Source of the DNA: Periplaneta americana
Lineage: Eukaryota; Arthropoda; Insecta; Blattodea; Blattidae
Direction of reading: 5' to 3'
NCBI RefSeq assembly: GCF_040183065.1
Contig: NC_091122.1
Span: forward strand, 160,492,955-160,556,954
Length of the DNA: 64,000 nucleotides
Part shown: one piece after another, positions 1 through 64,000 of the stretch
Layout: every line of letters starts with the position of its first letter
How positions within the stretch are numbered: the stretch's first letter is position 1
Notes under the pieces: generated by a model
Databases searched by the model: none
Told to the model about the DNA's origin: nothing
The model's input: only the letters and a program-made list of their open reading frames with translations
Program-made: the position numbers and the translations under genes

Positions 1-261
1 AAATATTTTTTTCTCTCGAAAAGGAAGCAAAAAGAAGCAAAATTGTATTAAACTTTTTTGTTTGAAATATTTCAAAGAATAACCCCTCGAAATTAATAAC
101 ATTACTTACGATTCATTCTGTATACACGGTGATTCCAAAAGGAGTATACAACTTTGTAAGCTTATTTAGAAAACATACGAAACTGGTTGCAATGCCATCT
201 GATAGCAAAACTCATCAAGTTTTCACTGACATAGCTTTGTAGTACCTAGTTCTGTCACCAC

Positions 262-1269
262 TTGCTCTAACATAGTTAATCCCTTATTCATCTGTCGTAA
301 AAAATCTTGGCTTCTTTTTTGATAATAATCTAAGTTGGAATTTTCAAGTTAAAGAAACGATAAAAAAAATCTGTTCCTCCATTCACTCTTTGAGTCGCTT
401 GAGAAACTTCTTGCCCCAGCAACTAAAACTTACCCTAGTACAAACCCTAGTAATGCCGCACTTCGATTATTGTGACGTTTTGTTAAGTGATCTAAGTTCT
501 GAACTGTCAGTCAAGTTACAGCGAGCTCAGAATATGTGCGTCAGATACGTGTGCAACATCCGACGATATGACCACATATCACCGTACTTCGCAATCTTTC
601 GTGGCTCCGACTTAAAGAACGCAGAACTTTACATTCTTTGTCTTTACTCTTTCGAATTCTGCACACCTTAACACCAAATTACCTTTCGTCTCGTTTCTCT
701 TATCTATACTCTAACCACGACGTAAATACCAGATCACTTATATGTGGCACGCTAAGTATACCTCTTCATAGAACATCTTGTTATTCATCATCTTTTACAG
801 TATCCACCTCGCGTCAATGGAATTCCTTGTCACAAAGTATTAGGGGCTGCAAGACAATAAACACCTTTAAGAACAGCTTAAAAGATAACCTTATTAGCAT
901 TTCACTCCAATCATATTGATTTAAACTATCACTGACTACATTGTTACTTCTTTCTTTTAGACATCATCCTGATTGTGCTGTACTTTCAAAATTGTCTCAT
1001 AATAATCTCTTTCTATTATCTAATATTATTTGAAATATATTAACATTCTATGTATTTTAGCTTAATTCTGCTATACAGTTTATTTCAGTGTTTAATTAAT
1101 AGTTCATAGTATTTTGTTGTTTAATTCGTAAATAACTCTTGTATACATGTAACTCTAATCTAAATCAAATTGTTGAATTCTTTGTAAGTTTATGCATATG
1201 TATATACTCTTTTTGCTGGTTGAGTGGAAGAGAAGGCCTTACGGCCTTAACCCTGCCAGCTAAAATAAA

Positions 1270-1318
<49 letters not shown>

Positions 1319-1333
1319 CATCATTATTATTTC
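262..1333 (+). mobile_element. 5'-truncated non-LTR retrotransposon (Jockey/CR1-like), 3' end with (ATT)n tail
   Basis: Reverse-transcriptase C-terminal sequence runs from about 297 in broken frames: VKNLGFFFDNNLSW, then LRNFLPQQLKLTLVQTLVM and FDYCDVLLSDL, then a frameshift, then TPNYLSSRFSYL and SRQWNSLSQSIRGCKT near 900. The 3' UTR carries GTTGAGTGGAAGAGAAGGCC and ends in an (ATT)n tail at 1,271-1,333. The same 3' UTR recurs at 11,761-11,820 and, reversed, at 12,768-12,830, so this is a multi-copy family. It is a dead copy. It interrupts the surrounding mariner-type element and so is younger than it. The 5' boundary is approximate. Confidence 0.85.
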
Positions 1334-1335
1334 AA

Positions 1336-2085
1336 AATGGCTGATTTTACAGGTACAGAGCGAGCTCACTGTGTGTTTTGTTTGAAGAAACGAAATCTGC
1401 GACAGTGGTTCAGCGTAGATTTCGTACCCACTATGGCAAGGATCCTCCTACCAGGTCAACAATTTATTCTTGACACCGTACTTTTGTTGAAACTGGCTGT
1501 TCTATTACCCATGCCAAATCTCCCGGACGTTCACGTGTGGCTGATGCTGTGGTCGAACAAGTGAGGGAAAGCTTTGTTCGAAGTCCTAGACAATCAACGC
1601 GGCGTGCTTCTCATGAGACTGGGATTCCACAACCAACCGTTTGGCGCATTTTAAGGAGACGTTTGCACTTAAAACCATATCGATTTACGATGGTGCAACA
1701 CATTACTGATGAAGATAAGAGGGATCGACGGGATTTCTGTGTATAAATACTTCATAGAATTGAAGAAGATGAAACGTTATTGAACCACGTGATCTTTAGC
1801 GACGAGTTGATATTCCACGTCACTAATAAAGTAAATAACCGACATCATGGCCACCTCGGTCCCCCGACTTGACACCTCTTGATTTCTTCTTATGGAGGTT
1901 CCTTAAAGATTAAGTGTACGTTCCACCCTTGCCTGCCAATCTCGCTGAGCCCAGAAACCGAATCACCGCCGCACTTGAGTTAGTGACGCCGGATATGCTG
2001 CAGCGAGTTTGGCAAGAAATTGAGTTCATGTGGGATGTCTGCCGTATGACCAACGGAAGTCACATGGAACCACACTGAGTGACAA
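1336..2085 (+). pseudogene. Tc1/mariner-type transposase with DUF4817 N-terminus, frameshifted and deleted
   Basis: The sequence starts MADFTGTERA at about 1,336. A frame change follows, then RRFRTHYGKDPPTR and a helix-turn-helix region at 1,560-1,745 with STRRASHETGIPQPTVW and LRRRLHLKPYRF. The catalytic domain begins LLNHVIFSDELIFHVTNKVN (about 1,780-1,830), the first Asp of a DDE/D triad in this family. An internal deletion then jumps to SPDLTPLDFFLW (about 1,863-1,898), the region of the third acidic residue. The second catalytic Asp and its surroundings are missing, so it cannot be active. Related copies lie at 12.2-13.6 and 14.4-15.8 kb. Confidence 0.75.
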
Positions 2086-2428
2086 CTTGGTGAGTTTTGC
2101 TATTACATGGCATTAAAACCAAATCTGTATGTTTTCTAAATAAATTTCTATAAGCTTACAAAGTTGTATAGTCTTTTTGGAATCACCGTGTACAGTATAT
2201 CCAGGTGTGTAACACTAACATAGAAAATTGGATTGGTATACTATATTTAAGGGGGAAAAGAGTAATTAATGCGAGAACTGTAGAGGAATAATATTGGGTG
2301 AACTCAGGATGCATGAAACAAGTTCCAGGTTGAAATATTTGCCGGGGTTTTCCATAAACTCTTTAAGAGCAAATTTAACTTTCGGCGCTGGATACTGGAT
2401 TCATTTCGCTGGCATTATCACTTTCATA

Positions 2429-2667
2429 TGAGGGGATCAGAAGCAAAGGGTTATAAGTGAACTTAAGTTATTTGTGAGAAAATGTAGTTGAAAGTACTTC
2501 ATATTTCGTAAATTCCGTGAAATTTTTTATTTCGCTTTTATTGTGTGGTGTGGTTAAAAGATGTGTCCCTTTGCCACTAAAATTTTAAATGTTTTAACTT
2601 GCCCTGGTTGCATCTAACCCATGTTCTTAGAAATGTCACTTGTACCCCTTTGCTTCTGACCCCCTCA
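2429..2667. mobile_element. MITE with TA target duplication, inside a SINE
   Basis: Inverted ends are TGAGGGGATCAGAAGCAAAG on the left and, reading in from the right, TGAGGGGGTCAGAAGCAAAG. TA flanks both ends. It is 239 bp with no coding capacity. Tc1/mariner-type mobilisation is inferred from the TA alone. Confidence 0.7.
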
Positions 2668-2689
2668 TATCATCCATAGTACACTAGAT

Positions 2690-2842
2690 CAGTAGTGTCA
2701 GAGTTGTAAGCTCCGAAACCGGTTGTGGTGCTAGAGACGTCCAGTCGGAGCGTGAACTTGCTTATGTCTGTGGAAGCACCGGAGCTCGCAACGAGTTATA
2801 GTGGAGCGCTCCGCTCCGTTTAGGCTGTGTCTGACAACGCTG
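2690..2842. mobile_element. hAT-type MITE with perfect 8-bp target duplication
   Basis: A 153-bp element flanked by identical CACTAGAT (2,682-2,689 and 2,843-2,850). The ends begin CAG and are imperfect inverted repeats (CAGTAGTGTCAGAG against CAGCGTTGTCAGAC). An 8-bp duplication with CAG ends fits the hAT superfamily. Confidence 0.75.
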
Positions 2843-3027
2843 CACTAGATAACCACAGCAGTTGATAAATCGTCGTAAAATAACCCACTAAAAATACAGG
2901 ATGCAGGATTAATTGCCTGTTTCTCCAACCCTCGCATATTCATTCGGTTACTATTGATTTGCTGAAGTTGTGAATTTTGTAAATCTTCGTCGTGTTTCTC
3001 GAACATCGCAGCCTCTAATTTTTTTAT

Positions 3028-3262
3028 TTTGATTATTTAACGGCGCTGTATCAACTACTGGACTATTTAGCGTCGACGGAATTGGTGATAGCGAGATGAT
3101 ATTTGGCAAGATGAGACCGAGGATTCGCTATAGATTACCTGACATTCGCCTTCCGGTTGGAAAAACCTCGGAAAAATCCAACTGGGTAATCAGCCCAATC
3201 CCTGAGAATCGAACCCACGCCCGAGCGCAACTCTCTAACTTAGCTTATCAACCCGTTAATTA
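3028..3262 (-). mobile_element. SINE 'A' family copy (tRNA-headed), minus strand
   Basis: Read on the minus strand it runs from a degraded tRNA-like head (box B-like sequence opposite 'gaatcgaaccc') through 'ttacctgg'/'ggattcgcc' body sequence to the 3' end (reverse of 'atttaacggcgctgtatc'). The body matches the copies at 6,732, 22,537, 43,318 and 48,941. Confidence 0.8.
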
Positions 3263-3344
3263 TTCATTTGTTGATCAAGTTTTACAAATATCCGCTGGAT
3301 GCAACAATAGCCTCATTGACATTGTTATGCATAATATTTTCAGA

Positions 3345-3470
3345 ATCTTCATGGTTATCGGAAGAAAAATGAAGAAGGTAAACTTGCGAATTCGAAACGA
3401 GGCAGTAGAACAAGTGGACATCTTCAAATACTTGGGGTGTAGAAACATGAAGAAGTCAAAAGAAGACTAC
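3345..3470 (+). pseudogene. Non-LTR reverse-transcriptase fragment
   Basis: A short reading frame gives MVIGRKMKKVNLRI, then VEQVDIFKYLGC. The 'KFKYLG' turn after a basic stretch is typical of the segment just C-terminal to the YADD box of LINE reverse transcriptases. Only about 40 residues remain. Confidence 0.5.
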
Positions 3471-3499
3471 AATGAACACTGTGTCTTAAGTCAATTTTT

Positions 3500-5375
3500 G
3501 TGAAAATGAGATTTTTATATATTCTGAAAGCGGAAACAATTCTCTACAATCTGGTAAAACGGTTAAAGTCAAGTAAGACTCCTGACTGGATCTATAGAGC
3601 GTTACCAAAAAATGTCCTAAGTTTGTACTTTTTGAATCGAGCACACACAGAATAAAGAACTTAAGTATATTTAATACTTTATTCCTTACAAACCATCACA
3701 TGTTTACTTTCCATGCTTCCCTATTAAAAAGGTCTAACTTGTATTTTAGCTATTTTATCACATACTGATGGCCTTTCCTTTTAAAACTTAAAGCACCAGG
3801 TAAACAGTCCTATAATTTGTTTAAGATCTATTTTGCATTCCTAATAATTTACATTTCTCATTTATGTCGTTATGAAAAAGGTCTTATGTTTAAATAGTCT
3901 CTTCTACTCAGTTTCAATTCTAGTCTTAAAAGGGCTTAAGTGCGGCTATTTTTGGAAATAATCAAGAAAATTGTTAAATGAGCAACATAACCTATTTTAG
4001 AAGAAATATAAACAAATAATACCCAGGAAAAACCTCTTAAATAAAAAAAACTCTATAATTGACACCAATTTCAATCTTTCTACTGCTCTCCTGAAAAGTA
4101 TAAAATTTTTACTTAACTTTTTCCTCCCGGCCACAGTAAAATTTACGAATTCCCGGATGAAAATACTCGTAGATAATGAATACGAACAAAATCCGTCTAA
4201 TAGTTTAACAGAAATCGTTTGGCAGAATCATACACAGACAGATAGAAAGACAGAGACAGATAGACGATAAGCCCAGAACCAGTTTTCCTGCATAACGAAT
4301 GCTGAAAATTTGTATTGCTATGAAACTGTTGAACTGGAAATTCTGTAGCACCAGAACGTTTCCTCTTTAGGCTGTATTTTGCATGACAAATTATAGACGT
4401 TATAAGTAGGATTCACCATTAGATCTATCAGCTTTGCAGCCTAAGAGAGTTCTAGATGATGAACAGATTTCGAGGTATTGGACATCAACCAGTTGATTCA
4501 AATGTGCAGTAATAGATTAAACTCACTGTTTTGTGCGCATGGATTCACGGATCTAGTGCATTCCTATAGCATCTTTTATGTCAGCTACAGTCTTCCTTCT
4601 GTGTCAGTACGTACGTGTTCGAATGCAGCTCAGCGGGCGGTTATTTCTGTGGCTTTCAGTACGGAGTTCCATAAATTGTGTCGTAGCTAAAAGTGGAAAA
4701 ATCTTCAGATATTCAAAACGCGGTAAGTTTTATTAAGTTGTTCTTCTTCAGAGGTAAAATCCTTACTTTCACGTCAAGCTTGGACAAGTGATTAACAAAA
4801 CAAAAAAGAAGTAGGGCCGTAATTACTTTCCATTAGTCGTTATTGTCCTACATAACCTTCAAAGCTTATTAGTAATGAAGTGGTTTGTTTGTTTATTTTC
4901 AATGCCATTCCGGACGATAAATAATGAAATTATTTTACTTTTCTCCACTGATCTCTAATTATATCCATTTACAATTTGTGTAACCAATATTCATAGATCA
5001 CCGTGTATTGTTACAGGTAGGAAACTTTGTACTGAAATGTTCACACTCTTTTCTTTCGTCGGAAATCATAATCTTTGTCGTGCGTGGTGCTATCAGGAGT
5101 TGATATCGGAGTAATAGTGGGCTAAACTAACGCCGACGGAGTTCCCTTCGTACTCCTCTTAAATACACCTTGCATATACGAATCTATCACAAGTTACGCT
5201 TGGTTACTTTAAACTTTTGTTATACCTTACATGTACGATCAACTGCATCTTCACAAAAAATTTCCTATAAATTCAACGATTTTCACTTCTGAAATCATCG
5301 GAACTACATCAGCGGTAGTTTCACCTAATAGCGGTTATAACTTAAATGTTGTCTTCATTCGCCTCTTTTCTTGTA
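3500..5375. other. No gene recognised; contains a short dispersed repeat near 4.15-4.32 kb
   Basis: No reading frame here has family motifs or splice structure I can support. Around 4,150-4,320 a stretch ('gaacaaaatccg' ... 'ataagcccaga') resembles sequence at 7,500-7,640 and 46,010-46,090, so it is an unclassified interspersed repeat. Confidence 0.4.
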
Positions 5376-6487
5376 CAGGGACATCATTTTATTTTTACTA
5401 ACATTTTTAATATTAACCTGGCTATATCCTTGGATTAAGGTCTACAACCGGAAACACCGCTTGCTCCCCCTTCCAAGACTGGAGTTCGATGATACTGGCG
5501 TAAAATACAAATCACTCTACTAGGTATAGGAGGGAAGAAAAGTAGTTCATCCATTTACGTAAACTAGGAAGTATCGCGATTTTGAGTTTGATAATTTTCA
5601 TTAGGTTTTTGTTTAATCAAAATACAGTACTGTATTAACACTTAGTGTTTTTACTCACGAATAGAGCTATCCATTCGGACGTATTCATTATGCGGTGTAT
5701 ATTGTACTGTTACAGCACATTAGCGTACAATATAGAGAATGAAGTTAAATTGAAAACTAATCATAATATGGATAGTTAAACACATTTTTGAAAATGGTGG
5801 CCGTTAATTTCGATACAGGCTTCAGTTCTAATGTGCATATTATCGCACTATAGACTATTGTACCTAATTCCAATTACCAGTTTCGTCCTTCGTACTAGTA
5901 ACTCATGTTGAAATAATTCTGTACCTACTCTATAAAAGAGTACCTTACGTACTGTAAATTCAATCTTCACTTCTGCCCGATCCGAAAAGACAAAATTACT
6001 CAGACATCCTATCTACTGTCCGTCCAACTGGTTTTGTCGCAGGGTCGTAGAAAGGAGGGGGAATCACGTGACAGTTAATTACTTAACGAGGCCCTTTTAT
6101 TTAAGTTATTTTAAACAGTTGTATAATATTACGTAGACGTCCAATTCCTAACAGAAATTAATGTTTTCAGAAAAGAGCTAAGACAGCCCAGCTACTAGAC
6201 TTTACAGAGGGGCGAACAGAAGCAGGTGGGGGAAACCGGAATGCGACGTAGGCAAACGGACGACAGTACCTGTGCAAAAATATGATTCAATATTGAAAAC
6301 TCTTTCGTCACTGGAAAACGCGAACATATTTCTGGAACGTACTATACTCAGTAACGCAGTACTGCACACGGGTCCTCTGTTCTGTGTGGAGAACCATTGG
6401 AAGTTTACTAGTAGAGGGGTGGGAGTGAAGTTCATTAAAAAAATCAGATACAATAAAAATTGAAGTAAAAATAAAATGATGTCCCTG
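5376..6487. mobile_element. Non-autonomous 1.1-kb TIR element, TA target site (copy 1)
   Basis: The ends are perfect inverted repeats of at least 24 bp opening CAGGGACATCATTTTATTTT, flanked by TA at 5,374-5,375 and 6,488-6,489. No transposase is visible inside. A near full-length partner lies at 49,450-50,565, with the same internal order and a length differing by only a few bases. TA duplication suggests Tc1/mariner-type mobilisation (inference). Confidence 0.85.
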
Positions 6488-6623
6488 TATAATGGGGCAT
6501 TTTACCTGAAGGAAATCTGCACAGCTTTACTTCCTTAAGCGATTTAAGGTGCAAAAGTTATTCCGCCGCCTAAAAATCAATTGAAAAAAATCAGTGTTTT
6601 CAACTATTTTGGATTTACTTATA

Positions 6624-6624
6624 A

Positions 6625-6685
<61 letters not shown>

Positions 6686-6716
6686 TTAATAATAATAATA
6701 ATAATATGATATGATA
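6624..6716. repeat. (AAT)n microsatellite
   Basis: A long AAT/ATA trinucleotide run lies immediately upstream of a SINE and decays into 'atgatatgat' at its right side. Confidence 0.9.
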
Positions 6717-6731
6717 TATGATATGATGTAA

Positions 6732-6968
6732 TACCGGCGTGGCTCAGTCGGTTAAGACGCTTGCCTGCCGGTCTGAAGTTACGCTCGGGCGCGGGTTCAA
6801 TCCCCGCTTGAGCTGATTACCTGGTTGAGTTTTTTCCGTTGTTTTCCCCAACCGTAAAGTGTATGCCAGGTAATCTATGGCGAATTCTCGGCCTCATCTC
6901 GCTATCACCAATCTCATCGACGCTAAATAACCTAGTAGTTGATACAGCGTCGTTAAATAACCAACTAA
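6732..6968 (+). mobile_element. SINE 'A' family, full-length copy with tRNA-like head
   Basis: The head has a pol III box A-like sequence (TGGCTCAGTCGG, about 6,740) and a box B-like sequence (GGTTCAATCCC, about 6,796). The body 'gattacctggttgag' ... 'ggcctcatctcgctatcacc' follows. It ends 'agcgtcgttaaataacc' and runs directly into an (AATAT)n tail. This is the reference copy for the family here. It is a SINE head and not a functional tRNA gene. Confidence 0.88.
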
Positions 6969-6969
6969 A

Positions 6970-7028
6970 ATATATAATATAATATAATATAATATAATAT
7001 AATATAATATAATATAATATAATATAAT
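6970..7028. repeat. (AATAT)n tail of the SINE A copy
   Basis: A pentanucleotide array directly abuts the SINE 3' end, as expected for a simple-repeat retroposon tail. Confidence 0.9.
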
Positions 7029-7029
7029 T

Positions 7030-7246
7030 CATTTGACGATGTGTCAGAGGAAGAGCAATTGTTTGTATGCATCTGAAGTCTCATTAGAGGAATGTGTAGC
7101 TAATCCGCGATGTATGCAATGGAGGAGGAAAGGAACTGGTTACCCTACCCCATTATCCCCTAGCCTAGTTGCTTCATGAGTGATGCCTTATTGGTGTTAT
7201 TTATGATGTTCAAACCTGTCTTCAGACAATTGACTAAACAACAACA

Positions 7247-7310
<64 letters not shown>
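7030..7310 (+). repeat. Unclassified retroposon-like repeat with (AAT)n tail
   Basis: It opens 'gatgtgtcagaggaagagca', contains 'tgaagtctcattagagg' and 'agttgcttcatgagtgatgcc', and ends in AAT repeats. Related sequence occurs reversed at about 24,640-24,895 and 46,768-46,860 and, at its 3' part, at 40,434-40,530. The simple-repeat tail suggests retroposition. Confidence 0.65.
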
Positions 7311-8001
7311 TTTCTCCGAGAAATAGGGAGCTAAGGACATACTATCCAGATTATTTAATTATCTACCTCTTCGTATTATGGAGTGGGAGAAAAGAAAGTA
7401 ATAAAGAAGCGTTTAAGCCGATTTCAACTTAATCGCCATTTTATATTTTTGGTTTCACATAAACAACAATAACTTCTGTATTAAAATTATTATATTTCAT
7501 ACGCGTTGTTCATGTACAAATTGGCTCGTAGATACTGAATATGAACAAAATCAGAACAATAGTATGAGAAATTCCTATCAAAAGACGGCAGACAACAAGC
7601 CCAGATCACTTTTCCGGTACCTAACAGTGGTGCTCGAATTCTGATGTCTCTTGGCGAGAAACCGAGAGTTGACTCAATTACGACTGGATAAAAAATGTGG
7701 TTATTGCATTATCACACGAAATTTTCGAGTGGGTTTGTTTATCAAGTAGAAAATATCGATTTGCATAAGATTCCTGTTACTTAGTATCATTCTGTGGAAG
7801 CTTTTAAGAGTTTGTGGCCGTGAATATGTTGCAATGCAGCATGTAGGCTATCTCTCTTCCTCTGCGGTTACTGTGAACTTCACAAAACAGATTTCATCCC
7901 ATATTAGTACGTAAATGTAACCATATATTATTTTCATTCAATACTTACGTAACTCTGTTTTCTATGACTTGGTAATGTATTCTCTCTGACAAGGATTGCA
8001 T
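7311..8001. other. No gene recognised
   Basis: AT-rich sequence. The part at about 7,500-7,640 belongs to the dispersed repeat also seen near 4.2 and 46.0 kb. Confidence 0.4.
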
Positions 8002-8012
8002 ACATGCTTGTA

Positions 8013-8506
8013 CTTACTGCCTCCCTAAAGGTCTTTTTCCCTCCGGCCTCCCAACTAACACTCTATACGCATTTCTGGATTCGCCCATACGTGCTACATG
8101 CCCTGTCCATCTCAAACGTCTGGATTTAATGTTCCTAATTATGCCAGGTGAAGAATACAATGCGTGCAGTTCTGTGCTGTGTAACTTTCTCCATTCTCCT
8201 GTAACTTCATCCCTCTTAGCCCCAAATATTTTCCTAAGCACCTTATTCTCAAACACCCTTAACCTCTGTTCCTCTGTCAAAGTGAGGGTCCAAGTTTCAC
8301 AGCCATAAAGAACAACCGGTAATATAACTGTTTTATAAATCCTAACTTTCAGATTTTTTGACAGCAGACTGGATGATAAAAGCTTCTCAACCGAATAATA
8401 ACAGGCATTTCCCATATTTATTCTGTGTTTAATTTCCTCCCGAGTATCATGGTCGTGCCAGAGAATCAGTCCCATTCCGAGGCTTATTTGAAGGATTCGT
8501 AACAAG
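8013..8506 (-). mobile_element. Non-LTR retrotransposon 3' fragment (TAAG-tailed family), 11-bp target duplication
   Basis: Minus-strand reverse-transcriptase C-terminus: HRINMGNACYYSVEKLL, VVLYGCETWTLTLTEEQRLR and SRRLRWTGHVARMGESR. It is flanked by identical ACATGCTTGTA (8,002-8,012 and 8,507-8,517). An internal deletion removes the last part of the coding region ('GRPEGKRPLGR' jumps to the AGTA tail). About 60 bp at the 5' edge, inside the target duplications, do not match other copies and look like filler DNA added at insertion. Confidence 0.85.
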
Positions 8507-8517
8507 ACATGCTTGTA

Positions 8518-9090
8518 GAGACTTTAACTGGAATTCAATTTTTTAAAAGTACGTCTGAAAATATTTGCTAACAATTTTTACTTATTTGTAAACATGTTTG
8601 GTTTCCGCTTTGTTATTAATAAGGATATAACGCTATGATATATAGGCATCTGAAGAGCCTTGCTGTTGAGAGTTACAACATCCTGTATGTTTGACAGTCC
8701 AAGCCACTTGTTTGTTACGCAAGTACACAAGAATTAGTCGGAACTGTGACATCAGCTAAATATTCGAACAACCTGCCACACTTGACCCCAAGGACGGCAA
8801 AGATTTCTGATCCTGGAAAGTTTGTTTACAAGACGTTCTGCATCACGTGGCAAACAACTTACTGGGCTGCGCCATAACAGCCATGTACAGTTGGTAACGT
8901 GATTTACTTCTTTATGCCTAGTTGTAATAAAAGTCGTCATCTACCCTATAGTTTATGTTCAACTGTACCTTACTAAATAACTCGAGGTTCTACATATTCA
9001 TTCATTCATTCAATAATAAATTTCTAAATTATAGACATCAGCTTAAAGAATTTTGAGTGACCACAAGGGTCCTGAATACAATAAACATGT
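8518..9090. other. No gene recognised
   Basis: No supported coding or repeat signal beyond a short 'attcattcattc' run near 9,000. Confidence 0.35.
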
Positions 9091-10310
9091 ACAATAATGT
9101 TTATTGTTTATTGTTAATAAAATAACATTGACAGAAATACAATCTTAGTTCTTCCCTGAAGGAGTAAAAAACTCGTGCTCAGGGAGATATCTAACACAAA
9201 GATAAACACAAAGATAATTTTTTGACACAAACTGGGTCAAGAAAAAAAAATTACAGGATTAAATTAAATTTAAAAATACAATTTCAATTTTAACAATTTA
9301 AGTCATACAAATACATATACATATTAAATCAATATATATTCTTTAAAAATTAAATTCCTAACGCTATTTTTGAAATTCCTGATACTAAAATTTTGCAAAT
9401 CTGGATATTTATGAATTATTTTATTGCATAACCTTGGACCAAAGTAGGTACCATGGCTCAGAGCTGTGCTTGTGAAACACTTTGGTTCCTCTAGTCGTAT
9501 AAAATCGGATCTTTTAGTTCCATATTTATGATGATACAATTTGAATTTATTACGGTTTTTATGTATGAAGATTAATAAGGCAATATAATAAATCTGTTTA
9601 ATTTTCAAAACATCAAAATCAGTAAACAAAAGCTCGGATGAGTAATCAATTGGTTTATTAAGGCATATTTTAATGATTCTTTTCTGAATAAGTATTAGTG
9701 GAGTGAGATTAGAATTACAAGCATTTCCCCACCCTAAAATTCCATACTGGAGAATGGATTGAAATAAAGCTAAATAAATGAGACGTAAAATATTAACTGG
9801 TAAATATGACCGAAGTATAACAAAGATATAAATTGTTTTACGTAATCTATTGCATAAATATGTAATATATTTGTTCCATCGTAAGTGTTGGTCGATCGTA
9901 ATGCCTAAATACTTAACTTCTGAGGATTCGGTTAATATGGGACAATCACAATTTTGAGAAGAACAATCTGAATGATGAATTTTGTGCCTAAAGGAAGATT
10001 GAGGAGATTGAAGACCACTGGACCTTAGTGAAAATGGAACAACAGTTGTTTTGGATGTGTTTAAGGAAAGAGCGTTTGAATCAAACCACTCTTTAATTAC
10101 ATGTAATCCATTATTCGCATTAATATAAGTGCCTTCCCAAGATTGTTCACCAAAAAGAATTACGGTTTTATCCGCATATGAATATATAACCCCATTATAT
10201 TTGCGTAAATCTGTTAATAACAAATCATTTATATAAATCAAGAATAAAATTGGACCAAGAACTGTGATGTGATACATTAAAGAAAAAAGAAAGTTAATTG
10301 TTGAAGGCAA
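9090..10310 (-). mobile_element. Jockey/CR1-like LINE, reverse-transcriptase C-terminal half plus 3' UTR
   Basis: A 328-residue minus-strand frame runs VLGPILFLIYINDLL (the conserved segment before the catalytic turn), then SYADKTVILF, where the usual YADD reads YADK, so a catalytic Asp is lost. It continues EVKYLGITIDQHLRWN and LQYGILGWGN. The frame stops at 9,324 and AT-rich 3' UTR sequence follows. The 5' end is abrupt at 10,310, next to an unrelated R2-like piece. The order of motifs is that of a LINE polymerase thumb region. Inactive. Confidence 0.85.
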
Positions 10311-10321
10311 ATATAAGTTGA

Positions 10322-10985
10322 TTAATTGAAATAGAGATGATGATGTAATATTTGAAGAGAATCCTTGATAATATTTATAAGAATAGACATTACATAATCA
10401 AAAGGAATGTGAAATTCCTTAAGATAATTCCACGTGAATTTTGTGATTGAACCTCTACTGCCAAACAGCAAACCAATGACGGACCATTGTTTAAGAGGGA
10501 CGTTATACTTTTGAGAAAGATACGGCAGACAAGGTTCATATGTGGACTTCTTCTCAATATCAACCTCGGTGGCCTGATTTAGGTTTCTTTCGAAACGGAT
10601 AGTAGGGTCAAGAACAAGAGCCCGTTTTAAGCGTCCGTTGATAGCAATAATGTCTGCCCATCTAAAAGAACCATCTGATGATACACAATGTACTTCCTCA
10701 TGAATCTCCCAATTTAAAGTTTTTAACGATATTGCCAAAGCATGTCGTACACGATGATGTCTAGCATTGATCAGCAGCTCGCCTTTGGGGCATTGTCCAA
10801 GCACGTGTCCAAGTGTTTCAAGCTCGCTACAGTCTGGATGACGGCAGCGGGTTGTGCTTAGAGTTCTGCCCGGTATTGCGAGAACCGCCAAAATATTGCT
10901 TGACATTTTTAAAGCATTGGTCCATTCTGAGGAAGATAGGCCCTTTCGATTGCTTACCCATGAGTTAGCCTTGGGGAGATCACTA
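10322..10985 (-). pseudogene. R2-like retrotransposon C-terminus (CCHC knuckle and restriction-like endonuclease region)
   Basis: The minus-strand frame begins upstream of its first Met: SPKANSWVSNRKGLSSSEW is in frame from about 10,980. It then shows CRHPDCSELETLGHVLGQC, a C-x4-C-x8-H-x4-C knuckle. A region with RALVLDPTIRFE resembles the PD-containing core of the restriction-like endonuclease at the C-terminus of R2-type elements. I see no polymerase domain upstream on this strand, so this is a 5'-truncated fragment. The assignment rests on the knuckle plus the endonuclease-like motif. Confidence 0.65.
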
Positions 10986-11064
10986 TAAATTAATTAATTA
11001 ATTCATTCATTGTTTTCTGCCCAACGACAGGTATTTTATTCTTCTCCAATTACTATGTTAGAAT

Positions 11065-11548
11065 AGTGACTTGACAAACTTGACAACTGACCTTTCGAAC
11101 AAGCTGCAGCGTGTGCACAATATGTGTGTCAGATTCATCAGTAATGCTCACAAATTTGACCACATTACACCCTCGTTCAAATCTTTATCCTGGCTGCAAA
11201 TTAGTAACCGTAGAACACTTCATTCGCTCTCTCTTCTGTTTCGAGTTCTCCACACGTCTACTCCAAATTATCTTCGTTCCCGGTTTAACTACTTATCCTG
11301 CAATCACAATCTAAACACCAGGTCACAGGAGAGCCAAATCCTAGCAATTCCTGCCCATAGAACATCCCACTATTCATCCTCTTTTACTGTCTCAGTCCCC
11401 CGTGAATGGAATTCTCTATCTCAGAAGATTAGGGGCTGCCAGACAATGACCACTTTCAAGAAAAGTCTAAACGATTTCTTACGGGCGCAGTCAAATTGAA
11501 GTTATAATTGTGATCGAGTTGAATAATTTAATTTAATTTAGGTATGAC

Positions 11549-11587
<39 letters not shown>

Positions 11588-11825
11588 CATTATTATTATT
11601 ATTATTACATAATTATTTTATTGGTGTTGTGAAGATGAAAAGAATTGTCATTGTATTATATTAATTATGTATTATATTGTCTTGTATTGTAGTATTGTAT
11701 TGCTTTGAATTGTATTGTATTAATTATGTTATATTCATAGCATTGTAGTACTTTTCTATCATACTGGTTGAGTGGAAGAGAAGGCCGAATGGCCTTAACT
11801 CTGCCAGTTAAAATAAACCATTATT
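11065..11825 (+). mobile_element. LINE 3' end, same family as 262-1,333
   Basis: Frame 11,071-11,499 gives LSNKLQRVHNMCVRFISNA, FDHITPSFKSLSWLQISNR, STPNYLRSRFNYL and REWNSLSQKIRGCQT, collinear with the copy at 262-1,333 but less damaged. An (ATT)n run follows at 11,549-11,606. The conserved 3' UTR (GTTGAGTGGAAGAGAAGGCC) is at about 11,766-11,785 and ends in 'aaataaaccattatta'. The polymerase core is absent, so it is 5'-truncated. Confidence 0.85.
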
Positions 11826-11874
11826 ATAGTGATAATGTAATTATTTTTTGGGATTAATAATATTCTCATTGTAT

Positions 11875-12180
11875 TCTTCATTTGACATAATTAGGAACAT
11901 TAAATCCAGACGTTTGAGATGGGCAGGGCATGTAGTACGTATGTGCGAATCCAGAAATGCATATAGGCCTAGAGTGTTAGTTGGGAGACCGGAGGGAAAA
12001 AGACCTTTAGGGAGGCCGAGACGTAGATGGGAGGATAATATTAAAATTTATTTGAGGGAGGTGAGATATGATAGAGACTGGATTAATCTTGCACAGAATA
12101 GGGACCGATGGCGCGCTTATGTGAGGGCGGCAATGAAACTCCGGGTTCCTTAAAAGCCATTTGTAAGTAAGTAATAATAT
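11875..12180 (+). mobile_element. Non-LTR retrotransposon 3' fragment (TAAG-tailed family)
   Basis: The plus-strand frame reads IRNIKSRRLRWAGHVVRM, VLVGRPEGKRPLGRPRRRW, and ends YVRAAMKLRVP followed by the family tail 'aaaagcc...gtaagtaagta'. Only the last 90 or so residues of the polymerase protein remain. Confidence 0.85.
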
Positions 12181-12631
12181 TCTACTTAAGAACAAGTTCT
12201 CAGTCCTTAGAGAGAAGAAGGATATTATCATATACAGGGTGTTTCCGGGCTAGTGTTACAAACTTTCAGGGATGATGGCGAAGGGCACATGTATCAATTT
12301 GAGATAAGGAACCCTGGTCGGGAAATGACCGTGTGGAAAGTTACAAGCAAAAATAGTTGTGTGTAAATGGAATAATTTTATTCCTCTGTACACCTTATTT
12401 ATGTGTATTTATCTGTACATCTTACACATACTGTATCCATCTGACGTTGTTTACATTGTCTACCTACAGTATTTCGTTCAGTACGCTTTCTGAGGGGTGG
12501 GGACAGGAAACTACACTAAAGCAATGTAGATAGCGTAATGTGTAAATGACATGGTCGGTCCTGATATGCACGTCTGTAGACAGCAGTGTATGTGTACAAG
12601 TTGCAGTGTCAAGTCGATCAGCTGTAGTGAA

Positions 12632-12676
12632 ATGAAGGTCTACACGAGAGCGAAATATGCAGACCTGATTTTCGAA

Positions 12677-12766
<90 letters not shown>

Positions 12767-13455
12767 GTTTATTTTGCCTGGCAGAGTTAAGGCCATGAGG
12801 CCTTCTCTTCCACTCAACCTGGTTTCAATAATATACATGAAATACAAAATTAGATTACAAAACAACACAAAAGAAAATACCTTAGAAATTACATAAAATA
12901 TAGTAGAAAATTACAATAGTCAAGATCAGTTACATAATATACAATTACAAATAGTCTAGATCGGTTACATAATATATAAAATAAAGTAGACAATTACACA
13001 TAATCAAAATCAGTTACATAACATAAGGGGAATATACACACTCACACACATACACAAACACAAACACACACACACACACAAACACACAATTTATAAGACC
13101 TAAAATGCTCGAGATAAATTCGACGATTAATTCACTTGAGATATATTATACAGTTAATATACTAATAGGAGAATACATGTGGGTTACAAGACATAAAATG
13201 TTGATTAGCAAAGTCGTACTAAATGGCATACAAATACAAATGATTAAGTAATATATCAAGATAATAAAAAAAGAAAAAAAGAAGAAGAGAGAGGAGAAAA
13301 AAATAACAACTAACAAATAACAATGGATGAGCCAATGGGAACAGTAGACAAGCTCACAGATTGTATCGGGACAAGTACCTATGTAGGAGACATCCGGCCC
13401 ATACCATCTTTCCACGACTGTTCCAAAGGTTAAGGGAAGAAGGGCACGTGTTGCG
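12632..13455 (+). pseudogene. DUF4817 transposase N-terminus split by a LINE insertion
   Basis: The first piece starts at ATG 12,632 and reads MKVYTRAKYADLIFEY up to the insertion. The second resumes after the insert in the frame NGNSRQAHRLYRDKYL, then RRHPAHTIFPRLFQRLREEG. Read together they cover the DUF4817 helix-turn-helix domain: an N-terminal 'YADLIFEYG...NGN' segment, 'RLY...RRHP' and 'F.RL.QRLREEG'. A stop (TGA) lies in the codon before the NGN motif. Confidence 0.65.
12672..13325 (-). mobile_element. LINE 3' UTR insertion with (CTA)n tail, minus strand
   Basis: The tail appears on the plus strand as (TAG)n at 12,678-12,766, followed by the reversed 3' UTR signature of the LINE family at 262-1,333. 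The remaining 500 bp is 3' UTR-like with 'acac' and 'aaag' low-complexity stretches; no polymerase sequence is present. It interrupts the DUF4817 domain. The 5' limit is approximate. Confidence 0.7.
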
Positions 13456-13863
13456 AAATTACAATTCCATTTCCACACAACTATTTTTGCTTATAACTTT
13501 CGACTCAGTCATTTCCGGGCCAGGGTTTCTTATCTCAAATTGATACATGTGCCCTTCCCCATCATCCCTGAAAGTTTGTAACATCAGCCCGGAAACACCC
13601 TGTATGTTGTAACCAGAATTCAGTTGACTTGGTACTTCCATAATTTTCACTATTCTTAATAGGCCTATCTCATTTTCTTAATAATTGATACTATGATAAT
13701 TTCATCCAATTCGGTTGGAATTTATCTCCATGTTATACGTTATTGGGAGAGATTAAAAGTCTCTGATCAGGACAAATTCCTGCATACTTGAAAAGTTGTA
13801 AGTTGAGAGTATCTCAGTGGGTGACGCGCGACAGTGCGCTGTATTGCGACATTTATTTTAACG

Positions 13864-14114
13864 TCCACACCTGTGGAGTAACGGTTAGCGCGTCTGGCTG
13901 CGAAACCAGGTGGCTCAGGTTCGAATCCCGGTCGGGGCAAGTTACCTGGTTGAGGTTTTTTCCGGGGTTTTCCATCAACCCAATAGGAGCAAATCCTGGG
14001 TAACTTTCGGTGCTGGACCCCGGACTCATTTCATCGGCATTATCACCTTCATATCATTCAGACGCTAAATAACCTAGATGTTGATACAGCGTCGTAAAAT
14101 AACCCAATAAAATA
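13864..14114 (+). mobile_element. SINE 'B' family, full-length copy with tRNA-like head
   Basis: It starts 'tccacacctgtggagtaacg' with box A-like 'ggagtaacggttagcgcg', then box B GGTTCGAATCCCGG. The body has 'gttacctggttgagg', 'ggtaactttcgg' and 'ggcattatcaccttc'. It ends 'tgatacagcgtcgt' plus 'aaaataaccca'. Related copies: 2,316, 43,536, 45,160, 46,455 (minus) and 46,861. Confidence 0.88.
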
Positions 14115-14606
14115 AATAAAAAATTTATTTTAACGATTTTCGCAACTATTCAATTTAAATTAATGGCTAAACGGTTTGATATGAAAAAATGATTCAAGAC
14201 ATTGTTCAGATTGTGTTTACCTACCTGCTTGTATAGCAATCAACCATTTTTCTCGGACCATTATCGCAGTAGAGCGCTGCAAACATTAGGCAAAGACCAT
14301 TTTTTCCTGCTTAACGGTGCTTCATCGAAGGAAAAGCGTAATAGAAGTTTTGTTACATTTAACATGTAGAATCACATCGGCTCCCTTCCACTCTGTACAC
14401 AGAGTGTTAAAAAAAGTATCCAATGTTTTAGGAGGTGATAGTATGCATCAAAACAAAAAAAAAAAAAATGTCTAATAAACATGGATCCTATAACACATAC
14501 TTTTTGAGATCTGAACACTTGTTCATAGGAGGTGCTCAATGTGACGTCCATTCATGGCAATACATTTTTTGCCCTACAATACAGCAGGCTACCAGATAAT
14601 CATACA

Positions 14607-15133
14607 GCGTATTCCGAATCTCACCGGTCCGGTGGCATCTATGACGTCACGTTGCAGCGAAATAAGGAACAAAACTGCTGGAAGGATCGATGGCCGTCAT
14701 GGCGACTGTACAAGTTGTTGTCTGTGCTACGCTAGCAAAATTTTGCGAAATTTTCGTACTCCCATCTCGTTCAAAGAAAAGATAGGGTATAAACAACTTA
14801 TTTCTTGAACCGGTAGTAATAACGGATCCGTTGACATGTTCGCTCATAAGCCATTAACATATTGTTTTTACGTTGTGCTCATTACAAACAATACAGCAGA
14901 ACTAAAGCAGAACACACCGCCATGACACAACAGTGCACGATGTCATTCGTCTGCTAATTCCCGCCCTATACAAGAACCAATCAGATTCACTGATGGCGGC
15001 TGATGGAGACTGCCACCACCTCTGCAAGTTAATGGCACCGGTGCGACACCGGTGGAGCATCAATGACGTCATCGGTGGAATTCGGAACACCGTGATGCCA
15101 TCGGATTGCTCACCGGTGAAATTCGGAATACGC
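14607..15133. mobile_element. Nested 527-bp TIR element, ~7-bp target duplication
   Basis: Ends open GCGTATTCCGAAT in inverted orientation, flanked by TCATACA on the left and TCATACG on the right (6 of 7 identical). Subterminal 'caccggt' motifs repeat several times in both orientations. No reading frame of note. Confidence 0.65.
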
Positions 15134-15189
15134 TCATACGTAGTTGACACTCCTGGCATGGAGTACTGATATGTCGCAAGGAATGCTGA

Positions 15190-15715
15190 AAACAAAAGTC
15201 TGGTTGCAGATATGGGCGGGGTTCAGCAGAGATGGTGCTGTGAATTTTCGTAATCAGCATGTGTGGGCTGAAGAAAATCCCCATGCAGTTGAAGAAACAA
15301 GGCATCAGCACCGATTCTCAATCAACATATGGGCAGGCGTTCTTGGCGATAGATTATTAGGGCCATACATGCTACCACAGAGATTAACTGGGGCTCGTTA
15401 TCAGGACTTTCTTATTAACGTATTGCCTACCTTGCTGGAGTATGTGCCATGTCAGCAAAGACTACAGATGTGGTTCGTGCATGATGCACACCAGCACATT
15501 TTTTTCGGCAATGAGCGTGAACACCTGACGCTGATATTTCAGGACCGCTGGATTGATTGGGGAGGTCCAACACCTTGGCCTGCTCGTTCCCGAAACCTAA
15601 ATCCCCTAGTCTTTTGGTTATCAAAACCAACTATATCAATTTCAAAGAGTGCGTCATTTCTTACGCCGAAGGACAGAGGAATACATTGCCATGAATGGAC
15701 GTCACATTGAGACCT
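15190..15715 (+). pseudogene. Tc1/mariner-type transposase catalytic-domain remnant
   Basis: The frame contains SRDGAVNFRNQHVWAEENPH, where the family's conserved 'F(S)DE' has become SRD. INIWAGVLGDRLLGPYMLP, LLEYVPCQQRLQMWFVHDAH (the second Asp region, normally 'QQDGAPPH') and WPARSRNLNPLVFWL (normally 'WP.RSPDL.PLDFFLW') follow. Catalytic positions are altered in all three motifs, so it is dead. It belongs to the same transposase family as 1,336-2,085. Confidence 0.75.
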
Positions 15716-15849
15716 GCTATGAACAAGTGTTCAGATCTCAGAAAGTATATGTTGTAGGACCCATGTTTATTAGACATTATTTTCTTGTTTTGATGCATAA
15801 GTTACTATCACCTCCTAAAATATTGGATACTTTTTTTTTAACACACTGT

Positions 15850-16330
15850 ATATACATACTCTTTATTTCCTTATTACACCTGACCATTTTATAACATTAC
15901 CGATTACACAATTGTAAATACTAAAGCTGTTATCAGAAGTAAAAAAGGTAGAAAATAAGAGATTTAACATAATTTTAAAAATATATTTACTTTTTCAAAT
16001 TGTTTACATAAACTTCATGAAAATTAACATGTAACATCATGTTTATGACATATTTATTTAAAATTAACTTTATAGTAAATATGTAATTAACTTTTTTCAT
16101 AATTCAAATCTGCTCATTAATTATTAGTCTCTGTTCTGTTTTGATCTGATAGTCTATTGGCTTTGTGGTAAATGGTAACAGTTTTAAGTAGTTTAAATAT
16201 AGCAGAGTTAATTAATTCCCCCATACAATATTATAGTAAGACAAAATTCTTATCTCCCCCCACCAAACAAATTACAAGTCACTGCCAGGTTGCATTATCA
16301 CAAGACACCGACTAAAAGTCTTTGGTGAAC
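15850..16330. other. No gene recognised
   Basis: AT-rich sequence without recognisable motifs. Confidence 0.35.
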
Positions 16331-16640
16331 TAAGACGGAAGCTTCAAAACACTGACTTGGGTGGAGTTCTGTTGTTTCACCCAAAGCTTGAACCCGTATC
16401 AGCGTAGTTCCTGCACGAATCACGGGCTCAAACATTTAAGCATCCTCCCTACAATCCGGATCTTACCCTCCCGGAATTTCATTCTTTTCTCAAAGTGAAG
16501 TTAAAGGTGTCACCGAATCTTGTCTCCTGAATTTGGAGTAGCTGCATATAAGAAGCGTCTTTCTACAAGCACGGCGTGAATGAATTTGACTTTACACATA
16601 GTATGCTGCAGAATGCTCTGAGAAGATGTAATGATACGAT
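16330..16640 (+). pseudogene. Mariner transposase C-terminal fragment
   Basis: The plus-strand frame around 16,435-16,490 reads KHPPYNPDLTLPEFHSF, matching the 'PPYSPDLAPSDFHLF' block that precedes the last catalytic Asp of mariner transposases. Here that Asp is replaced by Glu. Sequence downstream ('YKHGVNEFD') fits the following helix. Upstream frames are broken. It is a different subfamily from the DUF4817-type copies. Confidence 0.55.
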
Positions 16641-17621
16641 TTTATTATTTTATCCACTTTTATTATGTAATGTGGACTTAACATCACTAATAAAAATGTT
16701 GTGAACATTAATTACGCAACTAGTTTGGTAATGATACTGCTATTACGCAACTCGTTACGTAATGATACTGCTATTACCTAACTGGTTGCATAATGTGAAC
16801 CACACAATAAATTAAAAAAATGGAATTGAAATTTTTTTATTAAAAACATTAACAACAATATGTTTACAATTTGTTATATTAATTCCTACAGTTGACGCGG
16901 TATTACGATGGTTCTAAACATTCAACTGCAGAATTTTTAATATCTGATCTAGTTTGAACTCCTTTTAACAAAGTTTGTTTATTTCTCCTACTACTGCTGT
17001 TCTGTTATAAACAAAAACCTGTGGTGTTGAGAATTAATTAAACAAGCATAAATGAATCGCCTCTCGCAGGAAGAATATATATTTAAAAAAAGGCAAATCG
17101 TAAAACAGCGAAAGCTAAGCTCCGCCCACGACCCCTTTCCACTTTTCCCCTACAAGCTCACCACACACTCTAGCGGGAAAGAGTGGAAATGGGGTTTAGG
17201 GTTGGTGACATCTAGTGGAGGAAAATGGAACAAAAAGAGTGAATGCGGCATCTATGAAGCAAAAGAGGAACTTCGTCCTGTTTCCCTCTGTCTCTCCTCT
17301 CTGCTTGATGTCTCTCTCTCTTTTTTTTTTTTTTCCTTTTGACTTTGCGGAGGGCAGTATTCGATCCGTTGATCTTCCTAACGAAACGCACGCACGCTCT
17401 TTGGTCACGCTTTAGACCTCTCGGCTACCGAGAGGAGTTGATGGTAGAAGGGAAAATGAATCTATTTATGTTCAAGTGAACTGCCATAACGTATTGCAGA
17501 AATGTAATGTGTGTCGTTGGATATGTCTTGTTGTCTAATGCACATTAATTTGGTTGTGTTGTGATGTGTTGTAAAATATGAAATACTGCGAGGCGGTAGG
17601 CAGTGATCCACCGAAGCGGGG

Positions 17622-17657
<36 letters not shown>

Positions 17658-17850
17658 AGGCGAGCGAGGTGCCGAGCGGCGAGGGTAGAGATAACTCCCC
17701 CTACTGGCGTTCGCGTTTTACGATTTATCCAAAATTAATTTTTTATCTAAGTGGATAAAAAGTTGTGTGATGTAGCCTACTTATCGTAACATCATATTAC
17801 AATACTCGACAAATTTCAAATCTCGTATTGTAATATGAAAATTTACGCAC
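16641..17850. other. No gene recognised; (GA)n run at about 17,629-17,656
   Basis: AT-rich sequence with a pyrimidine run near 17,290-17,340 and a (GA)n microsatellite. The small frames here show no family motif or convincing splice structure. Confidence 0.4.
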
Positions 17851-17872
17851 TCATATTTTAAACAACTGTGGC

Positions 17873-17878
17873 TTTATT
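17873..17878 (-). promoter_or_regulatory. Poly(A) signal AATAAA of the lectin gene
   Basis: On the minus strand AATAAA lies 118 bp past the lectin stop codon (17,997), a normal distance for a short 3' UTR. No earlier AATAAA was noticed between the stop and this site. Confidence 0.6.
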
Positions 17879-17996
17879 GCTTCTATTGTCACAACTTTCA
17901 CAACAGCGCTTGTAATGAAGGCATTATTTTGTAAAGCGTGAACCACATTTTGTGTCTATCACCACACTTGTGAACTCTCTTGCTGTCAACAGGTGA

Positions 17997-18225
17997 TCAG
18001 TTGTCTACAGACACCTTCCTGAAGACTTGGTTGCTGCCTCCGTGTTTGAAAAACACGATGACTGGATCTTCAGGCTCCGTGCCGCCTCCACGCACATCAA
18101 GCACCAAACGCATCAACTCCGACCTGATGGTGCCATCGTTATCGAAGTGCCACTTCTGGTTGATTCCGCCGTGTGGTTCGTTTGTGGAGATATCACCGGT
18201 TGCCATGTCCACCTCGAGGACCTGT
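17997..18225 (-). CDS. R-type (ricin-B-like) beta-trefoil lectin, last coding exon
   Basis: This minus-strand exon has a clean acceptor (ttgattttcag before 18,225) and ends at TGA (17,997-17,999). Its first base completes a Gly codon begun by GG at the end of the exon at 23,423-23,580. It encodes the second and third trefoil repeats: QVLEVDMATGD, PHGGINQKWHFDNDGTIRS, LVLDVRGG and KHGGSNQVF. The GG-x-NQ-x-W signature is that of QxW/R-type lectin domains. The third repeat has F in place of W. With the upstream exon the protein is 128 residues, the length of one complete trefoil with nothing else attached. No signal peptide or membrane segment is visible, so a cytosolic or unconventionally secreted carbohydrate-binding protein is inferred. 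The sugar specificity cannot be read from sequence. The frame is intact, so it is likely a working gene. Confidence 0.85.
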
Positions 18226-18345
18226 CTGAAAATCAAGGTAACAACGTTATATTTATAAATATAGCGTGTATACTAGGCCTATGACTTGAATTATTCACCC
18301 TGTTGAATGCCTTTGTTGCAATTCTCACAATGTGCCTGATTTTAC

Positions 18346-18407
18346 ACTCACTCACTCACTCACTCACTCACTCACTCACTCACTCACTCACTCACTCACT
18401 CACTCAC
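18346..18407. repeat. (ACTC)n microsatellite
   Basis: About 15 tandem ACTC units inside the large lectin intron, about 120 bp upstream of the last exon on the minus strand. Confidence 0.95.
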
Positions 18408-19304
18408 AAGTCGTTAGAATTCTGTAGCTATGAAAATAATTTTGTGCGAGATCGTGCGTATTTGCTTGTTTTCCGCACAGAACCAATACGCGGTAAGTGT
18501 GAAATACCACATTCAGTATTCCCAACGTAACACACATAACAATTTCCCTCTTCTTACCGCTTAAGCGCGACATTCATTTTCCTGCTTTAGGCTTTTAACG
18601 TATTATTTTTAGAGACGTTTAACATAGTAATAATTATAAATTGGAAACTTACCACTGCAATTTCACCTAAATTGCAATGTTAATTATTGTTTTTAAATAT
18701 TTGCAAAAATTAAGTAAAGTCTACTACTCCACGAAACTTATTGCATTCCTGATACAAGTAACATTAAGGAAGCCGTGAAAAAATCAACAAGATTCCAGAT
18801 GCCGATGTTATTACTGCAATATGTTATATAAATAATATTGTTAAAATATTAAAATTAAAAATAAATCATTACATTACCTTACCGTTTGTTTTAAGTTCGC
18901 ATTTATAGACTGGGGGGAAAAAAAAGACAGACGTATATCACGGCCTGCTGGAGTATAATAAACACAGAAAACATTTTATAGCAACAATGTCGAAGAAAGA
19001 TATGTTGGTTTTCCGAAGTTGGCGTCATTAAACATAAACCAACAGGGAGATTTCATTGCAACTAATTAGAAATTCGTCTTTCAGGTATGTAATAAACGAT
19101 CTTCGCACAAAATAATGTACGATACACGAGCGGTATGTTTGTTTTCATGTTCTCGGAAATTAAAAAAGCTCAACTACCTTTCGCTTTTTCAATCTTTTCC
19201 TCGAACATGAAAACATCAACATACCACTCTTGTAACGTATATTACTATTATTCCGTGTATTTAAAATGACTGAAGAGCAATGCGAATTGACTCCTGTCCT
19301 ATAA

Positions 19305-19935
19305 AGGTAAGCGTTCACTACATCGTATCGCACGCATCGGACGAATCGCACGGATCGGAAAAAGACAATCTTTGCTGTAATTATTATGTAACCGCGTTCA
19401 CTACATCGTATCGCACACATCGCCTCTCGGCAAATCCGTCCACGTTTCTCGGATGAGCAACTTTTCCAATGCGTTCGATCATGGCCTTCTTTAATAAATC
19501 AATTTTAATTGGTCAACTGTTACTATTATGTTGTACCATGTTCAGTGTCGCGCCAAAATGGCAGACGGAAAACTTATTTCGCTTGTAGAAAACTGCGAAG
19601 AATTATATAATTTGAGGCGTTCCCATTACAGTAATCAAGTCGTTTCTTACATATATATTATGTAACCAATATTTCCTTTCGTTTCTTCCTCTTCAATTAA
19701 GACGCATGAAGCAATTACAAATACTTATTCGCTAACAGTCATAATTAATAGACCTGACCTCAACTCCTCTGTTTTCAGCAATGCCAATATCGTACGACGT
19801 CATGTTTTAAACAGCTGATAGGGGAATCCGATGAGACGATGAGGTAGAGCCGTTACAGTGAACGCACTGCACTTAAAATATCCGTTGCGTGCGATTCGTA
19901 CGAGGAGTGCGATACGATGTAGTGAACCCTTACCT
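19305..19935 (+). mobile_element. PIF/Harbinger-like non-autonomous element, TAA target duplication
   Basis: Ends open AGGTAAG(C/G)GTTCACTACATC in inverted orientation, near-identical for about 30 bp. They are flanked by TAA on both sides (19,302-19,304 and 19,936-19,938), the 3-bp target typical of PIF/Harbinger. The left repeat sequence recurs once internally near 19,395. It retains the start of a MADF-type protein (19,558). It lies in the lectin intron. Confidence 0.8.
19558..19656 (+). pseudogene. MADF-domain start, remnant of the Harbinger accessory DNA-binding protein
   Basis: From ATG 19,558 the frame reads MADGKLISLVENCEELYNL, then RRSHYSNQVV. This matches the opening of MADF/Myb-like domains ('LI..V...P.LYN....DY.N'). 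Autonomous Harbinger elements often encode such a protein beside the transposase. The frame then enters unrelated AT-rich sequence and stops, so most of the domain is deleted. Confidence 0.55.
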
Positions 19936-20259
19936 TAAGTCTTCAGATAAATTAATTCGTTATTTTATCGACAGTGATTTCACACAGTACAGTATTATAA
20001 AGAATCATTGATGAATAAGTTTTAAATGGACTTTCCCTCCGTAGGAAGAAATATAGTGAGATCCATACAAAACTTTACCATTTTAATGAGTTATACCCTA
20101 GATCATATATACCCAGAATGCTCGGCCTTATAGGGTTTGACGGTAACAACTTTTGTCAGGTTTACTATGCTGCCATCTAGTTGTTACATAAGGAGTCACG
20201 TCATAACTCCCATTTGATTTGCACTAGCAAAAAAAAATTGATTTGCATTAGCGACTGTA

Positions 20260-20695
20260 AAACTTGGACTCTCACTTTGAGAAAGGAACAGAGATTGAGG
20301 GTTTTTGAGAATAAGGTCCTTAGGAAAATATTTGGGGCTAAGAGGGATGAAGTTACAGGAGAATGGAGGAAGTTACACAACGCAGAGCTGCACGCATTTT
20401 ATCCTTCACCTGACATAATTAGGAACATTAAATCCAGACGTTTGAGATGGGCAGGAAATGTAGCACGTATGGGCAAATCCAGAAATGCATATAGAGAGTG
20501 ATGGAGGCCAGAGGGGAAAAGACCTTTGGGGAGGCCGAGACGTAGATGGGAAGATAATATTAAAATGGATTTGAGGGAGGTGGGATATGATGGTAGAGAC
20601 TGGATTAATCTTGCTCAGGATAGGGACCAATGGCGGGCTTATGTGAGAGCGGCAATGAACCTCCGGGTTCCTTAAAAGCCAGTAAGTAAGTAAGT
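20260..20695 (+). mobile_element. Non-LTR retrotransposon 3' fragment (TAAG-tailed family), 13-bp target duplication
   Basis: Flanked by identical ATTAGCGACTGTA (20,247-20,259 and 20,696-20,708). The frame includes LRVFENKVLRKIFGAKRDEV, IRNIKSRRLRWAGNVARM, then a frameshift near 20,500 and RPEGKRPLGRPRRRWEDN. It ends with the AGTAAGTA tail. 5'-truncated and inactive, in the lectin intron. Confidence 0.9.
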
Positions 20696-21511
20696 ATTAG
20701 CGACTGTACTGCCATCTCGCGTTCGTTTACGGCGGACGGGTGGCGATCCTGGCGATTGTTCTCTTCTAAGAGCTGCCAATTTTAACATAGGGATGAGCAA
20801 TCTGTTACATATATGATCTAGGGTTATACTCATAATTTCTCTTTGGGAGTTGGTATAAACTTGAAATTGAATGTTAGCTATATCTCTGTGGTTCTCAGAG
20901 AATTTATATTGGCACAGTTATCGTCCATTGTTTTTATTGATATCGGCTGTTCTTGCAGAACGTATGTAGTGATTAAGTTCGCCGTAATATCGTAAACACG
21001 CAGTACTCGTTAAAAAAAATAAAACTTTGTGGTGAAAATACTTTCTTAATCATTTTCATTCTCTATGTGCTAAATTTGTGAGTTCTTATGTTCCCTTAAA
21101 TTTAGCTAAAACAGCTCGTCAATATCAATAATGTTAGAGGAGATATTTAAGATGATAGTTTTAAGTGTCTCACCCTGTATACAAAAGGCCTTTACAGAGT
21201 GGAACGAAACCTAGTAGACCTACATTAATTCACAGCAGTATTTGATCAAGTCAATATGAACAAGTTTTGTGAAATAAGTTTCTTTATACGTCCAATAGTT
21301 TTTAGAATAGGAAATATAACTTGTTGCAACGCTGAAAAAGTAGCAGTGCACCTGGAGGTCATTGCTCCGCAGCGGGAGTGAGTGTAACTGCAATCATCCA
21401 CTCCGCAACACTTGCAAAAGGAGAACGTGAACCAAAACGTCTCATCCACGAGATACGTTTCGATCAAATTACTGTACATACGTAACACTTAATAAAGTAC
21501 TTAACATTACT

Positions 21512-22248
21512 TACTTACTTACTTACTTACAAATGGCTTTTAAGGAACCCGAAGGTTCACTGCCGCCCTCACATAAGCCCGCCATCGGTCCCTATCCTGT
21601 GCAAGATAAATCCAGTCTCTATCATCATATCCCACCTCCCTCAAATCCATTTTAATATTATCCTCCCATCTACGTCTCGGCCTCCCTAACGGTCTTTTTC
21701 CCTCCGGTCTCCCAACTAACAATCTATATGCATTTCTGGATTCGCCCATACGTGCTACATGCCCTGCCCATCTCAAACGTCTGGATTTAATGTTCCTAAT
21801 TATGTCAGGTGAAGAATACAATGCGTGCAGTTCTGCGTTGTGTAACTTTCTCCATTCTCCTGTAACTTCATCCCGCTTAGCCTCAAATATTTTCCTAAGC
21901 ACCTTATTCTCAAACACTCTTATCCTATGTTCCTCTCTCAGAGTGAGAGTCCAAGTTTCACAACCATACAGAACAACCGGTAATATAACTGTTTTATAAA
22001 TTCTAACTTTGAGATTTTTTGACAACAGACTGGATGATAAAAGCTTCTCAACCGAATAATAACACGCATTTCCCATATTTATTCTGCGTTTAATTTCCTC
22101 CCGAGTATCATTTATATTTCTTACTGTTGCTCCAAGATATTTGAATTTTTCCAACTCTTCGAAGGATAAATCTCCAATTTTTATATTTCCATTTCGTACA
22201 ATATTCTGGTCACGAGACATAATCATATACATTGTGTTTTCGGGATTA
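21512..22248 (-). mobile_element. Non-LTR retrotransposon 3' fragment (TAAG-tailed family), 13-bp target duplication
   Basis: The minus-strand 230-residue frame 21,540-22,232 covers FEELEKFKYLGATVRNIND through VVLYGCETWTLTLREEHRIR to the C-terminal LRVP. The tail is (TAAG)n. ACTTAACATTACT flanks both sides (21,499-21,511 and 22,249-22,261). It is one of the least damaged copies of the polymerase C-terminus in the window but lacks the catalytic YADD region. Confidence 0.9.
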
Positions 22249-22536
22249 ACTTAACATTACTGTGAACGTAATTTCTTTTCTAAATTAATTTATTTTTAAT
22301 TTCTTAAAATATAATAATTTAAATGGAGATTGGGTTGCAGAATGTCTATTCGTAATAGTAATCAAATGTAAAGAAATATTAATGGAAATAGTTTTGTTGA
22401 TAAGAATGTACATTCTTTACTGTTTTGTAATTACGTAAAAAGCAAAGAAATCAACATACTGTGAATATTAAATGAGTTTCATAGTATTAAATTTAGAGTT
22501 AAAAAATTATGGAATAATAAAGAATGTTTTTTTACT

Positions 22537-22786
22537 TGGTTATTTAACGACGCTGTATCAACTACGAGGTTATTTAGCGTCGATGAAATTTGTGATAGCA
22601 AAATGATATTTAGCGAGATGAGGCCGAGGATTCGCCATAGATCACCTGACATTTGCCTTACGGTTGGGGAAAACCTCGGAAAAACACAACCAGGTAATCA
22701 GTCCAAGCGGAAATCGAACCCGCGCCCAAGCGCAGCTCCGGATCGGCAGGCAAGCGCCTTAGCCGACTGAGCTACGCCGGTGGCTT
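22537..22786 (-). mobile_element. SINE 'A' family, near full-length, minus strand
   Basis: Collinear with the reference copy at 6,732-6,968. The tRNA-like head is at the right end, with box B opposite 'aaatcgaacccgcg' and box A opposite 'ccgactgagcta'. It lies in the lectin intron within a long-TIR element. Confidence 0.88.
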
Positions 22787-23422
22787 AATAAAGACTGTTA
22801 AAAACCAAACTATTTGCGTAATTAATTCTGTGAATATTTACTCTTCATTTTGATCTACAGTAATTTGATCGAACAGATACGTGTTTGTTTACATTCTCCT
22901 CTCGCAAGTCTTGCGGAGTGGATGATTGGAGTTACACTCATCCCAACGCGGAGCAACGACCTCAAGGAGTACTGCTACTCTTTGCAGCGTTGCAACACGT
23001 TACATTTCGTATTTTCAAAACTATTGGACGTATCAAAAAACTTATTTGACAAAATTTGTTCGTATTGACTTGATATATTGCCCCTGTGAATTAATTAATA
23101 AGTTCTCTTCCATCCTGTACTATATCTGTACGTACCGTGTCGCCTTTTAAACCAAGCATTGACGTTATATACCATTAACTATTACATCCTATGGACTTTT
23201 CTAAGCACGGATCATGTAGGACTACCTTGTACCATTTTAACAATGGACGTTATAACATGAACATTACTAAGAAGGCTAAATTGTATGGGTATTTCGAAAT
23301 AGACCAAATTCTCTGTATACGTTTTTGAATAGACCAATAATTGCTGTCCGCTAATTCTCCTGCAGTATGAAGTGTAGAATTATTACACGTAGTTTTAGAA
23401 CATTCACATACCGAATACTTAC

Positions 23423-23580
23423 CCGTTCTCTTTGCTGTATATCATACTATCCTTGTATTCCCATAATTGGTTGGGACCTCCGTGGTAATCATACATAATC
23501 AATTGAAAAGCATCGCCGTCTTCGGGAGCCTTCAGGTCCATAACCAATTCTGTCTCAACATTCTGGATGTAGAACGTCAT
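23423..23580 (-). CDS. R-type (ricin-B-like) beta-trefoil lectin, first coding exon
   Basis: On the minus strand the exon is bounded by a strong acceptor (ctctctttcag before 23,580) and a canonical donor (GG followed by gtaagt at 23,422-23,417). It encodes 52 residues plus two bases: MTFYIQNVETELVMDL, then DAFQLIMYDYHGGPNQLWEY, the first trefoil repeat with its QxW motif. The phase matches the exon at 17,997-18,225, 5.2 kb downstream. ATG is the first codon of the exon and begins where single-domain R-type lectins usually begin, so I take it as the start; an upstream coding exon cannot be excluded. The intron between the two exons carries at least one Harbinger-like element, two LINE fragments, a long-TIR element and a SINE. 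Confidence 0.85.
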
Positions 23581-23589
23581 CTGAAAGAG

Positions 23590-24630
23590 AGAAAAGAATC
23601 ACGTATGACGGACTTAATACTATTAGATTACTTCAGAGTTACGATACAGAAGCGTTCATTGAAGTAGGGACTCAACCGAATGGATTCGTTCGGAGTGTTC
23701 GGATTTTCATTCTTTGTATTATTCTAAATTGAGCATCGCCCATTTGGCCAGAGAAATCTAGATGGATTTCTGTAAGGATGAAGATCGAAATAAAGAGAGC
23801 TATGACAATATAGACCTATTCAATACAAGTGCCTATGAACGCGATAATATTGAAGGCATAAATGAAGTGAATGACGCAAAGCGTATTTGTTTTATTTTTT
23901 CCGACGCTAACACAATTAAAAATACACCCCCTCAAAACTACTTTTTTCCAGAACACAGCAAGGATGTAATGCTCTTGCTCTAGCAGTAAATAACACTATA
24001 AGACGAACAATTTGGAAATGCAGACAAGCGAATGGCACGCCGAAAGAATCTGTTGCGGTATGTGAGCGCTTTATTTTACCAGAGTTATATTTTAGGAAGA
24101 CATTATTGGGTATATGGTGTGCCACATTCCGTTCCTATTTCTTTTAAAATGAACTATTTTTCATAGCACTCTAAACTGAGGTAAAAAAATTTAAACCATG
24201 ATAGCAAATGCACTGAACATATTTTTAAAATTCATTATTTTTACTCCAAATTATTCAATATTTTTTATTTAATTCAAGTCACAAATAGAACAGATATTTG
24301 GATTTCATTGATTGGTTTTCTCACTACTGACATTTCTAGCAAACACATGGCATCTGAAGACTACTGTACTCCAATCAGCAGAAAATCTCGGGGGAATGAT
24401 AGGCCTACGCAGTGGGGTGATGCTGTGAATGAATGTCGATGTCATAAGGTCATACACGTGGATACATGCATCTCCATTGACTAACTCTCAAAGCAAAAAC
24501 GATAACACTGATACACACATTTATACTACCCTAGTTACAAAATTAGATCACGGTTAATCTCCCCCATACAAGAAATAACATATGCAGGAGAGCGCATGTT
24601 TTTAAACTGACGTTATAACGGTAATATTAT
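23590..24630. other. No gene recognised (presumed 5' intron of the lectin gene)
   Basis: No supported exon, repeat family or RNA gene was seen. If the leader exon at 32.5 kb belongs to the lectin gene, this is intronic. Confidence 0.35.
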
Positions 24631-24639
24631 CTATCTACT

Positions 24640-24895
24640 TCGCTCCAATAGATGATGCACATTCTTTTCACGGTTAATCTCCTGGTTGAAGAACAGTAGT
24701 TGGAACCTCGTGACACGTGACACCAAAAAGGAAAGTCATGAGGAAACTGAGCCAGGAGATAAAGGTCTAGAGTGGTCGGTTCCTTTCCCTCTCCATTGCA
24801 TACATCGCTGATTAGTAATATATTATAATAGTCAGACTTCAGATGCATACAAACAATTGTTCTTCCTCTGACATATCGTCAAATGAGATGTACTG
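24640..24895 (-). repeat. Unclassified retroposon-like repeat, minus strand
   Basis: Reverse of the family at 7,030-7,310: 'cttcagatgcatacaaacaa' and 'cttcctctgaca' are exact or near-exact reversed matches. Confidence 0.6.
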
Positions 24896-25492
24896 CCTGA
24901 TAATAGATATAGCGTACATATTAGCTAGAACCTCAATCAGAGGTAAAGAACTGATAGGCCTATAATGGTTTAATTTTTTTTTTTGTTTTATTGTCAAGTT
25001 TACTCCATTTTACAGTATTTTAAATTTGCAGTTTCCACGCATCGGCCTAGTTTTAACTTCTTATTTTACTTATACGGTAAGTAATTTACATGCACTTGCA
25101 GTTAATATGACGAAGGTGCGAACAAATGAACACGTACAATTTCATTGGTATAATTTCAGTGCAAAACGAAGAATTGTACGTTTATTTATTTCCAACTAGC
25201 CGTACCCGTGTGCTCCGCTGCACCCGTTAGAAATAAATATAAAGTAATTACATAATTAAAATAGGACATTTGATCCAGGGAACATTCGGGTTTGATAGAA
25301 GGATAAATCGTTTAATATGTTACTTAATTTAAATTGCATCCAAATAATTAAAATGCGATCATTTTGGTCCAGAGACCACTCATTGGTGCAATGACAATTC
25401 CTTTAACACGTTTCTAATTTTTATTACATGCAACCATAGTTTAATGGACAATGTCATCATTTAGATTTAATATGTATACTTTATTTTACTTG

Positions 25493-26247
25493 CAAATCAA
25501 GATTTCAGGTATAACTCCCTGTAAAGTTGATTTGAATAATTTCGAGGGAAAAATTGTTCCGGAGCCGGGTATCGAACCCTGTTTAACGTACCAACGCTCT
25601 ACCACTGAGCTACTCGGGAACTCTAACCGACACCGATCCAATTTTTCCCTCTATATCCACAGACCTCAAAGTGGGCTGACAACCGTCAAGCAACCAACTT
25701 CGAGTGCACACTAACTCCGTGTGACTTAAATTGTGGCTTTCTGTTAACGAACAGTGACGTGTATTATGCAAATCAAGATTTCAGGTATAACTCCCTGTAA
25801 AGTTGATTTGAATAATTTCGAGGGAAAAATTGTTCCGGAGCCGGGTATCGAACCCTGAGCTACTCGGGAACTCTAACCGACACCGATCCAATTTTCGGGT
25901 TCGATACCCGGGTTCGATACCCGGCTCCGGAACAATTTTTCCCTCGAAATTATTCAAATCAACTTTACAGGGAGTTATACCTGAAAATCTTGATTTGCAT
26001 AATACACGTCACTGTTCGTTAACAGAAAGCCACAATTTAAGTCACACGGAGTTAGTGTGCACTCGAAGTTGGTTGCTTGACGGTTGTCAGCCCACTTTGA
26101 GGTCTGTGGATATAGAGGGAAAAATTGGATCGGTGTCGGTTAGAGTTCCCGAGTAGCTCAGTGGTAGAGCGTTGGTACGTTAAACCAAAGGTCCCGGGTT
26201 CGATACCCGGCTCCGGAACAATTTTTCCCTCGAAATTATTCAAATTA
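25493..26247. mobile_element. Foldback element with tRNA-like ends, 13-bp target duplication
   Basis: Flanked by identical TTTATTTTACTTG (25,480-25,492 and 26,248-26,260). The left side holds one full unit and one partial unit in tandem (period about 276 bp, starts 25,493 and 25,769). The right side (about 25,897-26,247) is the same unit inverted. In the orientation that reads toward the right end, each unit is a spacer ('tgtgacttaaattgtg' reversed, 'gatcggtgtcggtt'), then a tRNA-like module, then 'caatttttccctcgaaatta'. The tRNA-like part is therefore at the outer, 3' end of the unit, the reverse of an ordinary SINE. The 13-bp duplication suggests target-primed retroposition. Related to 39,923-40,421. 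Confidence 0.75.
26145..26219 (+). repeat. tRNA-like module, anticodon-loop GTT, not a canonical tRNA
   Basis: Box A (TAGCTCAGTGGTAGAGC) and box B (GGTTCGATACC) are well formed. A TTGGT/ACCAA stem closes a 7-base loop, acgttaa, whose central triplet is GTT (Asn). Position 33 is C where nearly all tRNAs have U, and one acceptor pair is C-C. The reversed copy at 25,557-25,621 lacks about 10 bases between the T and anticodon arms, and the partial copy near 25,850 lacks more. Confidence 0.6.
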
Positions 26248-26261
26248 TTTATTTTACTTGT

Positions 26262-27386
26262 TATAGGTTTCCATTGAATATGGTTTTCTACGTATTCAGT
26301 AAATGGCGTTTGGCCCACTATGGTTCTGAACCCTTCAAATAACTTAAATTATATTATATAATATTACATTACATATATTATATTACATTACATTATATCA
26401 GAAGTTACTGTAATAACATTATAGCATTATGTCTATCTAGAGAAACTACACTTTCCAATGGTGAAATAATAATTAATTATACAAATCGGTTAATTTAGCT
26501 TCCGATATTACTTCATACAAACACATAAACATTCTCTGTAGGCTATCTTTCATAGCTTTCGATTGTTGCTGTCCAAGGCCCCTTATAGACGAAGTCATTT
26601 GTTTTTTATTTCATTATACGGCCTTAGATGGCAATTATTTTAATTTAAAACTCATTTATCTCATTAAATATCAGTCCTATCAAAATTTTTTAAGGAACAA
26701 AACTTATCGAAAATTATTTTTAAAGAAACTTTTGTTATGTAACATTTTTCACAAAAATCAGTAATAAGCGAGATATTTCGATTTATTTAATTCAGGCCCC
26801 CTTATAACCCCCCATTTTAAATAATGTATTTTGAATGCCACATAGCCTAAAATCTAAGTTACAACGAACATAATTTATATTCCAATTTTCATCGAAATCC
26901 GTTCATCCATTATCGCGTGAAAAGGTAACAAACATACAGACAGACAGACATACAAACAAAAATTTCAAAAAAGCGATTTTCGGTTTCAGGATGGTTAATT
27001 ATATATGTTAGGACCAATTATTTTTGGAAAATCGAAAATTACCAGAAAAATTTCGGCTACAGATTTATTATTAGGGAGATAAATAATAACTAATGTACCA
27101 AAGGATAGTGCCGTGATATCATTTACTGTAAGTCATTAACTAGCCGGTTTTTTTTTTATTTCTTAGGAGTTTCAAAAGTGGAATATTTTAATATTTAAAG
27201 GTACAGTTATTACATTTTTCAGTAGTAGGTACTACTAAATTATTATTTTTTTAAATTTTAGCCCCTCTCAAATGACGCACGCGTACACGCGCACGCACAC
27301 AGATCCTTTGAATGAATCATCCGAAACGCTGTAATCATTTATTATTGTAAGCGATAAACGAAGCTATTGTAACATCGATAGCAAAG

Positions 27387-27429
<43 letters not shown>

Positions 27430-27850
27430 AGAAGAAAGGTTTTCTTGTCATAGAACGAAGAATATAAACCTATTTGAACTGATCTGGATATGAACCCAGA
27501 TCTTTGCATGGAAAGTCAATTTGGTAGCCATGCAGTTAACATTTTGTCGTATTTAATTTCTAGATTTGTATTTATAAAAGTATTAATTGTGATTGTTTAC
27601 TGAAAGTGAAGGTCGGAACTGGTGAAAGTAGCTTAAGCACACTTGCTTGTCATTACTTAGCAAACATTTCATTGTCATAGTACAATGGTATCCAAGGATG
27701 CGAGTACTGAATGCAAAGAGAAGTACTGAGTTTTCCCTTGGCTTCTCGTCTTGCGACTGTAGATAGATCCGTTCCGCTATAAAGTAAAGGAAAATACGCA
27801 ACACGCAATCCTTATGCTTTAATATTTCTTCTCATAACATTATACCATCA
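26262..27850. other. Mostly repeat sequence, no gene; (AAT)n at 27,389-27,427
   Basis: The first 820 bp belong to the dispersed repeat around the foldback element. The rest is AT-rich with a trinucleotide run. A 73-residue frame at 27,583-27,804 (minus) shows no family motif. Confidence 0.4.
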
Positions 27851-27860
27851 CTTGTTCCCT

Positions 27861-28240
27861 CGACTATGGCTCGGCGCTACAGCGTTGGTCTTCCATCCAG
27901 GCGATCCGAGTTCGATCTCTGCCCAGGTCGTGATTAGAATTTGTAGCGGAAAATGTAGACGTTGCAGATGGGTTTTCCCGGGGTACTCCCGTTTCCCTTT
28001 ATCATTCCAGCAATACACACTAACTCCCCTTCGTTTCATCCATAGTTAAAAATAGGCTGGGGTGAAGTCCGGTGGTAGTACGGGTTTCCGAAGCTTATAT
28101 AGGAAAGGCTTGGGGCTCTGGACTCTGGTGATTAACAAGTACTCATCTGGCGATGGAACCTAGCTCTTATCAGGATAGAGGCAGTATGGTCCACCTGTCA
28201 GCATCGGATTCACGAATGCCACCCGGACCATCTATCGGAC
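27861..28240 (+). mobile_element. tRNA-headed SINE, family 'C'
   Basis: Box A-like 'tatggctcggcgctacagcg' and box B-like 'gagttcgatctctg' are followed by 'ggttttcccggggtactccc', 'aggctggggtgaagtccgg' and a pyrimidine/purine-mixed body. Only one copy is in this window, so the limits are approximate. Confidence 0.55.
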
Positions 28241-28432
28241 TTTGATAATTATCGCGTAAATAAGTGCACAGTGGGACAAGCATGCCTGAGTGTTGGGTTC
28301 TCGTGAAGACAAACCAAGGCGTCATTTACTATATATTGGCACTTCCCAGGTCGAATTTAATTGTGTAATTGCATAGCTGCTCACACATTATTACCCTTGT
28401 TATTATTGTCATTTTTATTGCTATTATCATTA

Positions 28433-29586
28433 TTAGACATCGTGGAATTGCCACGAGAATCGTAAGGTTTACTACGCACGCGGTATAGACTGTATGAGAA
28501 GGGGCAGTGCAACGGATGGAGTATGCCTCTGATGTAAACACTGAGCAGTATACTGCGGTTACAATAAAACCTGTATCCTGCATTCAAGAAATATAATGAA
28601 TGATCATTGAAGTAGGAAATGTCTAAACATGTAAATACACAATTATTTTATAGTGAGATATATTAACTCTTAAAATTTAATGTAAGATACTCACATCATC
28701 CTTGTATATGTGCATTGCAGTGAAGAGTTACGTACATTTTGAGCGACTGCAAAGTGAACCTCCTCCGATGGTCACTCAAACAGTTTTTATATTGGGAAAA
28801 TTTACGTTCAACATCACACGAAGTAATACGTACATATTTGAAGAACGGAAAGTCACTACTTTTTAGTACACCAATTTCAGACGTCTTGTCGTGACCTGAT
28901 AGTACATACATCATTTATAATACGAAGGCAGAATTTTTAGCAATAATTTTTCTCAACTTACATTTAACTTTTTCTGAAATTAGCTAATTGTTATTTTGGA
29001 TAACAGTTTGTGATTCTTTATACACTACGAGTATATTAAGGGCTTCTGAGAGTTGTAGTTTAGACGATTCTAATAGGATGATGCTTTTGGACACGATTTT
29101 AAAATTAGAATCAATGAACAGAATATCTTCCAATAGCTGTTCAGAAGGCAATGATTTTACAGCTGCAACAGTGGATCTGTCTGTGCTATCCAATGCATCA
29201 ATTACCTCCATTATTTTGCCGTAATATTCTGCATAATAATTAACAGCATCCAACCACGTTTTCCAACGGGTCAAGACTGGCCGCGGGGTAAGGGTAGGCT
29301 ATTCCAGGGGCAATTGTTTGGAACAGCAACACTCTCATTGTGGTATGTTTGATTGAATTCTTGTCTGCACTGAACAAATGTTAAGCTTTGACTATTGTAA
29401 CCACAATAATGCAAAAACAAGTGCTTACATAGGTATACATTAGCTGTAGCTGCTCTATCTATTTGGACCGGTCACATCTGTTAACATGAACTGCTTATAC
29501 TACGAGACCGGGCGGTCGCTCACCTCTTCTATACTACCGTAAATCGGCAACCTGATTGCACGCTGCGTGTGGCAATTCAACGAAGT

Positions 29587-29588
<2 letters not shown>
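28433..29588 (-). mobile_element. hAT-type element, decayed (copy 1)
   Basis: Ends share the inverted motif CGT(G/T)GAATTGCCAC and lie between two TATCATTA octamers (28,425-28,432 and 29,589-29,596), though the right flank is low complexity. The minus strand carries pieces of a hAT transposase. Both ends and the coding region match the copy at 59,021-59,952. Confidence 0.7.
28696..29274 (-). pseudogene. hAT transposase remnant, C-terminal dimerisation region
   Basis: The first frame (29,274-28,984) reads TRWKTWLDAVNYYAEYYGKI, typical of the hAT catalytic region. After a break the second frame ends ITSCDVERKFSQYKNCLSDH, then RRRFTLQSLKMYVTLHCN, the hAT_C dimerisation block ('S..ERSFS.....L...R..L....'). 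Stops between the frames show it is dead. Confidence 0.75.

Positions 29589-29589
<1 letters not shown>

Positions 29590-29649
<60 letters not shown>
29590..29649. repeat. (ATT)n microsatellite
   Basis: A trinucleotide run directly abuts the right end of the hAT element. Confidence 0.9.
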
Positions 29650-29650
<1 letters not shown>

Positions 29651-29784
29651 GTTTGTGTCAGTCGGGGTTATTTTGTTCGGACACTTGAAAGCACATAAAT
29701 GTCCTATTAATCTGTTGCTAGCCGATTAATGGAGCTTTAAGAACTATCAACCAGGTTTTCACAACCACGAAAACCCAAAAACAT

Positions 29785-30161
29785 ACCAGGTTAAAAGTAT
29801 ATAAAGTTCTAGCAAGACCTGTCCTCATGTATGGTAGTGAGACCTGGACTGTCCGAAACTCAATGTTCAACGCCTAAAACTGCGGAAATGGGATTTATAA
29901 GGAGGACTGCCGGCTACAGCTTGCTTGACCACAAAAGGAATGAACTAATTACAAAAGAATTGAAAATTACACCCATTTATGAACATCTCAACCACTATAG
30001 ACAAAAATGGCTTAACCATGTCAATAGGATGGACCGTTCCAGACTCCCAAGACAAATTCTCCGCTATATACCACATGGAAGACGATCTTTGGGACGCCCC
30101 CTGAAAAGATAGACCACTAGGCCTAATACCTGCAAGGACGATGATGATGATGATGATGATG

Positions 30162-30207
<46 letters not shown>
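29785..30207 (+). mobile_element. Non-LTR retrotransposon 3' fragment with (GAT)n(ATT)n tail
   Basis: The broken frame reads VLARPVLMYGSETWTV, then after a frameshift KTAEMGFIRRTAGYSLLDHK, PIYEHLNHYRQKWLNHVNRM and a basic C-terminus GRRSLGRPLKR. This is the C-terminal layout of LINE polymerases ('YG.E.W...', 'W..H..RM', 'G.RP.GRP'). A GAT then ATT simple-repeat tail follows. Different family from the TAAG-tailed copies. Confidence 0.7.
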
Positions 30208-30209
30208 GT

Positions 30210-30828
30210 GCATCTAGTACAGTACAAGAAAATAAACTATGAACAGTAAGGACTAATAAAATTATATTCGCAACATGAAGTATGCAATTACATTGTTACG
30301 AAAGTCATATAATGTATGAGTAAGTTTTCATTCGGGTGCTCTGAGTCATTCAACCAAGCGACTCCCCCTCTAGGAATGATGCATCGTTTTTTATAACTGT
30401 ATTTTACTATCGTGTCGTGGCGTTGCTCTCCGTTGCACCATGAGAGGCAATCACCGTAGAACAGAATCATGATTATTAATGGTAGATGGTTTCAGAACGG
30501 CCCCAAGGTTTACTCAGCCTTCTATAAAATTGAGTACCGGGTCTTTCCCGGGGGTAAAAGGCGGTCAGAGCGTGGTGCCGACCACACCACCTCATTCTAG
30601 TGCCGAGGTCATGGAAAGCATGGGGCTCTATCTCCATGTCCCCCAAGTGTCTTCATGGCATGTTACGGGGTTACCTTTACCTTTTAGAATGGTAGATTGC
30701 CGGTGGGGGAGACAGAAGTACTCGCAAAAAACCTACCACCAAGCATTGCCTTTGTCCACCACAAATTCCATTTGAGCCCACCGGTATTCGAGCCCGGGTT
30801 ACCAGCGTGGAAAGCAGACACACTAGTC
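30210..30828. other. Repeat-like sequence, no gene
   Basis: About 30,480-30,825 includes 'tcgagcccgggtta' (box B-like, reversed) and GC-rich stretches atypical of the surroundings, so it may be a retroposon. I could not match it within the window. Confidence 0.35.
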
Positions 30829-30830
30829 TA

Positions 30831-31939
30831 CAGGGTATAAGGGGTACAAGTGTCGTCCTTTTCGCAGTCGTCGGGGACGATCTACAGGATCAAAAAATGT
30901 TCATACAACATAGGGTCAAAACTTGATAGTTTTCCTAGAAAAAATATTTATTTTCTTATTTTATTTGCGTTATACTGCTTATATCGTTAGTAAAATTACA
31001 AAAAACAATTACACCTGTAGGTATATCTAACAAAGAGTTAATATTAGTTTAAATAAATATTTGTGCGTTCTACTACGTTTTCGTGAAATTAAATAAAAAT
31101 ACTTGCTTAAATTTGTTAATATTCTGGCGTGAGAGACGTGGCAACGTTCAGCAGGCAGTACTCTGCACAGACGTAAGTACGAGTCAGCTGAGTTCAAGCT
31201 CCCTGTCCATAGCTCTACTGCCGAGCGGATGACAGTTCAGTACAGGGTATTCGATAAACAACTTACAATGTCATTCACAGTTTAGGAATATCATATATCA
31301 TCAATTTATGGAGAAAGTCGTCGCAATTCAAGTGAAGCAAGAAGGATGTACCGTTAATGTTTTCTCAAAGAAGGTTACCTAATCGGTGAACTTTTGTAGC
31401 AGTTTCTCAACGATTATTAGAAACTAGAAGTCTCTTACCCCGTTTCGAAAACCACACAACCAGAAATTTGTTTAAAAATGATACTGCTTTATGGAAGCGG
31501 GAGAGATTAAAATGTTGCATTAGAAAAAAAGTTCGTGTGATTTGTGCAGAAAACCATTATTGTTTATTTTTTAGACGTACAATTAAAAATGGCGTAATAT
31601 TGTTAAATAAAATGTAAATTTATTATAATGTTCTATTAATGAGATTGAAAGTTTGTATTTGCTGCTCGTTTTATGTAAACAATAGTACTGTTATGGTCCG
31701 CTCCTGCATTAGAACAGAGCATATGTTTTGTACCGATATGTCTGTACCCGCTTGAGCTGTACTGTATACTTCTAAACCCCCTCCTCCCCATCTAGCAACG
31801 TTGCAAAATGTCTAATATTGTAAACTTTAATAATTAGTTAAATATTGCAATTAGAAAAAAATTGTAAGGACATTTTTTCTTCCTTATGGCATGAATAATC
31901 ATCAGTTAAAATAATGACACTTATACCTCTTACACTCTA
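30831..31939. mobile_element. 1.1-kb TIR element, TA target site
   Basis: Inverted ends open CAGGGTATAAGGGGTACAAG on the left and, reading inward from the right, TAGAGTGTAAGAGGTATAAG. TA flanks both ends. An internal broken frame includes 'MEKVVAIQVKQEG' near 31,311 and 'KNDTALWKRERLKC' near 31,470, possibly an old transposase, not assignable. Confidence 0.6.
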
Positions 31940-32465
31940 TATAAATTAACTTCGTGCAAGACACAATTTTGTTTCAGAGACTGTACATACATGTTCCACT
32001 GTGTACCAACTGTCATACATTTACTGTGTTAACAAAGTAGGTAATTCTAAGGCCAGATAAACTTTAAGAAAATTAGTTCTGGTAATTAATATTTATTTTG
32101 CTGTTGAACATGTTTGTGTGTATTCTTAGCCAGTGCTAGACATTCATAAGTAGCGGAACCTCTTTGTCATGTTGTTAGCTTGGTTCAAGGTCGTCATTCA
32201 CACAGCAAACAAAACAGACAGCCTGTGTCTACGAGAAAAATGTCTCCACTTTCTGCTGAAAATGAACTGAATTTGCTTGATTCTAAGTTGTAAATGTTTT
32301 AGAATCCACAATGTAGTAAATAAAAGAAACTATTTATCCTACATCGTATTACAGAAGTGAAGGACATGGAACACCGGTAGAGTAACGAACAGCGTGCTAC
32401 GTTAAGAATCTGACGTTGTAACGAAAATGAAATTACCTTAATCTTATGGGAAACTACTTTAGCAC
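31940..32465. other. No gene recognised
   Basis: AT-rich sequence between a TIR element and the candidate lectin leader exon. Confidence 0.35.
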
Positions 32466-32469
32466 TTAC

Positions 32470-32584
32470 CTCTAGCAGATTCAGCGGAGAAAACTAACTT
32501 ATTGATCAGGCCAGCCTCTGTCAACTAGATGAGGATTGTAACGTGGCTACGGACGAAACGGTGCCGAGCACAAGGCTACCAACT
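32470..32584 (-). other. Candidate non-coding leader exon of the lectin gene
   Basis: On the minus strand a CAGTT initiator-like site (A at 32,584) lies 26 bp past the start of a TATATATAG box. Transcription from there would give a 115-nt exon ending CTAGAG at a canonical donor, gtaagt (32,469-32,464). The exon has no ATG. The next exon I can define downstream begins with ATG at 23,580, so the join would put the start codon first in exon 2, with G at -3. Promoter, donor and the absence of ATG are seen; their link to the lectin gene 8.9 kb away is inference. Confidence 0.4.
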
Positions 32585-32601
32585 GCGACGTTGGAAGGGA
32601 A

Positions 32602-32610
32602 CTATATATA
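32602..32610 (-). promoter_or_regulatory. TATA box candidate
   Basis: TATATATAG on the minus strand, 26 bp before an arthropod-type CAGT initiator and followed by a possible leader exon with a strong donor. Confidence 0.4.
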
Positions 32611-33069
32611 CAGTAATACAGTAAATCGCAGCGACCTTCTTTGTCCTACATCTTGACACACTCTCCGGATAGAAGTAGGAAACATTATTTCACTGAAATT
32701 TCGCAGTGAAGTGCAACATATAAACTCACGGAATATAAATGATAACAATGAGCATTATATTCTTTATTATGCATTTTATTTAGTGATTACCCATACACGT
32801 GCACTTGTTAGAAATAAATTTAATATCATTTACTTAAATCTGTAATGTTTTCGAAAACAGCTTCATCAAGTTATGTATGGATTTTATAAAAATTGAGTAA
32901 TTGTAAATTTAAATTTATATATTCTAATTGCATAGTTGACATAAGACAATTGTATTATATACTTAATAATTTCAATTCAGGAATCCGTCCCTGAGCACAA
33001 GTTCTACTCTTTCAGATGCGAGCTAAAGTTTTTTCTGTATATATTATATTTTACGTTACAATTATTAGC

Positions 33070-33070
<1 letters not shown>

Positions 33071-33104
<34 letters not shown>

Positions 33105-33153
33105 GTAGATAGATAGATAGGTAGATAGGTAGATAGGTAGATAGGTAGATAGG

Positions 33154-33185
<32 letters not shown>

Positions 33186-33226
33186 CTGACTGACTGACTG
33201 ACTGACTGACTGACAGATAGATATAT
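33071..33226. repeat. Compound (GATA)n / (ACTG)n microsatellite
   Basis: AGAT/AGGT units run from 33,071 to about 33,184, switch to ACTG units (33,185-33,214), then return briefly to AGAT. It produces a spurious frame of repeated YLSI residues. Confidence 0.95.
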
Positions 33227-33229
33227 AAG

Positions 33230-34045
33230 TTGCCTACAATTAATGAATAATAAAGATTTTTTATAAGTTGTAAGTCATTTCCTCCTGAATTATTTTCAAA
33301 ATTGTATTTAGTGAAACCTAACTTATTTTGCATACCAATTGTCATGAGACCTGAGTTGCAATGTACAGTGAATACCTTGTGGAAGATTTCAAATGAAAAT
33401 GATTGTCTATTGTCAGCTAACAAAGTTTTGTTTATAAAAAAGCTTTTTCTACTTTTACTTATAAAATGAGAGCAAATTTGAAATGAACAATATCACTTGA
33501 CTCTGATTCTCTCGATGTTTCTCCCATACACCCACCTTTTCCTAAAATTTGACAACTAAGTGGTTTTTCCCTACTTCCATATCCAGTTGCTTCACGTGAG
33601 ATGCCTAGCCACGCCTTTCTACACCTGCGTGAAAACAATAGATAATTATTTGTAGTGACTCGTGACCATTTAGGGTTAAATCCATTTTGAACATTCCACA
33701 GAATAGGGGAGGAAGGAAATATTAACATTTTACCGGAGGAAAATGAGTGAACATAATTCTACAAAATTCAAAGAACGAAGGAAACCAACGTTGGATATAA
33801 ACAAGTTTATAAAAACCTTCAAGAGGTAAAAATATGCTGAATATGACCAATATATCACTAAAATATGCTCTGTCAGAATAAATGGACAAATATGCACAAA
33901 TATGGTCTAATAAAGTGCTTTTATTTAATTACTTTTTTATATAAATTGGATTTATGTGTACTTTAGCAACTCATTGAGGTTCTAAAAAAATATGCTAAAC
34001 CATGAAAATCATAGCCCTAGTAATAACATTTCAATCGCGGAAAAA
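33230..34045. other. No gene recognised
   Basis: No supported features. An 89-residue minus-strand frame at 33,459-33,728 has no recognisable motif. Confidence 0.35.
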
Positions 34046-34047
34046 AT

Positions 34048-34119
34048 GGGCTCAGCCGGGATTTGAACCCGGGACCTCCTGCACCCAAAGCAGGAATCAT
34101 ACCCCTAGACCACTGAGCC
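34048..34119 (-). tRNA. tRNA-Pro (anticodon TGG)
   Basis: Reads GGCTCAG ... CTGAGCC + C on the minus strand with all seven acceptor pairs. The anticodon stem CCTGC/GCAGG closes loop tttgggt (TGG), and box B is GGTTCAAATCC. A TTTTTT terminator follows 3 bases past the discriminator. No intron. Confidence 0.95.
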
Positions 34120-34904
34120 GGTAGATAGTTGTTTTACTTAGATGACTATAGCTCGGACAAAAATTACTGCAAAACTAGTTGTTTACATAAAGCTACTTTC
34201 TTCAAAATACATATAAGTTTAGGAGTGTTCGAGTGTGTTATAAAAGAAGTTCTCCGTTTAGTCTTAATTGAATTTATGCATTACTTATGAAAAGTCATGC
34301 GTATCAATTATGTTTAAAAATACTCTTTATATTCTTCGTAGACTTTCCAATGCAGGGTTGCAGAACTGGGGAAGAGAGGGGTGGAAACATGGAGAAAGAG
34401 TTCGTTCCCCCATCCACAAGGCCGGAGCCTTCAATGACGTTTCTGTGACGTTTGGCATAAACACTATTCTCTCTTCTATTCTCCTCCCTACCGTACAATA
34501 ACGCGAGGGTTGAAGGGAAGGGATGAGTTACATGTTCCGGGTTGTGACGTGTGCTTCAATTGTAGCACAGTTTTGCATCCCTGTCCTAATGCGTGCCTCA
34601 CTTCATCTCATCAAAATTTAACATTTTGTAAAATCTTGACTTGTTCCATATCTTAGAGCTTCAAAGCTAATGTAAGATCTATGAAATATAATAAATGAAA
34701 TGAAATCTGTTATCTTTTTCTTCGAGGTGAATGATCTCAGGCTGTAGATAAGCATAAACAAAGTTCTGACAATTAACGTCCGGCGATCATGGAGGTTAGA
34801 AAGCTGAACTCGGTATTATATACAACACCAATCGAAATGTCTATTATAAATGCTTTTAGTATTATGGTAAAAACTTTGTAATGCTGTAACAGTTACAGCT
34901 TGCA

Positions 34905-35099
34905 TTTTGTCAAGACACTCCCACACCAGTCCTACAGAGCTGCGCACGAGATCGGATGAGTCTGCTTACGAATTATAGGGGAATGGGTTAGCCTTTGCCT
35001 TGAACTCGGTAGACACACGGTCGACCTTCCCTTCTACTCCTACCCTCTCCACAGAAACGTTGTTCTCGTACTGCACATCGCGAGTGTCTTGACAAAATG
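34905..35099. mobile_element. Short TIR element (MITE)
   Basis: An 18-bp perfect inverted repeat CATTTTGTCAAGACACTC lies at both ends of a 195-bp segment. No clear target duplication was seen. Confidence 0.5.
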
Positions 35100-35577
35100 T
35101 ATGAGTTGTGTCCATACGCCATGAGTTGTGTCCATTGTTGACATCGAGATCCACATCGCTCCTAGGCTGGTGGTAAATCAATGAGCAAAAAGAGGATATA
35201 CTGTAAATTTCATAACATGAGAGAGATGAGATGAGATTGGGAAAATACTAATTTATTCAGGTATGTCCATTATAGCTTATTTAAGTTACAGAGCTATTCA
35301 TTTTATTTTCAGGTTCAGTTCAAAACACTACAATGCAATAATGCGCTCTAGCGGTAAATTACAACACTATTTGATTATTCATTCGGAAATGCGGACAATG
35401 AGCGATACTATAATACAAATCCGAACGCAACGAACGAATTTTTTCCGGTAAGTGAGCGCCTACCTTGATACAGAACAGAACTCTGTGTTTTAACTCCATA
35501 TAGAAATTACAATAATTTTTGTATCCAGTGGCGAACTTCTGCCCAGAGCTCCAACCTCGCAGGGCCCCAGTCGGGGA

Positions 35578-35578
35578 A

Positions 35579-35628
<50 letters not shown>

Positions 35629-36622
35629 TAATAATTAATAATAATAATAATGAATAATAATAATGATAATAATAAAGTAATAATAATAATGATAATAATA
35701 ATAATGGTAATAATAATAATAATAATGAATAATAATAAAATAATAATGATAATAATAGAAATAATAATAATAAAATAATAATGATAATAATAGAAATAAT
35801 AATAATAATAATAAAATAATAATAATAATAGAAATAATAATAATGATGATAATAATAATTAATAATAATAATAATAATGGTGATAATAATAATAAGTATT
35901 ATTTATTTATTTAGAATATTAACGTGCAAAACAACAGCGCAAGGCCAATTACAGTTTAGCACGATACAGAACAGAACAAAACAACAAATGATGATGAGAA
36001 TGAATGATAGAAAATGGCAGTGAGATGAAATACAAACAATATAATAGTCCACATCAGTCATTGACAAAATGCAACAAAGCAAAATAGCACAAATAATTAT
36101 TAAAACTAGTACAGTGAGATAATCAAAATAATGACAATTAAATATAATGAATTACAAATGAATCAATGAAATCATATAAATGAAGACTGGAATAGCATAA
36201 GACACAGTGCATAGCGACAAAATGAATAGATAACAAAAACAGTGCATACAAATAATTATTAAAATTACAGACAAATACAAATAAACAATAATGACAAATT
36301 GAATACATAATTACAAAAATACATGATACAGAAAAGCTAAAAGCAACACAAATGGAGTTAAAAATGAATGTGCTTAATATAAGAATAGCCAAACAACAAA
36401 CTACACATTAAACGGATCTGAATTAATATAATGTAGATTGGCAGCTTTCATGCATCTGACAACTGGAGAGAGAGATTTAGGCTTATAGGTATAAAATTTT
36501 TTTTGAAATCTTAAACCATTCGTAGGGGCCCGAAGGAAGATATTGCTTATGAAGGATTCACAATCAATATCACCCTTTAAGGCCTTACAAAAGAATAAGT
36601 AGTCAAGTTCAAGACGTAGCAT
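35578..36622 (-). mobile_element. LINE 3' end with degenerate AT-trinucleotide tail
   Basis: Minus-strand frame 36,622-36,401 reads LDYLFFCKALKGDIDCESFI and PTNGLRFQKKFYTYKPKS, the C-terminal style of LINE polymerases. About 500 bp of 3' UTR and a long degenerate (TTA)n tract (35,578-35,895) follow. Another AAT run (36,640-36,770) flanks its 5' side. Confidence 0.6.
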
Positions 36623-36639
36623 AAAGGCTAGAAATAATA

Positions 36640-36697
36640 ATTAATAATAATGATAATAATAGAATAATAATAATAGAAATAATAATAATGATAATAA

Positions 36698-36772
<75 letters not shown>
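36640..36772. repeat. (AAT)n microsatellite
   Basis: A long trinucleotide run with a few interruptions. Confidence 0.9.
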
Positions 36773-36773
<1 letters not shown>

Positions 36774-37090
36774 GAGCCAGAAATAATGCAGCCTGTGGAC
36801 TATAGTGAAGTCATCTGTTTCTTTGCAGAGAAGAAAGTTCCTCGCGTGGCAATGTAATTATATGTAAGAATTATAATGTGTAAAATACAGTAGTATAGTT
36901 GATATTTGTCTTTTTCAGACCTGCAGAGCTGTAGCTCCTCAGGGCGACTGCCTTTTTACCCCCTTCTACCTTAACCAACCTTTTCTAGCATTGTGGTCAC
37001 GGCGTTCTAGTTGCGCTCAGCTATATCAACATTTATCCTAGCGGCGGCAGGTACACAATACGCGTACTGCAGTTCGAAGAGAACTGAAAC

Positions 37091-37626
37091 ATGGAAAAAT
37101 CTAAACCCGTGAAGAAATACTACTTCCAAAGGAAATGGGAATATGATTATTTTGTTGTTCAAGAATACGAAAGAATTGTTTGTTTACTGTGTCCCATCCA
37201 ATTTATTTCTACTCGTCATTTAAATATTAAACGACATTTAAACAAAGTCCATATTAAGAATTATGGAATAGACAAACTTTCGGGCAAGTTCATTATTATG
37301 AACTGTATATTGGTTACTTACTTCTGGCATATTTATTCTGCGTTTAATTCATCATCATATACTTGATCTTTTCGGGATTTACTTCCAAACCTATCTTTTA
37401 TATATTGATTATTTATTTATATATTGTTAAATTAAGGACATCACTCGTTGTGTTCATTTTGTACTGAAATGAATAGTGACATTTATATTAACTTTCAAGG
37501 TTCATTATTTAAATTCTACAAATTTATGTTCACGCAGGTGATGAAAGGAGAAAAGTTTTGGAAAATCTAAAGCAGGCTAGGTGCAAAGAAATATCAAAGA
37601 AACTACCGACAGAAAATCTAGCATAA
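37091..37626 (+). CDS. BED/SPIN-DOC-like zinc-finger protein, two exons joined by a GC-AG intron
   Basis: Exon 1 (37,091-37,283) starts at ATG in a good context (gaaacATGG) and encodes KYYFQRKWEYDYFVVQEYER, then a C-x2-C-x14-H-x4-H finger (CLLC at residues 31-34, His49, His54). This resembles the N-terminal finger of GTF2IRD2/ZBED-type, hAT-derived proteins ('F...W...YFFV...GK.VCL.C......K..N..RH....H'). The frame continues to DKLS, then meets gcaagt, a GC-type donor. An acceptor (cacgcag) ends at 37,537 and exon 2 (37,538-37,626) restores the frame: G-DERRKVLENLKQAR to a stop. The product is 94 residues, far shorter than full transposase-derived relatives, so it could be a truncated copy or a domesticated finger. 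A scrap of LINE sequence lies in the intron (about 37,311-37,400). Confidence 0.55.
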
Positions 37627-37629
37627 TCG

Positions 37630-38170
37630 TAAACCTTGAAACGACAGAAAGCGTTATAAATACAATGACTTTATTACAATCTATTTGTAAAATTACAGTG
37701 CCGCCACTGATAGACCTTCCCACATGCAAAAAATGTCAACATCTCTACGTAGAAGTCGATCATTCCCAATAGAAGTGGAATGAGGCTGACGTCATATAAG
37801 GGTTCTGCAGGCCTGGTCTATTTCATTTCTAAATCTGTTTGTGTATTTTTTAAAGTCGATGTACCTACGATAAATAAATTAAAAATAAAAGTAAAGTTTG
37901 TTTCTTGCTAAATTACCAAAAAGGGGGCCCATCTCTGTTAACCTGGGTCGTCCGAGCTTGCTTGTATTACTACTGGTATAATTTTTACTTAAATTTTATT
38001 TTTCTCCGCAAACGAATAAGAAAGCTTTGATTTGCAGCATTATAATGAAAATGAATGCTTGAGAAACGCATGAAAAAGCGATACTTTAAATCTCAAACTG
38101 AGTAGGCTTATTAATTTATAAACACTTCGTGTAAGTTTAAATTTTATAGTCAATGGTACAGATTTTAAAA
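37630..38170. other. No further gene recognised
   Basis: It may contain the 3' UTR of the zinc-finger candidate: AATAAA-like 'gataaataaattaaaaataa' at about 37,870. No other support. Confidence 0.35.
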
Positions 38171-38177
38171 ATTACAC

Positions 38178-38249
38178 GGGCTCAGCCGGGATTTGAACCC
38201 GGGACCTCCTGCACCCAAAGCAGGAATCATACCCCTAGACCACTGAGCC
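38178..38249 (-). tRNA. tRNA-Pro (anticodon TGG)
   Basis: Identical in sequence to the copy at 34,048-34,119, with full acceptor pairing and box B. The TTTTT terminator begins about 7 bases downstream. Confidence 0.95.
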
Positions 38250-38595
38250 ACATACAAAGCCTCGCCTTTCCTTTGCTTAGTATAAATCACCTCGTTTCTC
38301 GCATCATCGCTAGATAGTGATAACGTCAGATATTATTAGATTTAACATGAAGATTGTCATTTGATGTACCAGAACATTACACTGGTAGCAGACAAGCCTG
38401 CAATATAGTGAAATCTTCATTTGAACCCACGCTCTTGGCTTACACGCCGCAGCGCCGTTGCGTAGGCCTACAGAATGAATTTGGAATGCAGTCTGCTGCA
38501 TTGATATATTTAGCTAGATTCTGATTACAGAGTTGTTTTCTTCCGTTATTATATTCGCGTGGAAATAAATATAGCAAATAGCCACAAATTTATAA
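38250..38595. other. No gene recognised
   Basis: No supported feature between the tRNA and the LINE fragments. Confidence 0.35.
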
Positions 38596-38597
38596 CA

Positions 38598-38735
38598 TGA
38601 AGTTCCCCAAGGATCAATTTTAGGCCCCTTATTATTTCCAGTTTCTATTAATGATTTAGCTGAACTATAAATCATTAGCCAAGGTAATTCTAATTGCAAA
38701 TGATACAAGTGTTATTATCTACATTTTTTTTTAAT
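38598..38735 (+). pseudogene. LINE reverse-transcriptase fragment, plus strand
   Basis: The plus frame reads VPQGSILGPLLFPVSINDLA, the conserved block before the catalytic turn, then after a stop LIANDTSVII, where the usual ADDTS reads ANDTS. It ends where the opposite-strand LINE's poly(A) (seen as T9) begins, so the minus-strand LINE probably inserted into it. Confidence 0.7.
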
Positions 38736-39845
38736 TTATTGAGTATGCCCCAACGAGCATAACTCATATATAGGGGCTATACAAGAACACATACATATGT
38801 TATACAATGTAATTGAAAAAGTCATGAAACTACAGTCTGTGAAAACAAACAATAACACAAGAATTTATTAAAGAAAGAAAGCAAAATAAGAACAAATAAT
38901 AAGATGGCATAAAGTTTTGGGCAGAAAGAAGAAAAAGTTTGAAACCATGAAATAAATAAACCAACTAAGAATTAAAATAAATAATCTTCCCCAAAAACGT
39001 ATTTTTAAACAATTCTTAAAACACCGGCAATTTGGTAAAATTCCATATTCTAAAGGAAGTTGGTTAAAAGTTGTTGTTAAAAAATGGTTAAGTCCTTTCG
39101 TTCCATAAGTTACTGAGCTATGCTGAGAAAAAAAATTGTCTTTTTGTCTTGTTAAATAAGTATGTATATCTTTGTTAAACTGAAATATAATATTATTATG
39201 TATTAAATTATTAATAACTTTGTACATGAAAATGGCAGCACCTAATTTGATAATTGATTCAACTGGTAGAACGAAAGAAAATTGATATAGATATTTAACT
39301 GGAGTCAAATAATGAAAATCCAATAAATTTCTTAAAGCTCTATTTTGAATAAATTGCAAAGGTCTCAAAGCAGTTTTCTTATTATGTCCCCAAATAAATG
39401 ACATATACATTAAATGACAATGGATAAAATCATAATATATACTCAAGAGACAAGATATAGGCAAAGATCTTTAAAACTTTTTCAAAATACCAGACATTGG
39501 AGCAATTTTCTCAGAGAAAGCCAAAATATGCTTATCCCAAGTTAAATGTTAATCAACAATCAAACCTAAAAATTTAACTGATGCAACTTTTTGTATTACA
39601 GAATCATGAAACTTTAATTCTTTCGGAATAATAAAATAAAATGAAGATTTAGTGAAAATCGCATATGCAGTTTTTTTTTTTTTCAAATTCAAACAAAGCC
39701 TATTTGCGCTTAACCAGTTTTCAAGAGTAATAATGTCTGCCTCAAAATTTTCAGACAGTTCTTCAATGGAGTCAGTAATATAAAATACACTAGTGTCATC
39801 TGCAAAAACAATGGCATTGCTATCGCTGTATGAACACTTCCTAAT
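38726..39845 (-). mobile_element. Jockey/CR1-like LINE, 5'-truncated, with poly(A) tail
   Basis: Minus-strand pieces in order: IVFADDTSVFYITDSIEEL (about 39,810-39,755, catalytic turn intact), ENWLSANRLCLNL, then damaged frames, then a 198-residue frame (39,464-38,868) with LRPLQFIQNRALRNLL and TYGTKGLNHFLTTTFNQLP. The 3' UTR ends in an A-run at 38,726. Frameshifts between the pieces make it inactive. Confidence 0.8.
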
Positions 39846-39922
39846 AGAGCGTTAAATCTAATGAATGAATTGTTTAGTGCAAGTAAACCAATATTTGATG
39901 TTGATAAAACCAATGTAATAAA

Positions 39923-40421
39923 TGTTATTTTATATGTTATTTTAATGTACCGAAGTACATATGATATTTCCATGCAGATATTCTGCGTCATCATACGATG
40001 AAAGAGCAATGGAACGGAGAAAAATTCTCTCCGGCGCCGGGATTTGAACCCGGGTTTTCAGCTCTACGTGCTGATGCTTTATCCACTAAGCCACACATAT
40101 ATGATGTGCGTAAAATCACTTCGTGATTTAAGACGGCGCTCATTCCGTCGGATCCCGGCCAACTAGTCACTCATATCGAGTGCACCTCAGCACAGGTATG
40201 GACTTCGGTCCTGCGTTCATAGACATCTATGACGTAGTGCAGAGGGCGGCCACTAGAGGGAACCCAAGAGTTGGAGCTTAATCTGAGACGATTCTAACCG
40301 GCGTCGGAGTTGTATCCGGTGTGGCTTAGTGGATAAAGCATCAGCACGTAGAGCTGAAAACCCGGGTTCAAATCCCGGCGCCGGAGAGAATTTTTCTCCG
40401 TTCCATTGCTCTTTCATCGTA
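39923..40421. mobile_element. Foldback element with tRNA-like arms, 12-bp flanking direct repeats
   Basis: Flanked by CAATGTAATAAA on both sides (39,911-39,922 and 40,422-40,433). Arms at 39,994-40,103 and 40,317-40,421 are inverted copies about 105 bp long. Each carries a tRNA-like module followed by 'gagagaatttttctccg' and 'ttccattgctctttcatcgt' toward the outer end. The 210-bp centre shares short words with the foldback at 25,493-26,247 ('cgagtgcac', 'accggcgtcgg'/'atcggtgtcgg'). An extra 70 bp precedes the left arm. It inserted next to the 5' edge of a LINE fragment. Confidence 0.7.
40315..40385 (+). repeat. tRNA-like module, anticodon-loop GTA, not a canonical tRNA
   Basis: Acceptor TCCGGTG/CGCCGGA pairs fully (one T-G). 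Box A TGGCTTAGTGG and box B GGTTCAAATCC are good. Stem TCAGC/GCTGA closes loop acgtaga, central triplet GTA (Tyr), but base 33 is C, as in the module at 26,145. The reversed arm copy (about 40,030-40,103) has lost acceptor pairing. Confidence 0.6.
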
Positions 40422-40433
40422 CAATGTAATAAA

Positions 40434-40530
40434 ATTTAGCAGGCCTGGGGGAAAGGAACTGGCCATCCTGCATATTATTTCCTGTCTTAGTTGCCTCATG
40501 AGGAGGGCTGTGACCTTTTTTTTTTTTTTG
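40434..40530 (+). repeat. Fragment of the unclassified retroposon-like repeat (3' part)
   Basis: 'gaaaggaactgg' and 'agttgcctcatgagga' match the 3' half of the repeat at 7,030-7,310. A T-run follows. Confidence 0.5.
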
Positions 40531-40539
40531 GTATTAACG

Positions 40540-42055
40540 TTAGGTATACGCGAAATGTTTTAAAACTTAATTTTATGCATGGAAAATGCATATGCTTATA
40601 GTGAAAGTCCAAAATTAAGGGAAATATAATCTGCGAATTTCCGCGAAATTGATATAATTCCACGAAATTACTTCATAATCACGATATTTTGAACAAAAAA
40701 AAACATTTTATTAAAAATTCGCACGAAAAATGACTTTTTTCCCAAATAAAACGTGAAAACTTTCTTCGTTATAAAATATAGATGAGCATGTGGAATCTGG
40801 CAACGATGCACAGTTTTAGGGAGTGCTTCTTCAAGCAGACAACTATTATTTCTCTTCCTGCAACAACTGCCTTCCTGATATCAAGAAGGCAGTGAGTGTC
40901 TTCACCTTCTCACAGTCGAATGAAATGTAATTATGAATGTATGTAATTAATTATGCAAACAATTTTCTGTTAGTTTCAAAGGAATTGTTTTACGATGCAA
41001 GGCTGGGAAGTGCTTTTACAAAATCGAGAGGGGGAAGAAAAACAAAGAGCAGAGCGAGTTTTTCAATTTCAGAGATTTTGTAATGAACTTCACAAACGTG
41101 TATTGTACAACTTTTTTACACGATCATATTTTTAAAATTGCAAATACAATACATTTAAATTGAATATTTAGGGCAATATTATTCCAAAGCCTTCGCAAAA
41201 CTGCACTATAATGGTAACTAAGTAACAATAAGTGTACTGTAATGGGTCTGTTTCAGTATAGTTTTATGTTATGAAGAATGGTTTCCCAAGCAACACGTTT
41301 CTGTGTGGGAATTCTAACTTTCAAGACCTAACGACAAAGCTGTAAATACAATAAAAAACACGACCGTGCAAAAACTTTATTTACGTACGTATTTTCTAAT
41401 GTATTAACATAAATAACACATAAATCTATTCCATTTATTAGATTATTGGAAATTCAAATGAAGTAATATAAAAGTTGAACCACAAGTACAGTCCGCGTCA
41501 CCGTTTTTGGCGTGTGAAATAAGTAATGGGAACGTTAAATGCTAGTGTCTTACATTTATCGTAGTCAGTCTGGCAACTGTGTTCGGTAAATGGCTGATGT
41601 GACGTGTAGAGGAAGTGGTGCCATTCTCAGCTGCACTAGCAACATGCTCACAAACCGGGCACTATACTCTAAGACACACGCCAAAAATGCTGGCGCCAGC
41701 TGTAGTGTAATTAATTTCAGGGGATTATTCTTTGAGATATTTGAAACAAAGTTTAATACAATTTTGCTCGTTTTTGTTTTCTTTTAGAGTTAATTGTTTT
41801 ATATGAATCATTTCATGGCATGTTTTGGGAAAGCCATTGATTTAATTTCCAATATGTTCAGTCAATTTAATATAGCAATGTATTATGATAATAAATTATT
41901 GAAATAAATTTTCTTTTGTCCATTAAATGTGCAAAAATTTGATCCAAACAAATGTAGCTTTTCGCTCTGTAACGAAAATATTTGTTCGTATCAAATTTCT
42001 ATTCATTTAAAGCAGAAAACTAAAATTCTTTCAATATTTTATTATTATAAAACAC
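40540..42055. other. No gene recognised
   Basis: AT-rich sequence. A 65-residue frame at 41,590-41,787 begins in a plausible ATG context but shows no known motif. Confidence 0.35.
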
Positions 42056-42059
42056 TGCT

Positions 42060-42190
42060 CTCTTTCGGTCAGTAGAGTGCTGGTCTTCTATACCCGACGT
42101 TACTGGTTCGATTCTGACCTAGGTCGAAGGCATTTAAGTGTCCTGGTATAACCTCGGCAGTTGCGAGCGTCGTTAAATAAAACATAATTT
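42060..42190 (+). mobile_element. tRNA-headed SINE, family 'D', short copy
   Basis: Box A-like 'ggtcagtagagtgctgg' and box B-like 'ctggttcgattctgacc' are followed by a short body ending 'gcgagcgtcgttaaataaaa'. The 3' end resembles that of SINE A. Confidence 0.55.
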
Positions 42191-42623
42191 ACAATTTACA
42201 TTGCTCTCTTAAATTGACTGAGCGTATTGGGAATAAAATCAATGGCTTTCCCAAAACACGCTATGAAATGTTTCAAAGTTATAATAGTACATTATGCAAC
42301 GAGCCTATAATGGTAGTAATTAAGACGCGAGTATGTTTTTGAAACGAGCGCAAGCGAGTTTCATAATTTTCATACGAGCGTCTTAATTACCATTATATGC
42401 AAGTTTCAGACGACTAATTTTTCTCGACCAGATTTCTAACTTGAAATCATTGATAAGTATTCATGTTATTCTTATCTGACTGGGGAGCGGCACTGACCTT
42501 GTGCAATATCTCGTAAATTGTGAGATGTGCGCAGACGCGAAAGTATTGATTTTTTCCGAGAAACAAATGTCATTGACCTTGATATAATCTAGAGAGTAAA
42601 ATAAACATTAATCTTGATATAAC

Positions 42624-42806
42624 CACAATCTAGTATATACAGTCGCGAAGCTCAATACGTAGTAAATATGCAAACATTAGATAGTTGCTCACCACTAGGA
42701 TCGCTAATATCGCCTCATTACAGGCAATGCCAAATAGTACTGTCACAGTCTATTGTTTCTAGCACCCTCAAAACTCAAGCTTCGTGACTGTATATAGCAG
42801 ACTGTG
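42624..42806 (+). mobile_element. 7-bp-TSD MITE, copy 1, inside the inverted duplication
   Basis: Ends CACAATCTAGTATATACAG and its inverted partner; flanked by ATATAAC (42,617-42,623 and 42,807-42,813). The other arm of the inverted duplication has the uninterrupted site with one ATATAAC (about 44,091-44,097 reversed). Confidence 0.9.
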
Positions 42807-43317
42807 ATATAACCTTGAAATTGATTTAGACATTGAAAAACGAGATGACAAATTGAATTTATTTGAATTTTATTTACAATTAATGCTAATTATTATAGTA
42901 ACAGAACATAACCTTCTGCGACAGTATTGGATTTCCAGCCTCCGTGACGTTTCGCTAGTTGTCTTTCGATTGCATATCCGAGAATAATCGATACTTGCGC
43001 TTTCATGTTGCTACAATGGTGTTTTCTGATTGGTGGAACACCTGAACTTTAATGAATAGGTGTACTTTAATGAGGTCCATTAAAGGGCTGCGACCAGGTG
43101 TATAATTACTACATTTCGGCATGGTCGAGCATAAAACAATTTTTATCTCGAAAAGTAAGCTAAATGAGCAAAGTTGTATTATATTTTATCGTTTACAATA
43201 TCTCAAACAATAATTCTCTAAAAATGACATTTCTTACGGCTCACCTGTAATTATAAGCAATCTATAAAGCGTTTATATTCGATGCAATGTTTAGTTGCAG
43301 CATTTATATTTTTTACT

Positions 43318-43462
43318 TGATTATTTAACGACGCTGTATCAACTACTGGGTTATTTAACATCGATGGAATTGATCATGAGACGGTATTTGGCGAGATGAG
43401 GCCGAGGATTCGTCATAATTACCTGACATTCGTCTTATGGTTGGGGAAAACCTCGGAAAAAC
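43318..43462 (-). mobile_element. SINE 'A', truncated, minus strand
   Basis: The 3' two-thirds of the family, ending at 'cctcggaaaaaca'; the tRNA head is missing. Confidence 0.8.
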
Positions 43463-43535
43463 ATAAATTAAACCAATTAAAAAATCTTCTCATTCAATTT
43501 TAATTGCAATTGTATGTTACTTTAGAAAAATCCTG

Positions 43536-43710
43536 TCCACACCTGTGGAGTAACGGTTAGCGCGTCTGACCGCGAAACTAAGTGCCCCGGTCGGGGCAAG
43601 TTACCTGGTTGAGGTTTTTTCCGGGGTTTTCCTCAACTCAATATGACCAAATGCTGGGTAACTTTCGGTGCTGGTCTCCGGACTCGTTTCACCGGAATTA
43701 TCACACCGCG
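43536..43710 (+). mobile_element. SINE 'B', truncated, with deletion across box B
   Basis: The head 'cacacctgtggagtaacggt' is present. Then 'aagtgccccggtcggggc' replaces the box B segment seen at 13,914-13,935. The body stops near 43,710, before the conserved 3' end. Confidence 0.75.
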
Positions 43711-44659
43711 GCGAGAGACTGAGAATATAATCTTACATCTATTTCTTACAGAATTCCGTCCTGTTGAACTTTGTATTACAAATGAACAAACCTCAAGCCT
43801 TTAGTTTAAATAATTTTATGCTCGACCATGCCGAAATGTAGTAATTATACACCTGGTAGCAGTCCTTTAATGCATGTCATTAAAGTACACCTATTCATTA
43901 AAGTTCAGGTTTTCGATTATTCTCGGATATACAATCGAAAGACAGCGAGGGAAACGTCACGGAGGCTGGAAATCCAATACTGTCGCAGAAGGTTATGTTC
44001 TGTTACTATAACAATTAGCGTTAATTGTAAATAATATTCAAATAAATTCAATTTGTCATCTCGTGTTTCAATTCTAAATTAATTTTCAGGTTATATCAAA
44101 ATTAGTTCATGTTATTCTCTAGATTATATCAAGGTCAATGACATTATTGTTACTCGGAAAAAATCAATACTTTCGCGTCTGCGCACATCTCACAATTTAC
44201 GAGCTATGCACAAGGTCACTTCCGATCTTCAGTCAGATACGAATAAAGTGAATACTTCTGAATAATTTCGAGTTAGAAATATGGTCGAGCATAAAAAGTC
44301 GCTTGCGCTCGTTTCATAAACAAACATACTCGCGTCTTAATTACTATCATTATAGGCTCGTTGCATAATGCACTATTAAACAATTTTAATTCTTCAACAC
44401 TGGCACATTGTTTGCCATTTAAATATACTTCTCTTAATCGCAGCCATATTTATTGTTTGTTTTTATCTGAATGTTTTTTATTCAATAATATGCTTGACGC
44501 CATGATTTATAACCATTTTTAAAATGAGCAAGCAAAGTTAAATTTTACATGTGTTTTATATGTGTGTTTTTATTATTGTATCTTTTCACCTATGTTCAAT
44601 TGTATTTGTCAGCAAATCACATCACCTGAAGATGACTTACTTCAAAAGTCTAAAATATA

Positions 44660-44985
44660 GGAGTGGATCAGGACAGCACGTTTGCACATCTCCTTTTTAT
44701 GTTAGGTTAGGTTCTTTTCAAACTGAAATGACGAGTGAAACGTACAGTTAAAATTACCCTAACCTAACCTAACCTAACCTAACCTAACCTAACTTAACCT
44801 AACCTAACCTAACCTAACCTAACCTAACCTAACCTAACCTATCCTCACCTAACTTAACATAAAAAGGTTAGGTTAGGTTAGGTTAGAGTAATTTTAACTG
44901 TACGCTTCACTCGTCATTTCAGTTTGAAAAGAACCTAACCTAACATAAAAAGGAGATGTGTAAACGTGCTGTCCTGATCCACTCC
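44660..44985. mobile_element. Foldback with 98-bp arms enclosing telomere-type repeats
   Basis: Arms 44,660-44,757 and 44,888-44,985 are inverted with only a few mismatches ('ggagtggatcaggacagcac' against its reverse). The arms themselves contain short TTAGG runs. The loop is the (CCTAA)n array. Confidence 0.8.
44757..44886. repeat. Interstitial insect telomere-type repeat (CCTAA)n, then (TTAGG)n
   Basis: About 18 tandem CCTAA units run from 44,757 to about 44,850. After a 15-bp junction four or so TTAGG units follow in the opposite orientation (to 44,886). TTAGG is the ancestral insect telomere unit. The position between inverted arms shows it is interstitial and not a chromosome end. Confidence 0.9.
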
Positions 44986-45159
44986 TTAAAATATTCGTGA
45001 TGCATAATTTAATATATTGTAATTTGATGTAACAGAATTCATTTCTGCTTCCATACCTTGATAAGTGATAGACTGAAAATTAAACAAACTATTTTGATAT
45101 TATAATTCACGAACTTATCTGAATTTCTAATATGACTTTTAAATTTATTATCATCTTCA

Positions 45160-45222
45160 TTTCATTCAGACGTTAAATAACCTGAGATGTTGATACAGCG
45201 TCGTAAAATAATCCACTAAAAA
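45160..45222 (+). mobile_element. SINE 'B' 3'-end fragment
   Basis: 'tcattcagacgttaaataac' and 'tgatacagcgtcgtaaaata' match the family's last 60 bp. Confidence 0.65.
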
Positions 45223-45269
45223 TAAGAATTCTGCAGATATGATATGATATATTTCTTCACAGCACTTCT

Positions 45270-45900
45270 TTACATGTAATGGTGTACCTCACATTTCTGT
45301 ATCCGGTGCCACCATTAACATATTACAATAACACATTATTTGCAGTACACGTCTACACAAATACTCCCCAATTACACTATGTACCTTTTTTGTTACTTGG
45401 TCAAACTCCTCTTCAGTATTTCTCCTACAATTCTTTTGCTATTCTCTATTTTTTCATTAATCCTAATATATCTAATATTATATACTCATTTCATATCCCC
45501 TTTTTTCCTGTAACTATTATTCACTAAAATCTCAATTTCAATTTTTCTCCATAAATTATCATATTGAATTATTTGCCTATTTGTTCTTTGACCTTTTCTC
45601 CTATCTTTCTCTTATATTCATTTACTGTTCCAACGTTCAAATGTTAGTACTAATTTTATGCTGTCATTTGTCCACTTCTCTTTACCCTTTCTCACTATTT
45701 TCACTCATTCCTATTTGCGCTCACTTTCACTTTCTCACTATTCCACTTACACCTAATCCTTTGTCACTATTCTCACTTCCTATAAATACTTATATTTTAT
45801 TCTACACATCTGCTTATACACTTTCTCTCTCCCCTATACTTCTCGATCTTTTCTAGTTTCACTTTATTTGCACTTTTTGATCACATCCCCACATTTTTTT
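45270..45900. repeat. Pyrimidine-rich, strand-asymmetric tract
   Basis: About 600 bp in which the plus strand is strongly enriched in T and C and poor in G. It gives two long plus-strand frames made mostly of F, L, S, Y and P that have no family features. Confidence 0.6.
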
Positions 45901-45904
45901 AAAC

Positions 45905-46440
45905 GTATCAAATATCTCTGCTATATCCTCAGCTGTCGCAGGTTCTGACCTTTCTTTACTGTTCGTCTCTGCATTCTGCAGATATTTAATATGCATCATT
46001 TCCTCATATAATGACTTATAAATACTGAATACGATCAAAATCCGACCAGTAGTTTCGGCTGAATTTAGCCTTCTTCTGACGTATCTTTTCTACGTTCCTG
46101 TTTGCTGTTGCTATGCGATGTAACTTCTTTTGAAAGAGGCAATTTTTTGACACCCCTGTCTGTTGGGATATTTGCAGTGTTACCGCGTTTCTCTATGACT
46201 AACTGTGCGGCGGTGTGCGAATATCCGCGGGGAAGAGCGTAAGGTCATCCTCTCAACTCTCCGACCTCGACATCAGTGGTTGTGCCAAATCCAGTTACAT
46301 TGACCAAGTCTAAGCAGATTGCAGCACGAGATGAAAGCTTAGCTTCCGTCATCTTGCCTTGGCATCCTCACATGGAATGAACTTCAATGAGACTGTCATA
46401 AACCACTTTGCAGCCCAGAAAGAGAGAAGGAGATTTAATT
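45905..46440. other. No gene recognised; dispersed repeat at about 46,010-46,090
   Basis: 'aatactgaatacgatcaaaa' and nearby words match the dispersed repeat near 4.2 and 7.5 kb. The rest is unassigned. Confidence 0.4.
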
Positions 46441-46454
46441 TTTATTTTATCTTT

Positions 46455-46664
46455 TATTGAGTTATTTTATGACGCTGTATCAACATCTCAGGTTATTTAG
46501 CGTCTGAATAAAATGAAGGTGATAATGCCGTTGAAATGAGTCCGGGGTCCAGCACCGATAGTTACCCAGCATTTGCTCATATTGGGTTGAGAGAAAACCC
46601 CGGAAAAAACCTCAACTAGGTAACTTACCCGACCGGGATTCGAACCCGGGCCACCTGGTTTTAA
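46455..46664 (-). mobile_element. SINE 'B', minus strand, head truncated
   Basis: Reverse of the family from the 3' end ('gacgctgtatcaacatctca') to box B ('gggattcgaacccggg'); sequence beyond box B toward the tRNA 5' end is lost. Confidence 0.82.
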
Positions 46665-46767
46665 TTTTTATAAACAGATGAATTAATAAAGGCTTACTTC
46701 TCATAAAGCGTTAATATTATTAAAAAATTAATTATTCAATTATTGCAACTACTTACAGTATTTATTG

Positions 46768-46860
46768 TTGTTTAGTCAACTGTTCGAAGACAGTCTGAAC
46801 CCCACAAGTGATATCAACAAGGCACCACTTATGAGGCAACTAGGCCAGGAAGTAATGGAG
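46768..46860 (-). repeat. Fragment of the unclassified retroposon-like repeat, minus strand
   Basis: 'ttgttgtttagtcaactgt' and 'cttatgaggcaactaggcc' are reversed matches to the 3' part of the repeat at 7,030-7,310. A SINE B begins directly after it. Confidence 0.55.
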
Positions 46861-47108
46861 TGTCCACACCTGTGGAGTAACGGTCAGCGCGTCTGGTCCC
46901 GAAACTAGCCGGCCCAGGTTCGAATCCCGGTTGGGGCAAGTTACCTGGTTGAGGTTTTTCCGGGGTTTTCCCTCAACCCAATACGAGCAAATGCTGGGTA
47001 ACTTTCGGTGCTGGATCCCGCACTCATGTCACCGGCATTATCACCTTCATCTCATTCAGACGCTAAATAACCGAGGTGTTGATACAGCTTCGTAAAATAA
47101 CACAATAA
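46861..47108 (+). mobile_element. SINE 'B', full-length copy
   Basis: Head 'tccacacctgtggagtaacg', box B GGTTCGAATCCCGG, body and 3' end all match 13,864-14,114. Confidence 0.88.
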
Positions 47109-47109
47109 A

Positions 47110-48305
47110 ATTTGTGACTCCACTTGCGTTGACACTCTAGCGCCATCTCACTTAGCGAATACCTCCAGACGCGCAGCATCTGCTGCTGAATTAGCCGTGA
47201 AGAAGGTCAATAAATATGCTCATCTTTTAGACAATTATATCTTTGTCCCCTTTGCTGTGGAGACCTTCGGTCCTTGGAGTCATGACGCTAAAGTGTTGGT
47301 ATCTCAAATCGGCAAATTTTGATCTCCATCACTGGTGATCGCCGTTGCACTACTTATTTGCGTCAACGCTTAAGTATTTATATTCAACGCGGAAATGCAA
47401 TGAGCCCTTTGCACGAACTTTTTCTCCTGTAAAATTTATTACCTCTATGTACATGTTTATATTTAGTTTTTATATATGTGTAATTGTAACGGTGAAAATA
47501 TTGCTAATCAAATATATTTTTTTCATAAGTGTATATTATTTTAGAAGTGTTTTTGTATATGCAAACGCATTATTAATTTGGCTATAACTTTTATATCACC
47601 TTTATAAAGGTAAGCACGCTTTATTATGAAATATAGCCAACTTATATTCAGACAATAATAAAGAACAATTGACTGTAAAAGATTGCATTTAATAAAATAA
47701 ATAAATAAATAAATAAACTAATGGGATAGGGTGGCCAGTTCTTTTCCCCTTTTTTCCCTTCTTTTATCACTCTCTAAATAGCTAAGAACTTATTTTATAT
47801 CCCTCACTTTTTATAATTGGAAATCTTACCCAATTTTAATAATACGAGCCACTATTTAAGATGATGATGATGATGATGATGATGATGATAATAATAATAA
47901 TAATAATAATAATTTATTTTGCATGCAACATCAATTATATTATTTTGTTATTTCTTATATAATAATTGCAATACAGTTTGGAGGTACGAAGGTAAAGAAA
48001 ATTTATTTTAGGGGTAGGCTAACAAATAAGATTGAATTATCACCGCTTTATACCACGCTTAACAATTTTGTACATGTATTTTTTTCTAACTCTCCAACTT
48101 CTAATAGAAAAAATATATATGTAACATAAACAAAAGAATTAAAAAAAAAAGTTGGGGTTATTTCATAAATTATCTTTTCTTTGTAACTAATATTATTAAA
48201 AAAACGAATGCACAGTTTCCTACCCAACATGGCAAAATTATTCAAACTGATTGAATCCAATTTGTATGAGTAGAATTTTGAATATTTTTCCAATTAAAGG
48301 GGGGG

Positions 48306-48365
<60 letters not shown>

Positions 48366-48650
48366 TAAGTGCATGATGAAAGGCAAATTTTGTAACTACA
48401 TGAGGTTATTAAGATAGGTACATTATTTATAGAAAAAAAATGAAAGTTGTATCTTAAAAATGTGTAGAAAATTTCATTTTATCTATAAAACTTTCCTAGA
48501 AATAAACTGGTTTGGAACCCGGTATCTGCTGTCCCCAAAATATAACCTACGAATCATGCTCTTGTACCACTGAGCCAGTAGTTTGTTGTGGGAATTTATC
48601 TTATTGCTATTCACAATGCAACTGTAATCTAGATAAAATGCTAAAAATCT
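47110..48650. other. No gene recognised; microsatellites at 47,862-47,912 and 48,308-48,365
   Basis: (GAT)n(AAT)n and (AAT)n runs in otherwise unassigned AT-rich DNA. Confidence 0.45.
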
Positions 48651-48654
48651 GCAC

Positions 48655-48726
48655 GGGCTCAGCCGGGATTTGAACCCGGGACCTCCTGCACCCGAAGCAG
48701 GAATCATACCCCTAGACCACTGAGCC
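48655..48726 (-). tRNA. tRNA-Pro (anticodon CGG)
   Basis: Same backbone as the TGG genes with one change in the loop (ttcgggt, anticodon CGG). All acceptor and T-arm pairs are intact. A TTTTT terminator lies about 9 bases downstream. Confidence 0.95.
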
Positions 48727-48940
48727 ACCTGAAGGTGAAGCTTTGCTTTTCACACTGTAAATTTTATGACTTTCTCCTCGCACATCGACGTACTGTCATG
48801 TCAGAGTAATGACACGTAACTCCATGTGTGACGTCATTTCGTAACACAGTGATGTACCTTCAAGCAGATACCTGCATGACATACTCATGTTAAAATAACC
48901 ATGATTCAAATTTAAGAGACTAGTTTATTTTTTATTTTTT

Positions 48941-49178
48941 TAGTTGGTTTCTTTAACGACGCATTATCAACTACTAGGTTATTTAGCGTCGATGATATTG
49001 GTGATAGCGAGATGGTATTTGGCGAGATGAGGCCGAGGATTCGCCATAGATTACCTGGCATTCACCTTAATGTTGGGGAAAACCTCGGAAAAAATTCAAC
49101 CAGGTAATCAGCCCAAGCGGGGATCGAACCCGCGCTCAAGCCCAAATTCTGACCGGCAGGCAAGCGCCTTAACCGGAG
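48941..49178 (-). mobile_element. SINE 'A', near full-length, minus strand
   Basis: Collinear with 6,732-6,968, ending at 'gcaagcgccttaaccgg' within the tRNA-like head. Confidence 0.85.
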
Positions 49179-49179
49179 A

Positions 49180-49449
49180 GGAGTTTAATTGAAGTAGGGA
49201 TTAACAATTTGGTAAAGGTGGAAAAGTGTACAACTTCAACAGCATTTAAATATTGTCAAGGGTGCTTCCTTTGCACATAGGATAGTTTTTAAATAGAATG
49301 GAATTGAGAGGGAGGCTCTATGACCAAGCACTGCAACCATTCACTATTCACTAACTACACTAATGTTCGCCACGTACCCAGGTTTTGAGCAGCCAGCCCC
49401 TCTCGTTCCTAACCTCCTAGAGCCTATTCCACAAAGGCATGGTGTTGTA
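49180..49449. other. No gene recognised
   Basis: Short unassigned spacer between a SINE and a TIR element. Confidence 0.4.
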
Positions 49450-50565
49450 CAGGGACATCATTTTATTTTTACTAACATTTTTAATATTAACCTGGCTATA
49501 CCTTTGGATTAATGACTGAAACTCGGAAACACCGTTTGCTACCTCCTTCCACAACTGGAGTTCGATGATACTGACGTAATATACAAACAAATCACTTTAC
49601 TAGGTATAGGAGGGAAGAAAAGTACTTCATCCATTTACGCAAAGTAGGAAATATCGCGATTTTGAGTGTGATAATTTTCATTAGGTTTTTGTTTAATCAA
49701 AATACAGTACTGTATTAACAATGAGTGTTTTTACTCACGAACTGAGTTATCCATGCGAACGTATTCATTATGCAGTGTATATTATACTGTCTACAGCACA
49801 TTAGCGTACGATATAGAGGATGAAGTTAAAATGAAAAATAATCATAATATGGATATTTAAACAAATTTTTGAAAATGGTGGCCGTTCATTTCGATACAGG
49901 CTTCAGTTCTTTTGTCCCTATTATCGCACTATAGACTATTGCATCTAATTCCAATTACCAGTTTCGTCCTTCGTACTAGTACCTCATGTTGAAATAATTC
50001 TGTACCTACTCTATAAAAGAGTACCTTACGTACTGTAAATTCAGTCTTCACTTCTGCCCGACCCGCACAGATAAAATTACTCAGACATGCTATCTACTGT
50101 CCATCCAAGTGGTTATGTCGCAGGAACGTAGAAAGGGGGGGGTGGAATCACGTGATTGTTAATTACTTAACGAGGCTCTTTTATTTATGTTATTTTAAAC
50201 AGTTGCATAATATTACGTAGACGTCCAATTAATTCCTAACAGAAATTAATGTTTTGAGAAAAGAGCTAAGAAAGCCCAGCCAATAGTTTTTACAGTGGAG
50301 CGAGCAGAAGCAGGTGGGGGAAATCGGGATGCGACGTAGGCAAACGGACGACAGTACCTGTGCGAAAATATGATTCAACATTGGAAGTTTTCGTCACTGG
50401 AGAACGCGAACATATTTCTGAAACGTACTATAATCACTAACTCAGTACTGAGGCCTTAATTCTGTGTGGACAGTTGGAACTTCGTTAGCAGAAGGGGTGG
50501 GAGTGAAGTACACTAAAAAACTCAGGTACAATAAAAGTTGAAGTAAAAATAAAATGATGTCTCTG
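49450..50565. mobile_element. Non-autonomous 1.1-kb TIR element, TA target site (copy 2)
   Basis: Same ends (CAGGGACATCATTTTATTTT) and internal order as 5,376-6,487, flanked by TA. The two copies differ by scattered substitutions and a few small indels, so both arose by transposition of a near-identical parent. Confidence 0.85.
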
Positions 50566-50651
50566 TACATTAGCCTACAAATTACTGATGAAAATTGTTG
50601 TAAAGTATGGAGGTGTATCTTTCTGTTCCACGAAAGAATTAAAATGTATTA

Positions 50652-51228
50652 AGGTCCATTCTCAATGAAAATTAAACATAACCGTAACATAAACACAGAA
50701 GTTTGCGCCCAGGCTATCAAATGGGATCATTCACAATGATTCACATAAGCATTGACATGAACATTACCGCAAGACGTTAACATGAAAGTTTGCAAACTCC
50801 AAACTTTCATGCTTATGCTTACGTGATTTGCAAACAGAACACAATCATGGAGCGCTGAAGCACAGTCTAGTATATACAGTCGCGAAGCTCAATACGTAGT
50901 AAATATGCAAACATTAGATGGTTGCTCACCACTAGGGTCGCTAATATCGCCTCATTACAGGCAATGCAAAATAGTACCGTCACAGTCTATTGTTTCGAGC
51001 ACCCTCAAAACTCAAGCTTCGTGACTGTATATAGTAGACTGTGGCTGAAGTATACGACAGAATATGAGGAAACGGCGTCGTTATTATGTTTCTATGGTTA
51101 CCAAGTATGTTTGCGGTTATGTTTATGTTCCCATCGTGAATGATGGTATGACATCTTGATTTTACCGTAACGTTTATATTCTTAAGTTAACGCTTACGTT
51201 ATGTTTAATTTTCATTGTGAATGAGCCT
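50652..51228. mobile_element. PIF/Harbinger-like MITE, TTA target duplication, with nested MITE
   Basis: Ends open AGGTCCATTC on the left and AGGCTCATTC from the right, with 'aatgaaaattaaacataa' following in both. TTA flanks both sides (50,649-50,651 and 51,229-51,231). It carries a 183-bp MITE at 50,861-51,043. Confidence 0.7.
50861..51043 (+). mobile_element. 7-bp-TSD MITE, copy 2
   Basis: Ends CACAGTCTAGTATATACAG and inverted partner; flanked by GCTGAAG on both sides (50,854-50,860 and 51,044-51,050). Confidence 0.9.
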
Positions 51229-51800
51229 TTATACATTACCAATGAACAACCGCTACATGTCACGTCATATCAGTAAACATACTACCATAACATGAATCTT
51301 GGTATTTCATTCATCGAATTAGGTTATGTTTGCATCTTTAATCGTAATGTATTTTAAGATAGGTTATACAGCAAAGATTTGTAGATACTATGAATTTCGT
51401 AACCCTGCAATGTTATTTACTTTAGTTTACTTCTTTAATAATAATGAAAAATTTACTTCCTCATTATTTTATCATGTTCTTTCGCGATCATCGCATAATG
51501 CTCCTTGATAGTTTCCCATATTAGCCAACAGATGCCACTAATAACGATCTCCACCCCCAAACTTTATTTGTCACGAAATTACAAACGCTGCAAAATTACT
51601 GAAATGGTGTCAAAGGAGATGATTTTGTTTCTTTTGAAGGAAATAGAAGCAAGAAAAGATATTTTGTAGCACATGTATGTATTAGTCTCCTTTCATTGGT
51701 AGAATACTTGACAGTTCACTAGTAAGTTACAAATACTAGTACTTTTGTGAAACACAATAATGAAACTTCATTAGCAATTTGTAAGTATGGAGTAGTGAAG
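51229..51800. other. No gene recognised
   Basis: Unassigned AT-rich spacer. Confidence 0.35.
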
Positions 51801-51803
51801 TAC

Positions 51804-53690
51804 TTACTTACAAATGGCTTTTAAGGAACCCGCATGTTCATTGCCGCCCTCACATAAACCCGTCATCGGTCCCTATCTTGTGCACGATTAATCCAGTCTC
51901 TATCATCTTATCCCACTTCCCTCAAATACATTTTAATATTATCCTCCCATCTACGTCTCGGCCTCCCCAAAGGTCTTTTCCCCTCCGGTCTCCCAACTAA
52001 CACTCTATATGCATTTCTGGATTCGCCCATACGCGCTACATGCCCTGCCCATTTCTAACGTCTGGATTTAATGTTCCTAATTATGCCAGGTGAAGAATAC
52101 AATCCGTGCAGTTTTGCGTTGTGTAACTTTCTCCATTCTCCTGTAACTTCATCCCTCTTAGCCCCAAATATTTTCCTAAGAACCTTTCCTCAAACACCCT
52201 AATCTCTGTTCCTCTCTCAAAGTGAGAGTTCAAGTTTCACAACCATACAGAACAACCGGTAATATAACTGTTTTATAAATTCTAACTTTCAGATTTTTTG
52301 ACAGCAGACTAGATGACAAAAGCATCTCAACCGAATAATAACAGGCATTTCCCATATATATTCTGTGTTTAATTTCCTCCCGAGTGTCATTTATATTTGT
52401 TACTGTTGCTCCAACATATTTGAATTTTTCCACCTCTTCGAAGGATAAATCTACAATTTGGTACAATATTCTGGTCACGAGATATAATCATGTACTTAGT
52501 CTTTTCAGGATTTACTTCCAACCCTATCGCTTTACTTGCTTCAACTAGAATTTCCGCGTTTTCCCTAATCGTTTGTGGATTTTCTCCTAGCATATTCACG
52601 TCATCCGCATAGACAAGAAGCTGATGTAACCCATTCAACTCCAAACCCTGTCTATTATCCTCAACTTTCCTAATGGCATATTCTAGAGCGAAGTTAAAAA
52701 GTAAAGGTGATAGTGAATCTCCCTGCTTTAGCCCGCAGTGAATTGGAAAAGCATCAGATAGAAACTGGCCTATACGGACTCTGCTGTAAGTTTCACTAAG
52801 ACACATTTTAATTAATCGAACTAGTTTCTTGGGAATACCAAATTCAATAAGAATATTATATAAAACTTCTCTCTTAACCGAGTCGTACGCCTTTTTGAAA
52901 TCTATGAATAACTGATGTACTGTACCCTTATACTCCCATTTTTTCTCCAATATCTGTCGAATACAAAAAATCTGATCATTAGTCGATCTATTACGCCTAA
53001 AACCACACTGATGATCCCAATAATTTCATCTACATATGGAGTTAATCTTCTCAAAAGGATATTCAACAAAATTTTGTACGACGTCAACAAAAGTGATATT
53101 CCTCGAAAGTTACTACAGTTAGTCTTGTCCCCCTTCTTAAAAATAGGTACGATTATGGACTCTTTCCATTGTTCTGGTACAATTTCCTTTTCCCAAATTG
53201 CAAGTACAAGTTTATAAATTTCGCTAGATTATGCACTTCCACCCTCTTGTATTAATTCTGCTGGAATTTGATCAATACCTGGAGACTTAAACTTTTTCAG
53301 ATTTTCTATTGCAATTTCGACTTCAGAAAGTGTGGGTTCCGGTATAAATGGCTCAGCAGTTTGTATTTGAATTTCGTCCCGATCATTTGTATTTGACCTA
53401 TGTACATTTAGTAGTTACCCAAAATATTTTTTTCCATCTTTTTAGGATTGAATGAGAGTCTACAAGCAAGTCACCATTCTCATCCCTGATCACGCTTGCC
53501 TGATATCCGTTCTTATATTCCTTTATACCCTTATATAAATATCTAATGTTTTTACTCTTACTATTTGTTTCTACTTCATTCAGTTTTTCCTTCAAGTAAC
53601 CTCTCTTTTTATTTCTAAGTGTACGACTTGCTTTCCGTCTTTCATTGAAATAATTATTTCTTTTCTTCTCAACTGGATCCTATAAGAATT
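51804..53690 (-). mobile_element. Longest copy of the TAAG-tailed non-LTR retrotransposon, frameshifted
   Basis: Minus-strand pieces from 5' to 3': KEKLNEVETNSKSKNIRYLY (about 53,590), then LTSYKILLNILLRRLTPYV (about 53,090), [20 protein letters not shown] (52,910), [20 protein letters not shown] (52,735) and the intact catalytic turn [14 protein letters not shown] (52,620). [27 protein letters not shown] and the C-terminus follow in broken frames. The tail is (TAAG)n at 51,804. It has the whole polymerase core but several frameshifts and no endonuclease domain. The clade is not assigned. Confidence 0.85.
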
Positions 53691-54112
53691 TAAGATATAT
53701 AAGTTTATATTAAAGATTAATAGTGTAAGTAATCAACAAAACAGTCTACACGATCCATTCCGTAATTAAGATGAATTTCTTTGCTCTACTTAAAACTGCC
53801 ATTGTTTTCAGTACAGTTACGTTCATAAAGATATGCAAATTACTCTGTTTAACGTTGGCCTGTAGTCTGGCGATATGAATTTGTAATTCTCGTACAGAAA
53901 GTTCCGTGAATTTGATTAGGCTTCCGTAGTTTCCATGAAAAATATGTGTCCTTTCCTTCGTCACTTTACGTTCTACATATAATTGCCATTTTAGATGTAG
54001 GAGATATCGAGTTCAAATCTCGATAGTGTTTATTGAAGTATTTTAATATTCGACAACTGTGAGTTCAGTTCTGTAGAGATCTAATATCGTAGTACGTAAT
54101 ATTACAAAGCGT
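53691..54112. other. No gene recognised
   Basis: Unassigned spacer between a LINE and a decayed tRNA. Confidence 0.35.
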
Positions 54113-54114
54113 CA

Positions 54115-54186
54115 GGCTCAGTGGTCTAGTGGTATGATTCCTGCTTCGGGTGCAGGAGGTCCCGGGTTGAAATCCTGGTTGAGCCC
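54115..54186 (+). pseudogene. Decayed tRNA-Pro (anticodon CGG)
   Basis: Full-length 72 nt with loop ttcgggt, but the T-loop reads GGTTGAAATCC: the invariant C of the TPsiC sequence and of box B is G. Acceptor and T stems each gain a G-T pair and the D-arm is altered (tctagtggt). A TTTT run follows 10 bases on. Probably poorly transcribed or non-functional. Confidence 0.75.
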
Positions 54187-54247
54187 GCGACGTTGTTTTA
54201 ATATTCGCATTCGTTAACTAGAAACGAGCAAGATTTTAATACTTAAT

Positions 54248-55251
54248 GGCCCGGTTTCTTCAACCTTTGTTAAATTACAGTGTGTTATTCCATTTTAATT
54301 GTAAACTTAACAGTTGAATCATTTCTTCAACCCCTGTTAATACTAATAGGCTGTTAAAATCAATGTTGATTTATCTGCCTAATTTCATGCAGTTAAATCA
54401 TTTAACTGTTTGTTAGCATAGACGTATCCAATATGGCTGTTGCGTTAGATGCTGAACTTTTATATCTTGATTATTTAGAAAATGATAGGATATCCATGAA
54501 AACATAAACAGAGCGGATGATTTCTGTGATTTGACAGAACATAGTTGATACAAAGATATAGGCTATTTTCTGCCAAGCTTCACTTTTCGGTTTCAATGTA
54601 GATCCGTTTGTTTGTTTACTCCCAATAATTGGTTTATACTACGAAATTATTTCCAGCAGAAGACTTCTCTCGAACAAAGAGAAATTAATCCCACGATTTC
54701 TTTTTGTTCCAGTGTTTTCCATTTTACAACAGCAAAACCAATACGCGCTTCATATTACTGTGATACTGACGACGGAAAGAAGCATAAATCAAACCTGAGA
54801 GGATAAAAAGACTTCTACCACAGTTTAGTATATACAGTCACGAAACTCAATACATAGGAAATATGCATCCATAGATAGTTGCTAACCACTAGGATCGCTA
54901 CTATCGCCTAATCACAGACAATGCGAAATAGTTCCTAGTAACCTCAACAACTCAAGCTTCGTGACGGTATATACTAGACTGTGCTTCTATCCTGTCTGAA
55001 TCAGACAACGGAAACAAGCAAGAATCGCAGTTGTCAGAGTTCAGAAAACAGAATTGAGCCTATACTTGGTTATAGGTTATGGTTAAACTCTAGAATCTCT
55101 GCTCCTAACAGAGAGTTAACAAACAGAATGTTAAAATATGAAATGTAAATTTGAAGAAACGCAATATTTTTAACAGCAATTTCTACTTTTAACTTACAGT
55201 TAATTAGCGCTATGTTAGATGCATTTTAACAAAGGTTGAAGAAACCGGGCC
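54248..55251. mobile_element. PIF/Harbinger-like 1.0-kb TIR element, AAT target duplication
   Basis: Ends GGCCCGGTTTCTTCAACCTT in perfect inverted orientation, AAT on both sides. An internal ATG frame at 54,434 reads MAVALDAELLYLDYLENDR before a stop, reminiscent of a Harbinger transposase N-terminus, not certain. A 7-bp-TSD MITE is nested at 54,819. Confidence 0.65.
54819..54983 (+). mobile_element. 7-bp-TSD MITE, copy 3 (internally deleted)
   Basis: Ends CACAGTTTAGTATATACAG and inverted partner; flanked by CTTCTAC and CTTCTAT (6 of 7). 165 bp, about 18 shorter than other copies. Confidence 0.85.
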
Positions 55252-55325
55252 AATATAAAATACCTTGAGTCTCAGTGGTCAGTTCCTAATTTGGCTAGGT
55301 GCTAGCTTCAAATACCGATTAAGAT

Positions 55326-55430
55326 CTTACCCGAATCCTCGCCAAATACCATCTCGCTCTCATCGATCCCATCCATGCTAAATAACCTAGTAGTTGATAC
55401 AGCATCGTTAAATAACCCAGTAAAAAATAA
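55326..55430 (+). mobile_element. SINE 'A' 3'-end fragment
   Basis: 'aataccatctcgct' and 'gtagttgatacagcatcgtt' match the family's 3' third. Confidence 0.75.
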
Positions 55431-55434
55431 TTGT

Positions 55435-55755
55435 TACTCTAGGTTAACGATATATTCTGTGAAATTGCTGTCCTTGAACACTCCATTCTGTATATCAGGT
55501 TATGATGATGATTATGGTGGTGATAGTGTGTGTGTCTATTTACTTTATACATTAAAAGTTAACCTGATCCTTTTAAAACATCCAGCCATTCTATGTTCGA
55601 TCGCCGCGACAGACTGTTGGTCCGCACCTGAGGTGAGAACCCACTACCTGTGACAATAAGATAGAAATAACCCAAACATGCACTGTTGGCTGTAGAATGT
55701 CAGCGTACAGAGGAGAAAGTCATAAAGATAAATGTATATAAATGGCTTGTAACTC
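55435..55755. other. 5' flank shared by the tRNA-Pro duplications
   Basis: From about 55,610 ('ttggtccgcacctgaggtga') the sequence is shared with the flanks of the tRNA-Pro genes at 57,623 and 58,518. Nothing else was recognised. Confidence 0.5.
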
Positions 55756-55758
55756 TAC

Positions 55759-55830
55759 GGCTCAGTGGTCTAGGGGTATGATTCCTGCTTTGGGTGCAGG
55801 AGGTCCCGGGTTCAAATCCCGGCTGAGCCC
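55759..55830 (+). tRNA. tRNA-Pro (anticodon TGG)
   Basis: Intact cloverleaf identical to 34,048-34,119. The terminator is T6 about 9 bases past the discriminator. The 5' flank 'gaggagaaagtcataaagat' is shared with the other three copies downstream. Confidence 0.95.
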
Positions 55831-55859
55831 TTCCATTTTTTATTTGCACCAGTGTAATC

Positions 55860-56400
55860 GATATAATATAATCACAGTCTAGTACTGTTATTGCAAGTTA
55901 TCTTGAACCTTACATCCCCTAGTCTGTCTTTCGAACTGCTCGGTACGGCATGTACTCATCAACGTAACGGCACGGCAAGGATGCCCCTCCCTCGGGTAAC
56001 GTGACTCTTTTCAGAAAACGTTGGTTATTTCACTTCACGGCTCTCTACTGTAAAATAACTTGGTTCAATACAGACATCATCATCTCACGACACTCCGGTT
56101 TTGAGAGGAGAACATGGTTTCGTAGCAGGTTTTAATTAACCTCTAATGAGTAAGTATTTAAATATAATCGTTTGTACACTCCTCTCTCATCCGGGCTGGG
56201 GACCGGCAATGGCGGAGTTACTACAGCTATACTTTATATAGGCCTACATGACTTACACCTACAGCTGATATGTACATATTCTTATAACAATATTTTACAG
56301 GCTTATTATTTGAATTTACATTAATTTACAATTATACACAATCCATATCCCTATCATTGCTGCCATCATCGCTTGGTCCAAAATTAATTATTATTTCATC
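55860..56400. other. No gene recognised
   Basis: Unassigned spacer. Confidence 0.35.
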
Positions 56401-56407
56401 AATGGTA

Positions 56408-56527
56408 TCATCCATTCGGAATTATCTTCTTAATCGTAAGTACTACTTTCTGAACAAAATAGAATTCTTCGATTGTATCCCGAATGACATGTTGACCGAA
56501 GTCGTCCACTTCAACTTTACACAAGTC
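56408..56527 (-). pseudogene. IS630-type transposase-derived exon-like fragment (second piece)
   Basis: The minus frame reads KVEVDDFGQHVIRDTIEEFY, then FVQK and a stop at 56,408. This matches the block that follows the N-terminal helix-turn-helix in a widespread insect IS630/Tc1-type transposase family ('VELDDFDL..IRR.VHEFY...K'). An AG at 56,528-56,529 (aattag) could be an acceptor, but that join is one base out of frame with the upstream piece, so a frameshift or an unseen exon is implied. Confidence 0.5.
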
Positions 56528-56664
56528 CTAATTCTGGAATGAAATAATATGTTTTGTGAAACTATAAGAAAATAATAACTTACAACAGTAATTCATTATG
56601 TCGCTCATAGTACACACACTATTGTACATAACTTTTATAGCAATAATTTCTAAACATTACATAC

Positions 56665-56915
56665 CTATTCTTTCCCGGAGTAGTGTGAGGTTCATTCGGT
56701 TGTAATTCAATATTATTCTTAATTCTCATCACGGAACTAATACTTTTGCCAGAGTATTTAGCCGCTCTCTCATATTCCTTATCAAGAGGTTCCAGCAAAC
56801 ATTTGCTTAATTTTTCCTCCTCGCAACATTTAATTATATTTGCGATAACAGCCTTACTTTTTCTCCGCGGTGGTGTGATTTCACCATAATTACTACCCTG
56901 TGTTTGCTCCTCCAT
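56665..56915 (-). pseudogene. IS630-type transposase-derived exon (N-terminal domain) with splice donor
   Basis: From ATG at 56,915 on the minus strand: MEEQTQGSNYGEI, RRKSKAVIANIIKCCEEEK, KEYERAAKYSGKSISSVMRI and HTTPGKNR. This is the usual N-terminal domain of the family ('VI.N..KFFEEEK', 'RAA..TG.S..TVRRI', 'LSTPGKKR'). Right after PGKN comes a canonical donor (gtatgt, 56,664-56,659), where related genes often carry an intron. A frame extension upstream to 57,056 is open but lacks family similarity. Intact exon plus donor suggests a recent or possibly domesticated copy; the broken second piece argues against function. Confidence 0.55.
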
Positions 56916-57071
56916 GTTAACACGCAGTGAAGGAAATAGTTCTATGTTTCTTGACAAGAGATTATGATGCGGAGCATGCGCAAACAACTCAGTTGGCTCC
57001 ACCCACGTTATGCGCTTCCTTCCCTCTGCCCTTCTGGCCACGCTCAGAAAGTTCAAGATAACTTGAAATAA

Positions 57072-57247
57072 CAGTATATGCAGTCGCGAAGCTCAATACG
57101 TAGTAAATATGCAAACATTAGATAGTTGCTCACCACTAGGATCGCTAATATCGCCTCATTACAGGCAATGCAAAATAATACCGCCACAGTCTATTGTTTC
57201 CAGCACCCTCAAAACTCAAGCTTCGTGACTGTATATAGTAGACTGTG
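57072..57247 (+). mobile_element. 7-bp-TSD MITE, copy 4, left end degraded
   Basis: Interior and right end match the other copies. The left end starts at 'cagtatatgcagtcgcg' with the outermost bases lost and no target duplication visible. Confidence 0.85.
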
Positions 57248-57622
57248 GTATAATATAGCTATTGAGCTCAAATGATAATGCTTATCCAATTAGAGTAAAC
57301 TAACGTAGTTGATGGAGGTAGCGACTTTTTAGCCGTCCAGAGCACCACGAGCCATTAGAGATTAAGCAACGTTGCCTAGCTGTAATGTTAGGATTCAGTC
57401 ACTGTTAGTTATGGTAAGTTAAATGCTAGGCCTATATGCGCTGATACAAAATACTGTAGCCACAAAGATTGTTGATCCGCACCTGAGGTGAGAAACTATC
57501 TGTGACAATACAATAGAAATAATCCAAACATGCACTGTTGGCTATAGAATGGCATCACTGAATGTCAGCGCACAGAGGAGAAAGTCATAAAGATAACGCA
57601 TGTAAATGGCTTGTAAATCGTC

Positions 57623-57694
57623 GGCTCAGTGGTCTAGGGGTATGATTCCTGCTTTGGGTGCAGGAGGTCCCGGGTTCAAATCCCGGCTGAGCCC
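57623..57694 (+). tRNA. tRNA-Pro (anticodon TGG)
   Basis: Intact, identical to 55,759-55,830, with the T6 terminator and shared flanks. Confidence 0.95.
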
Positions 57695-57737
57695 TTTCAT
57701 TTTTTATTTGCACCAGTGTAATCGATATCGTATAACA

Positions 57738-58152
57738 TATAGTCGCGGCGCTGTTATTCCCGGCGTGACTACTCCTCTTTGCTTACGTGTAGGAAGTGAA
57801 GGTTCTATAAAATGTAGGTAGGTAGTATCGTTCGCCATATTTGTTCTTTCATTGCCGAGCTATCAGACGAGGGATCTATTTGCCAAACCGTTAAACATTA
57901 TTATGTCGTAGCTCCTATGACAATAAATCAAACGCACTGTAATTCAGCAAATAATTGAGCGGCAAATAACGCACTCGTGTGCTTTCTGCGAACGCCAACG
58001 AAAGAGCCAAAATGGCGGGCGATTATATTAAGTATTTATCGAGCCTTAGGAAATGCTTGATGTCTTCATCAGCGAATCACAAGACGCACACGTTTAAATG
58101 TAGCCGATCTGCAATGTGATTGGATGCCGGAAATTAGAGCGACGGGACTATA
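57738..58152. mobile_element. TIR element between tandem tRNA units
   Basis: Ends TATAGTCGCGGCGCT and, from the right, TATAGTCCCGTCGCT; 'attcccgg'/'atttccgg' follow in both. 415 bp, no coding sequence. A multiple-copy insect repeat in my recollection; class not assigned. Confidence 0.6.
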
Positions 58153-58517
58153 GCTATTGAGCTCAAATGATAATGTTTATCCAATTAGAGTAAACTGACG
58201 TACTTGATGGAGGTAGCGACTTTTTAGCCGCCCAGAACACCACGAGCCATTCGTGCTTATGCAACGTTGCCTAGTTGTAATGTTACGACTCAATCACTGT
58301 TAGTTATGGTAAGTTAAATGCTAGGCCTATATGCGCTGAGACAAAATACTGTAGCCACAAAGATTGTTGATCCGCACCTGAGGTGAGAAACTATCTGTGA
58401 CAATACAATAGAAATAATCCAAACATGCACTGTTGGCTATAGAATGGCATCACTGAATGTCAGCGCACAGAGGAGAAAGTCATAAAGATAACGCATGTAA
58501 ATGGCTTATAAATCGTC

Positions 58518-58589
58518 GGCTCAGTGGTCTAGGGGTATGATTCCTGCTTTGGGTGCAGGAGGTCCCGGGTTCAAATCCCGGCTGAGCCC
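58518..58589 (+). tRNA. tRNA-Pro (anticodon TGG)
   Basis: Second copy in the tandem duplication, identical in the mature region to 57,623-57,694, with a T7 terminator. Confidence 0.95.
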
Positions 58590-58925
58590 TTTCATTTTTT
58601 TATCTGCACCAGGGCAATCGATATCGTATAAAGATAATGCTTTTACAATTAGACTAAACCGATTTAGTTGATGGAGTCTCGGCCTTTTGCCGTCCAGAAC
58701 ACCACGAGCCATTCGTGCTTTAGCAACGTTGCCTAATTGTAATGTTAAGACTCGGTCACTGTTAGTTATGGTGAGTTAAATGCTATATGCTCTGAGACAA
58801 AATATTATAGCCATGAAGAAAGTGGAACGTATGAACTAATTCGCGTGAAAAGCATTATAATCATTTCCCTAACTCAAAACTCACATACTACAGTTGTTTT
58901 TATCGTATTCATTTTATTCCAATGG

Positions 58926-58992
<67 letters not shown>
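58926..58992. repeat. 67-bp poly(A) tract
   Basis: An uninterrupted A-run immediately 5' of the hAT element's target duplication. It could be a retroposon tail or a polymerase or assembly artefact. Confidence 0.9.
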
Positions 58993-58993
<1 letters not shown>

Positions 58994-59020
58994 GAAATGA
59001 AGGAAGACATACTAATGAAT

Positions 59021-59952
59021 TGACTTCGTGGAATTTCCACGAGAATCGTAAGGTTTACTACGCACGCGGTATAGACTGTATGAGAAGGGGACGTGCAACG
59101 GATGGAGTATGCCTCTGATGTAAACACTGAGCAGTATACTGCGGTTACAATAAAACCTGTATCCTGCAGTCAAGAAATATAATGAATGATCATTGAAGTA
59201 GGAAATGCCTAAACATGTAAACACACAATTATTTTATAATGAGATATATTAACACTTAAAATGTAATATAATATACTCACATCATCCTTGAATATGTGCA
59301 TTGCAGTGAAGAGTTACGTACATTTTGAGCGACTGCAAAGTGAACCTCCTCCGATGGTCACTCAAACAGTTTTTATATTGGGAAAATGTACGTTCAACAT
59401 CACACGATGTAATAGGTGTATATTTGAAGAACGGAAAGTCGCTACTTTTTAGTACACCAACTTCAGACATCTTGTTGTGGCCTGATAGTACATCATTTAT
59501 AATACGAAGTTGTGAATAGGCAGAATTTTCAGCAATAAAGTTTCTCAACTTACATTTCACCTTTTCTGAAATTAATGCATTGTTATTTTGCATAACAGTT
59601 TGTGATACTTTATACACCATATTAAGGGCTTCTGAGAATTGTACTGGCTGTAGGGGTAAGGGTATTTCGGGGGCAATTGTTTGGAACAGCAACACTCTCA
59701 TTGTAGTATGTTTGATTGAATTCTTGTCTGCACTGAACAAATGTTAAGCTTTGACTATTCCAACCACAGTAATGCAAAAACAAGTGCTTATATAGTTATA
59801 CATTAGCTGTAGCTGCTCTATCTATTTGGACTGGCCACATCTCTTAACATGAACTTCTTATACTACGAGACCTGAGGTCGCTCACCTCTTCTATACTACC
59901 GTACATCGGCAACCTGATTGCTTGCTGCGTGTGGCAATTCAACGAAGTATTC
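59021..59952 (-). mobile_element. hAT-type element (copy 2), perfect 8-bp target duplication
   Basis: Flanked by TAATGAAT (59,013-59,020 and 59,953-59,960). Ends carry inverted ACTTCGT(G/T)GAATT. Shares ends and coding region with 28,433-29,588 but is internally deleted (932 bp). Confidence 0.82.
59282..59740 (-). pseudogene. hAT transposase C-terminal remnant with open frame
   Basis: A 152-residue minus-strand frame ends with VLKSSDFPFFKYTPITSCDV, ERTFSQYKNCLSDHRRRF and TLQSLKMYVTLHCNAHIQG. This is the hAT_C dimerisation block, in better condition than at 28,696-28,914. The N-terminal BED finger and catalytic domain are absent. Only the last part is recognisable; the first 60 residues may be fortuitous frame. 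Confidence 0.75.
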
Positions 59953-60117
59953 TAATGAATAACACATTCACCTCATTTGTGATAGCCGTGCAATAGAATG
60001 TGCATTTTCATATACATACTATCCACAGTCTAGTCATGATGAGTAGAGATGCTAGATTTTAGGAACTTATAATAAAAAATGTAGCACTTTAGAAATCAGA
60101 TTTAGCATTTTGTAAAC

Positions 60118-60690
60118 CGAGCGAGGTGGCTCATGCGTTCCGCACGGGACTCACATTCGTAGATCCGCGGTTCAAATCTCCTGACCGACCAACCTGACTA
60201 TGGTTTTTCCGTGGTTTTACACAGTTACTTAGGCAAATGCTGGGTTGGAATTTTCATTGCCTTTCTCTTTCCTGTAGAAAAACAATTTAGATTTCATACC
60301 ATATCATTCATCTTCATCATCTCATTCCATAGGCAGGTCTTCGTCCGCTTGCAGGAGGGATGTCCTGTCCAAAACCGTTTCTGAGTTCCAAGCCTTTCGC
60401 AATATCTCTGCCAGGATTCATTCCTTAAGAGCTCTTATGAGGGCGCTTCGACACCTTAGAAGGGCTTTCGGAATGGATCCTGTGCTGCTTGGTCATCGTG
60501 GCGGAATGAACTTAAGGCGGGTGGGTGTAGGGGGCTCACTAAGTGAGCGGGTGAGGGGTCTCATGCGGCCGGTGGGCTGGTACACCTCAACCATCCCATA
60601 ATTCGGGGTGCACAATAGGCTACTGTCGAGCCCACATGCTGAAGAGTCGACCCTAACCCGCCCTTAGCCTACTACTACTACTACTACTAC
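60118..60690 (+). mobile_element. tRNA-headed retroposon, family 'E', with (CTA)n tail
   Basis: Head with box A-like 'gaggtggctcatgcgttc' and box B 'gcggttcaaatctcc', body 'atggtttttccgtggtttta' and 'ggcaaatgctggg'. A GC-richer stretch follows (60,330-60,660, 'ggcaggtcttcgtccg', 'ggatcctgtgctgcttggt'), ending in a CTA run. The long GC-rich part may be a LINE-derived tail. Confidence 0.6.
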
Positions 60691-60912
60691 CGCTGCCGTC
60701 CCAACAAACACCACTATCACCACTACTACTACTAGAATTTTGTAGGATTTGGATTGAACATGTTCTTATGGTATGTTTGTTGGTATAAATTCAATGTAAT
60801 CTATGTGTTACTGTAACAGACGGTGTCTTTTCTAGATTTTCCAGTTAAAATATTTGAAAATAGTAAGCAAGAAAAGGAACATATAAAATTACAGTGAAAT
60901 TAGGAATATTAA

Positions 60913-61885
60913 GGGCCGTATTTTCATAAACGAGACTTTGGATGAACGCTTTCCAAAGTCGATTTTCGTAGTAAAGTTTAACTTTGCTAAAAGTCCTATT
61001 CATAGACAATACTTCTGAGACTTTGGCTTTGACTTTGGTTAGTCGACATTTGATGATCTTTAACTAATGTTGGCAATCACAATCACTGCCTTCTAAACGA
61101 ATTAAATTAACAGATAGTTGAAATAGAGTAGGCATTGCCACAATCAAAGCCATCAATGAAACAATTGAACATCAGTACATATTAAGCGATTGTTAGCCAT
61201 TCTTGCAGCTTTATATAAAAATAATTATTTCATTGTAAAATAATTTTATTCTGAAGATATGGAAGATAAGAAGATGTCACCAATGGCAGACTATGAAAGA
61301 GACGTATAATCCTGCTGACACTTGGTAGAGTTATTCCCTGCTTGTCTGCAGAAGCTACTTGAAAATTACCTGAAACCAATACGCAGAAAACATTATTATG
61401 ACGACCGCACGATTATAAAGTAACTGCATATCTAACTGTATAAGCTATCATCTATAAAATTAAATAGTTAAAATCAGTATTAAGCCATCAGTCCTTATCT
61501 GTAGTATAAAATCGCGATGAAATAAGTTGTGTTGTTGGTGTAACAGATAATCTTCTTTATTCATCAATGAATGTTGGAACTTGACGAGGATATCTATTAC
61601 GGTCTGTTTATCAAATCTGTAGCTTGATTTCAATTTACTATCTATATCTAATAATACTCTAAAGAACATGGATGTCCTCAATATTCTCGGCAAATTGAAC
61701 AGTTTCCCAAATATCAGCAATTTTCCTTATGTCCACGAACGAAAGTCGAAGTCAAAGTCTAGATTTTCGGCGACTTCGAAGTAAAGTCACGACACGATTG
61801 AAGTTTACTTTCATCAAAGTGTCGACTGTGAATTGTACTTTCCAAAGTCAACTTTAGTCCAAAGTCTTGTCTATGAATACGACTC
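60913..61885 (-). mobile_element. PIF/Harbinger-like element, TAA target duplication
   Basis: Ends GGGCCGTATTTTCATAAACG and, from the right, GAGTCGTATTCATAGACAAG, flanked by TAA (60,910-60,912 and 61,886-61,888). 'ctttggactaaag' and 'gactttgg' repeats fill the ends. A minus frame (61,720-61,460) with LDIDSKLKSSYRFDKQTVID resembles the N-terminal part of HARBI1-like nucleases ('YRF....', 'L..L'). The rest of the transposase is missing. Confidence 0.65.
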
Positions 61886-61921
61886 TAAGAAACGTACCGA
61901 TACCAAAAGATATGGTGTTAC

Positions 61922-62102
61922 CACAGTCTAGTATATACAGTCACGAAGCTTGAGTTTATGAGGGTACTAGGAACAATATACTGTGCAGGTACTATTTCAC
62001 ATTGTCTGTAATGAGGCGATAGTAGCGATCCTAGTGGTTAGCAACTATCTATGGATGCATATTTACTACGTATTGAGCTTCGTGACTTTATATACTACTG
62101 TG
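61922..62102 (-). mobile_element. 7-bp-TSD MITE, copy 5, reverse orientation
   Basis: Flanked by GTGTTAC on both sides (61,915-61,921 and 62,103-62,109). Ends CACAGTCTAGTATATACAG and partner; internal sequence reversed relative to copies 1-4. Confidence 0.9.
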
Positions 62103-62104
62103 GT

Positions 62105-62590
62105 GTTACTGTCCCGATCCATCTTATTACTCAATCACAATCACCCACTACCACACTGAACACTAGACTTAAAGAGATCGCGTAGGCAGCCAGTATTCTA
62201 CCACCAGCACCAGACAGATTAGTTGAAAACTCGAGAAAAAGGTATAGATAACAACAAAGAAGGTATCGGGTAGTTGACATTCCTGTGCTACTGTAAAAGC
62301 TAACATGGATGGGTGACCAAACTATTTAAAAAATTGTAAGCCTGTACGTGACGGGGCCTTTAGATAGATTCAATTTTTCTTTTACAAAAACACAAACATT
62401 CTCGTGAAATGTAATTTCGCTCTTATTTCGCAGAAACATACATTTCGAGTTTTGTATTCAATTTCTCATTTTATCGCGGATTAAAAATCTACACTAATAT
62501 ACTTAACATCATTACTTATTTCGACAGCATTTTGGCACATTTGGCATTTATCGTGATTGCGAAAATCTATCATCTCTTAAATTGATAGAT
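62105..62590. other. No gene recognised
   Basis: Unassigned AT-rich spacer. Confidence 0.35.
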
Positions 62591-62594
62591 TAAT

Positions 62595-62645
62595 ATCCTG
62601 CGCCTGGATATTGACAAACATTAAATCAATATCCAGGCGCAGGAT
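62595..62645. repeat. Perfect 20-bp inverted repeat with 11-base loop
   Basis: ATCCTGCGCCTGGATATTGA, loop caaacattaaa, then its exact reverse complement. It is unusually GC-rich for the neighbourhood and belongs to no element recognised here. Confidence 0.9.
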
Positions 62646-62699
62646 TCACACTAAATTCTGGTGTCCTCTTAAGAAAGAGTTCAACAATTATTTTTTAAA

Positions 62700-63250
62700 T
62701 TAATGTAACAATTTGTTAACAAAACTTTGAGAGCAAGATGCATAAGTAAAAAAGCAAAACTTACATTATATAAAACAGTCGTAAGGCCAATTGTGCTTTA
62801 TGGCAGTGAAACTTGGACTCTGTCGAAGAAAATGGAACAACAACTGATGACATGGGAAAGAAAAATTCTAAGGAAAATCTATGGTCCTAAATATGAGAAT
62901 GGGCACTGGAGAATTAGATATAATACAGAACTGAAAACTCAATATAAATCTCCAGATATTGTTGCTGAAATCAAAGCCCGTAGGTTGGAATGGTTAGGAC
63001 ATGTAATCAGGATGAATGATCAGAGAATACCAAAAAAGATTCTAAACACAAAACCAGAAGGCAGGCGCAATATTGGCAGACAGAAACTAAGATGGTTGGA
63101 TGGAGTAGAGGACGATTTAAGGACTCTAGGCGTGAGAAGATGGAGGCAGAAGGCTCTGGTTGGACAGGGATGGACCAAGATCCTAAGGGAGGCCAAGGCT
63201 AGACTACAAGGGCCGTAGTGCCGAAGAAGAAGAAGAAGAAGAAGAAGAAT
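62700..63250 (+). mobile_element. Non-LTR retrotransposon 3' end with (GAA)n tail
   Basis: A clean 163-residue frame (62,727-63,218): KTVVRPIVLYGSETWTLSKK, ILRKIYGPKYENGHWRIRYN, IKARRLEWLGHVIRMNDQ, GRQKLRWLDGVEDDLRTLG and WTKILREAKARLQGP, then a (GAA)n tail. This is the C-terminal domain of a LINE polymerase, different from the TAAG-tailed family. The open frame suggests a recent insertion; it is 5'-truncated before the catalytic turn. Confidence 0.85.
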
Positions 63251-63254
63251 TTGT

Positions 63255-63455
63255 TAAGTTTTAAAATTTGCATTCAGCCCATATTTGCATCAACATGTAA
63301 CAAATATGGACCCAGAAATAAAGCACAATGCAATGCTGAACGTGGAACTACACATTATGACTTCATGATGGTAAACAGGTAATACGCTTCAGTGACTGTG
63401 AGCACTCAGAAGAGAAAGTCATGAAGATAAACGTATGTAAATGACTTCTGATTCA
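63255..63455. other. 5' flank shared with the other tRNA-Pro units
   Basis: 'agaagagaaagtcatgaaga' matches the 5' flanks at 55.7, 57.6 and 58.5 kb. Confidence 0.5.
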
Positions 63456-63457
63456 TC

Positions 63458-63529
63458 GGCTCAGTGGTCTAGGGGTATGATTCCTGCTTTGGGTGCAGGA
63501 GGTCCCGGGTTCAAATCCCGGCTGAGCCC
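63458..63529 (+). tRNA. tRNA-Pro (anticodon TGG)
   Basis: Intact, same mature sequence as the other TGG copies. A TTTT terminator lies about 6 bases downstream, and the 3' flank 'caccagggcaatcgatatc' is shared with the 58.5-kb copy. Confidence 0.95.
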
Positions 63530-63722
63530 TTTCACTTTTAATTTTCACCAGGGCAATCGATATCATAGGCTATGTAATATAATTAATAGAATAAATGCGC
63601 ACAAGTCGTGCATAAGGTAGTTAAGCTACATAAAATACAGATTGAACTTAGCACTCTGTTGCTTACATTGTTTGTTCTCAATATTCTACCTAGAATTTCC
63701 CTCTAATTGTTCACCTTGTTCA

Positions 63723-64000
63723 TTATTCACAGAATACTACCAGGGATTTCATTCGTTTCTTGCACTTGGTTACGTGGTATCGGTCACACGGTTGCTCACA
63801 CAGTTCACACACACAGTTGTTCCCGGGTTCGTGGAAGCACTTGGTCTTGCATATTTTGTGGTGGTATCCATGCACCGCTATTGAGTTCACTAGGTGTCGG
63901 AGATCTTGATTTGCATCGGCCCAGGATCTGTTTGTCATGGCTTCTGTTGTATAAAAATCCAACCATATGTCCCTTCTCTTTTTCTCCCTTTCGTGTAGAA
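63723..64000 (-). CDS. Cys-rich reading frame running off the window edge, function unknown
   Basis: The minus-strand frame is open from the window end through LHEREKKRRDIWLDFYTTEA and RSWADANQDLRHLVNSIAV to a cysteine cluster with spacing C-x3-C-x7-C-x-C-x2-C-x3-C-x7-C, preceded by HGYHH, and stops at 63,723. At least 92 residues are open. The Cys/His density suggests metal binding or a disulphide-rich domain. I do not recognise the family; it could be an exon of a host gene or the end of a mobile element whose remainder lies beyond the window. No poly(A) signal was judged. Confidence 0.4.
   Translation of the reverse strand, partial: LHEREKKRRDIWLDFYTTEAMTNRSWADANQDLRHLVNSIAVHGYHHKICKTKCFHEPGNNCVCELCEQPCDRYHVTKCKKRMKSLVVFCE

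What the first reader, a model, noticed from the sequence alone, without database searches (positions are those of the whole stretch)
25493..26247. Foldback retroelement with tRNA-like modules at the 3' end of its unit, flanked by a 13-bp target duplication
Seen: identical 13-mers TTTATTTTACTTG flank a 755-bp segment made of a full unit, a partial tandem unit and an inverted unit (period about 276 bp). Each unit ends with a tRNA-like module followed by 'caatttttccctcg'. Known: foldback DNA transposons do not make 12-14 bp variable target duplications, and ordinary SINEs have the tRNA at the 5' end. Inference: an RNA-templated element with a 3' tRNA-like end that inserts as tandem/inverted multimers. 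Penelope-like elements also insert as partly tandem, partly inverted copies, so a non-autonomous relative of those is one hypothesis. With 39,923-40,421 this is my best candidate for an undescribed system.
Basis: partly seen in the sequence, partly recalled or inferred. Interest (0 to 1): 0.85.

Follow-up and report, generated by a model that had tools for sequence, protein, structure and literature searches.

The report
tRNA-bearing parasites of Penelope retrotransposons
A short non-coding repeat carrying a tRNA-like piece has spread through a large animal genome in tandem and mirror-image blocks, and its ends are arranged as in Penelope-type retrotransposons of the same genome, so it is probably a parasite of them.

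Summary
Window 25493-26247 is flanked by TTTATTTTACTTG, and a related repeat elsewhere shows the empty site with that 13-mer once. I mapped 41 distinct U1 and 21 U2 loci. In 41 of 44 head-to-head copies with both outer ends in view, one end is at fixed site A and the other at fixed site B, 43-63 nt apart around a predicted hairpin; three have one unusual end; none is A/A or B/B. Target duplications are mostly 11-15 bp, and arm lengths vary independently.

Two resident Penelope-like (PLE) families show the same rule in 9 of 9 head-to-head copies resolved. The published PLE mechanism (both strands cut and extended, two adjacent RNA start sites bounding a "tail") explains the ends. I conclude: tRNA-headed, non-autonomous, PLE-mobilised retroposons. 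U1's tail weakly resembles the PLE tails; U2's does not significantly. Partner and transcription are unproven.

The parts
25480..25492 (+). left target-site duplication TTTATTTTACTTG
   Evidence: empty site with one copy in L012
25493..25895 (-). antisense arm (one unit plus a partial second unit); read as cDNA that started at site B
25493..25534 (-). tail stretch CAAATCAA...TTGATTTG (predicted hairpin); its outer edge is the B end
25557..25619 (-). damaged tRNA-like module of the antisense arm (about 10-bp deletion)
   Evidence: Rfam RF00005 32.0 bits
25896..25924 (+). centre of the head-to-head structure, with a 13-bp direct duplication CGGGTTCGATACC
   Evidence: TRF; centre print
25907..26245 (+). 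sense arm; its bottom strand is read as cDNA that started at site A
25955..25997 (+). internal copy of the tail stretch between sites A and B
26147..26218 (+). intact tRNA-like module (ARAGORN Asn GTT, but C at position 33), with A-box and B-box like sequences (by eye)
26222..26226 (+). TTTTT just after the tRNA-like module (Pol III terminator-like)
   Evidence: role inferred
26232..26240 (+). GAAATTATT, the A end; 26241-26247 is junction sequence
26248..26260 (+). right target-site duplication
39911..39922 (+). left target-site duplication CAATGTAATAAA of the U2 copy
39923..40421 (+). U2 copy: antisense arm from site B (166 bp) head-to-head with sense arm ending at site A (325 bp); tRNA-like modules at 40034-40096 (-) and 40315-40386 (+)
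40422..40433 (+). right target-site duplication of the U2 copy

Best explanation
Each copy is one insertion of a non-autonomous retroposon by a Penelope-type reverse transcriptase/endonuclease. The enzyme nicks both target strands, usually 11-15 bp apart. Each freed 3' end primes reverse transcription on template RNA: one starts at the 5' side (A) and the other at the 3' side (B) of a hairpin downstream of the tRNA-like module. Both cDNAs are antisense and run towards or through the tRNA-like module, often through several tandem units. They are then joined where their 3' ends meet, mostly at microhomology. That gives a head-to-head foldback with one A end, one B end and a target duplication. 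Shown from sequence: the ends, duplications, empty sites, independent arm lengths, centres, and the same rule in resident PLEs. Inferred: that a resident PLE supplies the enzyme, that the tRNA-like module drives or processes the RNA, and that read-through, tandem or circular templates give the tandem units.
For: End rule: 41 of 44 head-to-head copies with both outer ends in view are A/B (24 U1, 17 U2); none is A/A or B/B; L028, L038 and L096 each have one unusual end. Exact duplications of 11-15 bp in 22 of those 24 U1 copies and 12-14 bp in 14 of those 17 U2 copies. Empty sites for the window copy, L022 and L045. Either arm can be the longer. Of 47 distinct centres, 27 overlap by 2-9 bp (57%) against 53 of 240 (22%) in simulated random joins put through the same script. 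Resident PLEs: 108 GIY-YIG matches over cut-off; one open frame has RVT_1 and GIY-YIG. In 9 of 9 head-to-head PLE insertions whose ends I resolved (six of one family, three of another), one end has the 42-43-nt tail and the other lacks it. U1's best-matching windows to both PLE tails, over all windows on both strands, are those at its own A-B stretch. Literature: a purified Anolis PLE cuts and extends both strands and starts at two adjacent RNA sites bounding the tail.
Against: No extended similarity of U1 or U2 to 30 PLE loci of about 3.2 kb, only one 22-bp match. The tail resemblance is weak: U1 against PLE2 p=0.013, against PLE1 p=0.09; U2 p=0.16 and 0.37 (dinucleotide shuffles). The hammerhead core pattern found in PLE loci is absent from U1 and only partial in U2; Rfam found none in U1 or U2, but it also missed the PLE motif, so that test says little. 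The tRNA-like region is not clearly more conserved than the rest: U1 somewhat more variable, U2 somewhat less. Copies outside the pattern: L028, L038, L096 and 10 single-arm copies (nine U1, one U2). Duplications were short, ambiguous or not found by exact match in L025, L032, L037 and L039; L099 sits in a microsatellite. Most U1 loci were picked from a search with the inverted window copy, which favours inverted copies. No RNA data.
Confidence: 0.85

Rival explanations
1. A foldback or MITE-like DNA transposon that carries a tRNA-like module and moves by cut-and-paste through terminal inverted repeats.
For: Long inverted arms.
Against: In 41 of 44 head-to-head copies the two outer ends are different unit positions, A and B. 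Target duplications vary from 11 to 15 bp. Single-arm copies exist. Centres are variable, with microhomology.
Confidence: 0.03
2. Ordinary tRNA-SINE mobilised by a LINE, the inverted copies being accidental twin-priming products.
For: tRNA-like head, variable duplications; twin priming (recall) also gives head-to-head geometry. Some arms stop near the 5' end of the tRNA-like module.
Against: The second priming site is as fixed as the first in 41 of 44 head-to-head copies. Inverted copies are not rare: 9 of the 12 distinct loci among L089-L102, picked without regard to inversion. No A-rich or microsatellite tail seen by eye at A or B junctions. Resident PLEs show the same two-site rule.
Confidence: 0.07
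3. Snap-back: one cDNA is made from B, folds on its own 3' end at the T-arm hairpin and copies itself until it meets the tail hairpin at A.
For: Hotspot of inner ends at U1 43-52 (T-arm), 14 of the 62 ends I listed. Some centres are near-palindromic (L011, L023). Self-priming was proposed for rotifer PLEs (PMC3846280 passages).
Against: The A arm is often much longer than the B arm (L017 444 against 67, L018 684 against 55, L024 968 against 82), so it cannot be a copy of it. Most centres are not palindromic.
Confidence: 0.08
4. Metazoan retrozyme: a ribozyme-circularised small RNA element.
For: Unit size (286 and 383 bp), tandem units and duplications larger than 4 bp fit the description in PMC7229834 (passages); U1 is strongly self-paired. 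U2 has a TGATGA...GGAAA stretch.
Against: The core pattern CTGANGA...GAAA is absent from both units on both strands; U2's stretch lacks its first C. No Rfam hammerhead up to E=5, a test that also missed the PLE motif.
Confidence: 0.08

Closest known systems
Penelope-like elements (PLEs) with GIY-YIG endonuclease, and their pLTR/tail structure
   Same: Head-to-head inverted copies, tandem units, duplications of about 8-15 bp, and a tail-length stretch present at one end only. Matches PMC11167929 and PMC3846280 and resident PLEs.
   Different: U1 and U2 are 286- and 383-bp non-coding units with a tRNA-like module; no RT, no endonuclease, no full hammerhead core pattern.
Metazoan retrozymes (PMC7229834, passages)
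   Same: Small non-autonomous tandem-unit retroelements with duplications larger than 4 bp.
   Different: Retrozymes are defined by a type I hammerhead; the core pattern is absent here. A tRNA-like module stands in each unit.
tRNA-derived SINEs
   Same: tRNA-like head with A- and B-box like sequences; possible transcription from the 5' end of the module.
   Different: No A-rich tail seen; two fixed start sites; many inverted multimers.
TRIMp3 / Helenus (PMC10886601, abstract read)
   Same: A non-autonomous retroelement with a tRNA-like sequence that depends on a non-LINE partner.
   Different: Helenus depends on LTR retrotransposons, with a PBS, a PPT and 4-5 bp duplications.

Membership tests
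Insertion product of a Penelope-like RT/endonuclease | 'Tail' stretch (30-40 bp in print) at one end only of head-to-head copies | tested here: met
   41 of 44 head-to-head copies of U1 and U2 with both ends in view; L028, L038 and L096 depart. U2's A-B distance is longer, about 63 nt.
Insertion product of a Penelope-like RT/endonuclease | Same rule in autonomous PLEs of this genome | tested here: met
   9 of 9 head-to-head PLE insertions whose ends I resolved; inverted loci L052, L075, L076 and L080 were not resolved
Insertion product of a Penelope-like RT/endonuclease | Variable target duplications (8-10 bp in the rotifer passages read) | tested here: met
   Variable, 11-15 bp in most copies; paralogous empty sites; resident PLEs similar
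Autonomous Penelope-like element | ORF with telomerase-like RT and GIY-YIG | tested here: not met
   Units of 286 and 383 bp have no room for it; no open frame of 120 aa or more overlaps the window's copy
Penelope-like element or derivative | Hammerhead ribozyme in the terminal repeat | tested here: not met
   Core pattern present in PLE loci, absent from U1, partial in U2. Rfam negative but it missed the PLE motif too
Penelope-like element or derivative | Shared RT-start (tail) sequence with a resident PLE | tested here: inconclusive
   U1 best aligned at its own tail with both PLE tails, p 0.013 and 0.09; U2 not significant
Retrozyme | Self-cleaving hammerhead in each unit | tested here: not met
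   Core pattern CTGANGA...GAAA absent from both units; no Rfam match, no positive control for that
tRNA SINE | tRNA-like module with Pol III boxes | tested here: met
   Rfam 60.7 and 61.5 bits; boxes by eye
tRNA SINE | LINE-type 3' end | tested here: inconclusive
   No A-rich end seen by eye at A or B junctions; a LINE partner was not searched for
Foldback DNA transposon | Matching terminal inverted repeats and fixed-length duplications | tested here: not met
   Ends differ (A against B) in 41 of 44; duplications 11-15 bp

The most novel reading that the evidence does not exclude
A class of SINE that parasitises Penelope elements rather than LINEs, by joining a tRNA-like Pol III head to a PLE-type start-site hairpin. 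Penelope-type integration is obligate twin priming: the two target strands must use the two different start sites, one each, so that a full insertion is a head-to-head foldback. At least two families in this genome use it, and they may generate tandem tRNA-like satellite arrays as a by-product.
Probability: 0.6. Interest if true: 0.75.

Novelty: new variant of a known kind. Interest (0 to 1): 0.62.

Why it matters
How PLEs integrate is still open: rotifer work proposed self-priming, and the Anolis biochemistry saw two start sites but no strand difference. Short, young, non-coding copies (62 loci mapped here, several hundred unscored candidates) act as natural replicates. They indicate that the two start sites are used one per strand and that the arms are made independently. 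They also suggest a minimal RNA (tRNA-like head plus hairpin) for testing what a PLE enzyme recognises, and they are a source of tRNA-like repeats that could inflate tRNA gene counts.

Tried and rejected
Rejected: foldback DNA transposon (unequal ends, variable duplications); simple snap-back (arm lengths); retrozyme (no hammerhead core pattern); plain LINE-SINE (less likely, not excluded). Inheritance of one inverted master copy was considered because five U1 copies share a T-arm/acceptor centre (L009, L010, L022 with L014, L015 in the opposite order; L009's right end was not resolved). The four with known duplications have different ones, so a hotspot is likelier.

Led nowhere: similarity of U1 or U2 to 30 PLE loci; an upstream similarity of the two units, CGGYGTCGG, p=0.17 by shuffles; selection on the tRNA-like region; the Rfam hammerhead test, whose positive control on a PLE locus failed; a second query for U2 body copies, never answered. 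Paper searches for a non-autonomous or tRNA-bearing PLE listed none that I recognised as such from titles and abstract starts; only open-licence papers are held. Host identity: the repeat ORFs and genome size suggest a cockroach such as Periplaneta americana. This is recall, from no call.

Full report
Observation. The unit is 286 bp; 276 reflects a small deletion in the antisense tRNA-like module. The window's other tRNA hits, eight tRNA-Pro matches, look like ordinary tRNA-Pro genes to me (recall) and are not part of this.

Families and sampling. The window is C6:160492955-160556954 of a 3.23-Gb assembly. The U1 search returned 191 matches from 40 scored places of 730 candidates; the U2 search returned 195 from 40 of 747. 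I mapped 43 U1 loci (41 distinct, since L089, L090 and L092 are one insertion duplicated) and 21 U2 loci on their units. L009-L028 and L081-L088 were chosen by me from the listing, whose query is itself inverted. L089-L102 are 14 of the 40 hits of a 68-base query over the A-B stretch, which does not select for inversion: of their 12 distinct loci 9 are head-to-head and 3 single-arm. Mean minor-allele frequency, one vote per locus, is 1.3% for U1 and 1.9% for U2, so both families are young.

Outer ends. Of the 41 U1 loci, 24 are head-to-head with one end at A (93-99, GAAATTATT ending at 94) and one at B (136-146, TTGATTTGC ending at 138). One has B plus an end at 62 (L028), one has ends at 147 and 96 (L096, not counted as A/B), nine are single-arm (seven B, two A), and six are cut off or unresolved (L009, L019, L020, L023, L027, L086). 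Of the 21 U2 loci, 17 are A/B (about 103-111 and 164-176), one has A plus an end at 189 (L038), one is single-arm (L043) and two are unresolved (L042, L049). No A/A or B/B copy was seen. Exact target duplications are 11-15 bp in 22 of the 24 U1 A/B copies; L025 is ambiguous and L099 lies in a microsatellite. They are 12-14 bp in 14 of the 17 U2 A/B copies; L037 and L039 gave 7 and 8 bp, L032 none by exact match.

Empty sites. Joined flanks of the window copy align to L012 across the junction, with TTTATTTTACTTG once. Those of L022 and L045 align across the junction to window 3550-4056 and 21520-21834, with a base or so of difference in the duplicated word.

Arms and centres. Either arm may be longer, so neither is simply a copy of the other. 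Of 47 distinct centres, 28 overlap by 1-9 bp, 4 abut, 7 hold 1-16 bp of filler and 8 fall in imperfect tRNA palindromes. Overlaps of 2-9 bp occur in 27 of 47, against 53 of 240 simulated random joins put through the same script, so microhomology is enriched. Inner ends cluster at the T-arm in U1 (14 of 62, 2.2 expected) and near the 5' end of the tRNA-like module (U1 8 of 62, p=0.007; U2 7 of 37, p=0.0002). It fits some templates starting at the module, or reverse transcription stopping in it. Three U1 inner ends at 74, just 3' of the module (L083, L089, L093), hint at RNase Z processing.

RNA structure. The U1 monomer folds with z=-4.4 against shuffles. A and B lie at the two sides of its tail hairpin. 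In both units the 3' half of the tRNA-like module and the trailer can pair with the leader of the next module, which would compete with the cloverleaf. This is a prediction only.

Resident PLEs. A GIY-YIG search gave 108 matches over the cut-off, from 150 scored of 7669 candidates. One open frame holds RVT_1 and GIY-YIG. Copies of the main family are about 91-99% alike over the 3' region and carry a hammerhead-like motif by pattern; Rfam does not find it. They end at A' or, with a 43-nt tail, at B'. Six head-to-head insertions of this family (L053, L058/59, L064, L066, L068/69, L078) and three of a second family (L103/104, L105/106, L107/108) each have one tailed and one untailed end. Eight of the nine share a flank word of 10-16 bp, some of which run into the element's own end; for L105/106 the script's word is not at the junction, and by eye a 7-bp word fits there. 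Inverted loci L052, L075, L076 and L080 and other pairs were not resolved. The two tails share TCTGAAAAT and AAAATGAATTG. U1's tail has CTGAAAAT and TTGATTTGC in the same order. Over all U1 windows on both strands, the best scores with both PLE tails come from windows starting 4-10 nt inside its own A-B stretch (p=0.013 and 0.09 by shuffles of the tail). U2's best windows also overlap its tail but are not significant.

Literature. PMC11167929 (parts 1 and 2 of 4 read, plus passages): Anolis PLE protein cuts and extends both strands, starts at two adjacent internal RNA sites, and the stretch between them is the genomic tail. PMC3846280 (passages): rotifer Penelope copies with inverted pLTRs, a 31-bp tail on one of them, 8-10 bp duplications, sequences mobilised in trans between pLTRs, and a self-priming proposal. 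PMC7229834 (passages): metazoan retrozymes. PMC10886601 (abstract and outline): tRNA-bearing TRIMs. Other papers were seen only as search listings. Searches for a non-autonomous or tRNA-bearing PLE listed nothing that I recognised as one.

Mechanism. Two staggered nicks each prime an antisense cDNA, one from A and one from B, on tandem or separate template RNAs, and the cDNAs meet and join. This is like twin priming of LINE-1 (recall) made regular. It accounts for the foldback, the tandem units, the unequal ends, the duplications and the centres. Why the two strands take different sites is not explained by the published biochemistry, which saw no strand difference. An enzyme dimer placed astride one hairpin is my guess.

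Verdict. The insertion pattern is of a known kind. The elements (tRNA-headed, non-autonomous, in two families) are a new variant of it as far as these searches show.

Noticed in passing
window 34048-63529 (eight tRNA-Pro hits): Eight near-identical tRNA-Pro modules with unrelated or partly duplicated flanks, two of them in a repeat of about 480 bp; they look like an ordinary tRNA-Pro gene cluster.
   Followed up: partly
L094 and L045: A U1 copy and a U2 copy sit at the same site (TGGATTAATCT) in copies of the same dispersed coding repeat, which hints at a shared target preference.
   Followed up: no
L020 (C18:2742952 onward) and L019: Long tandem U1 arrays of many units, perhaps satellites seeded by the element; their far ends were not seen.
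   Followed up: no
L083, L089, L093: Three U1 arms begin at unit position 74, just after the tRNA-like module, about where RNase Z would cut.
   Followed up: partly
window 44659-44986: CCTAA array at 44758-44862 (insect telomere-type repeat, recall) with inverted copies of 122 bp at 44659-44780 and 44865-44986.
   Followed up: no
window 26147-26218 and 40315-40386: Both tRNA-like modules have ACGT in the anticodon loop with C instead of U at position 33, so neither looks like a working tRNA; they may share ancestry (by eye, alignment).
   Followed up: partly
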